In this document: piece by piece, positions 1 through 64,000 of the stretch
How the letters are laid out: every line of letters begins with the position of its first letter
Position numbering within the stretch: position 1 is the stretch's first letter
DNA from: Parolsenella massiliensis
GTDB taxonomy: Bacteria > Actinomycetota > Coriobacteriia > Coriobacteriales > Atopobiaceae
DNA: 64,000 nucleotides
Reading direction: 5' to 3'
NCBI RefSeq assembly: GCF_900143685.1
Contig: NZ_LT671675.1
Location: 409,111 to 473,110 of the forward strand
The notes under the pieces: generated by a model
The model's database searches: none
What the model was told of the DNA's origin: nothing
The model's input: the letters and a program-made list of their open reading frames with translations, nothing else
Program-made: the position numbers and the translations under genes

Positions 1-72
1 CATGGAGAGGGCAATTCCCAGGACGACGGTATCGAGACCCCAGAGTATGCCGCTGAACAGTCCAAAACGCAT
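1..72 (-). CDS. licB: LicB-like choline permease, N-terminal fragment (runs off window)
   Basis: Only the first 24 codons are inside the window. They begin at ATG 72 and read MRFGLFSGILWGLDTVVLGI, a short hydrophobic start with a Trp-Gly pair, as in the first helix of EamA/DMT-type permeases. The start lies two bases after the stop of the LicC-LicA fusion gene, so the two are surely cotranscribed. In the classical lic1 locus (licA-licB-licC) the gene beside the kinase and cytidylyltransferase is the choline importer LicB. The assignment rests on this context plus the hydrophobic start, and the rest of the gene is needed to confirm it. Confidence 0.55.
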   Translation of the reverse strand, partial: MRFGLFSGILWGLDTVVLGIALSM

Positions 73-74
73 CG

Positions 75-1841
75 CTATGCCTCCTCATACAGAGCTAGAG
101 CCTTGGTGAGGTACTCACGCCCGTAGTTGTAGTAGATGTAGAGCCACTCACCCACGAAATCGCCTTCGGCCTCCTTAAGGAGGGCCCAAAGGTACCAGCA
201 CCAGCCGGCAAGGGCGATGTGGGCGTAGTTGTGGGCGCGCTCACCCGGAGTTGCCTTGCGATCAAAGTACTCGTCAAGCGCGGCGTCGACTTCGGCGGGC
301 TTGAGCTCGCAGCAGACGCAGCAGGTGCCAAAGTCGTTGGCGTAGTCGCTCATGCCCGCATACTCCCAGTCGATGAGGTAATACTTGTTGGCCTCGTCGA
401 TAAGGAAGTTGAGATAGAAGAAGTCATTGTGGCAGAGGCACTTTGGCGCTTTGTCCGCTCTGACATACTCTTCGAGACGATCGACTTCCGCGGCCATCTC
501 CCAATACCCTGGGATGTCGATTGGTCCCTTCTCGAGGAGGAGCGATTCATAGCGCTTCGCCTCCTTGTAGAAGTCGAACTCGGTCTCAACATGCGCACCC
601 GAGTCATGGAGGGTGCGGCATACCCTCATCATTTGGGCCATCTGAGCGGCGTTGTGTGGGTCGGGCTGCTTGGCATTTGAGACGAACTTGGAGATCTTCC
701 ACCCTCGCTCCGGGTCCTCGTGGATGAACGTATCGTCCAGGCCAAGCTCCTTGGCCTTCTTGAGAGCGGTGTACTCGCTGCGACGATTCACGAGAAGTTC
801 GGTCCCAACGCCGGGATGACGGTAGACATACTCGCCCTCGTTGGTGGCGAAGTGGCAGCTGAGATTTGTAAGGCCCTGCTTGAGGGGATAGACATCATGA
901 ATCTCCGCCTTGGTGCACCCAAGGATTTCCGTGATGTTGTCGAAGATCTCAGAGTCGACGTTCTCAAGGAAATGCGGGTCAAAGGCACGAAGCTCGTCAA
1001 GAGAGTCAAACTCGTTGATAACGCCGGCGGGGTAGGGGCGCATCGTCATGTCGAGTTCCTTGATGTGGTCGATGTAGAGGTCTTCCCACAGCTTATCGAC
1101 GGTCTCCGGGTCGTTGTACTCGCTTTCGAGAATCTCGACAAAGCGTTTCGAGAACGTGCGGTCAAAGTAGACATGTCCGAGCATGTACCAAGAGTTTGAG
1201 CCCCCGACAACGACCTTGGTGATTCGGTCCTGAGCACCCGTGGTGATGCACCATTCCTTGGTGTCGCCTGCGGCGTATTGTGCGGAGTAGTAGGCCTTGT
1301 AGACATAAGGCTCAAACGGGTTCTCGGTAAAGTAGTCGTCGCTGGAGCAGACGTAGGTATTGCCGAGCTTTTCACGGACTCGATAAAGCGAGCCGTTGTT
1401 GTTGCGAGAGGCGTATTCGTCATTGTTGACGATTGTGACACCGTATTTCTGGCGGAGGTAGAAGAAGTACTCCTTCTTGTAGCCCACGACTACGGTGATA
1501 TCCGTAATGCCTGCTTCGAGGAGTTGCTCGATCTGGCGCTCGATGAGGACCTCTCCGCGAACTTTGAGCAGGCCCTTGGGCTTCTCATACGAGATGGGGG
1601 CAAAGCGAGAGGAAAGGCCGGCCGCCATGATGACGGCGTTTTCGACCTTGTGGGGCGCGAGCGCCTGGAGGCCGGTGCTCGTGAGCTTGCCATTCTGCAC
1701 AAGGCCGGCTTCGGTGACGGCCTTCATTGCGGCGTTGACCGTACCAAGGGATAAGTCCGAAGCGTTGGCGATGTCGCGTTGGCTTATACCTGGCGTCTGG
1801 CGGAGGGCATTGAGCACAGCGAAGGATTTCTTATCGAGCAT
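75..1841 (-). CDS. Winged-helix / LicC cytidylyltransferase / LicA choline kinase fusion
   Basis: This 588-residue protein carries three modules. Residues 1-60 form a MarR-like winged helix (ISQRDIANASDLSLGTVN is the recognition region). Residues 66-300 form a nucleotidyltransferase with the LicC signature (AAGLSSRF at 73-80, then EKPKGLL), expected to make CDP-choline. Residues 310-588 form an aminoglycoside/choline-kinase fold with the catalytic HND at about 471 and the metal-binding DWE at about 491. It would phosphorylate choline and activate it with CTP in one polypeptide, with a DNA-binding head that may sense the pathway. ATG 1841 follows AAGGAGCCTT. An upstream in-frame TTG at 1895 is rejected because it lacks a ribosome binding site. 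licB follows after 2 nt. Specificity for choline rather than ethanolamine or another amino alcohol is inferred from the neighbouring esterase and LicD genes. Confidence 0.85.
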   Translation of the reverse strand: MLDKKSFAVLNALRQTPGISQRDIANASDLSLGTVNAAMKAVTEAGLVQNGKLTSTGLQALAPHKVENAVIMAAGLSSRFAPISYEKPKGLLKVRGEVLIERQIEQLLEAGITDITVVVGYKKEYFFYLRQKYGVTIVNNDEYASRNNNGSLYRVREKLGNTYVCSSDDYFTENPFEPYVYKAYYSAQYAAGDTKEWCITTGAQDRITKVVVGGSNSWYMLGHVYFDRTFSKRFVEILESEYNDPETVDKLWEDLYIDHIKELDMTMRPYPAGVINEFDSLDELRAFDPHFLENVDSEIFDNITEILGCTKAEIHDVYPLKQGLTNLSCHFATNEGEYVYRHPGVGTELLVNRRSEYTALKKAKELGLDDTFIHEDPERGWKISKFVSNAKQPDPHNAAQMAQMMRVCRTLHDSGAHVETEFDFYKEAKRYESLLLEKGPIDIPGYWEMAAEVDRLEEYVRADKAPKCLCHNDFFYLNFLIDEANKYYLIDWEYAGMSDYANDFGTCCVCCELKPAEVDAALDEYFDRKATPGERAHNYAHIALAGWCWYLWALLKEAEGDFVGEWLYIYYNYGREYLTKALALYEEA

Positions 1842-1875
1842 AAGGCTCCTTGGATAGCGTTCGATTTGATAGTGA

Positions 1876-1894
1876 TGTTCAGATAAACTGAACA
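1876..1894. promoter_or_regulatory. Palindromic operator candidate upstream of licCA
   Basis: TGTTCAG-ATAAA-CTGAACA is a perfect 7-bp inverted repeat 35 bp upstream of the licCA start. A further CTGAACA lies at 1928-1934 and a near match, CGTTCAA, near 1899. The downstream product begins with a winged helix, so autoregulation through these boxes is a natural inference. The boxes lie in the divergent region shared with the esterase gene. Confidence 0.5.
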
Positions 1895-1985
1895 ATAACG
1901 TTCAACCTTTCAAATTGCAATGAGAATCTGAACAGTCATTATTATTGGCAAGCGTGTCCAAGGGATTCGTGGCTCCGTCTCTTCT

Positions 1986-1991
1986 TATAAT
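1986..1991 (+). promoter_or_regulatory. -10 box of the esterase gene
   Basis: A consensus TATAAT lies 36 bp upstream of the esterase start. No good -35 box stands at the expected distance, so the promoter may need an activator. The GTTCAG-type boxes lie just upstream. Confidence 0.45.
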
Positions 1992-2027
1992 TTAAAGGCA
2001 ACTTGAATACGAAGGAGCTTTACATAG

Positions 2028-3758
2028 ATGGCTGTTAGTTTGAGACGGGCGACTAAGCGATTCACTTCTGGTCTTAGGCTTATGTTGGGAGTGACGCTCT
2101 TTATGGGTTTCGCTTTCCTCGCGAGACCGCGAATCGCTCTTGCTGAGGAAGGCGTAACGAGGATTCATGTCCTTCCCCTTGATTATCAAGATGCAATCAT
2201 TATTGAAAGTGATGGACAGTTCGGGATGGTTGACTCTGGAGAGAGCGAAGACTATCCCGACGGCTCTGATCCCCGTTATCCTTTTAGACTGGGGACGACT
2301 TTGGGCCAGGGCTCGGAAGAACAAGTAATTAGTTATATGAAGTCAATAGGTGTTACTTCAGATAACCTAGTTTTCTACATCGGTACCCATCCTCACAGCG
2401 ACCATATCGGCTCGGCTCCTCAGATTATTTCGGAGTTCAAGCCGAAGCGTGTCTATACGCCAAAGTATGACGATAGCTATATCACTAATTCGGGGGCCCT
2501 GTGGGATAACCAATATGTATACGATCGGTTAGTTGAGGCCGCTGCAGATAATGGAGCCGTCCTAATTCAGGATTTCGATGCAAATGCTCCTGTGGCTCCG
2601 GATGACGGGACATCTGTGGGTAACCCAACTTTCCCGCTCGGGCAGGCAACGATAGAGATATGCAACAGTGATAGCTCTGATTGCGTTAACGGCCTGCCTG
2701 ATGCAAATTGTCTCTCATATGGCGTTAAGGTAACTGCTAACGGCAAAACTGCATTTCTCTCTGGTGATATCAACAACCTTGACGGCGATGAGGATAGTCT
2801 TGCCCAGTCGCTTGGGCATATTGATTATCTTAAGCTTGGGCATCATGGGAACATCTATTCCAACACGAGCAGTTACGTCAAGGCCATTTCGCCTTCATTG
2901 GCTTTTATGACGGGGAACGTCCGCTATACGCCTCTGGACACTCTGGATGCGCTCGATGACTTGGGTGCAAGGCTGTTTGAATCTTCCGATTGTCGCAATG
3001 AGGGAGAGAAGGCCTTCGTCGTCGAACTGGGTTCCTCAGGACTCAATTACAATCTGGACGTCCCAGGGGTCCAGCTTCACTACAACAGTTTGTGCGGCAG
3101 CTACATTGCATACGAAGACGGACTGAGAAAAGAACTGAACGGCTGGCAAAAGACCGAGGACGGCTTTACTTGGTTCGACGATTGCTCTGTCTCCGCTAAT
3201 GACAAATGGGTAACCGATGGCGGTGAAACTTACTACATAAATAAGCAGTCCATAATGAGTACTGGCTGGGCTCGATATGGTAGCGACTGGTACTGGTTCA
3301 ACGATGCTGGCGCGATGCAAACCGGCTGGATAAAACTCGCCGATGGTTGGTATTACCTTGCTCAAGACGGAGCGATGGCTACAGGCAGACGAATCGTGGA
3401 CGGACGTGCATGCGTCTTTGACTCAAACGGTCTTTGGCGTGGCTACGAGACCGTATCAAAGGGCTGGGAGAAGGTCGGGGGGACCTGGTACTACTTTGGC
3501 GAAGACGGCTCCATGAGGGTCGGCTGGGCCATGGTCGACGGGTCCTGGTACTACCTTCGCCCCTCGGGCGCGATGGCCACCGGCTGGGAGAAGGTCAGGG
3601 GGGCCTGGTACTACATGTATCCTTCGGGCGTAATGGCTAACAACTACTGGTGCGGAAATTACTATCTGGGTGAAACGGGTGCCATGGCAACTAATCAATG
3701 GATTGGGTCTTGGTGGGTCGGCGATGATGGACTCTGGGTGCCTGGCTATGCAGAATAG
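2028..3758 (+). CDS. Pce-like phosphorylcholine esterase with choline-binding repeats
   Basis: This 576-residue secreted protein has a signal peptide ending near ALA-EE (residue 39). A metallo-beta-lactamase-fold hydrolase occupies about 45-350, with the zinc motif HPHSDH at 121-126 and a later SGDINN segment. From about 370 to the end there are roughly eight aromatic cell-wall-binding repeats of the form GWxxxxxxWYYxxxxGxMxTG. The catalytic part matches the pneumococcal phosphorylcholine esterase Pce/CbpE as I remember it: DAIIIES, YPDGSDPRYP, ITNSGALWDN and the HxHxDHIG motif all recur in order. Pce removes phosphorylcholine from teichoic acid and itself binds choline through such repeats. 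Here it is divergent from the choline-activating gene and precedes licD. The substrate is inferred from homology and context. Ribosome binding site GAAGGAG lies 12 bases before ATG. Confidence 0.85.
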   Translation: MAVSLRRATKRFTSGLRLMLGVTLFMGFAFLARPRIALAEEGVTRIHVLPLDYQDAIIIESDGQFGMVDSGESEDYPDGSDPRYPFRLGTTLGQGSEEQVISYMKSIGVTSDNLVFYIGTHPHSDHIGSAPQIISEFKPKRVYTPKYDDSYITNSGALWDNQYVYDRLVEAAADNGAVLIQDFDANAPVAPDDGTSVGNPTFPLGQATIEICNSDSSDCVNGLPDANCLSYGVKVTANGKTAFLSGDINNLDGDEDSLAQSLGHIDYLKLGHHGNIYSNTSSYVKAISPSLAFMTGNVRYTPLDTLDALDDLGARLFESSDCRNEGEKAFVVELGSSGLNYNLDVPGVQLHYNSLCGSYIAYEDGLRKELNGWQKTEDGFTWFDDCSVSANDKWVTDGGETYYINKQSIMSTGWARYGSDWYWFNDAGAMQTGWIKLADGWYYLAQDGAMATGRRIVDGRACVFDSNGLWRGYETVSKGWEKVGGTWYYFGEDGSMRVGWAMVDGSWYYLRPSGAMATGWEKVRGAWYYMYPSGVMANNYWCGNYYLGETGAMATNQWIGSWWVGDDGLWVPGYAE

Positions 3759-3857
3759 TGTTTTAAGCTGAGGCTATTTAAAGAGCTAAGCACGGGTACC
3801 AACCTCTGGTTTTGCATGCATATGGCAATGGCGGTTCGCGGATTCGGTGGGAGATTA

Positions 3858-4724
3858 ATGTCGTTTGATCAATACGAAAACCTTGAGGATTTGAAGCGAG
3901 TCCAGTCGTTGTGCACTCAAATCCTCGGTGAGCTCGACAGGGTCTGTCGCAAGCTGGACATTCATTATGTTGTCTATGGCGGGACGGCCATCGGAGCAGT
4001 GCGGCATCATGGCTTCATTCCATGGGATGACGATGTGGATGTCTGCATGGCTCGTGATGACTATGAGAGATTTCTAAAGGAAGCTCCCGAGGAAATCGGT
4101 CATGAGTACCTGATTATCAACTCTAGGACTGAGCCCTGTTTCCCGTGTACGTTCTCTTATATGGGACTCTCTGAGACTTTCTTTGTGCCCGAGTTCTATA
4201 AAGAATGCGAGTACAAGAAGCCCCTAAGTATTGACGTGTTTCCACTTGATCGGGTCCCTGGCGATAGAAAGAGCTATAGGAAGCAGGCTTTCAGAACATG
4301 GCTTTGGGGCAGACTGGCTTATCTGAGGGCCACTTCTACACCCTTTCTCTCTTTTGATGGAATTAAGAGGAGCATCGTTCTCGCCTGTTGCCGGATTGTC
4401 CATACCTTGCTGGTGAAGTTTCGAATCAATATGAGATTTATACAGGGGAAATGGGATCGGGCTGCTCAGCGGTTCGATGATAATTCGGAGCTAACCATGT
4501 TTGCGGATTACTGTGATGCTGATCCGCTTCGCTGGTCTATTTCCGAAAGAGACCTCTTTGATACGATTGATGTGCCGTTCGAGTCAATCATGGTCAAAAT
4601 TCCACGGGCCTATGATGAAATACTAACTAGGGGGTACGGGGACTATATGACCCTTCCTCCCGTTGACCAGAGAAAGAATCACAAACCGTTCCTGCTTGAT
4701 TTTGGCCCCTATGGAAAGAGCTAA
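3858..4724 (+). CDS. licD: LicD family phosphorylcholine transferase
   Basis: This 288-residue cytoplasmic enzyme has the LicD signature: GGTAIGAVRHHGFIPWDDD at residues 41-59, in which the aspartates bind metal and the transferred nucleotide, followed by IDVFPLDRVP. LicD proteins move phosphorylcholine from CDP-choline onto a sugar of the teichoic-acid or polysaccharide repeat unit. It lies 100 bp after the esterase gene on the same strand, opposite licCA. I chose ATG 3858 because GGTGGGAG precedes it. An in-frame ATG at 3816 lacks such a site. Only one licD is visible here, whereas pneumococcus has two. Confidence 0.9.
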   Translation: MSFDQYENLEDLKRVQSLCTQILGELDRVCRKLDIHYVVYGGTAIGAVRHHGFIPWDDDVDVCMARDDYERFLKEAPEEIGHEYLIINSRTEPCFPCTFSYMGLSETFFVPEFYKECEYKKPLSIDVFPLDRVPGDRKSYRKQAFRTWLWGRLAYLRATSTPFLSFDGIKRSIVLACCRIVHTLLVKFRINMRFIQGKWDRAAQRFDDNSELTMFADYCDADPLRWSISERDLFDTIDVPFESIMVKIPRAYDEILTRGYGDYMTLPPVDQRKNHKPFLLDFGPYGKS

Positions 4725-4820
4725 CGGAACTAATCAGTTGGGCGCATACTTGAACGACTGACGCTCTTGGCGTGACACTGGTCCCAATCTCATGGGAGCT
4801 GCGCCAGTTATTTCTGCTAA

Positions 4821-4856
4821 GGATATGCCCTTCGATGGTTATCGGGGGGCATATCC
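4821..4856. other. Hairpin downstream of the flippase gene
   Basis: GGATATGCCC (4821-4830) and GGGCATATCC (4847-4856) form a perfect 10-bp stem between the convergent licD and flippase genes. No run of T follows on either strand, so it is only a possible rho-independent stop or RNA-end stabiliser. Confidence 0.4.
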
Positions 4857-4886
4857 ATGCTTATGCGGAGGCCCTTATATTCAGTG

Positions 4887-6119
4887 TCATGAGCTACGTA
4901 GAAGAACCCATAGTCCGTATAACGTTCCTGATAAGTATGCGATTAGAAGTGTCAGGTTCAAACCGTTCATATAGCAAAGCGAGGTTAACGGTACTAACAA
5001 GGACGCCATTACGACAAAAGCAATAACATTTACCGTTAATGTCTTCCGAAGCTTGTCATATACGATCAACAGGTCCGTAACCACATATATGGATGCAACT
5101 CCGGTTGTAACGAGAAGCGCCGGTGGAAGAACGTCAAGATAGGGCAAAATCGTCTCGCCGTAGAGCGCACCTAGTATTGCTCCAGAGAAAAGAACAAGGG
5201 GAATTGATAGCCCGAGGGCCACTCCGATCACCGTAAGAAGGAGCCCAATGGATTTGCGTCGTGCGCCACGATTGTCTCCATTTGCCCTGAGTGTGGCTAT
5301 TGGGCCAAGCATCGGAGTATATAGATTTTGGGCCAAAACCTGTACGATGACGCATGGCGTGGCCACTGAGGCGTATATTCCCAGCGCCTCTTCTCCAAAA
5401 GCGATGGCGAAGTACTGCCTAGCAGCCGAGGTCACAAGTCCGGCCAAGAAATTCCCGAGCACTGTGGGAAATAGCTTGCGCAATAGATACAGGGCCTTTT
5501 CCTTGCTGATTTTTGGTTTTAATGAATCAGTCAGCCCGTTTGTTTTCCGCAAATCATAAAGCAGGGTCACAAGGATGCAGCCAATTGCAATCAAAATGAT
5601 AGATAGTGCCAGGTTGCGAGTGACTTCCATGCCAACAATGAAAAGAGAGACCACCAAAATGCCACGGATAATCTGAGATTTTCCTACGTAATCTAGTCTC
5701 ATCCCTTTTTGGTCACAACCATAGAGAACATTAACAAATGACTCATCGGCCTTGAAGAGAAGAAAAGTGACTACTGCGGCGCGAGTGGTAAACGAGGGGG
5801 ATACAGCTAGACCATAAGCGCCGCAGCCAAGAAGCGCGCCTAGCACTGTTACGACTCTCAAGCCGACATAGTTTGAGGCACTGTAAGTGTTCTTGACGTC
5901 CGAGACTTGAAATGTCCTGACTGTGTAAGTCCCCAACGCGGTGTAGATGTTGCCAATCGACATGGCAAATGCAAGGCTGCCAGAATTTTGATAATCGCTG
6001 CTGAGGCGAACGACGAGTACAGTCATCAGCCAAAGACAACCCTGGTAAAACACCGAGCCTATGGTATTCCACGCGATGTTCGCCTTTAGACCTATCTCGT
6101 TATTTGCTCCGTGACTCAT
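4887..6119 (-). CDS. Wzx/TacF-type polysaccharide flippase
   Basis: This 410-residue polytopic protein has about twelve to fourteen hydrophobic segments and the layout of the MOP/Wzx oligosaccharide exporters. It opens with NEIGLKANIAWNTIGSVFYQG and continues with alternating helices to the C terminus. Wzx proteins flip undecaprenyl-linked repeat units across the membrane. In pneumococcus the homologue TacF flips choline-bearing teichoic-acid units and prefers decorated ones, so its place beside licD fits. It is transcribed opposite to its neighbours and divergently from the first glycosyltransferase. ATG 6119 follows GGGAG. A longer in-frame form starting at 6179 has no ribosome binding site. 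The substrate is inferred. Confidence 0.75.
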   Translation of the reverse strand: MSHGANNEIGLKANIAWNTIGSVFYQGCLWLMTVLVVRLSSDYQNSGSLAFAMSIGNIYTALGTYTVRTFQVSDVKNTYSASNYVGLRVVTVLGALLGCGAYGLAVSPSFTTRAAVVTFLLFKADESFVNVLYGCDQKGMRLDYVGKSQIIRGILVVSLFIVGMEVTRNLALSIILIAIGCILVTLLYDLRKTNGLTDSLKPKISKEKALYLLRKLFPTVLGNFLAGLVTSAARQYFAIAFGEEALGIYASVATPCVIVQVLAQNLYTPMLGPIATLRANGDNRGARRKSIGLLLTVIGVALGLSIPLVLFSGAILGALYGETILPYLDVLPPALLVTTGVASIYVVTDLLIVYDKLRKTLTVNVIAFVVMASLLVPLTSLCYMNGLNLTLLIAYLSGTLYGLWVLLRSS

Positions 6120-6211
6120 ATGTTTAAATGCTCCCAAGAAAAGTGGCACTTCTGAATGTGGCCCTGGCGCGTTTATCATAGAAAAGCAACTATTACTGGA
6201 CGAGGAGCATT

Positions 6212-7258
6212 ATGGACGAAAGCAACGCGATTAAGCTCAGCATTATTGTTCCATGTTATAAAGTCGAAGCTTATCTGCCCAAGTGTCTTGATTCACTTGT
6301 GAACCAGACCCTTTCTGACATTGAAGTTATTTGTATCAATGATGGCTCCCCCGATCGCTGCATTGATATTCTTCGCGAGTATGAGGCGAACTATCCTGGC
6401 AAGGTCATAGTCATTGACAAACAGAATGAGGGCGTATGGAAGGGACGCTGGGACGGGATTGCGATCGCGCGAGGGGAGTACATTGGTTTTCTCGATAGCG
6501 ATGACTACGCTGCCCCAACGTTTGCCGAATCTCTATATAGCGCAGCGAAGTCTAATGATGCTGATATAGCGATTTGTGGATTTGACCGTATTGACTTGGA
6601 AACCGGGAAGGTGTTTTCGAGAGAGATGGCGTCCGAAAGGCCGTCGTTTGTTATTGACGACGATCCAGGACGTCTCGTAGAACTTAATGGGGCACCTTGG
6701 AACAAGTGCTTTCGGGCATCGGTTCTCAAGCGCATGCGTAATCTGACAAACCCACCAACGGTACTTGATGATTTGGCCTTTCATCTCCTTGTATATTGTG
6801 ATATGCATAGAAAGGTTGTGTATGTGCCTGGCTCATATGTTCGCTACATGGTTAGAGCCGGATCAATTATCAACAGCGTGAAGAAGAGCCAAGTCGATTC
6901 AATTCGCGCCGCTTTTATCGAAATACGTAGACAGTATGAGACCGCAAGGCCCGAGCTGCTTCCGATGCTTGACGCGGTTGCCTTCCTCCATCTCGGAGTG
7001 TCCTTGGTCTTTAGGCTCTCTTCAACTCCCGGTGAAAACGTAGGGAAGGATATATCAGAAATCACGGGATATCTCGATGCCGAATTCCCAACCTGGCGTC
7101 GTTCTCCGTATATCAATGCTGCATATGCTTTCCCAAGAGGGGGTGCCCTGCTCAAGCTGCTTGTTGTTCAAAAGGTGTATAAGCTGCATCTAATGCAAGC
7201 GTTCTTGGCAATCTATAGCTTCATGATTGAGAAGATTCATGTCGACATCAAGTGGTGA
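6212..7258 (+). CDS. Family 2 glycosyltransferase
   Basis: This 348-residue GT-A fold enzyme has the family-2 signatures LSIIVPCYKVEAYL (about 9-22), ICINDGSPD for nucleotide binding and GFLDSDDY as the DxD metal site. It probably adds one sugar to a lipid-linked repeat unit at the cytoplasmic membrane face. The C-terminal third is variable and cannot predict donor or acceptor. A GAGGAG site precedes ATG. Its base composition is AT-richer than the right half of the window, like the licD and flippase genes. Confidence 0.85.
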   Translation: MDESNAIKLSIIVPCYKVEAYLPKCLDSLVNQTLSDIEVICINDGSPDRCIDILREYEANYPGKVIVIDKQNEGVWKGRWDGIAIARGEYIGFLDSDDYAAPTFAESLYSAAKSNDADIAICGFDRIDLETGKVFSREMASERPSFVIDDDPGRLVELNGAPWNKCFRASVLKRMRNLTNPPTVLDDLAFHLLVYCDMHRKVVYVPGSYVRYMVRAGSIINSVKKSQVDSIRAAFIEIRRQYETARPELLPMLDAVAFLHLGVSLVFRLSSTPGENVGKDISEITGYLDAEFPTWRRSPYINAAYAFPRGGALLKLLVVQKVYKLHLMQAFLAIYSFMIEKIHVDIKW

Positions 7259-7594
7259 AAGCTGATGGGGGTCGCAGGTGCATCACTGAATGTGGTAGTG
7301 CCATAGGAAGCGATTTCAGATTATTCCTCCTCCGATTCGATGGTGCATTTTTCTGACAATCAATTCTCGTTGAGGCCCGTCTGAACTAACGGGTAGTGCG
7401 CGTTGGATTGCGAGGGCGTCGATTCGATAAGCGCAATCCCGAGAGGTCGTTGAACCCTCTCAATTGACGCCGTTCGTCGTTCTGAGGACGTGGGTTGTTT
7501 CATATGAAATTCGACTAAGGAATTAAACAGCGACACAATCGCTCTTTTTTACGTTTAATACGGTCGTATCGACCACTTGTGGGGATGAGAATTT
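7259..7594. other. 336-bp gene-free leader with hairpins
   Basis: No credible gene lies here. The stretch holds a stem GGATTGCG (7405-7412)/CGCAATCC (7432-7439), a stem GAGAGG (7441-7446)/CCTCTC (7456-7461) and a short stem AGCGA/TCGCT (7529-7543) followed by six T (7545-7550). It resembles a structured leader with a weak terminator in front of the membrane-protein gene. Confidence 0.4.
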
Positions 7595-9541
7595 ATGTGG
7601 ATTCACCTGCTATTCGATTACCTGTTTTCGCTAGCGGTCGTCGCCGGACCTGGCTATTTCGCATTCAGAATGCTAGGTTTTGGTAGAGCGGCGAGTATTT
7701 CTTTTGCTCCGTCAGCTAGCTTTTTGGCAATGACGGCTTCAGTTTTTGCCCTACGGGCACTTGGCGTATGGGCTACTTGGCAGACCGCCCTGTTCTCAAT
7801 GGCCACTTTGACCGCTTTGGTATGTGTGCTCACTGCCCCCCTGAGAGAAAGGAACAAATTAAAATTTGAAATCGACTTCAGATTGATCGCCCTTGCCTGC
7901 GGTGTTTCAGCTGTTGCTGCTTTTTTCTACTATGTTCTTCCGCTTGATTCAGCCGTTTCGTTTTATCAAGAAAACGACAATATCGCTCATCTATCAGCAG
8001 TGAGAGAGTTTCTAGATACGGGGGTATTCTGTCATGAGAGCATTGCGTCATACCCCGCGCTCTGGCGCTCTCTCACAGCCATTGTTGCTTCTTTTGGGCT
8101 TGGGGGAGTTACCGTAGCTGCAAATGCGGTTAATCTGCTGTTTATTACATACGTTTATCCATCGGCAATGGCGGCCTTTATTCAGGTTGTTCTCCCGAAT
8201 CATGAGAGGGCGCGACTCCTTGCCAGCTGCCTCGTATCTGCTTTTGCGGCGTTTCCATGGGGCCTCTTAATTTTTGGCCCCCTTTATCCCAATATTGCCG
8301 GCAATGCCTTGCTGCCTCTTGCTATGACAGCGTTTGCCATGGGGATTCGATCTGAAAGGCGCGGCGAAGCCTTGAATTGGGCCTTCATCTTTCTTACCGA
8401 CAGTCTTCTCTTGTTCTATGCCCATCCCAATGCCCTCTTTACGGGCGTTGTTGTCTTGGCGCCCCTTTGTGTTAAGACAATCTGGGACCGGACATCCTCC
8501 GCCGAGCTTACTGCAAAGAGGAGAAAGTTCCTGTGCGCTTGCTTCATTGTTTTCGTCATCCTGATTTGGACCGCTCTCTATAAAATGCCAGCCCTGAGGG
8601 GTGTCGTCTCGTTTGACTGGCCTTCATATACATCCGTTTCTCAGGCAATTGTTAACATTATGTCGCTTGCTTTGAATAAGGCCAGCGCGCCCCAAATTGT
8701 GCTCGGAGTATTAGTGCTGTTTGGCCTCATTGCTTCCGTGAATGACGGAGAGCATTCATGGATTGCCGCGTCTTATGTAATTATGTGTTTCATTTATGTT
8801 GCGGATGTTGCTCTCGGAGGAAAGATACAGCACTATTTGGCGGGCTTTTGGTATTCGGATAGCTTTAGGGTCGCTAGTTCTTTTGTCTTTGTCTTGGTGA
8901 TTCTTGCCTCACTGGGCCTTGATAGCTTAGCTACTACGATATCCCGCCTGAGGCTGGTAATATCTCGAGATAAGGCAGTGAAACGGTCAAATGTGCGTTC
9001 AACATTTGCGATGGCTTGTCTACTGATTGTTATTTTCTGCCCAAGTTTCTCCATTCAAAAAAATGCCTATGTTACAACTGGATTTGGTGCAGTTAAAGGA
9101 ATGATGACCTCGGGTAATCTTCTTGCCGAAAACCAAAATGGTCTTGATGGGAAGGAGATTCGATTCCTACGTGAGGTTCATGAAGTGACCGGGGATGAGC
9201 CGATACTAAATTATCCATACGATGGTAGCGCATATGCATATGCGGTCGATGACCTGAATGTTCTAAACCGCGGTTGGTACGAGAACAGAGACTATAACGT
9301 CGCTTTGCTGGGAAGAGAGGCGGACGAGCTGTCCTCGAATTCTCATGTCCAAGCTGCGTTTCGTTCTCTTGGTATTAAGTATGTACTATTGCTCGATTAT
9401 GATAGGGAAGTCGGTGGTCTTTACATGGCTGGAGGCTATTCCCAGTCAAGCTGGACGGGCCTTGAGAAATTGAACGACGAAACTCCTGGATTTAAAATAG
9501 TTCTCAAAGAGGGCGACATGAGACTGTATGAGGTCGATTAG
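7595..9541 (+). CDS. Large polytopic membrane protein, possible GT-C-type glycosyltransferase
   Basis: This 648-residue protein has about twelve or more transmembrane helices over the first 490 residues, then a roughly 150-residue extracytoplasmic tail (LNYPYDGSAYAYAVDDLNVL and SLGIKYVLLLD). The tail resembles those of the DUF6541 and GT-C-like polytopic proteins common in actinobacterial surface-polysaccharide loci. Such proteins are suspected of sugar transfer from polyprenyl-phosphate donors on the outer membrane face, but I see no motif that proves it. GGGGATGAGA precedes ATG 7595. The next glycosyltransferase follows in the same direction, so the pair is likely cotranscribed. Confidence 0.6.
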   Translation: MWIHLLFDYLFSLAVVAGPGYFAFRMLGFGRAASISFAPSASFLAMTASVFALRALGVWATWQTALFSMATLTALVCVLTAPLRERNKLKFEIDFRLIALACGVSAVAAFFYYVLPLDSAVSFYQENDNIAHLSAVREFLDTGVFCHESIASYPALWRSLTAIVASFGLGGVTVAANAVNLLFITYVYPSAMAAFIQVVLPNHERARLLASCLVSAFAAFPWGLLIFGPLYPNIAGNALLPLAMTAFAMGIRSERRGEALNWAFIFLTDSLLLFYAHPNALFTGVVVLAPLCVKTIWDRTSSAELTAKRRKFLCACFIVFVILIWTALYKMPALRGVVSFDWPSYTSVSQAIVNIMSLALNKASAPQIVLGVLVLFGLIASVNDGEHSWIAASYVIMCFIYVADVALGGKIQHYLAGFWYSDSFRVASSFVFVLVILASLGLDSLATTISRLRLVISRDKAVKRSNVRSTFAMACLLIVIFCPSFSIQKNAYVTTGFGAVKGMMTSGNLLAENQNGLDGKEIRFLREVHEVTGDEPILNYPYDGSAYAYAVDDLNVLNRGWYENRDYNVALLGREADELSSNSHVQAAFRSLGIKYVLLLDYDREVGGLYMAGGYSQSSWTGLEKLNDETPGFKIVLKEGDMRLYEVD

Positions 9542-9580
9542 CTGTCTTGTTTTGTTGAGCCGCTATTGAAGTGGAATAGT

Positions 9581-12310
9581 ATGAACAACCCTAAGGTCTC
9601 TATTCTTGTCCCGATATGTAACGTCGAGCGCTTTCTGCGTCAGTGCCTTGATGGTCTCGTGAACCAGACGCTTGAGGACATCGAGATCATTTGCATCAAC
9701 GATGGCTCAACCGACTCGTCGCTCTCGATCATTCGCGAGTACGAACGCCGTGACCAGCGAATCGTGGTCATCGACAAGCCTAACAGTGGCTATGGCGACT
9801 CCATGAACAAGGGCATCGACATCGCTCGCGGAGAGTACATCGGCATAGTTGAGTCCGATGACTTCGCCGTCATTGATATGTTCGAGAAGCTCTACAAGAC
9901 GGCCAAAAAGGACGATTTGGACATCGTTCGCTCTAACTACCGTGCGCATGTCACCGGCCGGGACCCGGCCAAGGATTCCCTGGTGGAGAACCTCGCCATC
10001 TGCGGAAGCTATGGCAAGGTCTTCAATCCCATGGACAATCCATGCGTGTTCATGTGCCAGCCCGCTATCTGGACGAGCATCTACAAGAAGTCCCTTCTCG
10101 ATGAACATGACGTGCGCTTTCTGCCCACTCCTGGCGCATCGTTCCAGGATACGGCGTTTTACTTCAAGGCCTTCTACGCCGCCTCCAGGGTGATGCTGCT
10201 CAAGGAAGGCTATCTTCACTACCGCATCGACAACGCCAATTCCTCTGTCAAAAATCAGAACAAGCTCTTCTGTGTGTGCGATGAGTATGCGGAAGTGTGG
10301 AGGTATGCCAAGAGCGAACCCGAGAAGCTTGAGGTCATGAAGCGCTGGATTCCTCGCCAGCAGTTCGAGGGCTATCTTTGGAACCTCAACCGCCTCTCTC
10401 CTGAGCTCCAGCAGAGGTTCTATCCGCGCTATGTGGAGGAGTTCAAGGAGATTCGCGATGCCGGCCTCATCGACCCGGCCAGGTTCGATGAGCGGATGTT
10501 TGCTCGCCTGAATTCGATGATCGACAATCCAGATATGTATTTCCAGAGTCAGTACGGGCCTCGTAACCCGGAGCGAACGATAGTTGCCTGCGTCAATGGG
10601 CTTACCGTGCCGGACGCGAAGGCGGCACTTGTGGGGCTCCTTGATAAGCTCTCCGCCGATGATGAGGTATTTGTTGTCTCGCCCTCATCTGAGGCAATTG
10701 TCTTTGAGCTCAAGAACGAGAAAGAAGACATGGGCAGGCTTCGCAGCGATGCCGACCTTATTGGCCAGAGGCTCGTCGCGCAGTTTGATGCGAGTGCTTG
10801 TCGTGGCGGCAGCGTTTCCGTGGTGGGCCTGGGCTCGTCCGATGCTGACTTTTCTGCGCTGGCAAGCGCCGCTGATGCGAACGAACTTTTCTGCGACAAC
10901 GAAGCATTTGCCCTAGGCTGCGGATCCGTCTCTGACGGCACCCCGAAGACGCTTGTGTCGCTAGTCCTTCGTAATCTCGTTAACCACGCATCCGAGACTA
11001 TTCATGGGCTGCCCACCGATTGGGCCTCCATGCTTTGTTCGGATGCTCGCATTGATGACGAGGACTTCCGCGCCGCCATTGAGGGCGCCAAGGAGTTTGC
11101 GTCTGAGCTTATGGGCTCAGACGCCCCATACGAGGTCAAGAAGCTCTTGTATGGGCAGCTGCTGAGCATTTGGTCCTCCGTGCGTAAGGTGTACTCCACG
11201 CTCGACTGGGACAAGGCGTGCGAGCTTCGCGAAGACTATCTCTCTATGGCTAATGCGCCGGCACTCGCTGCTCCTTGTGCAAGCGATGACGATGAGCCTG
11301 CGTTGACCGTCATCTCGCCGGTTTACAACGCCGGTGCCTATCTCGAGGAGTGTCTGGATTCGATCTTTGGACAGACGTTCCCTGATTTCGAGGTCATTCT
11401 TGTCAACGATGGCTCTCCAGACAACTCGCTCGAGCTACTTGAGGCTGCCACCGCTCGCGACGACCGCGTTCGAGTGGTGAGCCAGTTCAACTGTGGTGCC
11501 GGTGCCGCTCGCAACCGTGGCATCGAGCTGGCGCGCGGCAAGCGTCTCATCTTCATTGACCCTGATGACCGATTTGCCACGAACCATGTCTTCGCTGATC
11601 TCATGGAGGCTATGGACCGTACGGGAACTTTGCTGTGCGGAGGCTCACTGTCGCTTCTTAAGCCGTCTGGCAAGATTAAGTCGAACTTCTCGTTTGGTGA
11701 GTCGTTCTATCACGTATCGGCTGAGCGTGACGTCGCGCTCAGCGAGATATGGACGGACTACGGCTGGATTCGCTTTATGTATGACGCGAGCCTGTTCACG
11801 GATGGAGCCGTACGATTCCCGCAGCTTAACTGGTACGAGGATCCCGTCTTCTTCCTCCGTGCAGTCGCCAAGGCCGATGGATGCCATGTCGTTCCCGTTG
11901 ACGTCTACCATTACAGGGTCGGTTACAAGGAGATCGAGTGGACCGTGCCCAAGGTACGCGACATGCTTCTTGGCATGGGCGCTAACCTCAAGGTCGCTGA
12001 GGAAAAGGGTATGGGCGAGCTTTACGTCACGATTGTCCGTCGCTTCAACTACGACTACCGTGATGCCATCAAGGGCAAGCTGGAGGATTCTGGTGTCTAC
12101 AGGCAGATTGTCGATATCCAAGCGAGCCTCAATCATGGGATGATTCGCGAGTACTCCTCCTATGACAATTCGTACTATTTACTCCTGCCGCTTCGTAGCG
12201 CTGGGGGAAGGCGTGTGTTTGCGGTGGAGAGGCTTGCGACCAAGGTTGCAGAGTCGAGAGCTTATACGGGCATGCAGAGGGTAATTGATCGCGTCAGGAA
12301 AAGGGGCTAA
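9581..12310 (+). CDS. Bifunctional protein with two family 2 glycosyltransferase domains
   Basis: This 909-residue protein carries two GT-A domains. The first covers about 5-260 (VSILVPICNVERFL, ICINDGSTD, GIVESDDF) and the second about 570-800 (LTVISPVYNAGAYL, VNDGSPD, IDPDDRF). The roughly 300 residues between them look like neither domain and include a helix-rich acidic segment. Two linked sites suggest it adds two sugars in succession or polymerises an alternating chain. ATG 9581 was preferred over an in-frame TTG at 9566. GC content is higher here than in the preceding genes, which suggests a different origin within the locus. Confidence 0.85.
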   Translation: MNNPKVSILVPICNVERFLRQCLDGLVNQTLEDIEIICINDGSTDSSLSIIREYERRDQRIVVIDKPNSGYGDSMNKGIDIARGEYIGIVESDDFAVIDMFEKLYKTAKKDDLDIVRSNYRAHVTGRDPAKDSLVENLAICGSYGKVFNPMDNPCVFMCQPAIWTSIYKKSLLDEHDVRFLPTPGASFQDTAFYFKAFYAASRVMLLKEGYLHYRIDNANSSVKNQNKLFCVCDEYAEVWRYAKSEPEKLEVMKRWIPRQQFEGYLWNLNRLSPELQQRFYPRYVEEFKEIRDAGLIDPARFDERMFARLNSMIDNPDMYFQSQYGPRNPERTIVACVNGLTVPDAKAALVGLLDKLSADDEVFVVSPSSEAIVFELKNEKEDMGRLRSDADLIGQRLVAQFDASACRGGSVSVVGLGSSDADFSALASAADANELFCDNEAFALGCGSVSDGTPKTLVSLVLRNLVNHASETIHGLPTDWASMLCSDARIDDEDFRAAIEGAKEFASELMGSDAPYEVKKLLYGQLLSIWSSVRKVYSTLDWDKACELREDYLSMANAPALAAPCASDDDEPALTVISPVYNAGAYLEECLDSIFGQTFPDFEVILVNDGSPDNSLELLEAATARDDRVRVVSQFNCGAGAARNRGIELARGKRLIFIDPDDRFATNHVFADLMEAMDRTGTLLCGGSLSLLKPSGKIKSNFSFGESFYHVSAERDVALSEIWTDYGWIRFMYDASLFTDGAVRFPQLNWYEDPVFFLRAVAKADGCHVVPVDVYHYRVGYKEIEWTVPKVRDMLLGMGANLKVAEEKGMGELYVTIVRRFNYDYRDAIKGKLEDSGVYRQIVDIQASLNHGMIREYSSYDNSYYLLLPLRSAGGRRVFAVERLATKVAESRAYTGMQRVIDRVRKRG

Positions 12311-12376
12311 GTCGGGTCCAGGTCACTTGAAGATGCGTTTTTACGGAGTCGCATCTATTTTTCGAAAGGTTCTTAC

Positions 12377-13486
12377 ATGCCCCTTGTTTCAGTTGTCATC
12401 CCAGCTCATAATTCCGAGGGCTATATTGGTCAGACTCTTGCGAGCGTGCTCTCCCAGACGCTAACGGACATTGAGGTCATTGTTGTCGATGACGGGTCGA
12501 CTGACCGGACCGCTAGCATTGTCGAAGAGCTGACTCATCGTGATGACCGAGTCCGCCTCATTCGCCAAGAGAATCAATATGCTGGCGTGGCCAGGAACAA
12601 GGGAATGGAAGCCGCTGCGGGCGAGTACCTGTATTTCCTCGATGCGGATGACTGGATTGAGCCGGATGCACTCGAGAAGATGTGCTCATCTGCTGAATCG
12701 CTTGGCTCTGATATCGTCGTTGCTCGGAGCGAAGGCTTTGATAACCAGACAGGGGACACTTGGCTAATCGATTATGCGCTCAATGGTGTTCCCTTTGACA
12801 CACTGATCAAACCTAGCTTCTATGCAGACCGACTGTTCCAGCGTTTTATGGGGTGGCCTTGGGATAAGCTCTACCGCGCTGAGTTCGTTCGCTCCTCCGG
12901 TCTCCGGTTCCAGTCACTTCGCACTACAAACGATGCATACTTCGTCTTTTCTTCCCTAATGCTCGCGGGAGGGATTTCCTGTGTAGATGAAGTTCTATTT
13001 CACCATAGGGTCAACAACCGAAAGTCGCTGGAGGGAACACGTTCCAAGAGCTGGAACTGTGCAATTGAGGCCATGCGGGCCATTGCAAAGAAAATCGACG
13101 AACAGACAGAACCTGCTCCATTGATGGAAAGCTATAACAACTGGGTTCTGGATTACACACACTGGAGCCTCGATACCCTTCCCGCAGATATCGCTGATCG
13201 GTATCTGAAGGAGTTGATTCCGTCGATATCCGCCATGCCTGATGACGCTGAACTGTATGTCAACAGACTCGAGTGGACCCTGAAAACTCTTGCGCCCCTT
13301 AATAGGTCAAAACTGCTTCTGAAGGCAACGAACTTAAGTCTGGACAAAGACAGTCTGACTCATGACAAGGAGAACCTATCCCATGAGATAGCGAATCTCC
13401 AGGCCGAAATCGCTCGGCTCAACGGGGAGCTGAACTCGTTGAGGGAAGAGCTTGCCGATCGAGACGGCAAGATCAAGGAAGTGTAA
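12377..13486 (+). CDS. Family 2 glycosyltransferase with C-terminal coiled coil
   Basis: This 369-residue protein has the GT2 hallmarks VSVVIPAHNSEGYI (4-17), VVDDGSTDRT and YFLDADDWIE. The last 50 residues form a heptad-patterned helix (SHEIANLQAEIARLNGELNS) likely to make a coiled coil for dimerising or docking to other assembly enzymes. A TCGAAAGG ribosome binding site precedes ATG 12377. It ends the run of plus-strand glycosyltransferases. Donor and acceptor are unknown. Confidence 0.85.
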   Translation: MPLVSVVIPAHNSEGYIGQTLASVLSQTLTDIEVIVVDDGSTDRTASIVEELTHRDDRVRLIRQENQYAGVARNKGMEAAAGEYLYFLDADDWIEPDALEKMCSSAESLGSDIVVARSEGFDNQTGDTWLIDYALNGVPFDTLIKPSFYADRLFQRFMGWPWDKLYRAEFVRSSGLRFQSLRTTNDAYFVFSSLMLAGGISCVDEVLFHHRVNNRKSLEGTRSKSWNCAIEAMRAIAKKIDEQTEPAPLMESYNNWVLDYTHWSLDTLPADIADRYLKELIPSISAMPDDAELYVNRLEWTLKTLAPLNRSKLLLKATNLSLDKDSLTHDKENLSHEIANLQAEIARLNGELNSLREELADRDGKIKEV

Positions 13487-13642
13487 TCGTCCCATTCATA
13501 CAAGTTGGGACACGCGCTGTTGACTCCGCTCTCGGCCGTGAAGCATCGGGGAGAATAAGAGCTTCTCCACCTCCAATTGCGCTGCATGGCAGGGCATATG
13601 GTTACGTAGGCCTTAGGGGGCTAGTTGCGGCAGACGTCGTGG

Positions 13643-14881
13643 CTAGTCCCTTTTCCACAAATCCCTGGTGAACACCTTGTCCCTCACGTCAAGGAGCTCA
13701 TCGGCCATGCGGTTGGCAAGGATGAGGTCAACAGAGTCCTTGAATGCGGTCAGGTCACAAGTAACAGGGACGCCCTCAAACGTGTCAGCCTGGCATCTCG
13801 GCTCGTAGATGAGCATGTCCTGGCCCTTGGCCTTGAGTCTTGCGATGACGCCCTGGATTGAGCTCTCTCGGAAGTTGTCGCTTCCGCTCTTCATCACGAG
13901 TCGATAGATTCCCACGCGGCGGGGCCTCTTATCCAGCACCTCGTTAGCGATGAAGTCCTTGCGAGTGTTGTTGGACTCCACGATGGCACGGATGAGGTTC
14001 TGGGGTACGTCCCCATAGTTGGCGAGCAGCTGCTTTGAGTCCTTGGGAAGGCAATAGCCGCCATACCCAAAGCTCGGGTTGTTGTAGAAGTCGCCGATGC
14101 GCGGATCGAGGGAGACGCCCCTGATGATCTGGGAGGAGTCAAGTCCGTTTGACTCGGCGTACGTGTCGAGCTCGTTGAAGTAGGAGACTCGCAGCGCCAG
14201 GTACGTGTTCGAGAAGAGCTTGATCGCCTCGGCTTCCGTGGAGCCCATGACGAGCGTGGGAATGCCGTCCTCGAGCGGGGAGGGGCTTGCCCCACGCCTG
14301 AGGGCCTCGGCAAACGATGCCGCCGCGCTGCCAAGGCGCTCGCGCTTGAGCCCATCGTCTGTGCTGGGGATTCCCACCACAATGCGAGAGGGATTCAGGT
14401 TGTCTGCCAGCGCATGCCCCTCGCGAAGGAACTCGGGCGAGAAGAGGATGTCCAGATCGGCGTAACGGCTGGAAATGCGCTCGGTGTAGCCAACGGGAAT
14501 GGTGGACTTGATGACGACCGTTGCCGTTGAACCGGACGCGAGAACCTCATCGAGGACGGTCTCGATGGAGCTGGTGTCGAACGTGTTCTTGTCCGCATCG
14601 TAGTTCGTGGGTGTAGCGATGACGATGAAGTCCCTGCCCGTGAAGGCGAAGTCGGCATCGAGCGTTGCCTGCAGCGTGCTTGGGCGTGTTGCGAGGACCT
14701 TCTCGATTTCTGCATCGGCGATGGGGGAGATGCCGGAGTTGATTTTCTCAACCTTGTCGGGGACGACGTCGAGAGCCCTTACGTCTCCAACCTGCGAGAG
14801 CAGACAGGCAAGCGAGAGGCCGACATAGCCCGTTCCGACAATAGCAAACGAAAGATCTCTCGGTGAATTGGTGAATGGCAT
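13643..14881 (-). CDS. ugd: UDP-glucose 6-dehydrogenase
   Basis: This 412-residue enzyme oxidises UDP-glucose to UDP-glucuronate with NAD. It shows the Rossmann motif IVGTGYVGLS near the N terminus, a central UDP-sugar dehydrogenase domain and the catalytic-cysteine motif YGGYCLPKDS. It supplies an acidic sugar to the surface polymer. ATG 14881 was chosen because GTCGGAGACGTTG precedes it and the Rossmann fold starts a few residues later. An in-frame extension to 15022 has no support. It is transcribed towards the glycosyltransferases and divergently from the decayed gene at 14981. A related UDP-sugar dehydrogenase (for example UDP-ManNAc) is less likely but possible. Confidence 0.85.
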   Translation of the reverse strand: MPFTNSPRDLSFAIVGTGYVGLSLACLLSQVGDVRALDVVPDKVEKINSGISPIADAEIEKVLATRPSTLQATLDADFAFTGRDFIVIATPTNYDADKNTFDTSSIETVLDEVLASGSTATVVIKSTIPVGYTERISSRYADLDILFSPEFLREGHALADNLNPSRIVVGIPSTDDGLKRERLGSAAASFAEALRRGASPSPLEDGIPTLVMGSTEAEAIKLFSNTYLALRVSYFNELDTYAESNGLDSSQIIRGVSLDPRIGDFYNNPSFGYGGYCLPKDSKQLLANYGDVPQNLIRAIVESNNTRKDFIANEVLDKRPRRVGIYRLVMKSGSDNFRESSIQGVIARLKAKGQDMLIYEPRCQADTFEGVPVTCDLTAFKDSVDLILANRMADELLDVRDKVFTRDLWKRD

Positions 14882-14980
14882 CAACGTCTCCGACGTTTCT
14901 GGGTTGCTTTCATTTCTTTCTATAATACTGTTCAAAGACCGTGTTGCTTCCTTCGCTGCGCTGAGAAGGCTGACACTCAT

Positions 14981-15765
14981 TTGAAAACGTCTGCAGGCGT
15001 TGCCGTTGTTGTTCCGGGTCATATCGCCGAGCCCTATCTGGGCGATCTGATTTCTTCGCTGAAGTCGCAGGATTACTATGGGCCGAAGCGGTTGTTTTCA
15101 TTGACGACGGCTCGTCTGATTCTTCGCGTTCTATTCTTGGGGGTGCTCAGATTGACGGTTGGGATAAATCGGTTCTGTCTCAAACTAAACGAGGCCAATC
15201 TGCAGCAAGGAACGCAGCGCTTCGCTGGCTGATGGAGGGACATTTCGGCTCCCAAGTTCGCTCTCTTTCTTGATGCTGATGACATGTTGGCGCCAGATGC
15301 TCTTTCTGCTGCGGCGAGCGCGGTGGAGAAGGATAGGCTCGATGAACTCTTCTTTACTGGCTCATCCTTCTTTGAATCGGAGTCTCTGAGGCAAGAGTTT
15401 TCTCGATACGAGACGTATCGAGAGAAATGAGCGCTACGAGTGCGTGTATTCGGGAAGCAAACGTTAAGAAGGCAGATGGTCCTACACGTTGAATCGCCCT
15501 TGTCTTCGACTGTTGTCTATAGCGCGGTTGCGTTCATGGACATGACTGCCACTTTCAGGTCGCGACCGCCTGTGAATAGTTATTCTTGTTGCGTATGCTT
15601 TGACGGGTGCTAGCTGCGCTATTTTACAATGCGGTAATCCGCAAACAATCTCCGACTGAATTCTGCGTATCAGGCGGAGCTTCGGCTCAGGGAAGCTGCG
15701 ATGGGCGCGAAAACGACCTATCTCAAACTATGGACTACAGTTATAGATATTGTCCGCAACGGGCA
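14981..15765 (+). pseudogene. Decayed family 2 glycosyltransferase
   Basis: The plus strand carries glycosyltransferase pieces in successive frames. TTG 14981 opens with TSAGVAVVVPGHIAEPYLGD. A second frame then gives EAVVFIDDGSSDSSRSIL and GQSAARNAALRWLM, and a third gives FALFLDADDMLAPDAL. These are the nucleotide site, the ARN motif and the DxD site in the right order, separated by at least two frameshifts near 15090 and 15250. Another frameshift or stop follows near 15430, and a possible tail piece (REAAMGAKTTYLKLW) ends at a TAG near 15765. The 3' boundary is approximate. The gene cannot make a full enzyme unless the sequence has errors. Confidence 0.7.
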
Positions 15766-15829
15766 ATAGTATTGACAGCTGAGGCACGACACCCTCCGTG
15801 CGCAGGCGTTAAGCGAGACTCTGGAAATC

Positions 15830-17514
<1,685 letters not shown>

Positions 17515-17564
17515 GGTGCCGGCGTGCGACGGAGCGATATTCTCGCGATTAGGCGCGACAAGAA

Positions 17565-17601
17565 TATACAAGCGTATACAACGCGATATTTCGTTATACA
17601 A
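17565..17601 (+). promoter_or_regulatory. Three helically phased TATACAA direct repeats
   Basis: TATACAA occurs at 17565-17571, 17575-17581 and 17595-17601, so starts are 10 and 20 bp apart, on one face of the helix. A related TATACGA lies near 17634. The site is about 170 bp upstream of the NERD gene in a 256-bp gap. It looks like a binding array for a dimeric or oligomeric regulator. Confidence 0.4.
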
Positions 17602-17770
17602 GGCTCAATGAACGCGGCTTTGCGTATATGGCGCTATACGAATGCGAACGGCGGAAAAAAGACGCATCGCTGGCACGTATTGGCTTATAGCAGGCCTTTC
17701 TCGCGTTTTACTTATTGTCCGCTAATGGCTGTAGCATCCCTTCAAGTTCGTCTTGGGAGGGATGCGGGCT

Positions 17771-19072
17771 ATGGGCAAGACGGTCAAGAAGCTGCACAGC
17801 CAGAGGCGCCACCACGAGCGCGTGGCGGTGAGCGTGCTGCCTGAGGCACGCGAGCAGGTCTATGCGCGTGTGTACAAGGGCGTGTCGGTTGAGTGCGTTT
17901 GCGGGGAGATGGTGGCCCTTGGGAAGCTGCCGCCGGAGCGGGGGCCGTTTCGCTGTCCGCATTGTGGTGCTTCGCTGTCGGAAGAGACGTTTGACGCTCG
18001 GGCTCACGAGCTCGAGGCGGAGATTGCGGATTCGAATGCCGTTCTCACGCGGCATGAGGAGCTTGGCGAGCGGCTTGCCGGGTGCGGACGCGGAGTGCAT
18101 GATCTGCTGCGCAGGGCTGGCGCGCGTGTGCAACTTCTGCTTGGACGCCGCCGTTATGAGAGGGCGACGCGGACACGCAAGAACGCCTGCTCGCTTCTTG
18201 GCCAGACGGCACAGGCCCGCTATTATGCGGGCGAGTGGTACCGGGCCACGGGCATCCCGCATGTCTCGGCGCCTGGCGTTGAGGACGGCGCGCGCCATCA
18301 TCTCAAGCTGAGATATGCGAACGGCTCCTTTGTTGCCGTGCCAGCAGACTGGCGGTCGCAGTCTCGTGGCGTTGCCGGCGAGTTTCTCGCGTTCGAGGAA
18401 CTGCGGAGGCGCACCTTGGATAAGGCGTCGCCACTCTTTGGGGCAAGGCTTGCGGCGAATCTCTTTGTGCCCGCGAGTAAGTTCGGGCGGCCTGTTGCCG
18501 GGTATGGTGGCGCGTCGGCTCCGCTGTGGCGGCAGATTGATACCGTGCTTATCGCACGGGAGGGCGTGTTCGTCGTTGAGGTTAAGAACAAGCACGCTAA
18601 GGTCATTGCTCCGGCGGACTTCGAGTGGCTTGCGGAGGAGCCCGCGGGCGGTGGCGTTCGCCGCTCCACCTGCTGGGTGCTTCACCAGTGTGCCGACCAG
18701 GCGGACAGCCTTGCGGACGCCATCGATGACCTCGCGCTCGATGATGTATACGAGGTTTCGGCCTTCGTTCGCCCGTTGGGGTTCGAGGGCGGTTCGGAGG
18801 AGTTCTGCAGCAACGTGTTCGTGGGCACGTGCGGGGCCGGTGACGCTCATGACATCGTTGGGGCCATCGAGCGTGAGGTGGCGAAGCTTCGCGAGGAGGG
18901 TCATGAGGCGCTTTCGCCCGAGCGCGTTGATGAGCTGGCTGACGCGCTCGCGCTTCGCTACGGCGACCTGCGCCGCGGCAAGGCGAAGCGTCACGTGGCA
19001 AGGCTTTGTGAGGCGGCCGAGGAGAGGCGGATGCCTCGCGGCCGCCAGGTGTATGTCTCGAACTGTCATTAG
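17771..19072 (+). CDS. NERD-domain protein with zinc ribbon
   Basis: In this 433-residue protein, residues 35-65 hold a treble-clef or zinc-ribbon pattern (CVCGEMV then FRCPHCG). A second cysteine group may follow near 110. The segment from about 200 to 330 fits the nuclease-related NERD domain: GEFLAFEELRR, then RQIDTVLIAREGVFVVEVKN with the D and ExK residues of a PD-(D/E)XK-like core. The function may be nucleic-acid processing, but it is untested. ATG 17771 lies well placed after GGGAGG. Earlier in-frame starts at 17753 and 17762 overlap that site. The gene is isolated, with repeats upstream and an antitoxin downstream. Confidence 0.65.
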   Translation: MGKTVKKLHSQRRHHERVAVSVLPEAREQVYARVYKGVSVECVCGEMVALGKLPPERGPFRCPHCGASLSEETFDARAHELEAEIADSNAVLTRHEELGERLAGCGRGVHDLLRRAGARVQLLLGRRRYERATRTRKNACSLLGQTAQARYYAGEWYRATGIPHVSAPGVEDGARHHLKLRYANGSFVAVPADWRSQSRGVAGEFLAFEELRRRTLDKASPLFGARLAANLFVPASKFGRPVAGYGGASAPLWRQIDTVLIAREGVFVVEVKNKHAKVIAPADFEWLAEEPAGGGVRRSTCWVLHQCADQADSLADAIDDLALDDVYEVSAFVRPLGFEGGSEEFCSNVFVGTCGAGDAHDIVGAIEREVAKLREEGHEALSPERVDELADALALRYGDLRRGKAKRHVARLCEAAEERRMPRGRQVYVSNCH

Positions 19073-19090
19073 ATGGAGCGAAACTATGGG

Positions 19091-19125
19091 CAAATGCATA
19101 CGATGTCTGACAACGTATGCATTTG
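19091..19125. promoter_or_regulatory. Perfect operator palindrome of the antitoxin gene
   Basis: CAAATGCATACG (19091-19102) and CGTATGCATTTG (19114-19125) are perfect 12-bp arms separated by 11 bp, ending 12 bp before the antitoxin ATG. RelB/DinJ antitoxins normally repress their own promoter through such palindromes. Confidence 0.7.
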
Positions 19126-19137
19126 ATTGGAGTCGCG

Positions 19138-19425
19138 ATGTCTACGACAGCTGCAACCATGGAGCCCATTTCTTCTCGCCTTCGCCACGATGAGAAGGAG
19201 ACGTTTGTTGCCACATGTGACTCCATCGGAACGTCTCCGAGCAACGCTATCAGGATGTTCGTGTCCGCATTTAACAAGCGTGGTGGCTTCCCGTTTGATC
19301 CGGCGAACCCCTACGGCTTCTCGAGGGAGACCCTTTCCGCGATGGACGACGCGGCGTCCGGGAGAAATCTGTACGGTCCGTTTGAAACGGTTGACGACAT
19401 GTTTGATTCTCTTGACGAGGACTAG
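19138..19425 (+). CDS. RelB/DinJ family antitoxin, apparently orphan
   Basis: This 95-residue protein has a ribbon-helix-helix start (ISSRLRHDEKETFVATCDSIGTSPSNAIRMFVSAF) typical of DinJ/RelB, then a flexible acidic tail that would wrap a RelE/YafQ toxin. ATG 19138 follows GGAG. The 12-bp palindrome just upstream is the expected operator. No toxin gene follows: a start two bases after the stop opens a frame of only five codons (MLSLG). The protein may be a leftover, act on a toxin elsewhere, or regulate only itself. Confidence 0.75.
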   Translation: MSTTAATMEPISSRLRHDEKETFVATCDSIGTSPSNAIRMFVSAFNKRGGFPFDPANPYGFSRETLSAMDDAASGRNLYGPFETVDDMFDSLDED

Positions 19426-19427
19426 CC

Positions 19428-19445
19428 ATGCTTTCGCTTGGCTGA
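19428..19445 (+). pseudogene. Five-codon remnant of a toxin start
   Basis: ATG 19428 lies two bases after the antitoxin stop, where a RelE/YafQ toxin would start, but reads MLSLG and stops. A REP-like palindrome begins 23 bp later. The reading as a truncated toxin is inference from position alone. Confidence 0.35.
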
Positions 19446-19468
19446 GTTATTGGGCTTGTAGCGGCGCC

Positions 19469-19499
19469 GGTGCCAAACGAACCCGTCCCCTTTGGCACC
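19469..19499. repeat. REP-like palindrome, type A, copy 1
   Basis: GGTGCCAAA (19469-19477) pairs with TTTGGCACC (19491-19499) around CGAACCCGTCCCC. The last base of the repeat is part of the stop of the Tet(M)-like gene, so it may end that transcript. Nearly the same sequence recurs at 21563, beyond the other end of the gene. Confidence 0.75.
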
Positions 19500-21502
19500 T
19501 ACTTCGAGAAGAACGAGGCGTCGGCGGCGCGCCAGGGGCGGAGGAGCGCGGGGTCGTCGGTGACGTGGGCGTGGGCGGGGACGTCTTGCCACTTCACGGT
19601 GTAGCCGGCGCCGTGGCTGCAGAAGACGGAGTCGGGCGTGTTGGGGAGGTCGGCCTCGGGGTCATAGGCTGCCTCCTCGATGATTTTCTCGGCATTGTGA
19701 CAGGGCTCGTACCCTGCGAGTTCTAGTGCAAGGTGGCTGCGACCGCCCGTGTAGGCGGCAACGTCGATGGCGTAGTCTCCCAGTTCGGAGGCGGGGACGC
19801 TGCCGGCGAGGCACGCCATGTCCCCGTGCGTTGACGGCGCATCGAAGCGGGCTGCCATGCGCGTGAGGTCTGCCATGGCGCGGCCCACCTTGTCTGAGGG
19901 AACATCGAGCTCAAAGGCATACCAGGGCTCGAGCAGCACGCAGGCTCCGCGTTCGCGAGCGCACATGAGCGCCTGGCGAACCGCCCGGTACGTTGCCTGG
20001 CGAAAGTCGCCGCCCTCCGTGTGCTTTGCATGGGCCCGCCCGGCGCACAGCGTGATGCGCACGTCGGTGAGCGGCGCACCTGTGAGCACGCCCAGGTGGT
20101 CGCGCTCCATGGCGTTCGTGAGGATGAGCCGCTGCCAGTTGAGGTCGAGCTCGTCGGTGGAGCAGCGCGTGCCAAACGTGACGCCGCTGCCACGGGGCGC
20201 GGGCTCCACGAGCAGGTGCGCCTCGGCGTAGTGGCGAAGCGGCTCGAAGTGGCCGATGCCCATCTGCGCCTCGCTCACGGTCTCCTTGTAGAGAATGCCT
20301 CCCGGGCCAAAATTGACGTTGAGGCCGTAGCGGCCGCGCAGCAGCTCGCGGACCACCTCGAGCTGAATGGCGCCCATGAGCTGGACGCGAACCTCCTGAA
20401 GCCGCTCACTCCAGGAGACGCGAAGCATGGGGTCCTCGTCTGCGAGCTCACGCAGTGCCGACAGCACGGTGTGGGCGTCCGCCTTGCCCGGCAAGACGCC
20501 ATAGGTGAGGACGGGGGCGATCGCCGGTGCCGGCGAGGCGGGCTCCGCACCCAGGACGTCGCCCGGGCGCAGGTGGGAGAGGCCGGTTATGGCGCACGTG
20601 CGGCCTGCTGGCACCTCATCTGCGAGCTCGTAGCGTTCGCCGGTGTAGATGCGCAGCTCGTTGGCCTTCTCGGCCCAGGGCTTTCCTGCGTCGATGCCTG
20701 TGAGCTGCTGCTTTGCGCACAGCGTGCCTCCTGTTACCTTGAGCCAGCACAAGCGTTCGCCGCGTGTTCCGTGGCTTACGCGGTACACGCGTGCCGCAAA
20801 CTTGCTGGGCCAGGCATGTGCGGGCACGAGCGTGACGAGGGCGTCAAGCAGCTGGGTGATGCCCTCGTTCTTGAGCGCCGAGCCAAAGAGCATGGGGAAG
20901 ATACGGCGCTCGCCTACAAGGCGCGCGAGCGTTGCGGGGGCGAGCATGCCGTTCTCGAGATACTCGTCGAGCGCGGCCTCGTCCGTCATGGCGGCGGCCT
21001 CTTGGGCTGTGGGGTCGCTGGACAGCGCGGCAGCGTCGATGCAGGCGGGGGAGAGGCGCGCCTGGAGCACGTCCATGAGCTGCGATTTCTCGGTGTCGTT
21101 TCCCGCATCTGGCAGCAGATCGAGCTTGTTCAAGAATATGAGCGTGGGGATGCCGCGCCGTTCGAGGAGCCGCCACATGGTCTCGGTATGCCCCTGGATG
21201 CCATCGTTTGCGCCCACGACGAGGATTGCGCAGTCCAGGGCAGCGAGCGTGCGCTCGGCCTCCGCCGAGAAGTCCACGTGGCCCGGCGCGTCCACGAGCG
21301 TGATGGGCCGCCCCTCGTGCTCGAGCTCGGCCTGCGCGGAGAAGATCGTGATGCCGCGCTCGCGCTCCATGGCGTCGGTGTCGAGATGCGAGCTTCCGCG
21401 GTCAACGCGTCCAAGCGTGCGGGTGCGGCCCGCATCGTAGAGCATGGCCTCGGCGAGCGTGGTCTTGCCCGCGTCAACGTGCGCCAGTATGCCTACGACC
21501 AT
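19499..21502 (-). CDS. Tet(M)-like ribosomal protection / translation-factor GTPase
   Basis: This 667-residue GTPase of the EF-G/Tet(M) group has G1 AHVDAGKTTL at 6-15, a switch I with RERGIT, G3 DAPGH, G4 NKLD, then domains II-V ending in a Tet-like C terminus. Family members bind the ribosome and Tet(M)/Tet(W) types dislodge tetracycline. The overall order matches, but the sequence is clearly diverged from classical Tet(M/O/W), so a housekeeping or other antibiotic-response role is equally open. ATG 21502 follows GAAGGGGCATCC. It is a single-gene unit, divergent from argR and bracketed by two near-identical palindromic repeats. Resistance should not be assumed. Confidence 0.8.
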   Translation of the reverse strand: MVVGILAHVDAGKTTLAEAMLYDAGRTRTLGRVDRGSSHLDTDAMERERGITIFSAQAELEHEGRPITLVDAPGHVDFSAEAERTLAALDCAILVVGANDGIQGHTETMWRLLERRGIPTLIFLNKLDLLPDAGNDTEKSQLMDVLQARLSPACIDAAALSSDPTAQEAAAMTDEAALDEYLENGMLAPATLARLVGERRIFPMLFGSALKNEGITQLLDALVTLVPAHAWPSKFAARVYRVSHGTRGERLCWLKVTGGTLCAKQQLTGIDAGKPWAEKANELRIYTGERYELADEVPAGRTCAITGLSHLRPGDVLGAEPASPAPAIAPVLTYGVLPGKADAHTVLSALRELADEDPMLRVSWSERLQEVRVQLMGAIQLEVVRELLRGRYGLNVNFGPGGILYKETVSEAQMGIGHFEPLRHYAEAHLLVEPAPRGSGVTFGTRCSTDELDLNWQRLILTNAMERDHLGVLTGAPLTDVRITLCAGRAHAKHTEGGDFRQATYRAVRQALMCARERGACVLLEPWYAFELDVPSDKVGRAMADLTRMAARFDAPSTHGDMACLAGSVPASELGDYAIDVAAYTGGRSHLALELAGYEPCHNAEKIIEEAAYDPEADLPNTPDSVFCSHGAGYTVKWQDVPAHAHVTDDPALLRPWRAADASFFSK

Positions 21503-21562
21503 GGATGCCCCTTCGTTTTTCGTGTCTGCAGGAGGTATTGTCTCGCACGAAGCGGGCCGCGT

Positions 21563-21592
21563 GGCGCCAAACGAACCCGTCCCCTTTGGTCC
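21563..21592. repeat. REP-like palindrome, type A, copy 2
   Basis: Core CCAAACGAACCCGTCCCC then TTTGG is identical to the copy at 19469 over 23 bases and in the same orientation. The outer bases (GGCG, TCC) no longer pair well. It lies upstream of the Tet(M)-like gene, in the divergent region with argR. Confidence 0.7.
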
Positions 21593-21721
21593 GAGCGCGG
21601 AAATGTCACAAAACTGTTTAAAAAAACGATTAATTGCGGAAATAACGCATGAAAGCATGCTAATATGCATTCCGTTGCGATTGATGCGCAGCAAAAGTAT
21701 ATCAGCACGGAGGACACCAAC

Positions 21722-22156
21722 GTGAAGAAGCGCTTCAACAGACAGGACGCCATCAGGCAGATCGTGCGCGAGAAGTCCATCAAGACCCAGCGCGCGCTCG
21801 TCGAGGAGCTCGAGCAGCTCGGCTTCGTCTGCACGCAGGCCACCATCTCGCGCGATATCGCGGACATGGGTCTTCGCAAGCTGCCCGAGGGCGTGTACGT
21901 GCTCGCCGAGGACCTGCACCTGCAGCGCATGGTGTCCACGCTCGTCACCGGCGTCGTTCGCGCCAACAACATCGTGGTCATCCATTCGCAGGCCGGCACG
22001 GCGCAGGGCGTTGCCGCCGCCATCGACGACGCGAGTCTGCCCGACATCGCCGGCTGCATCGCGGGTGATGACACCATCATGGTTGTCTGCATGACCGACG
22101 AAGAGGCCGCGAGCCTTGAGCAGCTCGTCAACAAGCTGCGAAACGTCCACGAGTAA
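21722..22156 (+). CDS. argR: Arginine repressor
   Basis: This 144-residue ArgR has an N-terminal winged helix (RQDAIRQIVREKSIKTQRAL, then TQATISRDIADMGL) and a C-terminal arginine-binding hexamerisation domain with the GTAQGVAAAID and GCIAGDDTIMVVC motifs. It represses arginine biosynthesis when arginine is plentiful. GTG 21722 was chosen because CGGAGG precedes it by 8 bases. An in-frame ATG at 21665 lies in the promoter region. argG follows 54 bp later, so ArgR probably controls its own operon. AT-rich sequence with ATGCAT-type half sites at about 21645-21670 may be the ARG box. Confidence 0.95.
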   Translation: MKKRFNRQDAIRQIVREKSIKTQRALVEELEQLGFVCTQATISRDIADMGLRKLPEGVYVLAEDLHLQRMVSTLVTGVVRANNIVVIHSQAGTAQGVAAAIDDASLPDIAGCIAGDDTIMVVCMTDEEAASLEQLVNKLRNVHE

Positions 22157-22210
22157 CACCAGGCCATCGAGCCGCAAACCATCTGCAAACTCAAGCAAAA
22201 GGAGCCTCAC

Positions 22211-23533
22211 ATGTCCGAAAAGGGTAAGGTCGTTCTCGCGTATTCCGGCGGTCTCGATACCTCGTGCCTGCTCAAGTACCTGCAGGACGACGGCTATGAC
22301 GTGGTCTCCTGCATCGCCGCGCTGGGCCAGCCGTCCGAGGAGCGCTGCGACATCGAGGCTGTGAACGAGAAGGCCAAGAAGCTCGGTGCCGTCGCCGCCT
22401 ACGACGTTGACATCCGCGACGAGTTCGCCGAGGACTTCATCGCCAAGGCCATCTTTGCCAACGGCATGTATGAGAACAAGTATCCGCTGCTCTCCGCCCT
22501 GTCCCGCCCGGCCATCTGCCGCCACCTCGTGAAGGTTGCCCAGGCAGAGGGCGCCGTTGCCATCGCGCACGGCTGCACTGGCAAGGGCAACGACCAGGTG
22601 CGCTTTGAGCTCGAGTGCAAGGCGCTTGACCCCACGCTCGAGATCCTGGGCCCGGTGCGCAGCTGGGAGCTCACGACCCGCTCCAGCGAGATTGAGTATG
22701 CCCAGAGCCGTGGCATCCCCGTGGACGCCACGAAGGAGAACCCCTACTCCATCGACGAGAACGTCTGGGGCCGCGCCATCGAGTGCGGCGTGCTCGAGGA
22801 CCCCTGGAACGAGGCCCCCAAGGGTGCCTGGGCCATCACGGTTGACCCCGAGGACGCTCCGGACGAGGCTCGCGACGTGGTGCTGGGCTTTGAGGGCGGC
22901 CTGCCCGTCTCCATCGACGGCCAGCGCATGAAGCTCTATGACCTCATCGCCGCGCTCAACAAGATCGTGGGCAGTCATGGCTTTGGCCGCATCGACATGA
23001 TCGAGGACCGTCTCGTGGGCCTCAAGAGCCGCGAGTGCTACGAGCAGCCGGGCGCGCTGGCCATCATCATGGCGCACAAGCAGCTTGAGTGCCTGTGCCT
23101 GCCGGGCGACGTGCTGCACACCAAGCTGCAGCTCGAGCACGACTGGAGCCGACAGGTCTACAACGGCCTGTGGTACTCGCCGCTCAAGGACGCGCTCGAT
23201 GCGTTCTTCGCGAGCACGCAGAAGACCGTCACCGGTGAGGTTCGCCTGCACCTGTACAAGGGCAACTGCACCGTCACCGGCTCTCGCGCCGACAGCTCCA
23301 TGTACGATTTTGGCCTGGCCACCTACGACAAGGGCGACACGTTCGACCGCACGGCTGCCAAGGGCTTCATGGACCTCTTTGGCCTGCCCAACCGCGTGTG
23401 GGCCGAGCGCCGCGTGGAGCGCGAGAAGGTCGCTGGCATCGCGGCTGCCACGCAGATTGCCGCAATGGGCCAGAAGCAGGCCGAAGCTGCCGGTACCGGC
23501 GAGGCTGGTGCCGAGGGCGTCGCCGGCAAGTAG
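22211..23533 (+). CDS. argG: Argininosuccinate synthase
   Basis: This 440-residue enzyme joins citrulline and aspartate with ATP in the penultimate step of arginine synthesis. The ATP pyrophosphatase loop AYSGGLDTSCLL lies at about 10-21, followed by ENKYPLLSALSRP and HGCTGKGNDQVRFE (citrulline and aspartate sites), and the C-terminal oligomerisation helix. An Ala/Gly-rich tail of about 25 residues is an extension. AAAAGGAGCCTCAC precedes ATG. It is cotranscribed with argR and followed by a strong terminator. No other arg gene is in the window. Confidence 0.97.
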   Translation: MSEKGKVVLAYSGGLDTSCLLKYLQDDGYDVVSCIAALGQPSEERCDIEAVNEKAKKLGAVAAYDVDIRDEFAEDFIAKAIFANGMYENKYPLLSALSRPAICRHLVKVAQAEGAVAIAHGCTGKGNDQVRFELECKALDPTLEILGPVRSWELTTRSSEIEYAQSRGIPVDATKENPYSIDENVWGRAIECGVLEDPWNEAPKGAWAITVDPEDAPDEARDVVLGFEGGLPVSIDGQRMKLYDLIAALNKIVGSHGFGRIDMIEDRLVGLKSRECYEQPGALAIIMAHKQLECLCLPGDVLHTKLQLEHDWSRQVYNGLWYSPLKDALDAFFASTQKTVTGEVRLHLYKGNCTVTGSRADSSMYDFGLATYDKGDTFDRTAAKGFMDLFGLPNRVWAERRVEREKVAGIAAATQIAAMGQKQAEAAGTGEAGAEGVAGK

Positions 23534-23565
23534 GTCGTCTCCATCTTTTATATGCGATTGTCTGG

Positions 23566-23595
23566 GGGCGTCTCCCGCGGGGAGGCGCCCTTTTT
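23566..23595 (+). terminator. Intrinsic terminator after argG
   Basis: GGGCGTCTCCC (23566-23576) pairs with GGGAGGCGCCC (23580-23590) with one G-T wobble, then TTTTT. Confidence 0.9.
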
Positions 23596-23641
23596 GTGTT
23601 CCTCCCATCTAACTCTGCAAGCTTTCCAATACTGTTGAATT

Positions 23642-23685
23642 GCTACTTTACAAGTATTGGATAGTAGTTGTAAAGTAGCTATAGA
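23642..23685 (+). promoter_or_regulatory. Promoter overlapped by a perfect operator palindrome
   Basis: GCTACTTTACAA (23642-23653) and TTGTAAAGTAGC (23668-23679) are perfect 12-bp arms. A candidate -35 TTGGAT (23657-23662) and -10 TATAGA (23680-23685), 17 bp apart, are interleaved with the arms, so binding would block the promoter of the gene starting at 23704. Confidence 0.65.
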
Positions 23686-23703
23686 GAGATTGGAGAGCTT
23701 GGT

Positions 23704-25260
23704 ATGGCCTACAGCCTTTCAAAGATCGTCGACCAGATGCGCCGGTTTGGCGGTGACCTTCAGGACGTTGAAGTCAAGGAGGCCGTTGGTGGCATGCCCA
23801 AGTCCCTGGGTGATTCCATCTCAGCCCTGGCCAATGGGTCTGGCGGCCTTGTTGTCCTCGGGCTGTCGGAAAAGCTGGGGTTTGTTCCGGCTCCCGGCTT
23901 CAAGGCGCGTCCTGCCTACGATGCCTTGTCTGAGCTGTGCGCGGACCGCATGGTGCCGCCGGTGCGTGCGCACATCGATGTCGTGGAGTTCGAGGGTGCC
24001 GAGGTTGTGGTGGGAGAGATTCCCGAGCTCTCTCCTCAGGACAAGCCCTGCTATGTTGCGTCTAAGGGCATGTATGCTGGCTCGTTCATCCGCGTGGGGG
24101 ACGGAGACCGGTTGCTCACCAGATATGAGATCGATCGGCTGGCTGAGGAGCGCTCCCAACCAAAGCATGACCTTGAGATCGTTGAGGGGGCTCGTCTCGA
24201 GGACTTGGACGAGCGGCTCGTTGACGGCCTTCTGGCTCGGCAGAGAGAGGCGCATCCTCGCATCTTTGCCAGGCTCTCAGATGAGGAGGCACTGTTTGCG
24301 CTGAATGTCCTGAGAAGGACTCAAGAGGGGGAGAGCGGTGTGACCTTGGCGGGTCTGCTGGCCCTCGGTACGTATCCCCAGCACTTCTATCCCCGGCTTA
24401 CGGTGAGCTTTGCCTGCTATCCCGGAACGAGAAAGTCATCCGATACAGGCGTGAAGTTTCTTGACTCCCAGAGCATGGCGGGACCGATTCCCGCGGTGTT
24501 GGTTGACACCATGGCCGCGGTGAGAAGGAACATGCGCACGGGGGGCAGACTGCAGAACGGCCTTCGCTACGACGTGCCAGACTATCCCCTCGATGCCGTG
24601 AGAGAGCTCGTGTGCAACGCGCTCATGCATCGCGACTACTCGCCCGTGGGCTGTGGATCCCAGGTTCAGGTCAACATGTACGAAGACAGGCTTGAGGTCC
24701 TAAGTCCGGGTGGACTATACGGGGCGGTTACGGTTGACTCGCTGGGCGAGGTGGGTGCGTCGTCAACGCGCAACCGCTACCTTGCGGAGCTCCTGGAGTC
24801 GACCCCTTATGAGGGCGGAGGCTTCGTTGCCGAGAACCGTGGGACAGGCTTTCAGCTCGTCGAGGAGGAGCTGCGTGCCGCCGGTATGGAGCCACCGGCC
24901 ATCGTGGACCGTCCAAGTCTTTTCTCGGTCACGTTGTGGCGGCGCGGGCATGTTGCCGAGGGCATGAGAATGACGGAGCGCGCGGCATGGTCCGGGCTGC
25001 AATCGCGGACAAGGGATGGCGCTGCTGGCCTCTCGCATCGTGCCGACATGGCTTGGCATCCTACGGGCTCGTCGTTGGTCGTCTATGAGGCGATTCGCAA
25101 GATGGGCGAGGCTCGTCCGGCGCAGATTGCGAGCGAGTCTGGGCTGCCGCGAAGCACCGTGTCCTATGCGCTCAAAAAGCTGCTCGAGAGGGGGGCGATA
25201 GTGGTTCTGAACGGGTCGGAGGCAAGAAACAGCCCCATGCGAGCATATAGGCTGGCATAG
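23704..25260 (+). CDS. AlbA_2/HATPase_c_4 family transcriptional regulator
   Basis: This 518-residue protein has the AlbA_2 (DUF/Schlafen-like) domain at about 15-140 (VEVKEAVGGMPKSLGDSISALANGSGG). It has the GHKL-like HATPase_c_4 domain at about 285-430 (AVRELVCNALMHRDYS, then ENRGTGFQLVEEEL) and a C-terminal winged helix at about 455-515 (PAQIASESGLPRSTVSYALK). Members are often labelled RecG-like ATP-dependent regulators. They are thought to bind nucleotide and DNA, but the roles are poorly known. The interleaved palindrome in its own promoter strongly suggests autorepression. It is monocistronic. Confidence 0.75.
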   Translation: MAYSLSKIVDQMRRFGGDLQDVEVKEAVGGMPKSLGDSISALANGSGGLVVLGLSEKLGFVPAPGFKARPAYDALSELCADRMVPPVRAHIDVVEFEGAEVVVGEIPELSPQDKPCYVASKGMYAGSFIRVGDGDRLLTRYEIDRLAEERSQPKHDLEIVEGARLEDLDERLVDGLLARQREAHPRIFARLSDEEALFALNVLRRTQEGESGVTLAGLLALGTYPQHFYPRLTVSFACYPGTRKSSDTGVKFLDSQSMAGPIPAVLVDTMAAVRRNMRTGGRLQNGLRYDVPDYPLDAVRELVCNALMHRDYSPVGCGSQVQVNMYEDRLEVLSPGGLYGAVTVDSLGEVGASSTRNRYLAELLESTPYEGGGFVAENRGTGFQLVEEELRAAGMEPPAIVDRPSLFSVTLWRRGHVAEGMRMTERAAWSGLQSRTRDGAAGLSHRADMAWHPTGSSLVVYEAIRKMGEARPAQIASESGLPRSTVSYALKKLLERGAIVVLNGSEARNSPMRAYRLA

Positions 25261-25318
25261 GGCTGGGTCCGCTGGGGTTACAAGGCTCGTTTGCAGGGCG
25301 TAAGTTTGCGCGAGGGCG

Positions 25319-25846
25319 CTAGGAGAGGCTGGCCTCGCGGAGGGCTGCGTCGAGGGCGCGAAGGTCGTCGCTGCTGGGGTGGGGGCGTGCGGCCTCGAAG
25401 TTCTTGATGAACAGCTCGGCGCGCTTGGCCTCCGTGCTACCCGGCTCGGCGGCGACAAGCATGGCGTGATAGCGGTCAAGGACGGTCTCGGGCATCTTGC
25501 CCTGGCACATGAACGAGCCTACTACCTCGCAGTTGTCGGGCAGCTCCTCGCGAATGCGAGAGAGCACGGTGTTGAAGTACTCCTCAGACTCGCCGTAGCC
25601 GCAGGTACCAAACAGGAAGACGCGCGCGTGGTCGAGCGTGCCGAGAAAGGCGATGACGTCCGGTGACGCGGTGCCCTTGTCGGTCCAGGAGCCCACGAAG
25701 ACCACGTCTGCGCGGCGAGCCTCGTTGCCGGCGCCTGTGGGGGTACCAAAGTAGGTGCAGCCCTGCTCGCCGAGGTCCCTGCGGATGCGCTTTGCGGCGA
25801 GCTCGGTATTGCCCGTCTGGCTCGAGAAGACAACCGAATACTTCAT
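25319..25846 (-). CDS. Flavodoxin-like protein
   Basis: This 175-residue soluble protein begins KYSVVFSSQTGNTELAAKRI, the FMN-phosphate-binding loop of flavodoxins (S/T-x-T-G-N-T), with later FVGSWTDKGTAS and FGTCGYGES loops that would cradle the flavin. It probably carries electrons to an unidentified partner reductase. ATG 25846 follows AGGGGGG. It has no operon partner here, because the TauE/SafE gene lies 197 bp away. Confidence 0.8.
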   Translation of the reverse strand: MKYSVVFSSQTGNTELAAKRIRRDLGEQGCTYFGTPTGAGNEARRADVVFVGSWTDKGTASPDVIAFLGTLDHARVFLFGTCGYGESEEYFNTVLSRIREELPDNCEVVGSFMCQGKMPETVLDRYHAMLVAAEPGSTEAKRAELFIKNFEAARPHPSSDDLRALDAALREASLS

Positions 25847-26043
25847 GACGACCCCCCCTGCGCCGCGCTTGTGCGCCAGCGCCAACGATGTTCTCGCGTT
25901 AGGTGCTTATACCCACATTTCCACAGCGTGAACGTATCGTTTTGGTAACGCGTCTGTCAGGCGGGGTGGGGAGTACGGCGGGATGCGGTGTGGCGTGCAG
26001 CGCGGTGGCGCGGGGAGTGCGCCGGGACGCGGCACGTGCCCGG

Positions 26044-26850
26044 CTAGAGCAGCACGAGGAAGTTACGCACGCACAGCAGCATGACCACGATGAGGGTGAG
26101 CGTGTACAGGACGTCCGTCCCGCGGTCGGTGATGCGCGACGCCACGCGCTTGCCCGCGACCGATCCCGCAACGGCCATGGCCGCCATGAGGACGAGCATG
26201 AGCGGCGCAAACTCGGGAACGCTACCGCTCGCGATGGTGTAGATGAGGCTTGCTACCTGTGAGAAAGCGATAATGAGGATGGACTCGCGTGCCGCGGCCC
26301 TTGTGCCCTCGGAGAAGAACAGCGTGAGGATCACGAGGTTGAACGGTCCGCCGCCAATGCCGAGAAACGCCCACAGCGCCCCCGTGACCACGCCGATGAG
26401 CGCGCTGGGGGCGGCACCGGTGACGTGCAGCGATCGGACGCGCGAGCGAAGCAGCGTGTAGACGATGGTTGCGGCGGCGAGGACGAATAGCACGGCAGCC
26501 TGTACGGCGCCGATCGTCTCGGCGCTGCCGAGTGAGCTGCGGATGGCGTTGAACGCGATCTTGCCGGCGACGCCGCCGGCAGCCGCGCCAATCGAGAGCG
26601 GGATGGCCGTGGGCGGGTAGGGCTCGCTGGCCTTCTCGGGGTGCCTCATGCGGCCCCAGCCCTGTTGCGCCAGCGTTGAGAGCGACATCGTGAGCACCGT
26701 GAGGCTCGAGAGGAAGCTCGTCGTGGCCATGCCCATGACGCCCAGAGAGTCCACGATGGGCTTGATGATGACGCCGCCGCCGATGCCGCACAGCGGCCCC
26801 AGCGTGGAGGCGAGGAAGCAGACGATGGCGATGATGAGCAGGTTGAGCAT
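26044..26850 (-). CDS. TauE/SafE (TSUP) family transporter
   Basis: This 268-residue protein has about eight transmembrane helices and the two-fold TSUP signature: LGPLCGIGGGVIIKP near the N terminus and ALWAFLGIGGGPFNL in the second half. TSUP proteins move sulfite, sulfonates, sulfur intermediates or other organic anions across the inner membrane. The substrate cannot be read here. It stands alone, 148 bp downstream of pyrE on the same strand. Confidence 0.85.
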   Translation of the reverse strand: MLNLLIIAIVCFLASTLGPLCGIGGGVIIKPIVDSLGVMGMATTSFLSSLTVLTMSLSTLAQQGWGRMRHPEKASEPYPPTAIPLSIGAAAGGVAGKIAFNAIRSSLGSAETIGAVQAAVLFVLAAATIVYTLLRSRVRSLHVTGAAPSALIGVVTGALWAFLGIGGGPFNLVILTLFFSEGTRAAARESILIIAFSQVASLIYTIASGSVPEFAPLMLVLMAAMAVAGSVAGKRVASRITDRGTDVLYTLTLIVVMLLCVRNFLVLL

Positions 26851-26998
26851 GCTGTGTCCCGTTGCATGAGAGGGGCGCCCGCCTCATTGGCGAGCGCCCG
26901 CGGTGATTCTTGTGGTGGCGCCCGGGTGGGCGCGGCGCCGATGCGGCCGGCGCGTTATGCGCGTGCGACGTGCTGGGGCACGACGGGCTTGCGGGAGG

Positions 26999-27682
26999 CT
27001 ACTCCTTGACGCCGTACTGCTCGTAGTAGGCGTCGATGCGGGCCTTGAGCTCGTCGTCGATGACGACCTTGCCGTCAATCTCGTGGTTGTGGAGCACGTC
27101 GACGACCTCGGCCATGGAGACGATGGAGGCCACGGGGAAGCCGTAGCGGGCCTCGATCTCCTTCTGGGCCGTGGTGACGCCGCCCTTGCCCACCTCCATG
27201 CGGTTGAGACTCACGATGAGACCCTTGATCTGGACGTTCGCGGCGGCCGTGACCTTGGGATAGGTCTCGTCGATGGACTTGCCGGAGGTGGTGACGTCCT
27301 CGACCATGACGACGCGGTCGCCGTCGTGCAGCTCGGCGCCCAGCAGGTTGCCCTTGTCGGCACCGTGGTCCTTGACCTCCTTGCGGTCGGAGCAGTAGCG
27401 AACCTCCTTGCCGTAGAGGTCGTGGTAGGCGATGGCGGTCACGACGGATAGGGGGATGCCCTTGTAGGCCGGGCCAAACAGGACGTCGAAGTCGTCGCCG
27501 AAGTTGTCGTGGATGGCGCGGGCGTAGTACTCGCCGAGCTTCTTGAGCTGGTAGCCCGTGACGTAGGCGCCGGCGTTCATGAAGAACGGGGACTTGCGGC
27601 CGCTCTTGAGCGTGAAGTCGCCGAACTTGAGTACGTCGGACTCAACCATGAACTTGATGAACTCTTCCTTGTAGGCCTCCAT
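26999..27682 (-). CDS. pyrE: Orotate phosphoribosyltransferase
   Basis: This 227-residue enzyme transfers the ribose phosphate of PRPP to orotate in pyrimidine synthesis. It shows FGDFTLKSGRKSPFF for substrate binding, FGPAYKGIPL and the PRPP loop VVMVEDVTTSGKSI. ATG 27682 follows CGAGGGGAGCC. Frames that stay open upstream to 28402 lack support. No other pyr gene lies in the window. A 7-bp stem (27816-27822 with 27835-27841) sits in its leader region. Confidence 0.95.
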   Translation of the reverse strand: MEAYKEEFIKFMVESDVLKFGDFTLKSGRKSPFFMNAGAYVTGYQLKKLGEYYARAIHDNFGDDFDVLFGPAYKGIPLSVVTAIAYHDLYGKEVRYCSDRKEVKDHGADKGNLLGAELHDGDRVVMVEDVTTSGKSIDETYPKVTAAANVQIKGLIVSLNRMEVGKGGVTTAQKEIEARYGFPVASIVSMAEVVDVLHNHEIDGKVVIDDELKARIDAYYEQYGVKE

Positions 27683-27985
27683 GAAGGCTCCCCTCGCGCG
27701 CGGCCGCCCGCGTGGTTGCCACGCTGCGGCATTGTAGGCACATACACACTCAGAATACGGCAAAGCTCGCGATGATGCTTGGCATTTGGCTGAAGAAGGA
27801 GCCGATAGAATGAATGAAGCCGCCCCTGCCAGGACGGCTTCGGTTGTGCGGCCGTAAGGCCAAACACTCGACACTGTAACTGCGGGGCGCTCGCTTAACC
27901 ACAAGCGATAGGTGCGTCTCCGTGTCACTGCATATGATATCCGTTTTCTGGGCGTATCGATGGCGGATCGAGAGGGGAGCGGCAC
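27683..27985. other. Divergent intergenic region between pyrE and the TM1266-like gene
   Basis: The 303-bp stretch has no gene. It holds GAAGCCG (27816-27822)/CGGCTTC (27835-27841), a 7-bp stem with a 12-nt loop. I see no T run strong enough to call a terminator and no recognised riboswitch. Confidence 0.4.
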
Positions 27986-28240
27986 ATGACGAGGGTTGCG
28001 ATCATGGGCGTCATCGTGGAGGACATGGGCAGCGTCGAGGTGCTCAACGAGCTGCTTCACGAGTATGGCCGGCACATCATCGGGCGCATGGGCATCCCGT
28101 ATCGCGAGCGTGGCGTGAGCGTCATCTCGGTGGTGCTCGACGCGCCGCAGGACACCATTGCCGCACTGTCTGGCAAGGTGGGGGCGCTTCCCGGCGTGAG
28201 CGTGAAGACGCTCTACTCCAACGTTACGAGCGGGGAGTAG
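27986..28240 (+). CDS. TM1266-type iron-only hydrogenase system regulator
   Basis: This 84-residue ACT-like protein has the family core RVAIMGVIVEDMGSVEVLN, IGRMGIPY and GVSVISVVLDAP. TM1266 relatives lie near [FeFe]-hydrogenase maturation genes (hydE, hydF, hydG) and are thought to bind a small ligand, with no enzymatic activity. No hydrogenase or maturase is in this window, so it is separated from its usual partners or serves another system. It is convergent with the ABC transporter operon. Confidence 0.8.
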   Translation: MTRVAIMGVIVEDMGSVEVLNELLHEYGRHIIGRMGIPYRERGVSVISVVLDAPQDTIAALSGKVGALPGVSVKTLYSNVTSGE

Positions 28241-28268
28241 AGCGACCCATCGTGCCGCTGGGTCTCGT

Positions 28269-29060
28269 CTACCTGCTGTACCGTGCGAGGAACTCCCGCG
28301 TGCGCTGCTGCGTGGGGGCGCCAAACACCTGCTGCGGCGTGCCCTCTTCCACGATGGTGCCGCCGTCCATGAACACGACGCGCGTGGCCACCTCGCGGGC
28401 AAACTGCATCTCGTGGGTCACCACGATCATTGTCATGCCCTCCTCGGCCAGCTGGCGCATGACCTTGAGAACCTCGCCAGTAAGCTCAGGGTCAAGGGCG
28501 CTCGTAGGCTCGTCGAAGAACAGAATGTCGGGATTGAGGCACAGCGCTCGGGCGATGCTCGCGCGTTGCTGCTGGCCGCCGGAGAGCTGGCAGGGCACCT
28601 TGTCCTCGCAGCCCGCAAGTCCCATCTTGGCGAGCAAGGCCCGTGCCTGGGCCTCAACCTCTGCACGGGGCCGCTTCTGCACGGCGATGGGGGCGTCGCA
28701 CACGTTTCTCATCACGCTCATGTGCGGGAACAGGTTGTAGTTCTGGAACACGAGGCCAAAGCGGCTCTTGGCCTGCCGCAGCTGGTCCTTGCCCGCGTAG
28801 GTCACGGTGTCGTCCGCGCCCGTCTCGGCCACGGTGAGGTCGCCGAAGGCCACCGATCCCGCGTCGATGCGCTCGAGCGTGGTGGCGCACCTGAGCAGCG
28901 TCGACTTGCCACCGCCCGAGGGGCCGATGATGGCGACGACCTCGCCGGGTGCCACGTCAAGCGAGATGCCGCGCAGCACCTGCGTGCTGCCGAACGACTT
29001 GCTGACGTCTCGCATGGAGAAGACGGGGGTCTGGCCGCCCGCCTGTGCCTGTGTGCTCAT
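28269..29060 (-). CDS. Polar amino acid ABC transporter ATP-binding protein
   Basis: This 263-residue GlnQ/HisP-type ATPase has Walker [13 protein letters not shown], the Q loop [13 protein letters not shown], signature [15 protein letters not shown], Walker [13 protein letters not shown] and the switch histidine VVTHEM. It powers uptake by the membrane subunit encoded 9 bp upstream. It is the third and last gene of the operon starting at 30689. Confidence 0.93.
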
Positions 29061-29069
29061 CGCGCGCTC

Positions 29070-29723
29070 CTAGTCGTGGTAGTAGTCGAGCTTCTTCTCG
29101 ATGACGCCCAGCGCCAGCTCGACGATGAAGTTGAACACCCAGTACAGCACGGCCGCAATCGCGAACGGCGTCATGCTCACCTGCGAGGCCACGAGCGCCT
29201 TTGCCGTGGAGAACATCTCGGCCACGCCGATGGAGAACGCAAGCGACGTGTCCTTCACGAGCGTGATGACCTCGTTGCCCATGGAGGGCAGCACCTTCTT
29301 GACTACCTGCGGGAGCACGATGCGGAAGAACGTCTGCGTGCCCGAGTAGCCCAGGACCTCGGCCGCCTCGTACTGGCCGCGCGGCACCGACTGGATGCCC
29401 GAGCGGTAGATTTCTGCGAAGTAGGCCGCGTAGTTCACGATGAACGCCACGACGCAGGCCTGCCACTTGGACGCTGGCGTGAGCTCGATGCCGAGCACGT
29501 AGAACGGCGCGAAGTAGATGGCGAACATCTGCAGCATGAGCGGGGTGCCACGCAGCACCGAGATGAACGCCCGCGCGAGAAGCGACAGCGGGCGGAAGCG
29601 GCTCATGCGCGCCAGGGCGATGGGCACACCGAGCGGGATCGCGCCCACGAGCGTGAGGGCGAACAGGGCGAGCGTCGTGCCGAAGCCCGTGAGCAGCATT
29701 CCTGTCATCGTGGCGAGGTCCAC
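29070..29723 (-). CDS. Polar amino acid ABC transporter permease
   Basis: This 217-residue HisM/GlnP-type permease has about five helices and the coupling EAA loop QYEAAEVLGYSGTQTFFRIVLPQ. It starts at GTG 29723 after AAGGAGACC. Only one permease gene is present, so the membrane part would be a homodimer. It sits between the binding protein and the ATPase of the same operon. Confidence 0.92.
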   Translation of the reverse strand: MDLATMTGMLLTGFGTTLALFALTLVGAIPLGVPIALARMSRFRPLSLLARAFISVLRGTPLMLQMFAIYFAPFYVLGIELTPASKWQACVVAFIVNYAAYFAEIYRSGIQSVPRGQYEAAEVLGYSGTQTFFRIVLPQVVKKVLPSMGNEVITLVKDTSLAFSIGVAEMFSTAKALVASQVSMTPFAIAAVLYWVFNFIVELALGVIEKKLDYYHD

Positions 29724-29822
29724 GTGGGTCTCCTTGCTTGTTGCTTGTGGTGGGTCGCGGGCGCTATGCCCGCATGACAGGCGCGGACGGGAGGGGGCCG
29801 TCCGCGCCCGCCGGGGAGGGTG

Positions 29823-30689
29823 CTACTTGAGCAGCCAGTTGTCGTAGGAGATGCCGTAGCTGGCGTACTTGTCGCACAGGTCCTTGACGAAGCCGTCGGC
29901 GTCCATGGCCTTGAGCGTCTCGGTCACCTTGTCGGCGAGCTGCTGGGAGCCCTTCTTGAAGCCCACGGCGTAGTGCTCGCTGGAGAGGGCCTCGTCGAGT
30001 TGGACGTAGGCGTCGGGCTTGGCGGCGAGCTGGTACTGCGAGATGGACAGGTCGCAGGCCACGGCGTCGACGGCACCGCTCTCGAGCTGCATGAACGCGG
30101 TGTTGTAGTCGCCGATCGTCTCGAGCGAGGCGAACGTGGCGGCCAGGTCTGCCTTGTCGCCCTGCAGCACCTCGAGCGCCGCGGAGTCGGTCTGGGTGAT
30201 GACGGCCTTGCCGGCGAGATCCGCGAGGCTCGCGATGCCGGAGCTCTTCTTCACGACGACGACCTGACCGTTGAGCATGTAGGGCTCAGAGAACGTGTAG
30301 CTGTCCTCGCGGCCCTCCATGGTGAAGCCGTTCCAGATGCAGGTGATGGCGCCAGAGTTCAGCAGCGTGTCCTTGGCGTCCCAGTCGATGGGCTCGAGCT
30401 GGATGTCCCAGGAGTTGCGCTTGGCAACCTCGGCAGCGAGGTCGAGGTCGAAGCCGGTGAACTGGCCGTCATCGCCCACGAAGCCGTAGGGCGGGTAGGC
30501 CTGGTCGAAGCCCACGGTGAGCTGCGTGATGTTGGCGGAGTCATCCGCGGCCGCGCCCGTGCTTGCGGCGGCGGTGGTTGCGGCGCTTGTGCCGGTGCCC
30601 CCGCAGCCCACGAGGCCGAGGCCGCAGACGGCGGCGAGGCCGCCGGCGAGGGAGAGGAACTGACGACGAGACATGCTGTTGGCGCTCAT
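29823..30689 (-). CDS. Amino acid ABC transporter substrate-binding lipoprotein (Tat signal)
   Basis: This 288-residue family 3 binding protein has a twin-arginine signal MSRRQFLSLAGG and lipobox LVGCGG, so it is probably folded before export and lipid-anchored. The mature part has the usual two-lobe opening (TVGFDQAYPPYGFVGDDGQF, GFDLDLAAEVAKR). The ligand is probably a polar or charged amino acid but cannot be read. ATG 30689 follows AGGAGGATCC. It leads the operon and lies behind the double palindrome at 30732-30780. Confidence 0.92.
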   Translation of the reverse strand: MSANSMSRRQFLSLAGGLAAVCGLGLVGCGGTGTSAATTAAASTGAAADDSANITQLTVGFDQAYPPYGFVGDDGQFTGFDLDLAAEVAKRNSWDIQLEPIDWDAKDTLLNSGAITCIWNGFTMEGREDSYTFSEPYMLNGQVVVVKKSSGIASLADLAGKAVITQTDSAALEVLQGDKADLAATFASLETIGDYNTAFMQLESGAVDAVACDLSISQYQLAAKPDAYVQLDEALSSEHYAVGFKKGSQQLADKVTETLKAMDADGFVKDLCDKYASYGISYDNWLLK

Positions 30690-30731
30690 GGGATCCTCCT
30701 TGCGTGCGGAACGGCCGTGTGGCCTCTCGCG

Positions 30732-30780
30732 CACTTTAGTTTGCTAAAGTCGTTGACGTGTACTTTAGCAAACTAAAGTG
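30732..30780. promoter_or_regulatory. Double palindromic operator of the amino acid ABC operon
   Basis: CACTTTAGTTTGCTAAAGT (30732-30750) and its exact reverse complement (30762-30780) are 19-bp arms around 11 bp. Each arm is itself a dyad, ACTTTAG-N4-CTAAAGT, so there are two operators with centres 29 bp apart. They lie 43-91 bp upstream of the binding-protein ATG, over the expected promoter. The regulator is unknown. Confidence 0.8.
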
Positions 30781-30844
30781 GCGAGTGCAAAGTGCGACAC
30801 AAAGATGAAACGTTTGCGGATGCGAATCGCGGGCTCGCGCGGTT

Positions 30845-30938
30845 GTCCTTTATTTTCAGCTTCGTTGCATTTCTCGCCTCTCGTTGGCGCTTTGGGCAAC
30901 GAAGCGGCTGTAATGCATGGAACCTGAAAATAAAGGAC
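30845..30938. repeat. 94-bp hairpin element, copy A
   Basis: GTCCTTTATTTTCAG (30845-30859) pairs perfectly with CTGAAAATAAAGGAC (30924-30938). Inside, CTTCGTTGC (30860-30868) pairs with GCAACGAAG (30896-30904). It resembles copy B at 32047 in length, termini and internal GCATT, and the two flank the endonuclease-like gene. Confidence 0.8.
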
Positions 30939-31047
30939 ATTAACTGGCGCCGCGGGCGTCCGAGGTGAGAAGCGCCGTCCCCCGATTTTGTGTCTCTACC
31001 GTGCACGGGCGCTGCCATACTGCTCCCACGCCGCGGAAGGGAGCGCC

Positions 31048-32025
31048 ATGATCACGCCCGTTGCCTTGAGCCATAGAACCGCCTGGCTCTATCACCATTC
31101 GGCGGGCCGCGAGGTCGTGCGTCGGCGCGTGGATAGCTATGGGACGTGGGACGAGGGTCTGGGCGAGAGGGGCGTTGCCGTTCGCGTCAGAAGGTTTCTC
31201 CTCGATTGCGGCGTCCCTGAGCACGAGCTTGGCGCGCTGGACGTCCTCTCGTCTCGGACGTACGAGCGTGGAACGGGCGCGGACTTTCGCTTTCATGTGC
31301 TGGGCGGGAGGTCGTGGGAGGGACTCCTCGCCCATGCGGCGCCCGACGTCTACGTGGCCGACGAGCCGCTTTGCCTTGTCCAGGCGGCCACGTGGATGAG
31401 CGAGCTGGAGCTTCTCGAGTACGCGTTTGAGCTGCTCGGGGACTACGAACAGGTCCTGGGCGAGAACGGCTGGACGTATGTCGAGCGCCCACGGCGGCAC
31501 ACGGAGAGGTCGCTGGCCATCGCCCTCGATGGGCTGGCGGGCGTCCGCGGCGTGGCCATGGCGCGTCGTGCGCTGAGCAGGGCGTGCGAGGGCTCGAGGT
31601 CCCCGATGGAGACGGCGTTGGCGATGATGGTCGTGGCGCCGCGCTCGCTTGGTGGCCTGGGGTATTCCGGGGCCGTCATGAACGAGCGCGTCGACGTGCC
31701 TCGTGAGCTGCGTAGGCATTACTCGTCGCCCTACTTTGAGCTCGATGTGTTTGCGACGCGTCACAATGCGGGCCTCGAGTACGACGGCGACGAGCACGCG
31801 AGCCTCGGGCGCCGTACGCACGACGTCGACCGGGCGAGCGCGTTGGGTGACATGGGCTACGAGGTGCGCAACGTGACGGCGCGGCACTTCTCGCGCCAGC
31901 TCGAGCTGCATCGGGTGCTTGCGTGGTTTGCCGATCGTCTCGGGCTGCACATCGACATGGACGCAGACTTCCAGCGCAGGCAGAACGCCTTGCGGGAGTT
32001 TGCCATCCGCAGGTGGCGGAGGTAG
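31048..32025 (+). CDS. DUF559/Vsr-like endonuclease-fold protein
   Basis: In this 325-residue protein the C-terminal 110 residues fit the PD-(D/E)XK fold of DUF559/Vsr-like nucleases: SPYFELDVFATRHNAGLEYDG carries the D and E, followed by DEHASLGRRTHDVDRASAL and MGYEVRNVTARHF. The N-terminal 200 residues (AWLYHHSAGREVVRRRV, DVLSSRTYERGTG, APDVYVADEPLCLVQAA) resemble the promoter-binding halves of AbiEi-like proteins, with weak confidence. Such genes are multicopy in Coriobacteriia and their role is unknown; defence, repair or mobile-element function are all possible. ATG 31048 follows GGAAGGGAG. It is bracketed by two 94-bp hairpin elements. Confidence 0.65.
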   Translation: MITPVALSHRTAWLYHHSAGREVVRRRVDSYGTWDEGLGERGVAVRVRRFLLDCGVPEHELGALDVLSSRTYERGTGADFRFHVLGGRSWEGLLAHAAPDVYVADEPLCLVQAATWMSELELLEYAFELLGDYEQVLGENGWTYVERPRRHTERSLAIALDGLAGVRGVAMARRALSRACEGSRSPMETALAMMVVAPRSLGGLGYSGAVMNERVDVPRELRRHYSSPYFELDVFATRHNAGLEYDGDEHASLGRRTHDVDRASALGDMGYEVRNVTARHFSRQLELHRVLAWFADRLGLHIDMDADFQRRQNALREFAIRRWRR

Positions 32026-32046
32026 GCGCGTGCTGTTCTCGCACTT

Positions 32047-32140
32047 GTCCGCTATTTTCAGAAGTTTCGCATTGCGTGCGCTCCACGGCCAAAATCGGCG
32101 GTGGGATGCGCGAAGTGCGAAGTTTCTGAAACTAAGGGAC
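32047..32140. repeat. 94-bp hairpin element, copy B
   Basis: The left arm 32047-32071 (GTCCGCTATTTTCAG onward) pairs with the right arm 32116-32140 (ending CTGAAACTAAGGGAC) with about five mismatches over 25 bases. Copy A has the same length, the same GTCC/GGAC ends and the same TATTTTCAG and GCATT words. It starts 21 bp after the endonuclease-like gene. Confidence 0.75.
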
Positions 32141-32236
32141 GCGCGGGGCGCCGCAACGCGGTCGTGTCGGGCGTCGCGCCGGGCATCCGTACGGGGCACC
32201 GGCCGCCGCGTAATAAGCTGTTAATAAAATAAGGGA

Positions 32237-32264
32237 TTGACATCGCCGCGCGTGACGCGAGAAT
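32237..32264 (+). promoter_or_regulatory. Promoter of the leader/hydratase transcript
   Basis: A consensus TTGACA (32237-32242), 16 bp, then GAGAAT (32259-32264). It would start a transcript near 32271 with a leader of about 270 nt before the hydratase gene. No competing gene lies between. Confidence 0.55.
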
Positions 32265-32321
32265 GGATGGCACCCAAAAGAGGGGAGCCCGCGCGAGGCG
32301 GGCGCAACGAGAGGAAACGTC

Positions 32322-32366
32322 ATGTTCAACCCGCAAGATCGAATTATTACCAGCATTATTCGCTAG
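32322..32366 (+). CDS. 14-codon leader peptide
   Basis: ATG 32322 after GAGAGGAAACGTC encodes MFNPQDRIITSIIR and stops at TAG. Four of fourteen codons are isoleucine ATT, in two pairs flanked by arginine codons. Two hairpins and a strong intrinsic terminator follow within 85 bases, all upstream of the hydratase gene. This is the layout of a translation-dependent attenuator. Whether it senses isoleucine, another metabolite bound by the nascent peptide, or general translation cannot be read from the sequence. Confidence 0.6.
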   Translation: MFNPQDRIITSIIR

Positions 32367-32385
32367 GGCGGGTTGCCATACATTG

Positions 32386-32409
32386 GCTGCCCGTCCGATG
32401 ACGGGCAGC
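32386..32409 (+). promoter_or_regulatory. Leader hairpin with an alternative pairing
   Basis: GCTGCCCGTC (32386-32395) pairs perfectly with GACGGGCAGC (32400-32409) around CGAT. Its left arm can instead pair with CGGGTTGCC (32369-32377), which lies just after the leader-peptide stop, with one mismatch and one wobble. The two structures exclude each other. Confidence 0.55.
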
Positions 32410-32420
32410 GCTGGTACGTG

Positions 32421-32451
32421 CCGGTTGCTGTCAGACAGCGACCGGTTTTTT
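32421..32451 (+). terminator. Intrinsic terminator inside the leader
   Basis: CCGGTTGCTGT and ACAGCGACCGG form an 11-bp stem with a 3-nt loop and six T directly after. It lies 93 bp upstream of the hydratase ATG and downstream of the promoter, so it should act as a conditional stop. Confidence 0.85.
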
Positions 32452-32543
32452 GTTGAGCCGGGACTGCCCGTCGAGAAGCGAATGATGCGAGCGGCCGCAC
32501 GCCGCACTTCCACGACCACGCTTACTCGATAAGGAGACCCACC

Positions 32544-33353
32544 ATGTCCAACGTCACGCTCAACTGCCGTCAGCAGGCTCTCGCCGAAGCCCTCTACCAG
32601 GCCTATCGCAACAACTTCTATGGTCTGGAGAACACGCCGCTCGCCATGGCCGACTGGGAGGGCGTCGTCACCGACGACGACACCGCCTACGCCGTGCAGG
32701 ACGCCGTCATGGCCAAGAAGCTCGGGCCCGTCGCGGGCTACAAGGTCTCGCTCACGAGCAAGGAGACCCAGGACATGTTCGACTCCGACTGCCCGCTCTA
32801 CGGCGCGCAGGTGGCCGAGCGCTTTGTACCCGCGCCCGCTACGGTCGAGCTCGCGCACCTCAACGAGCCGCTGCTCGAGTGCGAGCTGTGCTTCACGGCT
32901 AAGGTCGACCTCGACGCCTCGATGACGCTCGAGGAGCTGCTTTCCAACTGCACCGTGGCCGCCGACATGGAGGTGCCCGACTCCCGCTTTGCGAGCTGGT
33001 TCCCCACGCTGTCCAAGTACCTCGTCATGAGCGACTGCGCCGTGGGTGGCTATGTGGTCTACGGCACGCCGGTCGACGGCTCCGAGCTCACGGTCGAGGG
33101 CATGGCCGGCTACACCGGCACGTGCTACCATGACGGCGAGCTTGTGAAGCAGGGCGCCACCTCAGAGATCCTCGGCAACCCCGTGAACTCGCTGCAGTGG
33201 CTCGTGGGCAAGCTCGCCAGTCAGGGCAAGCGCTTCTCCCGCGGCATGCACGCCTCGGTGGGCACCGTGTTCGTGCCGCCCGCGCTCACTGCCGGCACCT
33301 GGCGCGTCGAGTTCGACGGCCCGTTTGGCGCAGTGGAGCTCACGGTGAAGTAG
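32544..33353 (+). CDS. 2-keto-4-pentenoate hydratase (MhpD) family protein
   Basis: This 269-residue member of the fumarylacetoacetase/hydratase superfamily has GPVAGYKVSLTSKE near the N terminus, the metal-binding ECELCFTAK, and the C-terminal NSLQWLVGKLASQGK. Relatives hydrate 2-hydroxypentadienoate in meta-cleavage of aromatics or decarboxylate related keto acids. The natural substrate here is unknown. AAGGAGACCCACC precedes ATG. It lies behind the attenuator-like leader and 312 bp before the molybdenum hydroxylase genes, with a terminator between, so it is probably its own transcript. Confidence 0.8.
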   Translation: MSNVTLNCRQQALAEALYQAYRNNFYGLENTPLAMADWEGVVTDDDTAYAVQDAVMAKKLGPVAGYKVSLTSKETQDMFDSDCPLYGAQVAERFVPAPATVELAHLNEPLLECELCFTAKVDLDASMTLEELLSNCTVAADMEVPDSRFASWFPTLSKYLVMSDCAVGGYVVYGTPVDGSELTVEGMAGYTGTCYHDGELVKQGATSEILGNPVNSLQWLVGKLASQGKRFSRGMHASVGTVFVPPALTAGTWRVEFDGPFGAVELTVK

Positions 33354-33665
33354 CCAGGGCGTGCCGCGACGTACGCGCGCGGCGGGCGTCGGATGGCGGG
33401 GCGCTGCGGTCCCGCCGGGCGAGGCCCGCGCGCGAGTGGCGGCGCGTGGCGTCGTTATCGCACAAATAGGACAACGAATTGTGGCCCAGAAGCTGTGGAA
33501 TTAGACGCGCAGGTATCGCGTACCTGCGCGTTTTGCTTTAGGATTCATGTGTAATCCCAACCTTGAGATGCGCGGCCCCAGTGATGGGTCCTTGACGCGC
33601 GGCGGATTCACGCCCGCGCGTCGGCTGGTTCGGCGCTGCCGGATACGCGCGAGCGAAGGAGAGAC
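33354..33665. other. 312-bp intergenic region with terminator
   Basis: No gene is seen. It contains the hydratase terminator at 33505-33534 and, after it, about 130 bp that must hold the promoter of the molybdenum hydroxylase operon. I cannot place clear -35 and -10 boxes. Confidence 0.5.
33505..33534 (+). terminator. Intrinsic terminator after the hydratase gene
   Basis: ACGCGCAGGTA (33505-33515) pairs with TACCTGCGCGT (33521-33531), 11 bp with a 5-nt loop, then TTTTGCTTT. Confidence 0.85.
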
Positions 33666-34601
33666 GTGCTTCAGTTCAAGAACTACGCCCGCCCCGAGAC
33701 GGTCGAGGAGGCGTACGAGCTTCTCCGCAAGGGGCGCATGAACCGAGTCCTGGGCGGCGGCGTGTGGCTGCGCCTCCAGGAGCGTCGCATTTCGACCGTC
33801 ATCGACCTGTCCGCCTGCGGGCTCGACAAGATCGAGGAGACCGAGGACAGCTTCGTCATCGGCTCCATGGTCACACTCCACCAGCTGGAGACCCACGCCG
33901 CGTTCAACGACGCCACGTGCCACGTGTTCGAGCACGCCGTGCGAGACATCGTGGGCACCCAGATGCGCAACTGCGCCACGGTGGGCGGCAGCGTGTTTGG
34001 CCGCTTTGGCTTCTCGGACGTGCTCACGGCCCTGCTCGCGCTCGACTGCGAGGTCGAGCTCGCGGGTGCGGGCATCGTGAGCCTGGCGACGTTCGTCAAC
34101 ATGCCCTACGAGCGAGACGTCCTGGCCCACGTCATCGTGCACAAGCACGACTACGCCGCGAACTTCCAGGCCGTGCGCCGTTCCGCCACGGACTTCCCCG
34201 TGCTCAACGTCTGCGCCGCGCGCTGGGACGGCTGGCACGTGGCCGTGGGCGCCCGTCCCACCCGCGCCCGCCTGCTCGAGGGCGAGCGCCTTTCGCTTCC
34301 CGCCGAGTTCACGCCCGAGCAGCTCGACGCCGCGTGCGAGCGCCTCTCCGAGCTGCCCATGGGCTCCAACATGCGAGGGTCCGAGCGCTACCGTCGCCAC
34401 CTCGCGTGCGAGCTGGGACGCCGCGTCATCTGCCAGGCCGCGGGCCTCGAGCCGCCCACGCCCGATCCCGTGGCGCCTGCCCCCCGCACCGTCTGCGCTG
34501 GCCACGCTGCCGAGCCTGCCGTCGCCGCGCCCGCCCGCGACGCCGCGCACGACCCCGCACCCACCCAGGCCCCGAAGGGAGGCGACCCCGCATGCTCGTA
34601 A
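33666..34601 (+). CDS. Molybdenum hydroxylase, FAD-binding subunit
   Basis: This 311-residue CoxM/XdhB-type subunit carries FAD in the xanthine dehydrogenase family. It shows VLGGGVWLRL for pyrophosphate binding and NCATVGGSVFGRFGFSD, the second FAD loop, then the CO-dehydrogenase-flavoprotein C-terminal domain (SATDFPVLNVCAA). The Pro/Ala-rich last 50 residues are low complexity. GTG 33666 follows GAAGGAGAGAC. The stop overlaps the next start by 10 bases. Electrons would pass from the Mo site through the iron-sulfur subunit to this FAD. Confidence 0.88.
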   Translation: MLQFKNYARPETVEEAYELLRKGRMNRVLGGGVWLRLQERRISTVIDLSACGLDKIEETEDSFVIGSMVTLHQLETHAAFNDATCHVFEHAVRDIVGTQMRNCATVGGSVFGRFGFSDVLTALLALDCEVELAGAGIVSLATFVNMPYERDVLAHVIVHKHDYAANFQAVRRSATDFPVLNVCAARWDGWHVAVGARPTRARLLEGERLSLPAEFTPEQLDAACERLSELPMGSNMRGSERYRRHLACELGRRVICQAAGLEPPTPDPVAPAPRTVCAGHAAEPAVAAPARDAAHDPAPTQAPKGGDPACS

Positions 34602-35143
34602 GCTTCTTCATCAACGACGAGTACGTCTCGGCAGACGTCCGTCCCGACATGCGCCTGCTCGACTTCCTGCGTCTGCGCGGCCTCAAGAGCGTCAAGTGCG
34701 GCTGCGAGACCACGAACTGCGGCCTGTGCACCGTATGGCTCGATGGCACCCCCGTGCTGTCGTGCGCTCAGCTCATGTGCCGCATGGGCGGCCGCTATGT
34801 CACGACGCTCGAGGGCGTCGTGGACGAGTCAGCCGAGTTCGCCAAGTGCATGGCCGAGGAGGGCGCCGAGCAGTGCGGCTTCTGCTCGCCCGGTCTCATC
34901 ATGAACGTGCTCGCGCTCAAGCGTGACTGCCCAGAGGCCACCGACGAGCAGATTCGCCGCGCACTGTCGGGCAACCTCTGCCGCTGCACGGGCTACGCGA
35001 GCCAGATGCGTGCCGTGCGCCGCTTCCTGGGCCGCGAGTCCGTGGCCGATGGCACCGTGGCGCACGCCTCCGTGGCATCCGTGACCGCCCCTGGCGACGC
35101 GTTCTCCGCCGCCCGTGACGCCCAGACGCGCGAGGAGGCGTAA
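34592..35143 (+). CDS. Molybdenum hydroxylase, 2Fe-2S subunit
   Basis: This 183-residue CoxS/XdhC-type subunit has a plant-type ferredoxin cluster motif CGCETTNCGLC with a fourth cysteine after about eleven residues. The helical second-cluster motifs CGFCSPG and CRCTGY follow, all intact. ATG 34592 follows GGGAGG and overlaps the FAD-subunit gene by 10 bases. The C-terminal 35 residues are Ala-rich and likely disordered. Confidence 0.92.
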   Translation: MLVSFFINDEYVSADVRPDMRLLDFLRLRGLKSVKCGCETTNCGLCTVWLDGTPVLSCAQLMCRMGGRYVTTLEGVVDESAEFAKCMAEEGAEQCGFCSPGLIMNVLALKRDCPEATDEQIRRALSGNLCRCTGYASQMRAVRRFLGRESVADGTVAHASVASVTAPGDAFSAARDAQTREEA

Positions 35144-35145
35144 GC

Positions 35146-37509
35146 ATGAGCACCATCTCCAACTACATTGCCCCCGACGAGCGCGCCGGCAAGCTCAGGA
35201 CCATCTCGCATGCCGTGGTGAAGAAGGACGCCCGCGGCCTGCTCCAGGGTCGCGCCGTCTACACGAACGACCTCGCCCCGCGCGACGCCTACATCGTGAA
35301 GCTGCTGCGCTCGCCGCACGCCCATGCCCGCATCCGCAGCATCGACACGCACAAGGCACTGCGCATCGACGGCATCGTGGCCATCTACACCTACGAGGAC
35401 GTGCCCAACGCGCGCTTCACGCTCGCGGGCCAGAGCTTCCGCGAGATGAGCCCGTATGACACGCTCATCCTCGACCGCACCGTGCGCTACGTGGGCGACG
35501 AGGTGGCCATCGTCGTGGGAACCGACGAGCTGGCCATCAACGCCGCCATGCGCCTCATCAAGGTGGACTACGAGGTCCTGCCTGCGGTCACCGACTTCAC
35601 CAAGGCGCTCGACAACCCCGTGGTGGTCCACGACGAGGACGACATCCGCGCCTACGTGCCCATGGGGGAGGACTTCTCGCGCAACCTCATCTGCCACGAG
35701 CAGTCCGCCTACGGAGACGTCGACGCGGTGCTCGCCGACGCCGACGTGGTCATCGAGCACGACTACGAGACGCAGGCCACGCAGCAGTCCATGATGGAGA
35801 CGTTCCGCTCCTACGCCTACACCGACGCCCAGGACCGCGTGTGCGTTGTGGCCTCCACGCAGGTACCGTTCCACATCCGCCGCCAGGTCGCCACGGCGCT
35901 GCAGATCCCGCAGAGCCGCGTGCGCGTCATCAAGCCGCGCGTGGGCGGCGGCTTTGGCGCCAAGCAGACGGGCTGCAACGAGATCTTCTCGGCCTTCGCG
36001 GCGTTCAAGCTGGGGCATCCCTGCAAGTGCATCTACACACGCGAGGAGACCATGGCCTGCGCCAACACGCGTCATAAGATGCGCATGCACGTGCGCCTGG
36101 GCGCCACGGCAGACGGCACGATCACGGCCATCGACCTGTCGTGCCTCTCCGACGGTGGCGCCTACGGCTACCACGCCCCCACCACGGTGGGCCTCGTGGG
36201 CCACAAGTCGCTGCCCATCTACAACCACGCGCTCGCGAGCCGCTTCACGGCCAACGTGGTCTACACCAACAACACGCCGGGCGGCGCCTTCCGCGGCTAC
36301 GGCGCCACGCAGGGCCAGTTCGCGGTGGAGAGTGCCGTCAACGAGCTGGCCGACAAGCTCGGCATGGACCCGTGCGAGCTGCGCCTCAAGAACATCGTGC
36401 ACGAGGGCGAGGTCATGCCGCAGTACTTTGGCGACACCCTCATGAGCTGCCGCTTGGACGACTGCATCCGTCGCGCCCAGGAGATGATCGGCTGGCACGA
36501 CAAGCCGCTTGCCCGCGACCTGGGCGACCGCGTGCGTGCCCTGGGTGTGGCCGTGACGATGCAGGGCTCGGGCATCTCGAACCTCGACATCGGCAGCATC
36601 GACATCCGCCTTGAGGACGACGGCTTCTACGTGCTGAACCTGGGCGCCACCGACGTGGGCACGGGCTGCGACACCATCACGGCGCAGTTCGCCGCCGAGG
36701 TGCTGGGCTGCGAGCCCTCCCAGATCGTGGTGAACGGCGTGGACACGGACACCTCGCCCTATGACTGCGGCGCGTACGCCTCGTCGGGCACCTACGTCAC
36801 CGGCATGGCCGCCGTGAAGGCGGCCACCGAGCTGCGCGAGAAGATCGTGGCGCAGGCCGCCAAGTCCTTTGGCGTGGAGCCCGAGAAGGTCGTTCTCGAC
36901 GGCTCGCGCATCTATGTGGACGGCGCCGACGACGATGTGGTGACCGTGGGGCAGATCGCGGAGGGCCGCCTGCGCGAGATGACGCTCGCCGAGCTCGCGA
37001 ACAGCTGCATCGGCTTTGGACTCAAGCCCGGCTACCTCTCTGCCCAGGCGTCCAACTCCCAGCCCGTCTCGCCCCCGCCGTTCATGTGCGGCATCGCCGA
37101 GGTAGACGTGGACAAGGCCACGGGCGTGGTCAAGGTCGTGGACTACGCCGCCGCCGTGGACTGCGGCACCGTGGCCAACGCCAACCTCGCGCGCGTCCAG
37201 GCCGAGGGTGGCATCGTGCAGGGGATTGGCCAGGCGCTCACCGAGGACGTGCAGGTGACCGAGGACGGGTTCCTGCGCACGCGCAACCTCATGCAGTACA
37301 AGATCCCGAGCCGCCTTGACGTGCCCGACATCCGCGTGGACTTCTGCCCGAGCTATGAGCCCACCGGCCCGTTCGGCGCCAAGTCCATCGGCGAGGTCGT
37401 CATCAACACGCCTCTTGGCGCCATCGCGAGTGCCGTGGCCCACGCCACCGGCCACTACGTGCGCACCCTGCCGGTCACGCCCGAGAAGGCGCTGTTCGGC
37501 GAGGAGTAG
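35146..37509 (+). CDS. Molybdenum hydroxylase, molybdopterin-binding subunit
   Basis: This 787-residue large subunit of the xanthine dehydrogenase family begins 2 bp after the Fe-S gene. It shows the first Mo-binding domain (VGGGFGAKQTG, TPGGAFRGYGATQ), GATDVGTGCDT and the catalytic region TGPFGAKSIGE, in which the last Glu is the expected base. The family includes xanthine, nicotinate, purine and aromatic hydroxylases. I cannot tell the substrate, and the hydratase-like neighbour hints at a heteroaromatic rather than a simple purine. A molybdenum cofactor, possibly with selenium or sulfide, would be required. A terminator follows. Confidence 0.88.
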   Translation: MSTISNYIAPDERAGKLRTISHAVVKKDARGLLQGRAVYTNDLAPRDAYIVKLLRSPHAHARIRSIDTHKALRIDGIVAIYTYEDVPNARFTLAGQSFREMSPYDTLILDRTVRYVGDEVAIVVGTDELAINAAMRLIKVDYEVLPAVTDFTKALDNPVVVHDEDDIRAYVPMGEDFSRNLICHEQSAYGDVDAVLADADVVIEHDYETQATQQSMMETFRSYAYTDAQDRVCVVASTQVPFHIRRQVATALQIPQSRVRVIKPRVGGGFGAKQTGCNEIFSAFAAFKLGHPCKCIYTREETMACANTRHKMRMHVRLGATADGTITAIDLSCLSDGGAYGYHAPTTVGLVGHKSLPIYNHALASRFTANVVYTNNTPGGAFRGYGATQGQFAVESAVNELADKLGMDPCELRLKNIVHEGEVMPQYFGDTLMSCRLDDCIRRAQEMIGWHDKPLARDLGDRVRALGVAVTMQGSGISNLDIGSIDIRLEDDGFYVLNLGATDVGTGCDTITAQFAAEVLGCEPSQIVVNGVDTDTSPYDCGAYASSGTYVTGMAAVKAATELREKIVAQAAKSFGVEPEKVVLDGSRIYVDGADDDVVTVGQIAEGRLREMTLAELANSCIGFGLKPGYLSAQASNSQPVSPPPFMCGIAEVDVDKATGVVKVVDYAAAVDCGTVANANLARVQAEGGIVQGIGQALTEDVQVTEDGFLRTRNLMQYKIPSRLDVPDIRVDFCPSYEPTGPFGAKSIGEVVINTPLGAIASAVAHATGHYVRTLPVTPEKALFGEE

Positions 37510-37531
37510 GCGAGAAACACGAGAGCCGCGA

Positions 37532-37567
37532 GAGGCCCGCGCCCTTCCGGGGACGCGGGCCTCTTTT
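37532..37567 (+). terminator. Intrinsic terminator after the molybdenum hydroxylase operon
   Basis: GAGGCCCGCG (37532-37541) pairs perfectly with CGCGGGCCTC (37554-37563), followed by TTTT. Confidence 0.88.
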
Positions 37568-37597
37568 CTGACGCGCTGGCGCGGACGGTGACAGCGG

Positions 37598-37630
37598 GGT
37601 GACAGTTTGACCTCGTTCCCGAGTGTCACC
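37598..37630. repeat. REP-like palindrome, type B, copy 1
   Basis: GGTGACAGTTTGACC, then CTCGTTCCCGAG, then TGTCACC. The outer 7 bp pair. It is nearly identical to the copies at 44112 and (inverted) 54712. Confidence 0.75.
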
Positions 37631-37788
37631 GTTAACCGTTTGCGGACGTTTTGGACACGTTCGCTCTCATGACTGTTTACATGGCAATGCCTCTCGCGTT
37701 ACGGAACATGGCCTTGCTCGACACGCCGGCGCAACATAGCGGCCGCACCATCTTGGTCATCAACCGCCCAGAGGGAAGGATGATCACC

Positions 37789-38682
37789 ATGGCAAAGCAG
37801 ACCGTCTCCGTTCGCACCATGTCCCGTCGAAGCTTCCTCAAGAGCGCAGCGGTGCTCGGGCTTGGCATCATCGGCACCGGCTCGCTTGCCGGCTGCGCCC
37901 CTGACGCCGGCGGCAGCACGACCACGGCCGCTGCAGACGGCGCCAAGACCGTGAAGGTCCTCACCTACAACGGCAACCCGCCCTACTGCTACCTCGACGG
38001 CGACGGCAACCTCGTGGGCTACGACGTCGACGTCCTCAAGGCCGTGGACGAGAAGCTCGACGACTACACCTTCGACATGGACTCAATGGACTTCAACGCC
38101 ATGATCACGGCCTGCGAGTCGGGCTCTGCCGACCTCGTCTCCTGTCAGCTCGTCCCCAACGACGACCGCAAGGCCAAGTTCATCTTCTGCGAGGAGCCCT
38201 TCTGCCTCTCGCCGATGGTCTTCGCCACGGCCGACCCCAACTGCAAGACGCTCGACGACATGGCCGGCAAGTCCACGCTCGTCTCGCCGGGCGGCTACGA
38301 GTACGGCATGCTGCAGGCCTACAACGAGAAGTACCCCGACAAGGCCCTGACGTTCCAGACCGTCCAGTCCATCACCATGGCCGACGCCTTCAAGATGATC
38401 GCCACCGGCCAGGTCGACTCCTTCCTGTGCTATGACGGCACGTTCGACATGGTCAACGAGGAGGCGGCCACGGGCCTGTACAAGACCGACGTCCTCATGT
38501 GCGAGTCCACCTACTTCATGTTCAACAAGGAGCAGACCGAGCTTCGCGACGCGGTCGACAAGGCCCTCAAGGACATGAAGTCGGACGGCTCGCTCGGCGA
38601 GATTGCCGAGAAGGACCTCGGCACCAACGTCTTCACCACCTACGCCGACGCGCTTTCCGACAACGAGCTCGTCGCCAAGTAG
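37789..38682 (+). CDS. Polar amino acid-type ABC transporter substrate-binding lipoprotein (Tat signal)
   Basis: This 297-residue family 3 binding protein has a Tat signal MSRRSFLKSAAVLG and lipobox LAGC. The mature protein starts with VKVLTYNGNPPYCYLDGDGN and GYDVDVLKAVDEK. ATG 37789 lies 8 bases after GGAAGG. The upstream in-frame ATG 37780 overlaps that site. It heads the gene run SBP, two permeases, ATPase, Amt-PII and PLP enzyme, all tightly spaced. The ligand is unknown; a nitrogen compound related to the adjacent hydroxylase is a reasonable guess. Confidence 0.9.
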   Translation: MAKQTVSVRTMSRRSFLKSAAVLGLGIIGTGSLAGCAPDAGGSTTTAAADGAKTVKVLTYNGNPPYCYLDGDGNLVGYDVDVLKAVDEKLDDYTFDMDSMDFNAMITACESGSADLVSCQLVPNDDRKAKFIFCEEPFCLSPMVFATADPNCKTLDDMAGKSTLVSPGGYEYGMLQAYNEKYPDKALTFQTVQSITMADAFKMIATGQVDSFLCYDGTFDMVNEEAATGLYKTDVLMCESTYFMFNKEQTELRDAVDKALKDMKSDGSLGEIAEKDLGTNVFTTYADALSDNELVAK

Positions 38683-38697
38683 GCTGGGGGCAGATCG

Positions 38698-39399
38698 ATG
38701 CAGACCTCTTACTCCTTCGCGTTCCAGGCGGGGCTCATCCCCGGCTACATCGAGAGCATCATGACGGCCTTCCCGATGACGCTCTATCTGCTGGGATTCT
38801 CGCTGCTCTACGGCCTCGTCATTGGCTTCGTGCTCGCGCTCATGCAGCTGCGCGGCGGCCGCGTGCTTGCCAAGATTGCCCACGGCTACATCTCGCTCAT
38901 GCGCGGCATCCCGTCGCTCGTCCTGATCTTCCTGCTGTTCATGGGCCTGCCGCAGTTGGTGCCCTCGCTCGCGAAGCTGCCCAAGTCCACGTTCATCCTC
39001 GTGGCGATGACGCTCATCTCCTCGGCCAACCTCGGCGAGATGATGCGCGCGAGCTACCTGGCCGTGGAGCACGGCCAGACCGAGGCGGCGCTGTCGGTGG
39101 GCATGACCGAGAAGCAGGCGCTGCTGCGCATCGTGCTTCCGCAGGCCATCGCGATCGCCGTGCCGAACCTCGGCAACAACATCATCAGCATCTTCAAGGA
39201 GACGGCCCTGGCGTTCTCCATCGGCACGATGGACCTCATGGGCAGGGCCACGACGATTTCCCAGTCCAACTACGGTGCCACGAGGCTTGAGGTCTACATC
39301 TCCGTCGCCATCATCTACTGGGTCATCTGCCTTCTGCTCCAGCTCCTGTCCGGAATCGTCGAGCGCGCCACGTCCCGCGGCCGCGCCCTCACGGCCTAA
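38698..39399 (+). CDS. Polar amino acid-type ABC transporter permease 1
   Basis: This 233-residue HisM/HisQ-type permease has five or so helices and the coupling loop EAALSVGMTEKQALLRIVLPQ with conserved Gly. It starts 15 bp after the binding-protein stop. It should pair with the permease encoded next as a heterodimer. Confidence 0.92.
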   Translation: MQTSYSFAFQAGLIPGYIESIMTAFPMTLYLLGFSLLYGLVIGFVLALMQLRGGRVLAKIAHGYISLMRGIPSLVLIFLLFMGLPQLVPSLAKLPKSTFILVAMTLISSANLGEMMRASYLAVEHGQTEAALSVGMTEKQALLRIVLPQAIAIAVPNLGNNIISIFKETALAFSIGTMDLMGRATTISQSNYGATRLEVYISVAIIYWVICLLLQLLSGIVERATSRGRALTA

Positions 39400-39411
39400 G
39401 GGAGGCAACGA

Positions 39412-40134
39412 ATGATTGACTGGGCCTTCATCGCCGAGGCGTTCCCGCAGGTGCTGGCATCGGTGCCGCTCACGCTTCTGCTCGTGTTCGTCTCCATTCC
39501 CATCGGCTGGGTGCTCGGCATCCTCATCGCGCTCGTCAAGAACGCCAAGGTGCCGGTGCTCTACCAGATCGCCGTCGTGTTCGTCTCGTTCATGCGCTCC
39601 GTGCCGATGGTCGTCATCCTGTTTGTGGCCTACTACTCCGTGCCGCTCATCATCCAGAGCTACACGAGCTCCATCGGCATCTCGGTCGACGTCAACGCGG
39701 TGCCGCCGGCGGCCTACGCCATCTGCGCCTTCGTGCTCGACCAGGCGGCCTACTCCTCCGAGGTCTTCCGCTCGGCGATCCTGGCCGTGGACAAGGGCCA
39801 GATCGAGGCCGCGCAGTCCGTGGGCATGACCAAGCCGGTGGCCTACGTGCGCATCGTTTTACCCCAGGCCATCACGAGCGCCCTGCCCAACCTCAACGGC
39901 CTGTTCGTGGGACTTGTCCAGGGCACCTCGCTTGCCTACTTCGTGGGCGTCTACGAGGTCATGGCCACCTCGAACCTGCTTGCCACCTCGAGCTACGCCT
40001 ACATCGAGGCCTACCTCATGGCAACGGTCGTCTACGAGGTCCTGAGCTTCGTGTTCAACCGCATCTTCCGCGTCATCGAGCATCGCGCCTCGCGCTACCT
40101 CAACATGACCGCGCCCGACACGGCCAAGGCCTAG
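39412..40134 (+). CDS. Polar amino acid-type ABC transporter permease 2
   Basis: This 240-residue permease is similar to the previous one, with EAAQSVGMTKPVAYVRIVLPQ as coupling loop. GGGAGGCAACG precedes ATG. Two distinct permeases with one ATPase is the usual histidine/glutamine-type arrangement, unlike the single-permease operon at 28-31 kb. Confidence 0.92.
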   Translation: MIDWAFIAEAFPQVLASVPLTLLLVFVSIPIGWVLGILIALVKNAKVPVLYQIAVVFVSFMRSVPMVVILFVAYYSVPLIIQSYTSSIGISVDVNAVPPAAYAICAFVLDQAAYSSEVFRSAILAVDKGQIEAAQSVGMTKPVAYVRIVLPQAITSALPNLNGLFVGLVQGTSLAYFVGVYEVMATSNLLATSSYAYIEAYLMATVVYEVLSFVFNRIFRVIEHRASRYLNMTAPDTAKA

Positions 40135-40164
40135 GCGCTACCGCACAATCCGATGGGAGACACA

Positions 40165-40971
40165 ATGCAGACTTCCGACTACATGATCGAGCTCAAGGGC
40201 ATCCAGAAGTCCTTTGGTTCCAACTACGTGCTCAAGGGCGTCGACATGAGCGTCAAGAAGGGCGAGGTCGTCGTCATCCTGGGCCCGTCCGGCTCGGGCA
40301 AGACCACCTTCCTGCGCACCATCAACTTCCTTGACCCGGCCGACGAGGGCACGATCGAGATCAACGGCTTCAAGGTCGACGCCAAGAGGCACTCGAAGAA
40401 GGACGTCATCGAGCTTCGTCGCAAGACCGCGATGGTGTTCCAGAACTACAACCTGTTCAAGAACAAGACGATTCTCGAGAACGTCATGGAGGGCCTCGTC
40501 ACCGTCAAGAAGTACCAGAAGGCCGATGCCGAGAAGGCCGCGCGCGAGATCCTGGCCAAGGTGGGCCTGGCCGAGAGGTGCGACTACTATCCCATCCAGC
40601 TCTCCGGCGGCCAGCAGCAGCGAGCCGGCATCGCCCGAGCGCTGATCCTCGACCCTGACGTCATCCTCTTCGACGAGCCCACGAGCGCCCTTGACCCCGA
40701 GCTGGTGGGCGAGGTGCTTGCCACGATCAAGAGCGTTGCCATGACGGGCATCACCATGGTCATCGTCACGCACGAGATCGCATTCGCCCGCGAGGTCGCC
40801 ACTCGCGTCGTCTTCATGGAGGGCGGCGTCGTGGTCGAGGAGGGCAAGCCCTCCGAGATTCTCGTCCACCCCAAGGAGCCGCGCACGCAGAAGTTCCTCG
40901 AGCGCGTGACCCACCCGATGGACATCGTCGATGGCAAGGTCGCGGGCGAAGCTGCCCCGACGTTTGCATAG
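40165..40971 (+). CDS. Polar amino acid-type ABC transporter ATP-binding protein
   Basis: This 268-residue ATPase has Walker [15 protein letters not shown] loop [13 protein letters not shown], signature [15 protein letters not shown], Walker [12 protein letters not shown] and switch VTHEI. ATG 40165 follows GGGAGACACA. An earlier in-frame ATG at 40153 provides that very sequence. The Amt-PII gene starts 13 bp after its stop. Confidence 0.93.
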
Positions 40972-40984
40972 GGGAGGGATGGCA

Positions 40985-42667
40985 ATGTCTTCCATCACTG
41001 CAGTGACTGTCTGGACGGTCGCCGGAACCTCCCTTGTGGCGCTCATGCTGCTGGGCTATGCGCTCTTTGACGTGGGCTCCGTTCAGCATAAGAACACGTC
41101 GGGTACCATCGTTCGCCACGTCATCGTGACGTTTGCGAGTGTCCTGGGATTCCTTTTCATCGGATTCGGCCTGTTCTTCGGCGGGCGAGGCGGCTTCTTT
41201 GGCGTGCTCGACTTCTTTACCCTCGGCAACTATGGTCCCGAGCTTCCCGAGGGCGTGCCCCTCGCGCTCTTCGTCGCGGCACAGGCCGTCGTCTGCGCCG
41301 TCTGCGCGAACATCATTTGCGGCACGCTTGCGGAGCGCTCCAACATCGCTGCCAACGTCGCGGCTGCCCTGGTCGTGAGCCTGCTCGTGTATCCCTTCGT
41401 GAACCGTTGGACCTGGGGCCAGGGCTGGCTCGCCCAGATGGGCTTCCACGACTTTGCGGGCTCTGCGTCCCTGAACGTGGTTGCCGGTGTCGTCGCCCTC
41501 GTCGCCGCAGCCCTTATGGGGCCGAGGTCCGGCAAGTACGTTGAGGGCGAGGTCCGTGCGCTTCCGGGGCAGAGCCTGACGCGCTGCCTCGAGGGGTCCC
41601 TCCTCATCTTCGTGGGTTGGTTCGGCCTCATGGGCGTTTCCTGCCTCGCCTTTGGCGTGAGCGGCGTGGATGCCTTTGGCCAGGCCGTTCTCGGCATGCT
41701 CGCCGCCTCAAGCGTCTCCGCGCTCGCGGCGATGGTGGCGACCAAGGTGTGCTATGGGGGAGTCGACGTTCCGATGGCGCTTAACGGCCTCGTTGGTGGC
41801 CTTGTGGCCGTGTCCTCCGGAGCGGATGTCATGAGCCCACTCTTCTGCGCGCTCGCCGGTGTCGCTGCTGGGCTTGTGGTCGTGTTTGGCACGGAGCGAG
41901 TGGAGCGCTGCTCCAAGGTTGATGATCCGGTCGGTTCGATCGTCACCCATGGCGCCTGTGGTGTCCTCGGCCTCGTTCTTGCCGGCGTCTTTGGCGAGTC
42001 TGGCCTCATTTTCGGCGGATTTGGGACGTTCGTGGCAGAGCTCGTGGGCCTCGTTGCGATCGCGGCCTGGGCCGCCGTTTTCTCCTGGATCGTGTTCTCG
42101 ATCGTCAAGAAGAACGCCGACCTGCGCGTGCTCGACTCCGAGGAGACGGCCGGCCTCGGCCTTTCCGGCCCGAGCCTCAACAACGCCTTCATGGAGTATC
42201 TGCCCGAGCTCAGCCCCGTGGCGCTCCAGGATGCGTCTGCTCGCACGCCGGACCTTCCCATCGACGTCGCCGTGCCCCTCGCCCTCATGGGCGGAGCCGA
42301 GTCCTGCACGCTCAAGAAGGTCGAGGTCATCTGCCGTCCCATGCGTCTTGACGGGCTTCGCGAGGAGCTCAACCGCATTGGCGTCACCGGCATGACGGTG
42401 AGCGACGTCAGGGGTTGCGGCGAGCAGAAGGGTGCCCGCGAGACGTATCGTGGCATCCCGGTGAGCGTCGAGTTCGTTCCCAAGGTCCAGGTGGACATCG
42501 TCGTCTCGAAGGTGCCCGTCGAGGACGTCGTCTTCGCCGCGCGCCGTGCCCTCTACACGGGTCACATCGGAGACGGAAAGGTGTTCGTGTATGGCGTCGC
42601 CGAGGCAGTGAAGGTTCGCACCGGCGAACATGGCTTTGACGCCGTCCAGAGCATCGACGTGCTGTAG
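40985..42667 (+). CDS. Ammonium transporter-like protein fused to a PII regulator
   Basis: This 560-residue protein has residues 1-410 as a polytopic Amt/Mep domain: [14 protein letters not shown], then [14 protein letters not shown]. Residues 443-560 form a complete PII (GlnB/GlnK) domain: [31 protein letters not shown] and [15 protein letters not shown] normally blocks the channel when nitrogen is ample, and here gate and channel are one chain. Two key residues differ. Asn164 stands where the first pore histidine should be, while the second (His322) is kept. The T-loop has Val where Tyr51 is uridylylated in E. coli GlnB, though Tyr46 is kept. It may be a sensor or a carrier rather than a fast channel. 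ATG 40985 follows GGGGAGGG. It is cotranscribed with the ABC genes. Confidence 0.88.
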
Positions 42668-42749
42668 CGATTCTTAAGCCGCACGGACGCGGAGCACGCG
42701 GAATGCCCGCCTCGCGCGGCGCGTCCAACCAAGCGAAAGGACTTCTCGC

Positions 42750-43958
42750 ATGAAGTACGACTTCACCAGCCACATGGAGCGCCACGGCAAGGACGCCATC
42801 GCCGTGGACGGCCTGGGCACGGGCTTTGCGCCCGACGCCCCCGCCGAGGGGTTCGACGGCATCCCCATGTGGGTCGCCGACATGAACTTCCCCACGTGCC
42901 CCACGATTACCGACGCCATCATCGAGCGCGCCAAGCACCCCGCGTTTGGCTACTTTGCCCCCAGCGACGCGTACTTTGGCTCCATCATCGACTGGCACGA
43001 GAAGAGAAACGGCGTCACGGGACTCACCCGCGAGTGCATCGGCTACGAGAACGGCGTGCTGGGAGGCGTGGTCTCCACGCTCGCGAGCTTCATGGAGCCG
43101 GGTGACAAGGTGCTGCTGCACAGCCCCACCTACATCGGCTTCACGATGAGCCTCAAGAACAACGGGTTCGACATCGTGCACTCGCCCCTCAAGATCGATG
43201 AGGACGGCGTGTGGCGCATGGACTTCGAGGACATGGAGAAGAAGCTCGCCGAGAACAACATCCACGCCGTCGTCTTCTGCTCCCCTCACAACCCCTGCGG
43301 TCGCGTCTGGGAGCGCTGGGAGATCGAGCGCGCGATGGAGCTCTTCAAGAAATATGACTGCGTCGTCGTCTCCGACGAGATTTGGAGCGACCTCATCCTG
43401 CCGGGTCACAAGCACGTGCCCACGCAGAGCGTCTCCGATGACGCCCGCCAGCGCACCGTGGCCGTCTATGCGCCCAGCAAGACGTTCAACCTTGCCGGCT
43501 TGGTGGGGTCCTACCACATCATCTACAACAAGTACCTGCGCGATCGCGTCTGCGCCCGCAGCTCCAAGTGCCACTACAACGAGATGAACGTGCTGTCCAT
43601 GCACGCGCTCGTAGGCGCCTACAAGCCTGAGGGCCACGAGTGGGTCGACGAGCTGTGCGAGGTCCTGGGCGCAAACGTCGACTGGGCGTGCGGCTACATC
43701 GACGAGCACTTCGACGGCGTGACGGTCCAGAAGCCCCAGGGTACCTACATGCTGTTCGTGGACTGCACCGACTGGTGCGCCAAGCACGGCCACGACATCG
43801 AGTGGGTCGAGAAGGCCTGCTGGCGCGTGGGCGTCGACGTCCAGGACGGCCGCATGTTCCACGGTCCCTGCCACCTGCGCATGAACCTGGCCCTGCCGCT
43901 CGACCGCGTCAAGGAGGCCTTCTCGCGCCTGGACCGCTACGTCTTCAACGCCGCGTGA
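42750..43958 (+). CDS. MalY/PatB family PLP-dependent C-S lyase or aminotransferase
   Basis: This 402-residue fold-type I PLP enzyme has the family N terminus GIPMWVADMNFPTCP, the cofactor region FCSPHNPCGRVW, SDEIWSDLIL, and the Schiff-base lysine in APSKTFNLAG. MalY/PatB enzymes cleave cystathionine or cysteine conjugates and some transaminate. GCGAAAGGA precedes ATG. It follows the Amt-PII gene by 82 bp on the same strand and may be the last gene of the transcript. An Arg near the C terminus (HLRMNLALP) would bind the carboxylate. Confidence 0.85.
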   Translation: MKYDFTSHMERHGKDAIAVDGLGTGFAPDAPAEGFDGIPMWVADMNFPTCPTITDAIIERAKHPAFGYFAPSDAYFGSIIDWHEKRNGVTGLTRECIGYENGVLGGVVSTLASFMEPGDKVLLHSPTYIGFTMSLKNNGFDIVHSPLKIDEDGVWRMDFEDMEKKLAENNIHAVVFCSPHNPCGRVWERWEIERAMELFKKYDCVVVSDEIWSDLILPGHKHVPTQSVSDDARQRTVAVYAPSKTFNLAGLVGSYHIIYNKYLRDRVCARSSKCHYNEMNVLSMHALVGAYKPEGHEWVDELCEVLGANVDWACGYIDEHFDGVTVQKPQGTYMLFVDCTDWCAKHGHDIEWVEKACWRVGVDVQDGRMFHGPCHLRMNLALPLDRVKEAFSRLDRYVFNAA

Positions 43959-44062
43959 ACAGGGGACGTAGCACCGTTCATGCGCCACTGACAACCCCTG
44001 CGCGCCACCTGCTGACAGAAGTGACGCGCGCACCCAGCGCCGGCCCTGCCCCTGGCCAGCGA

Positions 44063-44100
44063 GACGCCCCGCCGCGACCCTTCGGCCGCGACGGGGCGTC
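44063..44100. terminator. Hairpin between convergent PLP-enzyme and ppdK genes
   Basis: GACGCCCCG (44063-44071) pairs with CGGGGCGTC (44092-44100). It probably ends transcripts from both sides, although T runs are weak. Confidence 0.6.
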
Positions 44101-44111
44101 GTTCGTGAGAC

Positions 44112-44145
44112 GGTGACAGTTTGACCCCGCCCCCCAAGTGTCACC
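44112..44145. repeat. REP-like palindrome, type B, copy 2
   Basis: GGTGACAGTTTGACCCCG, CCCCCCAAG, TGTCACC. It shares all conserved positions with the copies at 37598 and 54712 and ends 6 bp before the ppdK stop region. Confidence 0.75.
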
Positions 44146-44150
44146 GCGGG

Positions 44151-46937
44151 CTAGACCTGCTCGGCGAAGGGCTGGCGGTCGCGGGTGGGCGTGCGGCTCG
44201 GCGTCACGGGCACGTAGGGGCGTACCTTGCTCGTGAGCGTGGCCTGCGCCGCGGCGAGCCTGGCCACGGGCACGCGGTAGGGCGAGCAGCTCACGTAGTC
44301 GAGCCCCAGGTCATAGAACGTGCGGATGGAGTCGGGGTCGCCGCCGTGCTCGCCACACACGCCCAGCGAGATGCCGGGCCTCGCGGCACGCCCGAGCTCG
44401 CAGCCCATGCCCACGAGCTTGGCAACGCCCTCGTCGACCGTCTCGAAGGGGTTCCTCGGGATGATGTTGCGCTCGAGGTAGGCGGGCAGCACCTTGCCCT
44501 CGACGTCGTCGCGCGAGAAGCCCAGCGCCGTCTGCGTGAGGTCGTTCGTGCCAAAGCTGAAGAAGTCCGCGTGGCGGGCGATGCGGTCGGCCATGACGGC
44601 GGCGCGCGGCAGCTCGATCATGGTACCCACGGGAATCTCGCCCAGGCGCACGCCCGTCTCGACCTCGACGTCGATGATGGCGCGCTCCACGATAGCGCGC
44701 ATCTCGCGAATCTCTGCGTTGAGGCACACGAGAGGCACCATGATGTGCGGACGGGGGTTCTTGCCCTCGCGCTTGAGGCGCACCGTGGCGCGGGCGATGG
44801 CGCGCGTCTGCAGCACGGGCAGCTCGGGGAAGGCAAAGCCCAGGCGGCAGCCGCGAAGGCCCAGCATCGGGTTTGCCTCGGACAGCGCGTCGATGCGCGC
44901 GAGAAGGGCCCGGGTGCGTGCGATCTCATCGGCACTTGCTCCCTCGCACTCCATCTTGGCGAGGCGAACGGCCAGGTCGCGGGGGTTGTCGAGGAACTCG
45001 TGCAGCGGCGGGTCAAGCAGGCGGATCGTCACGGGCAGGCCGTCCATGGCGTCGAGGATCTCGTAGAAGTCGCCCTCCTGCGCACGTGACAGCTCGTCTG
45101 CCGCCTCCGCGCGCTCCTCGTCGCTGTTCGACAGGATGAAGCGCTGGATGATGGCCTTGCGCTCGCCCAGGAACATGTGCTCGGTGCGCGTGAGGCCGAT
45201 GCCCTCGGTGCCCAGCTCGAGCGACAGCCTGGCGTCTGCGGGGTTGTCGGCGTTGGCGCGCACGCCCAAGCGGCGCACGTCGTCTGCCCAGCCAAGGACG
45301 GTCGCGAGGTCGCCCGTGGTGCCCGGGCGCTCGAGCGCCACGGCGCCGAGCATGACCTCGCCCGTGCCGCCGTCGATGGAGACGACATCGCCCTCGTGCA
45401 GCACGAGGTCGGTGCCGGCCACGGCCACCTCCTTGCGGGCCGCATCGATGCGCAGGGCGTCCACGCCGCAGACGCAGGGCTTGCCCATGCCGCGCGCGAT
45501 GACGGCGGCATGGCTCGTCTTGCCGCCGTGGCTCGTGAGGATGCCCTTGGCGGCCATCATGCCGGCGAGGTCGTCGGGCGTGGTCTCCCAGCGCACGAGC
45601 ACGCAGTCGCGGCCGGCGTCCTTCTCGGCCACGGCGTCTGCGGCCGAGAAGACGATGCCGCCCACGGCAGCGCCGGGACTCGCGTTGAGGCCATGGGCGA
45701 TGACGTTTCTCTCGGCACCCTTGGCGATCTGCGGGTGCATGAGCTGGTCGAGCTGGGCGGGGTTGATGCGCAGCAGCGCCTCCTCGCGGGTGATGAGGCC
45801 CTCGCGCTCCAGGTCGACGGCGATCTTGAGGGCTGCGGCGGCCGTGCGCTTGCCCACGCGCGTCTGCAGCATATAGAGCTTGCCCTGCTCGATGGTGAAC
45901 TCGATGTCCATCATGTCGCGGTAGTGCTGCTCGAGGATGCCGAAGATGCGCTCGAGCTGCTCGCCGGCGGCCTCCAGGCCCGGCGTGTGGCGCAGGTCCT
46001 CGATGGGCTCGGTGTTGCGGATGCCGGCCACGACGTCCTCTCCCTGGGCGTTCACGAGGTAGTCGCCGTAGAACTCGCGCTCGCCGGTGGCGGGGTTGCG
46101 CGTGAAGGCCACGCCCGAGGCGCTCGTCTCGCCCTTGTTGCCAAAGGCCATGGCCTGGACGTTCACCGCGGTGCCCAGGTCGTCGGCGATGTTGTTCTGC
46201 CTACGGTAGAGGCGGGCGCGGTCGCAGTCCCAGGAGCCAAAGACGGCCGCCACGGCAAGCGTGAGCTGCACGCCGGGATCCTGCGGGAACTGCGCGACGC
46301 CGCCTGCGCCCACGAGCTCGGGGTGCTCCTCGGCGCTCACGTGCTCGGAGAAGATCTGCTTGAACGTGGCCGCGAGCCGCTGCAGGGCTGCTGCGTCAAG
46401 CTCGGTGTCGGCGTGTACGCCCTGCTCGGCCTTGGCCTGGTCGATGGCGTGCTCGAACAGGTCTGAGTCGATGCCCATGACCACGTTGGAGAACATCTGG
46501 ATGAAGCGGCGGTAGCTGTCCCAGGCGAAGCGCTCGTTGCTCGTCTGCGCGGCAAGCCCCAGGACGCTTTCGTCATTGAGGCCCAGGTCAAGTACCGTGT
46601 CCATCATGCCGGGCATGGAGAAGGGGGCGCCGGAGCGCACGGAGACGAGCAGCGGGTCGGCTGCGTCTCCCAGGCGCTTGCCGCAGCGGCGCTCGAGGTC
46701 CGCGCGAGCCTCGGAGATGGCGTCGAGCACGCCCCCGGGCCAGGTGTTGTTGCCGCGGGCGTAGTCCATGCAGGTCTGGCAGGTGATCGTGAACCCCGGG
46801 GGCACCGGCAGGCCGATGCGCGCCATCTCGGCGAGGTTGGCCCCCTTGCCGCCCAGGGTGAAGTTGTCGTGCGCCGTGCCCTCCGTGACGTCGGCGCCGT
46901 TCTCGTCGAGCCCGAACCGATAGATCCGCTTCTCCAT
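44151..46937 (-). CDS. ppdK: Pyruvate, phosphate dikinase
   Basis: This 928-residue enzyme interconverts pyruvate, ATP and phosphate with PEP, AMP and PPi. It has an N-terminal ATP-grasp domain (GGKGANLAEMARIGLPVPPGF), a phosphohistidine domain (GGKTSHAAVIARGMGKPCV with the catalytic His) and a C-terminal PEP barrel (LRGCRLGFAFPE, GTNDLTQTALGFSRDD and the catalytic Cys region SLGVCGEHGG). ATG 46937 follows TGGGAGGGGCC. A roughly 25-residue C-terminal tail (VPVTPSRTPTRDRQ) extends the usual end. It is a single gene under a promoter region with AAATGAC boxes. Confidence 0.95.
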   Translation of the reverse strand: MEKRIYRFGLDENGADVTEGTAHDNFTLGGKGANLAEMARIGLPVPPGFTITCQTCMDYARGNNTWPGGVLDAISEARADLERRCGKRLGDAADPLLVSVRSGAPFSMPGMMDTVLDLGLNDESVLGLAAQTSNERFAWDSYRRFIQMFSNVVMGIDSDLFEHAIDQAKAEQGVHADTELDAAALQRLAATFKQIFSEHVSAEEHPELVGAGGVAQFPQDPGVQLTLAVAAVFGSWDCDRARLYRRQNNIADDLGTAVNVQAMAFGNKGETSASGVAFTRNPATGEREFYGDYLVNAQGEDVVAGIRNTEPIEDLRHTPGLEAAGEQLERIFGILEQHYRDMMDIEFTIEQGKLYMLQTRVGKRTAAAALKIAVDLEREGLITREEALLRINPAQLDQLMHPQIAKGAERNVIAHGLNASPGAAVGGIVFSAADAVAEKDAGRDCVLVRWETTPDDLAGMMAAKGILTSHGGKTSHAAVIARGMGKPCVCGVDALRIDAARKEVAVAGTDLVLHEGDVVSIDGGTGEVMLGAVALERPGTTGDLATVLGWADDVRRLGVRANADNPADARLSLELGTEGIGLTRTEHMFLGERKAIIQRFILSNSDEERAEAADELSRAQEGDFYEILDAMDGLPVTIRLLDPPLHEFLDNPRDLAVRLAKMECEGASADEIARTRALLARIDALSEANPMLGLRGCRLGFAFPELPVLQTRAIARATVRLKREGKNPRPHIMVPLVCLNAEIREMRAIVERAIIDVEVETGVRLGEIPVGTMIELPRAAVMADRIARHADFFSFGTNDLTQTALGFSRDDVEGKVLPAYLERNIIPRNPFETVDEGVAKLVGMGCELGRAARPGISLGVCGEHGGDPDSIRTFYDLGLDYVSCSPYRVPVARLAAAQATLTSKVRPYVPVTPSRTPTRDRQPFAEQV

Positions 46938-47040
46938 GGCCCCTCCCAGGTCTCGTGGATGGACGGCCAGCCAGCCGCCCATTGCCGTCGCCCGCCCGTC
47001 GCGTGCGACTGAAGGGAAGGGTAGCGCGCGGCGGCGCGAG

Positions 47041-47101
47041 AAATGACTACGAATCCATATACATATAGTTGGCACAAATGACTATTGGTAAGTGGTCATT
47101 T
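47041..47101 (-). promoter_or_regulatory. AAATGAC box cluster in the ppdK promoter region
   Basis: AAATGAC occurs at 47041-47047 and 47076-47082, and its complement GTCATTT at 47095-47101. The last two form an inverted pair around 12 bp. An AT-rich TATATGTATATGG on the minus strand between the boxes may hold the -10 region. Confidence 0.4.
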
Positions 47102-47149
47102 CAGTTCGGCTTGCGGTGTTGCGTCTGTGGGCATTTGCCGTTCACAGTC

Positions 47150-47190
47150 AAAAAACGACCGTTTGCTGGATATGGTCTCGCAAACGGTCG
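47150..47190 (-). terminator. Intrinsic terminator of murQ
   Basis: On the minus strand CGACCGTTTGC (47190-47180) pairs perfectly with GCAAACGGTCG (47166-47156), 11 bp, followed by TTTTTT (47155-47150). Confidence 0.9.
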
Positions 47191-47266
47191 CTTTTGGTTC
47201 GTATGTGGCGGGCGGCCCATCGGGTTACCTTTGGGCGGCCCTCTGCGTGGCTCCGGGCGCGGCGTC

Positions 47267-48172
47267 CTAGGCCTTGTGCGCCTCCACGGCGGCGCGCACG
47301 TGGCCATGCGCCTCGTCGAGCGCGGTCTCGGCGGCGGTGGCGTCGCAGTCCAGCAGCAGCATCGCGATGGCGCCCTTCACGTGGTGGTGGCAGGCCTCGA
47401 GCGCCTCGGCGGCCTGCTCGCGCGTGCACTCCGTTGCCATCATGACGATGTTCTGGGCGCGGACGCGCAGCTTCTCGTTGCTCTGCTTCACGTCGACCAT
47501 GAGGTTCTGGTAGACCTTGCCGGCGGCCACCATCGAGCCGGTGGAGATCATGTTCAGCACGAGCTTCTGCGCCGTGCCGGCCTTGAGGCGCGTGGATCCC
47601 GTGAGCACCTCGGGGCCCGTGACGGGCTCGATGGCGAGCTGGGCCTCGGCGCCCACGGCCGAGTTCTTGTTGCAGGCGATGGCCACGGTGCGGCAGCCTG
47701 CCTCGTTGGCGTAGCGAAGGCCGCCGATGACGTAGGGGGTGCGGCCGCTCGCGGCGATGCCGATGACGATGTCGCGGCTCTCGAGCTCAAGCGCGGCGAG
47801 GTCTGCGGCGCCCGCCTCGGCGTTGTCCTCGGCACCCTCGGCTGCCTTCACGAACGCGCCCTCGCCGCCGGCGATGAGGCCCACGACCGTGTCGTAGGAG
47901 ACGCCGAACGTGGGCGGGCACTCCACGGCGTCGAGCACGCCGAGGCGCCCCGAGGTACCGGCTCCCATGTAGATAATGCGGCCGCCGGCGTTGAGCGCCT
48001 CGCCGGCCCACTCGATGGCGCTGGCCACCTGGGGCAGCACCTCGTCGATGGCCTTGATGACGTTGGTGTTCTCCTCGTTCATGACGCGCGCGATCTCGAT
48101 GGGGGAGAAGGAGTCGAGCTCCATCGTCTTGGGGTTGCGCTGCTCGGTCGTGAGCTTGGTGAGGTCAAGCAT
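47267..48172 (-). CDS. murQ: N-acetylmuramic acid 6-phosphate etherase
   Basis: This 301-residue SIS-domain lyase splits the lactyl ether of MurNAc 6-phosphate to GlcNAc 6-phosphate and D-lactate in peptidoglycan recycling. It shows [13 protein letters not shown] at the start, [19 protein letters not shown], and the second sugar-phosphate site [18 protein letters not shown] 48172 lies after CGGAGGCACC. No MurNAc permease or kinase is adjacent. It is divergent from the Nif3-like gene and ends at a strong terminator. Confidence 0.95.
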
Positions 48173-48325
48173 GGTGCCTCCGTTCGCCGGCGATTCTCGC
48201 ACGGTATCTGATGGGTGAGCCATGCACATACTATATTGAGTTATAACGCGAGCCCCGAGCTATTCTGCGAGCGTGACCGGGATGTCCCCGACGCGCCGCT
48301 CGATGCCGACCATCTGGAGGAAGCC

Positions 48326-49162
48326 ATGCTCATCAGCGAGGTCATTGCCAACGTCAAGGCGTACTGCGGCCAGACCTGGGACGGTCCGATCTACGACGAC
48401 ACCACGCGCGACCAGGTGCTCTACGGTCCCGTTGACGTGGCATGCACGGGCATCGTGACCACGTGCTTTGCCTCGGCAGACGTCATACGGCAGGCGCACG
48501 CGCGCGGGGCGAACCTCATCATCTGCCACGAGGCGCTGTTCTGGAACCACGGCGACCACACGTGCTGGCTCGCGAACAACAAGACGTTTGCGGCCAAGCG
48601 GGCCCTGCTCGACGAGTGCGGCATCACGGTGTGGCGCCTGCACGACCACATCCACTCCGGTGCGCCCGAGAACGGCCGCCTCGTGGACAGCATCTTCATG
48701 GGCCTTGCCGACAAGCTCGGCTGGCGCGACTACGTCACCGGCAACCCCGACCGCCCCATGAACTTCACGATCCCCGAGACCACCGCCGGCGAGCTCGCGC
48801 GCTTCCTTGTGGCGCGCCTGGGGCTCAACGGCACGCGCATCGTGGGCGATGCGGACGCGCGCGTGCGCACGGTGAAGGTGCCGATGCACCTCATCGGGCA
48901 GTTCGACAACGAGACGACGGCGGCCATGGACGCGGGCGTGGACTGCCTCGTGACCATGGAAGCCACCGACTTCACGACCTCTGAGTACGTGCGCGACTCG
49001 GCGCAGCTGGGCCTGGGCAAGGCCATGATCTGCATCGGCCACTTCAACGTGGAGGAGCCGGGCATGGAGTACATGCTGCGCTGGCTGCCCGAGGCAAGCG
49101 GCGCCGACGTGCCGATGTCGTTCGTTGCCTCCGGCGACCCCTGGACCTACGTGACGGCCTAG
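48326..49162 (+). CDS. Nif3/DUF34-like dinuclear metal protein
   Basis: This 278-residue protein has the NIF3 layout: ICHEALFWNHGDHTCW carries the first metal ligands, HDHIHSG follows, and the C-terminal half has GIVTT-like and AMICIGHFNVEEPGMEYM with the last His and Glu. Family members form a hexameric ring with two metals per subunit. GTP-cyclohydrolase-like or metal-chaperone functions have been proposed but not settled. ATG 48326 follows GGAGGAAGCC. A frame open from 48215 is less likely. Confidence 0.8.
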   Translation: MLISEVIANVKAYCGQTWDGPIYDDTTRDQVLYGPVDVACTGIVTTCFASADVIRQAHARGANLIICHEALFWNHGDHTCWLANNKTFAAKRALLDECGITVWRLHDHIHSGAPENGRLVDSIFMGLADKLGWRDYVTGNPDRPMNFTIPETTAGELARFLVARLGLNGTRIVGDADARVRTVKVPMHLIGQFDNETTAAMDAGVDCLVTMEATDFTTSEYVRDSAQLGLGKAMICIGHFNVEEPGMEYMLRWLPEASGADVPMSFVASGDPWTYVTA

Positions 49163-49177
49163 CAGCGCAAGCTCCCC

Positions 49178-49233
49178 ATGACAGAGGGACCCGTCCCCAA
49201 TGGCATGCCAAAGGGGACGGGTTCTTTTGTCAT
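49178..49233. repeat. REP-like palindrome, type A, extended copy
   Basis: ATGACA (49178-49183) pairs with TGTCAT (49228-49233), and the inner GGACCCGTCCCC pairs with GGGGACGGGTTC. It shares the core CCAAAGGGGACGGG with the copies at 19469, 21563 and 53377. With TTTT on its 3' side it may end the Nif3-like transcript. Confidence 0.7.
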
Positions 49234-49237
49234 GGTT

Positions 49238-49297
49238 CGTTGACATTGCAACTAATCGCGTTATTCTCTTGATTTGTCAATCATTGAGATGTCAACG
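49238..49297 (+). promoter_or_regulatory. Promoter and operator of the MarR-ABC operon
   Basis: TTGACA (49240-49245), 16 bp, TATTCT (49262-49267). CGTTGACAT (49238-49246) is repeated inverted as ATGTCAACG (49289-49297), and a smaller dyad TTGATTTGTCAA lies at 49269-49280 just after the -10 box. A MarR dimer bound there would block transcription of its own operon. Confidence 0.6.
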
Positions 49298-49317
49298 AAA
49301 TGCAAGAGGTGACAAGC

Positions 49318-49797
49318 GTGAACGAGAGGCTTGCGGTGGGCGAGGGGTACTCCCTCGTCGATACGCACATGGCGCTTCTGAGGGCGTTCCAGGCGCAGAA
49401 GGCGCTGCTCAGGCCCTATGGATCTAAGCTTGGCCTGGCGTCTGGCCAGCCCAGGATCATCTCGTACCTGGCGGCGCACGAGCACGCCACGCAGCGCGAG
49501 ATGGCCGAGTTCTTTGGCATGGACCCGGCATCGGTCTCGCGGATGCTCGACGCGCTCGAGCGTGGCGGCTTCGTGACGTGCGAGGAGAACCCGAGTGACC
49601 GGCGCACGAAGCGCATGGTCCTCACCGAGGCGGGCCGCGCCGTGGTGAGGCCGTGGGACGAGCGCTGCGCCCACATCGACGAGGTGATGCTCGCGGGCTT
49701 CTCGGACAAGGAACGCGAGCAGTTCGCGAGCCTTCTCGAGCGCGCGAGGCAAAACCTTACGGCCTGCCGTGAGAGCGAGGCGAGCCGTCGTGCGTGA
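49318..49797 (+). CDS. MarR family transcriptional regulator
   Basis: This 159-residue protein has a winged helix with QREMAEFFGMDPASVSRMLDAL as helix-turn-helix and the wing NPSDRRTKRMVLTEAG, plus dimerisation helices at both ends. It probably represses the following ABC exporter until a drug or metabolite binds. GTG 49318 follows AGAGGTGACAAGC. An in-frame ATG at 49300 has no such site. Its 3' end overlaps the exporter gene. Confidence 0.88.
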   Translation: MNERLAVGEGYSLVDTHMALLRAFQAQKALLRPYGSKLGLASGQPRIISYLAAHEHATQREMAEFFGMDPASVSRMLDALERGGFVTCEENPSDRRTKRMVLTEAGRAVVRPWDERCAHIDEVMLAGFSDKEREQFASLLERARQNLTACRESEASRRA

Positions 49798-51520
49798 CCT
49801 CAAGCTCATCGCCCGCTACCTGGGACCCTACAAGCGTGACTTCATTCTCGCGGCCGTCTGCATGGTGTTCGAGGGCACGCTCGAGCTGCTCATCCCGTTT
49901 CTCACCGCCGGCCTCATCGACCAGGGCATCGTTGCCGGCGACATGAACCACGTGTGGGTAACCGGCGCCGAGATGCTCGCGTGCGGCATCGTGGCCATGG
50001 GCTTTGGCATGGCCTTCTCGCGCTGCAGCGCACGGGCCGCCATGGGCCTGGGCGCCAACCTACGTGACGCCGAGTTCGAGGCCATCCAGCGCTACTCCTA
50101 CGAGAACCTCGACCACTTTGACACCTCGTCGCTCGTGACGCGCATGACCACCGACGTCACCGTGATCCAGAACGCGTTCATGAACGGGTTCAGGCCCATG
50201 ATGCGAGGCCCCGTCATGTTCACGGCCGGCCTTGTGCTCGCGAGCATGCTGTCCGTGCGCCTGGCCTGCGTCTTCTTCGTGATGCTGCCGCTGCTCGCCG
50301 TGGCGCTCGTGCTGATCGTGAGGCACGTGGCGCCGCTGTATCGCGTGCTGCAGGGCGTCATGGACGAGCTCAACGACGTGGTGCAGGAGAGCGTCACGGC
50401 CATTCGCGCCGTCAAGGCGTTCGTGCGCGGCGAGTGGGTCGAGGGGCGCTTCGGTGCGGTGAACGAGCGGCTCACGGACACCTCGACGCACACATTTGGC
50501 TCCGCGGCGCTCAACCTGCCGCTGTTCCAGGCCGTCATGTACACGAGCGACGTGCTCATCTTGGCGCTTGGCGGCTCCATGATCATGGCCGGTCAGCTCA
50601 AGGTGGGCGAGCTCACGGGCTTCATGAGCTACGTGCTGCAGATCACGAACTCGCTCATGATGATCTCCAACGTCTTTCTGCTCATGACGCGCGCCCTCAC
50701 GAGCGTGCAGCGCGTGGGCGAGGTCCTCGCCGAGCGGCCTACCATCGCGAGCCCCGAGCACGCGATCGCCAAGGTGCCCGACGGCTCCATCGAGTTTGAC
50801 CACGCGAGCTTCAAGTACCACGCGGATGCCGAGGCAGACGTCCTGCACGACATCACGCTCAAGTTCCCGGCCGGCTCCACCATTGGCGTGCTGGGTGGCA
50901 CGGGCTCGGGCAAGAGCTCGCTCGTGCAGCTTCTGGGCAGGCTCTATGACGTTACGGGCGGTGCCGTGCTCGTGGGCGGCCATGACGTGCGCAGCTATGA
51001 CGTGACGGCGCTTCGCCGCGCCGTGGGCATAGCCTTGCAGCGTCCCGTCCTGTTCAGCGGCACGGTGCGCGAGAACCTCCTGTGGGGCCGCCCGGATGCC
51101 ACGGACGACGAGCTTCTCGAGGCATGCCGTGTGGCCGCGGCGGACGAGTTCCTCGGCCGCATCGGCGGACTCGACGGCGACCTTGGCCAGGGCGGCGACA
51201 ACGTGAGCGGCGGCCAGCGTCAGCGCCTGTGCATCGCCCGCGCGCTCGTGAGGCGCCCGCGCGTCCTTGTGCTCGACGACTCCACGAGCGCCGTGGACAT
51301 GGCGACCGACGCGCGCATCCGCGAGGGCCTGCGGCAGCTCACGGGCGTCACGAAGGTGATCGTGGCCCAGCGCGTGGCCTCGGTGGCAGACGCCGACCAA
51401 ATCGTGATCTTGGACAACGGCGAGGTCCATGCGGTGGGCACGCCGGCCGAGCTTCTCGCACATGACCCCATCTACCAGGAGCTCTATCACACGCAGGTAT
51501 CGGAAGGGGACGAGGAGTAA
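49790..51520 (+). CDS. ABC exporter half-transporter with degenerate ATP site
   Basis: This 576-residue protein has a six-helix type IV exporter domain at 1-310 and an ATPase domain at 330-576 with Walker A GGTGSGKSSL and signature VSGGQRQRL. Walker B reads LVLDDSTSAVD, with Asp for the catalytic Glu, and the switch histidine is Gln (VIVAQRVASV). These are hallmarks of the non-hydrolysing half of heterodimeric multidrug exporters. It overlaps the MarR gene by 8 bases from GTG 49790. An in-frame GTG at 49769 is possible. It is coupled to its partner by TAATG. Confidence 0.9.
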   Translation: MRDLKLIARYLGPYKRDFILAAVCMVFEGTLELLIPFLTAGLIDQGIVAGDMNHVWVTGAEMLACGIVAMGFGMAFSRCSARAAMGLGANLRDAEFEAIQRYSYENLDHFDTSSLVTRMTTDVTVIQNAFMNGFRPMMRGPVMFTAGLVLASMLSVRLACVFFVMLPLLAVALVLIVRHVAPLYRVLQGVMDELNDVVQESVTAIRAVKAFVRGEWVEGRFGAVNERLTDTSTHTFGSAALNLPLFQAVMYTSDVLILALGGSMIMAGQLKVGELTGFMSYVLQITNSLMMISNVFLLMTRALTSVQRVGEVLAERPTIASPEHAIAKVPDGSIEFDHASFKYHADAEADVLHDITLKFPAGSTIGVLGGTGSGKSSLVQLLGRLYDVTGGAVLVGGHDVRSYDVTALRRAVGIALQRPVLFSGTVRENLLWGRPDATDDELLEACRVAAADEFLGRIGGLDGDLGQGGDNVSGGQRQRLCIARALVRRPRVLVLDDSTSAVDMATDARIREGLRQLTGVTKVIVAQRVASVADADQIVILDNGEVHAVGTPAELLAHDPIYQELYHTQVSEGDEE

Positions 51521-53370
51521 TGGCGGTGTTCACAACGAAGGGCAGCTCGGGAAAGCCGGCCGACCTCGGCCGCACGACGCGGCGCCTCCTCGACTACATG
51601 GGCGGCGCCCGCCTCATGCTGCTGGCGGTGGGCGTGCTCGCGAGCGTGTGCGCCCTGTGCCAGCTTGCGGGAACCTACATGATCAAGCCGGTCGTGAACT
51701 GCCTCACCGGCGCCAACGTGGACGGCTTCTGGGGTGGTATCGCGCTCACGGCGGCGATCTATGCCGTGGGTGCGCTGTGCGCGCTCGGCTACACGCAGAC
51801 GATGGTGCGTGCGGCGCAGCGCGTCGTGTTCGACATCCGTCGCGACCTGTTCGCCCACCTGCAGACGCTGCCGCTGTCCTACTTTGACCGCACGCACACC
51901 GGCGACGTCATGAGCTTCTTCACCAACGACGTCGACACGGTGTCCGAGGCGCTCAACAACAGCTTTGCCAACGTCATCCAGGCGGCCATCCAGGCCGTGG
52001 GCACCATCGTCTTGCTGTTCGTGCTCGACTGGCGCCTCACGCTCGTGACGGTCGTCTGCGACGTCGCGCTCATCGCCTACGTGCGCGTGGCGGGCAAGAA
52101 GAGCTCGCGTCACTTCTCGGCCATGCAGTCCACGCTGGGCGCGCTCGACGGCTACATCCAGGAGATGTGCGCCGGGCAGAAGGTCGTGCAGGCCTACACC
52201 CACGAGCGCGAGAGCCTCGCCGGCTTTCGCGAGCGCAACGAGCGCCTGCGCGAGCAGGGCACGGCGGCCCAGACCTACGCCGCCACGATGGTGCCCATCA
52301 CCGTGGCGATGACCTACACCAACTACGCCATCGTGGCCGTCATGGGCTCGTTGCTTGCGGCGCGTGGCCTCACGGACATGGGCAGCCTCGCGAGCTACCT
52401 CGTGTTCGTTCGTCAGGCGGCCATGCCGTTCAACCAGGTGACGCAGCTCGGCAACTTCCTGCTGAACGCGCTCGCGGGTGCCGAGCGGCTGTTCTCGGCC
52501 ATGGATGTGAGTCCTGAGGTGGACGAGGGCACGGTTGAGCTCGAGCGCCTTGATGCCGAGAAGGACGGGCCCGCGCGCGCCGCGGCGGGGGCGAGCGGCT
52601 GGGCGTGGCGGCAGGAGGGTGGCACGGAGGTGCCGCTTGCCGGAGACGTGCGCTTCAACGACGTCACGTTTGGCTACGAACCGGGCCAGACGGTCCTCGC
52701 GAACCTGTCGCTGTTCGCGAAGCCCGGGCAGAAGATCGCCTTCGTGGGCTCCACGGGCGCGGGCAAGACCACGATCACGAACCTCATCAACCGCTTCTAC
52801 GACGTGCGTGCCGGCCAGATCACCTACGACGGCATCGACGTGCGAGACATCTCCAAGGCGAGCCTGCGCGCGAGCCTGGGCATCGTGCTCCAGGACACGC
52901 ACCTGTTCCGCGGCACCGTGGCCGACAACATCCGCTTCGGCAAGCTCGACGCCACCGACGAGGAGGTGCGCGCCGCGGCCGTCACGGCCAACGCCGACGG
53001 CTTCATCCGCCGCCTGCCGAAGGGCTATGACACGCTCGTGACGGCAGACGGCGCCAACCTCTCGGCCGGCCAGCGCCAGCTGCTCGCCATTGCCCGAGCC
53101 GCCGTGGCCAACCCGCCCGTGCTCATCCTTGACGAGGCCACGAGCTCGGTGGACACGCGCACCGAGGCCCTCATCGAGCGGGGCATGGACGCCCTCATGG
53201 CCGGGCGCACGGTGTTCGTCATCGCCCACAGGCTCTCCACCGTGAGAAATGCGAACGCCATCATGGTGCTCGAGCACGGCAGAATCGTGGAGCGCGGCAC
53301 GCACGAGGAGCTCCTCGCGCAACACGGCGAGTACTGGCAGCTGTACCATGGCATGAGAGAGCTGAGCTAG
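51520..53370 (+). CDS. ABC exporter half-transporter with canonical Walker B
   Basis: This 616-residue partner starts at ATG 51520, overlapping the previous stop by one base. It has six helices (about 20-330), a 50-residue charged insert before the ATPase domain, Walker A GSTGAGKTTITN, Walker B LILDEATSSVD with catalytic Glu and the switch IAHRLSTV. Its signature reads LSAGQRQLL instead of LSGGQ, which complements the defects of the other half so that only one composite ATP site would hydrolyse. The pair resembles LmrCD or TM287/288. The cargo is unknown. MarR control suggests drugs or toxic metabolites. Confidence 0.9.
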   Translation: MAVFTTKGSSGKPADLGRTTRRLLDYMGGARLMLLAVGVLASVCALCQLAGTYMIKPVVNCLTGANVDGFWGGIALTAAIYAVGALCALGYTQTMVRAAQRVVFDIRRDLFAHLQTLPLSYFDRTHTGDVMSFFTNDVDTVSEALNNSFANVIQAAIQAVGTIVLLFVLDWRLTLVTVVCDVALIAYVRVAGKKSSRHFSAMQSTLGALDGYIQEMCAGQKVVQAYTHERESLAGFRERNERLREQGTAAQTYAATMVPITVAMTYTNYAIVAVMGSLLAARGLTDMGSLASYLVFVRQAAMPFNQVTQLGNFLLNALAGAERLFSAMDVSPEVDEGTVELERLDAEKDGPARAAAGASGWAWRQEGGTEVPLAGDVRFNDVTFGYEPGQTVLANLSLFAKPGQKIAFVGSTGAGKTTITNLINRFYDVRAGQITYDGIDVRDISKASLRASLGIVLQDTHLFRGTVADNIRFGKLDATDEEVRAAAVTANADGFIRRLPKGYDTLVTADGANLSAGQRQLLAIARAAVANPPVLILDEATSSVDTRTEALIERGMDALMAGRTVFVIAHRLSTVRNANAIMVLEHGRIVERGTHEELLAQHGEYWQLYHGMRELS

Positions 53371-53376
53371 GGGCCG

Positions 53377-53409
53377 GGGTGCCAAAGGGGACGGGTCCCT
53401 TTGGCACCC
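53377..53409. repeat. REP-like palindrome, type A, perfect copy
   Basis: GGGTGCCAAAGGG (53377-53389) pairs perfectly with CCCTTTGGCACCC (53397-53409) around GACGGGT. It lies just after the exporter stop and may act as its terminator. Confidence 0.8.
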
Positions 53410-53462
53410 TCCCGGTTCCGGGCCAAGGGGCGCCCCCTGGCCCCACACGACGAGGAGACGCC

Positions 53463-54716
53463 ATGAGCGAGCCGCTGCCACGCATCAAGGACTACGAGGA
53501 CATGGGCCTGGGCCTGTTCGTGCACTGGGGGCTGTACTCGCAGCTCTCCTGTGGCGAGTGGACCGAGTTCATCCACGAGCGCCCGCAGGCAGACTACGAG
53601 CGCCTCGCCGAGACGTTCACCGCCGAGGACTTCGACGCCGCCGAGCTCGTGACCGCCGCCAAGGAGATGGGCGCGGGCTACATCACGCTCACGACGAAGC
53701 ACCACGAGGGCTTCTTCCTCTATGACACGTGCGGCCTGTCCACGTTCGACGCGCCGCATAGCGCCGCGGGCCGCGACCTCGTGCGCGAGTTCGTGGACGC
53801 CTGCCACGCCGGCGGCATCAAGCCCTTCTTCTACATGGCCACCTACGACTGGCACTCGCCCCTGTACGAGACGGACTTCGACGCCTACCTCGAGTACCTG
53901 CGTTCCTCGGTCGAGATCCTGTGCAGGAACTACGGCGAGGTGGGCGGATTCTGGTTCGACGGCAACTGGAACAAGAAGGACGCGGACTGGAAGCTGCCGG
54001 AGCTCTACGGCACCATCCGCAAGTACCAGCCCAACGCCATCATCATCAACAACACAGGCCTCAAGAACCGCGGCAAGATCATCGACCCCGAGATCGACGT
54101 CACCACCTACGAGCGTCGCATCTCCGGCGAGGTGAACCACGGCCCGGCGGACGGCAAGTACGTCGCCGGCGAGGTGTCCGTCACCACGAACAAGCACTGG
54201 GGATGCGCCCAGAACGACCTGGACTACAAGAGCCCGCGCGAGCTCATCGAGACCATCGCCAACGCCCGACGTGCCGGTGCGAACGCCCTGGTGAACATCG
54301 GCCCCACGGGAACGGGTGCCATCACGGCACTGCAGCGCGAGTACCTGCGACTCATTGGCCGCTGGATGGCCATGGCTGGCCCCTCTGTCCACACGGCGCG
54401 CCCGAGCCGCACGCTTGTGGCCAACGGGCCCATCCGCGACTTTGCGCTCGACGACGAGGCGGCCGGCGTGAGCTACGTGTTCGTGCACGACCTGGCCATC
54501 GTGGGCAACGAGAACGTCACGCTGGGCGGCGAGGGGTCCAACCTGCGCTCGTTCACCGGCGCCACGAGGCTCGTCTCGAGCGTCACGTGGCTCGATGACG
54601 GCGGCAGCGTCCCGTTCATGCAGGACTGCGAGCGCGGCACGCTCACGATTGACGCAAACGGCTTCGCGTACGGCTGCGACTGGGTCGTGCGCATCGCCCG
54701 TATCGACTACCGGTGA
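53463..54716 (+). CDS. GH29 family alpha-L-fucosidase
   Basis: This 417-residue glycosidase has the GH29 barrel: LGLFVHWGLYSQLSCGEW, ITLTTKHHEGFFLYDT, the nucleophile motif GGFWFDGNW (Asp) and NALVNIGPTGTG, then a small C-terminal beta domain. It would release fucose from glycans. No signal peptide is seen, so imported fucosides are the likely substrate. CGAGGAGACGCC precedes ATG 53463. Its stop codon lies inside a type B palindrome. Confidence 0.88.
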   Translation: MSEPLPRIKDYEDMGLGLFVHWGLYSQLSCGEWTEFIHERPQADYERLAETFTAEDFDAAELVTAAKEMGAGYITLTTKHHEGFFLYDTCGLSTFDAPHSAAGRDLVREFVDACHAGGIKPFFYMATYDWHSPLYETDFDAYLEYLRSSVEILCRNYGEVGGFWFDGNWNKKDADWKLPELYGTIRKYQPNAIIINNTGLKNRGKIIDPEIDVTTYERRISGEVNHGPADGKYVAGEVSVTTNKHWGCAQNDLDYKSPRELIETIANARRAGANALVNIGPTGTGAITALQREYLRLIGRWMAMAGPSVHTARPSRTLVANGPIRDFALDDEAAGVSYVFVHDLAIVGNENVTLGGEGSNLRSFTGATRLVSSVTWLDDGGSVPFMQDCERGTLTIDANGFAYGCDWVVRIARIDYR

Positions 54717-54744
54717 CACTTGGGGACGGGGTCAAACTGTCACC
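54712..54744. repeat. REP-like palindrome, type B, copy 3 (inverted)
   Basis: GGTGACACTTGGGG then ACGGGGTCAAAC then TGTCACC is the reverse complement of the type B consensus. It overlaps the fucosidase stop codon (TGA 54714-54716). Confidence 0.8.
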
Positions 54745-54768
54745 ACGTTCGACTGATTGGGAGCTGAG

Positions 54769-55845
54769 ATGCTGAGGCATGCTGACAAGAAGGCGGGGCG
54801 CTCGCCCGAGCCCCGCAGGCCGCTGCACGGGGTCAACCTGTCCGGCTGGCTCGTGCTCGAGCCGTGGGTGACACCCTCGCTGTTTGCGGGCACGGGCGCG
54901 TTCAGCGAGCTCGAGCTCGCGGGCAGCGTCGAGCGCGGCCGCTACGAGGACATGCTCACTCGCCATCGCGAGACGTTCGTGGACGAGCAGGACTTCGCGC
55001 GCATCGCCGCGCGCGGCTTCGACGCCGTGCGCCTGCAGGTGCCGTGGTTCGTCTTTGGCGAGGACGGTCCCATGCCTGGCCCCTCTGCTGGCTGCATCGG
55101 CTACGTGGATGCGGCGTTTGACTGGGCGGAGGCCGCCGGCGTCTCGGTGCTCCTCGACGTTGCGGTGGCTCCGGGCGCCGATCCCGCCTCTCCGGCGAGC
55201 TTCTTTGGCGACACGGGGGCGTTTCGCCAGTGCATGCTCGACGTGGTGGGCGAGCTCGCCTCGCGCTACGCGATGCGCGAGAACTTCCTGGGCATCGAGC
55301 CTATCGACGAGGTGCAGGGCCGCTCGCGCCGCGGGCTGTCGCTCGTGGAGGGCGTGCCGCTGCACCTTCTGCGCAACTTCTACCGCGACGCCTACGAGGT
55401 GCTTCGCGCGGCAGCCGGCAAGCGTCCCGTTCTCGTTTTGCACGACGCGTGCCTGCCCGACGCCTGGCGCGCGTTCATGTCGCCGGCGCGCTACGAGAAC
55501 GTCTGGCTCGACAGCCACGTCTACCACTACGCCGAGTCGATGAACGCGGCCGGCCCTGCCGGGGTGCGCAGGCTCGCCGACGCCTCGGCGGCCTACGTGG
55601 CCCGCGCGCGCAAGAGCGGCCTGCCCGTCATGGTGGGCGAGTGGTCGAGCGCGCTGCCGCTCGCGGACGCCGGCATGACGCCGGAGGGGCGCATCGCGCT
55701 CGAGCGCGTCTACACGGCCGGCCAGATGAGCGCCTTCTCGGGTTGCGCGGGTTGGTTCTTCCAGACGTGGAAGACGGAAGGGCGCCTCTCGAGCTGGGAC
55801 GCGCGCGTGGCACTCTCGAGCTTCGAGACGGGCATGTTCGACTGA
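54769..55845 (+). CDS. GH5-like glycoside hydrolase
   Basis: This 358-residue cytoplasmic barrel enzyme resembles GH5 exo-glucanases: HGVNLSGWLVLEPWVTPSLF at the N terminus, FDAVRLQVPWFVF, LGIEPIDEVQG where most GH5 enzymes have NEP (the acid/base Glu is kept, Asn is Ile), HVYHY and the nucleophile VMVGEWSSAL. The end, GWFFQTWKTE, also fits. ATG 54769 follows TTGGGAGCTGAG. It lies 52 bp after the fucosidase gene and overlaps rsmI by one base. The substrate is a beta-glucoside by family, unproven here. Confidence 0.75.
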   Translation: MLRHADKKAGRSPEPRRPLHGVNLSGWLVLEPWVTPSLFAGTGAFSELELAGSVERGRYEDMLTRHRETFVDEQDFARIAARGFDAVRLQVPWFVFGEDGPMPGPSAGCIGYVDAAFDWAEAAGVSVLLDVAVAPGADPASPASFFGDTGAFRQCMLDVVGELASRYAMRENFLGIEPIDEVQGRSRRGLSLVEGVPLHLLRNFYRDAYEVLRAAAGKRPVLVLHDACLPDAWRAFMSPARYENVWLDSHVYHYAESMNAAGPAGVRRLADASAAYVARARKSGLPVMVGEWSSALPLADAGMTPEGRIALERVYTAGQMSAFSGCAGWFFQTWKTEGRLSSWDARVALSSFETGMFD

Positions 55846-56753
55846 TGGGGGAGCGAGTGGATAACAACGTCGAGGCTGCGGCCGTGGCCGAGAAGGACGC
55901 GCGCGGCGGCGAGGGCGGCATGCTGTCGCTCGTGGGCACGCCCATCGGAAACCTCTCCGACGCCTCGCCGCGCGTGCTCGAGACGCTGCGGGGCGCGGAC
56001 GTCCTGCTGTGCGAGGACACGCGCGTCACGAGCAAGCTGCTCGCGCGCTTTGGGATTCGCGTTGCGCTCGAGCGCTGCGACGAGAACGTCATCGCGAGCC
56101 GCGTCGAGGGCGTGCTCGCCCGCGTGGCGGGCGGCGCGCGCGTGGCGTTCGTGAGCGACGCGGGCATGCCGGGCGTCTCTGACCCCGGCCAGCGACTCGT
56201 GGACGCGGCACTCGACGAGGGGCTGCCCGTCGAGGTTATCCCCGGGCCCAGCGCCGTGACGTGCGCCCTCGTGGCGAGCGGCCTTGCGATGGACCACTTC
56301 TTCTTCGAGGGCTTTCTGCCCAGGAAGGCCGGCGAGCGCGCGCGTCGCCTGGCCGAGCTCGCGCCCGTGCCCGGGGCGCTCGTGTTCTACGAGAGCCCGC
56401 ATCGCGTGGCCGCGACGCTCGATGCAATCGCCGAGGCGTATCCGGCCCGCCGCGTGGCGCTCGTGCGCGAGCTCACGAAGCTTCATGAGGAATGCGTGCG
56501 CGACCTTTCTGGCGAGCTCGCGCGACGCATTCGTGAACGTGGTGAGGTACGAGGGGAGTGTGTCGTCGTCGTTGAGGGCCCGAGTGCGGAGGAACTCTCT
56601 TGTCTGCGTGTAGCCTGCGCTTCTGGCCCTGCCACTCTGGAGGAGGCCATCGCCGAGGGGCTTGATGCCGGAGAGCCCAAGAGTGCCCTGGCAAAGCGCC
56701 TAGCCAAGCAGTTTGGCATCCCAAAATCCGAGGTCTACGACAAGCTCGTTTAA
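55845..56753 (+). CDS. rsmI: 16S rRNA 2'-O-ribose (C1402) methyltransferase
   Basis: This 302-residue SAM-dependent methyltransferase has LVGTPIGNLSDASPR near the N terminus, CEDTRVTSKLL, SDAGMPGVSDPG, PGPSAVTCALVASGL and ALVFYESPHR, all diagnostic of RsmI. The C-terminal helical domain (LAKQFGIPKSEVYDKLV) is complete. ATG 55845 overlaps the GH5 stop (TGATG). ATG 55920 after GCGAGGGCGGC is an alternative that would remove a 25-residue N-terminal extension. Confidence 0.93.
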   Translation: MGERVDNNVEAAAVAEKDARGGEGGMLSLVGTPIGNLSDASPRVLETLRGADVLLCEDTRVTSKLLARFGIRVALERCDENVIASRVEGVLARVAGGARVAFVSDAGMPGVSDPGQRLVDAALDEGLPVEVIPGPSAVTCALVASGLAMDHFFFEGFLPRKAGERARRLAELAPVPGALVFYESPHRVAATLDAIAEAYPARRVALVRELTKLHEECVRDLSGELARRIRERGEVRGECVVVVEGPSAEELSCLRVACASGPATLEEAIAEGLDAGEPKSALAKRLAKQFGIPKSEVYDKLV

Positions 56754-56783
56754 CCCCGCATGGCTGCAAAAGGAAACCTGCAA

Positions 56784-56818
56784 AAGCCTGCAAAAGGGAC
56801 TGTCCCTTTTGCAGGCTT
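56784..56818. repeat. Perfect 35-bp palindrome between rsmI and the small basic gene
   Basis: AAGCCTGCAAAAGGGAC is followed by its complement TGTCCCTTTTGCAGGCTT. It resembles a type A repeat in its GGGAC core but has different arms. Lying between convergent genes, it could end both transcripts. Confidence 0.75.
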
Positions 56819-56835
56819 CTTGATGTTGGTCTAGA

Positions 56836-57003
56836 TTACCCGCGCTTGGAGCCCTGACGGCGGATGCCTCCCTTGTGGCCGCATGCCTTGTTGGGGCCGA
56901 TGCCCGCTGCGCGCGCGGGTCCGCCAAATGCCTGCCGTCCGCGCTGCTGCTTGGTCGGCGGGGGCATATCGTAGTGGCGCTTGGCGCCGCTGGGCTTCGT
57001 CAT
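56836..57003 (-). CDS. Small basic protein of unknown function (55 residues)
   Basis: The protein reads MTKPSGAKRHYDMPPPTKQQ and ends GHKGGIRRQGSKRG. It is rich in Lys, Arg, Gly and Pro, with one Cys. ATG 57003 is preceded by an excellent GAAGGAGACCAGCG, which argues for real translation. A perfect palindrome lies downstream. I recognise no family; nucleic-acid or ribosome binding is suggested only by charge. Confidence 0.6.
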   Translation of the reverse strand: MTKPSGAKRHYDMPPPTKQQRGRQAFGGPARAAGIGPNKACGHKGGIRRQGSKRG

Positions 57004-57107
57004 CGCTGGTCTCCTTCGCATTCCGACCCGCTTACGGTGGCGTCTTTCCATCGTGATTCCAAGCGCACCCGGCGTCGATGTCATGGCCAGCGGCGCCCGC
57101 CTCACTC

Positions 57108-57147
57108 AAAAAACCGCCGAGGCCAGCCTGTGGCTGGTTCCGGCGGT
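57108..57147 (-). terminator. Intrinsic terminator of the ATPase-RCK operon
   Basis: On the minus strand ACCGCCG (57147-57141) pairs with CGGCGGT (57119-57113). An inner CCAGCC/GGCTGG stem extends it, and six T follow (57113-57108). Confidence 0.9.
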
Positions 57148-57188
57148 CATGCACCACGCAATGGTGCGGGGCCTATCGAAGATCTTCC

Positions 57189-57848
57189 CTACTGCAGCGA
57201 GTGGCTCAGGAAGTCCCTGCCTTGCTCGCTCGCGAAGGCGACCACACGGTCACCGGCGCTAAACGCGGTGTCGCCGTTGGGAATGAGGGTGTTGCCCTCA
57301 CGCTCGAGGGCGACAAAGACCAGGCCATCGGGAATCTGGAGCTCGGCAATCGACTTGCCCACCATCGCGGAGCGCGGGCGAACCTCGCCCTGCACGATCT
57401 CGTGGCCGTCCTTGCCGAGGCGCATGATCGTGAAGACGTCCTCCATGTCGAGGCCCTCTTCGACGGACTTCGTGATGATCTCCGCCTGGTCAACGGCGAT
57501 GTCGACGCCCATGGACTCGTCGAACATCCAGGCATTTGCCGGGTTGTTCACGCGAGCGACGACGCGATTCACTCCGTACTCCATCTTGGCGAGCATCGCG
57601 ACCACGAGGTTGACCTCGTCATCGCCCGCCACGGCAATGATGACGTCGGCCTGGAGCACGCCAGCCTCTTCGAGGACATCCGGGCTCGAACCCATGCCCC
57701 TCACAACGGAACCCTCGGGCAGCTTCTCCTCGAGGCGCTGCGCAACGGCCTTCCTTGACTCGACGATGCGAACGTTGTACCCGCGGTTGCCCAGCAGAGT
57801 GGCGAGGTAGGAACCAACCTTGCCGCCGCCGACAATGATGATGTTCAT
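57189..57848 (-). CDS. TrkA/KtrA-type RCK potassium regulatory protein 2
   Basis: This 219-residue protein has an RCK_N Rossmann domain (NIIIVGGGKVGSYLATLL, acidic VES end of strand 2, IIAVAGDDEVNLVVAML) and an RCK_C domain from about 135. RCK proteins bind NAD(H), ATP/ADP or cyclic di-AMP and gate potassium transporters. It lies 8 bp after the first RCK gene, and GGAGGCTGT precedes ATG. No TrkH or KtrB channel gene is in the window. Confidence 0.92.
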   Translation of the reverse strand: MNIIIVGGGKVGSYLATLLGNRGYNVRIVESRKAVAQRLEEKLPEGSVVRGMGSSPDVLEEAGVLQADVIIAVAGDDEVNLVVAMLAKMEYGVNRVVARVNNPANAWMFDESMGVDIAVDQAEIITKSVEEGLDMEDVFTIMRLGKDGHEIVQGEVRPRSAMVGKSIAELQIPDGLVFVALEREGNTLIPNGDTAFSAGDRVVAFASEQGRDFLSHSLQ

Positions 57849-57856
57849 ACAGCCTC

Positions 57857-58510
57857 CTAATCCGTCATGCCGAGCATGGCGCGGAACTTGCTTGCCGAGG
57901 TCGCCTGGACGGCGGCGTAGATGATGTCACCGTGGTCGAGAACCGTGCCCTGGGTGGGAACGAAGGTCTCGTTGTCGTGAGAGACGGCGACGATGTTGAT
58001 CTCGCCAACGGCGGTGAGCTCGCGAACGGGGCTGCCCTCGAGCATCGGCGGGACATCGGCGCGAACGAGGCGCACGTCGCCGGAACCGATGCCGGTGACG
58101 TCATCGAGCTCGTTGAAGGTCAGGAGCTCGCAGACGCGCCTCACGCCCCAGTCGGTGGTCGAGATGCTCTGGATGCCGAGCCTGCGGTACGTCTCGGCAT
58201 TGCCGATCTCGTACAGGCGCGCGATGACGCGCGGGACGCGATAGGTCTGTCGGGAGATGCGGGCGACGACGATGTTCGTCTCGTCAGAAGCGGTGCAGGC
58301 GATGACGGCGCTCGCACGATCGATGCCGGCGGCAGCGAGGACCTCACGGTCGAATCCGACGCCCGCGATGGTCTGGCCGCCAAACGTGGGGCCGAGCGCC
58401 TTGAGGCGCTCGGGATCCTGGTCGATGGCGCAGACCTCGTAGCCCTGCCTGTCGAGCTTGCGAGCGAGGCTCGTGCCCATGCGGCCCATTCCTACGACGA
58501 TAACTTTCAT
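57857..58510 (-). CDS. TrkA/KtrA-type RCK potassium regulatory protein 1
   Basis: This 217-residue protein has the same two-domain layout: KVIVVGMGRMGTSLARKL, CAIDQDPERL and AVIACTASDETNIVVARI, then RCK_C from about 135 (VRADVPPMLEGSPVREL). Its start lies 2 bp after the P-type ATPase stop, so translation is coupled. The two RCK proteins are clearly paralogues and may form a hetero-assembly. Confidence 0.92.
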   Translation of the reverse strand: MKVIVVGMGRMGTSLARKLDRQGYEVCAIDQDPERLKALGPTFGGQTIAGVGFDREVLAAAGIDRASAVIACTASDETNIVVARISRQTYRVPRVIARLYEIGNAETYRRLGIQSISTTDWGVRRVCELLTFNELDDVTGIGSGDVRLVRADVPPMLEGSPVRELTAVGEINIVAVSHDNETFVPTQGTVLDHGDIIYAAVQATSASKFRAMLGMTD

Positions 58511-58512
58511 CT

Positions 58513-61371
58513 TTACCTCTTTTCCGGTGCCTGCTTGATGGCGACGCCGTTGCGATCGATGTGGTTCCTCTTACGAACGATGGCCTTTCGGGCCTCCTCA
58601 AGGAGGAGGATGGCGGGCGGCAGTAGCACCAGGAACACGAAGTCATTTAGGACGAGCGGGCTGGTGTGGAAGACGCTCTGGAAGGGCGGGAACAGCGTGA
58701 TGAAGATGATGAGCGCGATCTCGAAGAGGATACCCTTGTTGATCTGCTTGTTGGAGAACAGACCCACCGAGAAGACGGATGCGGTATCCGTGCGGCAGTT
58801 CCAGACCTCGCCGATTTGCGTGAAGACGATGGCTGCAAGTGCCATGGTCGTCGCGCGGACGTAGATCGGATCAAGGTCGTTGCTCACGCCAAACATCTCG
58901 ATGCCGGGGTGCCAGCCGTTCATGACCTGGCAGAACATGAACGCGGCGAAGGAGAACAGGGCGCCGAGCATTCCGTACCACAGGAAGGCCTTGCGCATGA
59001 CCTTGCCGGAGAGCAGCGGCTCGTTGGGGTTGCGGGGCGGGTTGGCCATGACATCAGCCTCGGGAGGCTCGGTGCCAAGACCAAGGGCGGGCAGCATGTC
59101 GGTGCCAAGGTCGATGGTGAGGATCTGCATCGTCGTGAGCGGCAGCGGCACGGCGCCACCAGAGAGCAGGTAGATCGCAGAGGGGACAGCCTCGGGCACG
59201 TTGGAGTTCAGGATGTAGAGCATGAACTTCCTGATGTTCGCGTAGACCGCACGGCCCTCTTCGATGGCGTGGACGATCGAGGCGAAGTTGTCGTCGGTCA
59301 GGATCATGTCCGCGGCCTCCTTGGCCACGTCCGTGCCGGTGATGCCCATGGCGACGCCGATGTCAGCCCTCTTGAGGGCGGGGGAGTCGTTCACGCCATC
59401 ACCGGTGACGGCGACGATCTCGCCCATCTGCTGCAGGTTCTCGACGACGCGAAGCTTCTGCTCGGGCGCCATGCGGGCAAAGACGACCTCGCCCTTCAGG
59501 GCCTCCTTGAGCTCGTCGTCAGAGGTCTTCTCGAGCTCGACGCCAGAGAAGACGCGAGGGTTCGGGCCCTGGACGATGCCGATCTTGCGGGCGATGGAGA
59601 GAGCGGTCAGGCCATAGTCGCCCGTGATCATGACGACGCGGATGCCAGCGCGACGGCACTCGGCCACGGCGTCGGCAACCTCGGGCCTGGGCGGATCCTG
59701 CATGACGAGCAGGCCGACGAAGGTGAGGCCACACTCGATGTTCTCGGGCGTGTAGTCGCTCATCGAGCGGGGAATGGAGGCGTCGTCCGGGCTCAGGGGA
59801 CGGTAGGCGAGGGCAAGCACGCGCAGGCCGTTGGCGGCATAGCCGTCGTTAGCGTCCATGATGCTCTTACGCATCTCGTCGCTCATCGGCATGACCTTGC
59901 CGTCAGCGCGGTAGTTGTCGGAGAGGCGGACGACCTCGTTGGGAGCGCCCTTGATGAACGCGACGCGCGAGGCGCCATCGAGCGGACGCTTGAGCTGGTG
60001 GATGGTGGTCATGCGCTTGCGTCGGCTCTCGAAGGGGAGCTCTCTCACGCGAGGCATCTCGCGCTCGAGGCCCTCGAGGGAAAGGCCGGCCTTCTGCGCG
60101 CTAACGAGCAGGCAGGCCTCGGTCGGGTCGCCGAGGACGGTGTAGCGGCCGCCCTCCTCGTCCGGCTCTACGAGGCGTGCGTTGGAGCAAAGCGCGCCAC
60201 CGGAGACGAGCAGGCGAAGCTCCTCGTTGTCGGCCGCCTCCCACTTGTCCTTGCCGCAGAGAATCTCGCCCTTGGGGGCATAGCCAACGCCGGTGACCTC
60301 GTACTCGCGGTCGCAGGTCCACAGGTGGTTGACGGTCATCTCGTTCTGGGTGAGGGTGCCGGTCTTATCGGTGCAGATGACGCTCGTGGAGCCAAGTGCC
60401 TCGACGGAGCTCAGCTTCTTCACGAGGGCGTTGCGCTTGCTCATGCGCTGGACGGCCATGGCGAGGGACAGCGTGACCGTGGGGAGCAGTCCCTCAGGGA
60501 TGAACGCCACGACCATACCAAGTGCGAAAATGAACGACGAGGCTAGACCATTGCGAACAAACAGCACGTCGAGGAGGAAGAAGACGATGCCCATGCAGAG
60601 CGCGAACAGGGTGACCTGCTTGGTCAGGCGGTCGAGCTGACGCTGGAGCGGGCTCTCGGAGTCCTCCATGTTCTGCGTGAGGCTGGCGATCTTGCCAAAC
60701 TCGGTCGCCATACCAATCTTGGTGACGACGACGCGTCCATTGCCCTCGGAGACCGAGGTGCCGGCGAAGACGAGGTTGGGGGTCTCGGCGGCGGTGAGGT
60801 CGGCCTCGAGGACGGCGTCCGCGGTCTTCCTCACGGGGTTCGACTCGCCCGTGAGCGTTGACTGGTCGACCTGGAGGTCAGACGCGCGCACGACGCGGCC
60901 GTCCGCGGAGATCTTGTCGCCTTCGGCAAGGACCATGACGTCACCGGGGACGAGGTCCTCCGCGAGGACCTGGGCCTGCTGGCCGTCGCGGAGGACGTTG
61001 ACGTAGGACGGCAGCATCTTCTTCAGGGCCTCGGTTGCCTTGTCCGCCTGGTGCTCCTGCCAGAAGCTGAAGCAGCCGTTGATGAGGTTGACCAGCCAGA
61101 CGGCGACGCCGAGCTCGGGCATGCCGGCCACAAAGGCGATGATGCCGGCCACCCAGAGGAGGATGGCCATAAGGTGCGTGAAGTTTGAGAGGAACGCAAG
61201 GATGGGCGACTTCTTCTTACCCGCCTGGATAAGGTTCTTGCCGTACTTAGCCTGCAGCTCGCTCACTTGGTCACTCGCGAGGCCGGCTTGGCTCGTGCCT
61301 AGCGACTTGAATACCGCGTCGCTCGTGAGTGTCGCGATCTGCGGCACCTCTTCCTCGTGCGTATCGGACAT
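58513..61371 (-). CDS. P-type cation ATPase with Na,K-ATPase-like (P2C) cation site
   Basis: This 952-residue pump has an actuator loop TGES at 174-177, phosphorylated Asp335 in CTDKTGTLTQNEM, and hinge TGDGVNDSPAL at 656-666. Membrane helix 4 reads PEGLLPTVT (292-300), helix 5 LNSNVPEAVP (721-730) and helix 6 IDLGTDMLPAL (753-763). The acids and Asn/Ser that bind K+ and Na+ in animal Na,K-ATPase (helix-4 Glu, helix-5 Ser-Asn and Glu, helix-6 Asp pair) are all present, whereas SERCA-type pumps read PEGLPAV. No beta subunit is needed in bacteria. It probably exchanges K+ and Na+ or H+. ATG 61371 lies 12 bases after AGGAGGG; a TTG at 61380 is closer. It is followed by two RCK genes. Confidence 0.88.
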   Translation of the reverse strand: MSDTHEEEVPQIATLTSDAVFKSLGTSQAGLASDQVSELQAKYGKNLIQAGKKKSPILAFLSNFTHLMAILLWVAGIIAFVAGMPELGVAVWLVNLINGCFSFWQEHQADKATEALKKMLPSYVNVLRDGQQAQVLAEDLVPGDVMVLAEGDKISADGRVVRASDLQVDQSTLTGESNPVRKTADAVLEADLTAAETPNLVFAGTSVSEGNGRVVVTKIGMATEFGKIASLTQNMEDSESPLQRQLDRLTKQVTLFALCMGIVFFLLDVLFVRNGLASSFIFALGMVVAFIPEGLLPTVTLSLAMAVQRMSKRNALVKKLSSVEALGSTSVICTDKTGTLTQNEMTVNHLWTCDREYEVTGVGYAPKGEILCGKDKWEAADNEELRLLVSGGALCSNARLVEPDEEGGRYTVLGDPTEACLLVSAQKAGLSLEGLEREMPRVRELPFESRRKRMTTIHQLKRPLDGASRVAFIKGAPNEVVRLSDNYRADGKVMPMSDEMRKSIMDANDGYAANGLRVLALAYRPLSPDDASIPRSMSDYTPENIECGLTFVGLLVMQDPPRPEVADAVAECRRAGIRVVMITGDYGLTALSIARKIGIVQGPNPRVFSGVELEKTSDDELKEALKGEVVFARMAPEQKLRVVENLQQMGEIVAVTGDGVNDSPALKRADIGVAMGITGTDVAKEAADMILTDDNFASIVHAIEEGRAVYANIRKFMLYILNSNVPEAVPSAIYLLSGGAVPLPLTTMQILTIDLGTDMLPALGLGTEPPEADVMANPPRNPNEPLLSGKVMRKAFLWYGMLGALFSFAAFMFCQVMNGWHPGIEMFGVSNDLDPIYVRATTMALAAIVFTQIGEVWNCRTDTASVFSVGLFSNKQINKGILFEIALIIFITLFPPFQSVFHTSPLVLNDFVFLVLLPPAILLLEEARKAIVRKRNHIDRNGVAIKQAPEKR

Positions 61372-61680
61372 GGTGTTCAAGGACCCTCCTTTCCTTGTTC
61401 GCGCATGCGTTTTCTGACGCGTGCGACCGACGGTTGTTTCACCGTTGCAAGGGGGAGGATATCCTCGCGAAGACACTGGCTTTCGGTCTATTTTGGGCGT
61501 GTGCAATTCCACACCTTACAGGCATAAAGTGTGTGTGAAGGTAACCTAAAGATAGGCTAAAGACCGAGGTAAAGCGTTTAATACGTCCTTATATGCTTTG
61601 TTGAAATAGATGTAGGCGCGAAGCTTGCGAATCGGGCTCGAGCCTACTTGCGATTCGGCTCGAACTGCCAGCCGGAATCC
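61372..61680. other. 309-bp region between the kdpE-like and ATPase genes
   Basis: It must hold the ATPase-operon promoter (minus strand). I see AT-rich sequence with CTAAAG repeated near 61546 and 61556, CACAC/GTGTG arms near 61511-61536 and a GAGGATATCCTC dyad near 61455, but no convincing -35/-10 pair and no gene. The region is a natural place for KdpE-like binding. Confidence 0.4.
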
Positions 61681-62397
61681 CTATTCGTCCGCGACGCGCA
61701 TCATGCGGTAGCCCACGCCAATATGTGTCTGGATGTAGCGCGGGTGAACCGGGTCGGGCTCGATCTTCTTGCGGAGGGTTCCCATAAAGACGCGAAGCGA
61801 GGCGAGGTCCGCCTGGTGATTGTTGCCCCAGACCTCGCGCAGGATGAAGCTGTGCGTGAGGACCTTGTCGACGTTGTGCGACAGAAGGCAAAGGAGCTTG
61901 TACTCGATGGGCGTCAGGTGCAGTCCCCCGTCGCCGAGGTATGCGATGCCTGCCGTGTAGTCGATTCGCAGGTCGCCGTTCTGGAATGTCGAAGGCTCCT
62001 GCCCCTGCGCGGGCGACTGATAGTTGAGACGGCGTAGCGTCGTGCGGATTCGCGCCAGCAGCTCGCCCACGGAGAAGGGCTTGGTGAGGTAGTCGTCCGC
62101 GCCCGCGTCGAGCGCGCCGATCTTGTCGGCATCTTCGCTCCTCGCTGAGACGACGATGATGGGCATCTGAGACCAGCTGCGAATGGCACGGACGACCTCG
62201 ATGCCGTCGATGTCGGGAAGTCCGAGATCGAGAAGGACCACGTCCGGCGCGCTTGAGGCGGACGCCGCGATGGCGCCCCTTCCGGTGGCCTCACTGAGAT
62301 GGCGAAATCCCTGCGTGTCGAGAGTCGTCAGGACGAGGTTCCTGATCGTTGGGTCATCCTCGACAACGAGAATCGTGGGGCTCGATTCAGCCGGCAT
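61681..62397 (-). CDS. KdpE-like response regulator
   Basis: This 238-residue OmpR/PhoB-family regulator has receiver ILVVEDDPTIRNL, phosphoacceptor Asp57 in VVLLDLGLPD and Lys in YLTKPFSVGEL. The DNA-binding winged helix has LTPIEYKLLCLLS and the RVFMGTLRKKIEPDP end typical of KdpE. ATG 62397 follows GAAGGAGCC. It overlaps the sensor kinase gene by 11 bases, so the pair is cotranslated. The likely target is the cation ATPase operon just downstream. Confidence 0.9.
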   Translation of the reverse strand: MPAESSPTILVVEDDPTIRNLVLTTLDTQGFRHLSEATGRGAIAASASSAPDVVLLDLGLPDIDGIEVVRAIRSWSQMPIIVVSARSEDADKIGALDAGADDYLTKPFSVGELLARIRTTLRRLNYQSPAQGQEPSTFQNGDLRIDYTAGIAYLGDGGLHLTPIEYKLLCLLSHNVDKVLTHSFILREVWGNNHQADLASLRVFMGTLRKKIEPDPVHPRYIQTHIGVGYRMMRVADE

Positions 62398-63988
62398 CTT
62401 CCGAGGCTCCTTCCGTGAGCTCATAGCGTGGCAGCGCGAACTCGAACGCGCATCCGTGGGGGACAGCATCCCTAACGACGATGCTACCCCCATGCGCCTC
62501 CACAATCGACTTGCAAAGAGAGAGACCAAGCCCGACGCTTCGCTTGGAGTCCGCGAGCGTCCGGCCGATCGTATAGAAGGATTCGAAGACATGTGCCTTA
62601 TCGGCATCTTTGATGCCGGGGCCATCATCTTCAACCCTGACAATGGCTTCGGTGTCTCGCGCGCTCGTTGAGACGAGGATGGTCGAACCCGCCTGCGTGT
62701 GGGTTACGGCGTTGTTTACCAAGTTGACCACGACCTGGACAATCAGCTTGGCATCCACCTTGACGAGAAGGAGGTCCTCGCACGGCTCGATTTCCAGACC
62801 ATGCTGGCAGATGTCCGGATTAGCGTGGCGCAACGCCTCCTCGATGATATCGTCGAGGAGCTCTACGGTGGTATTCAGCTGGACGTTCCCGTTTTCGAGG
62901 CGAGTTATGGCGAGCAGGTTCTCAACGGTGGCGTTCAACCAGTTCGCGTCGGATCGAATGTCTAGGAGCAGCTCTCCGCGCTTGTCCGCGCTCAACGCAT
63001 CTCCGTCCGAGAGCAGGACGTCGGCGTTTCCCGAGATTGCCGTGAGCGGGGTGCGCAGGTCGTGCGAGATCGAGCGGAGGAGGTTGGCGCGAAGCTGCTC
63101 GTTCTTGGCTAGCACGGCGGCCTGCTCGCGCTGTTCTAGCGCCTGGATGCGATTGAGCGCGAGAGACGCCTCGCCCACAACTGCCTCCGCCTCGTTTTGC
63201 TCGGCGGGGAGTGGCGTCTTATTGCCAAGGCAGGTACCCATCACGCCGATAACCTTGTCGTCCGAGATGACCGGCAGATAATAGCCGCTTGCGGAGGGGA
63301 AGCAGCCGGTCCCGGCACCGACCGCACCTCTGTTCTCCATAGCCCTACGAGCCATGGGAGTCTCGACGATTGGCTCTGTCTGCGTTGTCGAGACAGCGGA
63401 GAAGCGTCTTTGGGGAGCAAAGCCCGAGATGCCCTCGGCATACCAGATGACTTCGGCTTCGAGCAGCTTGGACAGCTGGGCGCCAATCGCATCAATGATC
63501 TGCTCGCGCGTTGAGCACCTGCGTAGCGCTTCGTCCGCTTCGAGGATGACCTGCGTCCTTCGATATGCGAGCTGTGAGGCATGGACTTCGCGCCTGAGCG
63601 TCACGGCAACGGTACTGGCAATGAATGCGACCACGAACATGACCGCGAACGTCGCAGGATAGGTCCTGCCCCAGGCAGTGAGCGAGAAGCGCGGGCGGGT
63701 GAAGAAGAAGTTATAGAACAGGACTGCCAGTGCGGAGGCCACGAGGCAGTGGAGGCGTCCCACGGCGAGGAGCGAGACGCAGAGAACGGCCAAGACATAC
63801 GTGATGACTATGCATGCTTCCATGTCGAGGTCGTAGAAGATGACGCCAAGAACCGTGGCAAGCAGCATCGTCAGGAAGACGATAAGCGCGTCGGCCGCGA
63901 AGCGCTTGGGCGTGGGCTTATCGGACCACGCGAAAACCCTCTGCTCGAACCACGAGACTATGCTCCAATTTGAGCACGGGCATGCCAT
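62387..63988 (-). CDS. KdpD-like sensor histidine kinase, possibly 5'-incomplete
   Basis: The visible 533 residues have the C-terminal half of KdpD: four helices of DUF4118 (about 32-130), a GAF-like domain (about 155-280), HisKA with SISHDLRTPL (His309) and HATPase with NLVNNAVTHT, DDGPGIKDAD and GLGLSLCKSIV. The N-terminal KdpD/USP sensor half is missing. ATG 63988 with GGGGACGGC could be a true start of a short form, but the frame stays open to the window end, so a longer protein cannot be excluded. The partner is the overlapping KdpE-like regulator. Confidence 0.88.
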   Translation of the reverse strand: MACPCSNWSIVSWFEQRVFAWSDKPTPKRFAADALIVFLTMLLATVLGVIFYDLDMEACIVITYVLAVLCVSLLAVGRLHCLVASALAVLFYNFFFTRPRFSLTAWGRTYPATFAVMFVVAFIASTVAVTLRREVHASQLAYRRTQVILEADEALRRCSTREQIIDAIGAQLSKLLEAEVIWYAEGISGFAPQRRFSAVSTTQTEPIVETPMARRAMENRGAVGAGTGCFPSASGYYLPVISDDKVIGVMGTCLGNKTPLPAEQNEAEAVVGEASLALNRIQALEQREQAAVLAKNEQLRANLLRSISHDLRTPLTAISGNADVLLSDGDALSADKRGELLLDIRSDANWLNATVENLLAITRLENGNVQLNTTVELLDDIIEEALRHANPDICQHGLEIEPCEDLLLVKVDAKLIVQVVVNLVNNAVTHTQAGSTILVSTSARDTEAIVRVEDDGPGIKDADKAHVFESFYTIGRTLADSKRSVGLGLSLCKSIVEAHGGSIVVRDAVPHGCAFEFALPRYELTEGASEDAG

Positions 63989-64000
63989 GCCGTCCCCATT

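Follow-up and report, generated by a model that had tools for sequence, protein, structure and literature searches.

Vsr/homing-type nuclease genes bracketed by their own palindromes: a candidate enzyme-plus-repeat system resembling REP/RAYT

Genes of a widespread Vsr/DUF559-like nuclease family are associated with a matching pair of long palindromes, the type of which changes from one nuclease locus to another, and the palindrome types found beside the genes are also dispersed without the gene. Nuclease and dispersed cognate palindromes are in this sense partners. We read them as a two-part element family organised like REPtrons, namely, a nuclease of the Vsr/homing type together with its own type of palindrome, which occurs both in flanking and in solo copies (probability roughly 0.55). 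The whole looks like an undescribed enzyme-plus-repeat system, REP/RAYT-like in its organisation and with an unrelated enzyme.

Bacteria commonly carry short palindromic repeats, and to our knowledge REP/RAYT is the only kind that has a dedicated flanking enzyme gene. A family of nucleases with type-specific palindromes of their own would add a second solution, unrelated to the first. It would provide dozens of natural enzyme-site pairs for recognition tests, and a starting hypothesis for the many members of a gene family annotated as 'hypothetical protein', for example in Collinsella aerofaciens. It also suggests that homing-type nucleases could live off repeats rather than off introns or inteins.

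The window hairpins and their copies

The window, by which we mean the whole 64-kb stretch of DNA that was analysed, carries two palindromes, E1 (30845..30938, minus strand) and E2 (32047..32140, plus strand). A preliminary description of the window had presented them as two hairpins of exactly 94 bp, running from GTCC to GGAC, with long stems and shared words, and this was confirmed by the coordinates, by folding and by a palindrome scan. With 6 nt added on each side, the folding energies are -48.5 kcal/mol for E1 and -56.6 kcal/mol for E2, and the 43-nt arms of E1 are 77% complementary. The strictest palindrome threshold gives three matches in the window, E1 among them and E2 falling just under, and none in a shuffled window. 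The two elements were also said to differ in the middle, which they do, because E1 is the same element as E2 in inverted orientation with a diverged interior. The 64-nt interior of E1 agrees with the reverse complement of E2 at 34 of 64 positions, compared with a mean of 16.7 in palindrome-preserving shuffles, none of 5000 of which was as high.

The window's own genome (G000, a single contig of 2.0 Mb) has two further copies, E3 (190265-190358) and E4 (130790-130883), which brings the total to four only. E2, E3, and E4 are mutually about 80% identical over the full 94 bp. The nuclease gene that lies between E1 and E2 is absent from the 13-kb stretches around E3 and around E4. The end of E3 falls within an apparently truncated ORF for a secreted protein, and E4 is flanked by a gene of unknown family and by a LysR fragment, which matches positions 37-208 of the substrate-binding domain only.

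Compensating divergence of the arms, which had been proposed from E1 and E2, is weakly supported within the four copies: in 8 of 44 pairs both sides have changed, where shuffles average 5.0 and 24 of 500 of them reach 8. Template-switch correction can also yield paired changes in DNA palindromes. Since the covariation is weak and template switching gives like changes in palindromic DNA, it was dropped as an argument for an RNA.

The exact element appears to be confined to this genome. Blastn and a covariance model built from the four copies both failed to detect it in any of the remaining 139 family genomes, and the model did not detect it in 396 further genomes of the order either. Pattern scans for the hairpin in public genome and viral collections (viruses, plasmids, other phyla) returned chance matches only, and blastn gave no match in plasmids and a single 30-nt chance match in phages. 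With the exact hairpin specific to one genome and the nuclease family widespread, the window taken alone would therefore be read as a low-copy repeat beside an unrelated neighbour gene.

Some neighbouring features may be recorded here. A gene 42 bp from E4 (6108-6749 of L080) adjoins a gene for a TraG-like coupling protein; its product matches no Pfam family and, judged by eye only, is similar to small proteins of the PD-(D/E)XK-like kind. A weak match of the covariance model in genome G005 (contig C104; about 1160-1240 of L082) is a long hairpin with GAGCTCGCAATGCGC arms, located 3' of an ORF, with no nuclease within the 4 kb read. In the window itself, positions 30732-30780 hold an inverted repeat (CACTTTAGTTTGCTAAAGT) whose 19-bp arms match perfectly across an 11-nt spacer; it lies in the promoter region of an operon for an amino-acid ABC transporter, is conserved in the same-genus genome G001 and has an operator-like appearance. 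A perfect hairpin at 56784-56818 (AAGCCTGCAAAAGGGAC/GTCCCTTTTGCAGGCTT), directly 3' of a long ORF resembling the 16S rRNA methyltransferase gene (rsmI), is probably an ordinary terminator.

The nuclease gene and its family

The gene between the two hairpins (31048..32025, plus strand) encodes a Vsr/DUF559/MTES_1575-like protein of 325 aa; an alternative upstream start, a TTG at 30988, would give 345 aa. The protein matches Pfam MTES_1575 (E 0.0043) and DUF559 (E 0.069) weakly, its scores of 17.5 of 38.2 bits and 13.5 of 20.6 bits being under the curated cut-offs. Across 21 family members the matches are weak but consistent, with MTES_1575 found in 9 and DUF559 in 5. All 90 homologues have residues E188, D233, and E244, and H250 and D259 are nearly invariant, as would be expected for an active nuclease of the Vsr/PD-(D/E)XK type. 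The weak Pfam matches and the conserved catalytic residues favour the initial assignment of the gene to a PD-(D/E)XK-like nuclease. The best match of the family profile in the PDB is 3r3p, 'Mobile intron protein' (E 0.002), which we take to be I-Bth0305I, a Vsr-like homing endonuclease of the EDxHD kind. A single-sequence AlphaFold2 model of the nuclease had a pLDDT of 36, too low for use. The window protein matches no NCBIfam model and no PADLOC model, and the gene matches no transposase family.

Members of the nuclease family are encoded in 128 of the 140 genomes of the bacterial family, and a single genome can have up to about 15 matches. It is found in none of 50,697 phage records, and among plasmids in one large record only, from C. 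aerofaciens, where the gene is annotated as 'hypothetical protein'. In the window, the nuclease gene is a free-standing chromosomal ORF, with no intron, intein or phage setting.

Matching palindromes at both sides of nuclease loci

That the hairpins are unrelated to the nuclease was our first conclusion. It was overturned by the nearest two homologues of that protein, from G135 and G118 (42-43% identical), each of which is bracketed by a hairpin pair of its own, different in sequence. Ninety nuclease loci were therefore examined. In 49 of these 90 loci, which come from many genera and are the best protein matches, no random sample, a repeat scoring 40 bits or more is common to the left and the right flank; the corresponding figure is 39 of 8,010 for mismatched pairs, in which the left flank of one nuclease locus is combined with the right flank of another. 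With flanks of 600 bp, the two sides match in 44 of 90 nuclease loci and in 1 of 67 control genes, drawn mainly from the window's genome and its relatives. Of the 90 nuclease loci, 30 have strong palindromes of at least 60 bp, by thresholds of our own choosing, at both sides; none of the 67 controls does. When the loci are reduced to 60 at under 60% protein identity, 33 retain matching flanks. A detectable left-right match is missing in about half of the nuclease loci. A strong palindrome or a matching flank of any kind is found in 81 of 90; the paired figures are preferred to this number because a single-sided palindrome is also found at about a tenth of the control flanks.

A weak match of the E1-E4 covariance model in genome G125 provides a blind and unplanned confirmation, since it directly adjoins a nuclease gene. 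The match had been counted as unrelated, an interpretation that was overturned by the gene beside it.

A chance neighbourhood, in which genome-specific repeats happen to lie beside a common gene, would fit the occurrence of the exact E1-E4 family in one genome only and the two of its four copies that have no nuclease nearby. It is hardly credible in the face of the contrast with both the mismatched pairs and the control genes, a signal that persists in the non-redundant loci. Of the earlier suggestions, that of a nuclease and its recognition hairpins gains strong support at the level of association, dozens of divergent family members having their own matching palindromes at both sides. The expectation that the element always pairs with this gene family holds for the arrangement, which recurs, and fails for the exact sequence, which is specific to one genome.

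At nuclease loci the median palindrome length is 114 bp, and the median distance from the stop codon of the nuclease gene to the start of the downstream palindrome is 39 bp. In the clearest loci (at least 60 bits), the two flanking copies are direct repeats in 23 cases and inverted in 10. Because both orientations occur, the flanking palindromes are no classical transposon ends. The variable orientation, together with the lack of any Rfam match at the gathering score that covers a palindrome, also speaks against the proposal that the hairpins are guides or other RNAs.

The position of the downstream palindrome would suit operators for autoregulation of the nuclease, or mRNA terminators or stabilising hairpins, which chance duplication scattered later, and effects of REP hairpins on mRNA have been reported (PMC3733652). 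We regard such a regulatory origin as improbable: two flanking copies and at least 20 dispersed ones of a single type per genome exceed the needs of one operator, the control genes do without paired palindromes, and the orientation varies. A defence or toxin-antitoxin unit, with the hairpins serving as RNA antitoxins, guides or self-protection marks, would be in keeping with the fast diversification and the many paralogues per genome, as these would suit a conflict system. We find it comparably doubtful, given that neither PADLOC nor Rfam yields a match, that the orientation is variable and that solo copies are dispersed; the earlier suggestion of a defence island unit likewise gained no supporting match from PADLOC.

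In genus g29, some nuclease loci carry tandem arrays of palindromes (in the flanks of L226, L268, and L269). The spacing in these arrays is about 85 bp, and the units are joined by ACCTGCGCGG-like words.

Palindrome types and a shared core

The outer arms differ locus by locus, as in GGTTACGTACAC, GAGGGTATGTACACC, and ACAAGTGCGTAACT. Palindromes of different loci are alike (at least 40 bits) in 21% of the 80 pairs whose proteins are more than 60% identical, and in none of about 2,770 pairs below 60% protein identity. The interiors have more in common. The word ACCTGCG or its complement is present in 17 of 49 palindrome interiors, compared with 6 for the top 7-mer in 20 shuffles, and CGAGAAG is a second word common to interiors. 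This sharing of an interior core by many types suggests one palindrome superfamily, the outer arms of which may diversify along with the enzyme, with no significant correlation between protein and palindrome similarity under 60% protein identity (P 0.10).

Solo copies and the role proposed for the nuclease

A search with 19 palindromes against their 13 source genomes showed that the types flanking a nuclease gene are also dispersed without the gene. The 141-bp type of G125 occurs at 20 or more places in each of three genomes (G125, G130, and G120), and in G137, a complete genome, solo copies of two types were found at five or more places per type. At the 20 solo loci that were read, there is no nuclease within about 1.5 kb. 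Many of the solo copies occupy short gaps between long ORFs. Scattering of the elements without relation to the gene had been named beforehand as an argument against a link between the two; solo copies are indeed scattered, and the scattered type is the type that flanks a nuclease.

We give about even odds to the proposal of a class of mobile repeat in bacteria whose spread and sequence homogeneity are driven by a Vsr/homing-type PD-(D/E)XK nuclease through its action on the long palindromes that belong to it, in convergence with REP/RAYT, with several pairs per genome and throughout the family. The nuclease would bind its own palindromes, in the form either of long dyad sites or of structures that become exposed during replication (cruciforms or single-strand hairpins), and would cut at or close to them. 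The palindromes could then reach new places through copying by break repair or template switching, and repair could also correct the copies against each other, thereby keeping them alike.

Relation to known systems

REPtrons consist of an enzyme gene, cognate flanking palindromes and non-autonomous dispersed copies (PMC3733652, PMC8266576, PMC8049555). Both in these (REP/REPIN with the RAYT/TnpA_REP tyrosine transposase) and in the present case, the enzyme gene is flanked by its own palindrome type, solo copies are dispersed in intergenic gaps, the types are many and there is little sign of horizontal spread. RAYTs are inherited vertically (PMC8049555), and the occurrence of the nuclease family, absent from phage records and present in one plasmid record only, follows a similar pattern. 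The enzymes are different, however: that of REPtrons is an HUH/Y1 tyrosine transposase, whereas here it is a Vsr/PD-(D/E)XK-type nuclease. REPtrons have a GTAG tetranucleotide beside the palindrome, and no constant GTAG is seen in the flanks of 30 palindromes here. The unit is 20-40 bp long in REP and mostly 65-150 bp here and, unlike in REPtrons, there are several nuclease-palindrome pairs per genome. By membership the system is not a REPtron, as the enzyme is no HUH transposase and the GTAG tag is missing. A role of the nuclease in spreading or maintaining its palindromes is inferred. The CGTC repeats and other palindrome families appear to have no dedicated enzyme gene (PMC3733652).

The nuclease domain of I-Bth0305I, the EDxHD homing endonuclease with the closest solved structure by profile, is linked to DNA-binding parts, and the enzyme forms a dimer on its target, which is nearly 60 bp long (PMC3943268). 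Unlike I-Bth0305I, the nuclease described here is found outside introns, inteins and phages, and it has cognate dispersed palindromes. We know of no such palindromes described for homing endonucleases. DUF559 and MTES_1575 proteins have the same catalytic region, the window protein scoring under their cut-offs, and we are aware of no reported association of these families with palindromes. MITEs and insertion sequences likewise comprise short, palindromic, non-autonomous repeats that are related to the flanks of a longer, gene-bearing unit. Unlike them, the present elements have no transposase, no target duplication at solo copies and a variable orientation of the flanking copies. A limited search of the open-access literature found no earlier description of a nuclease system with cognate palindromes.

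Gains and losses between related genomes

In the window, both hairpins and the nuclease gene belong to a variable segment (30815..33450, no strand assigned) that is absent from G001, which has about 156 bp there; the segment also holds a hydratase-like ORF (32544-33353). A clean insertion of E1, nuclease and E2 relative to G001 was considered and not found, the variable segment being larger (2.6 kb). Species of genus g29 differ in whether they carry the nuclease: at locus 222 two genomes have it and five lack it, and at locus 223 six have it and two lack it. A unit of about 420 bp, with a palindrome whose arms are like those of another nuclease locus, is found at one site in three of seven genomes. 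Nuclease and palindrome units have thus been gained or lost between related species. The variable g29 sites and the palindrome copies that were compared showed neither a clean boundary of insertion nor a target duplication nor a shared insertion motif.

Gain and loss of the nuclease at fixed sites between species, and a homing endonuclease as the nearest solved relative, would both be consistent with a homing-type composite cassette, in which the nuclease and both palindromes, as its ends, move together and solo copies are remnants left after loss of the gene. We consider such a cassette unlikely, since the flanking copies are direct as well as inverted, the solo copies far exceed the gene-bearing loci in G130, G120, and G125, and the variable segments end elsewhere than at palindromes. 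On the preferred reading of a REPtron-like family, the nuclease and its palindromes are two parts, and the palindromes would be copied by repair at cuts.

Other repeats were seen at the g29 sites that lack the nuclease. At locus 223, two genomes (L266, G141:C9; L267, G139:C4) have the same flanking genes and, between them, another palindrome, ATAAAAATGCTCTATCGGACGG, in four copies, together with an apparent remnant of the old type, as if one palindrome type had been replaced by another. At locus 222, again in two genomes (L260, G143:C28; L261, G140:C10), tandem short repeats are arranged around GGCGTCAAAATGACGCC, a palindrome of yet another kind.
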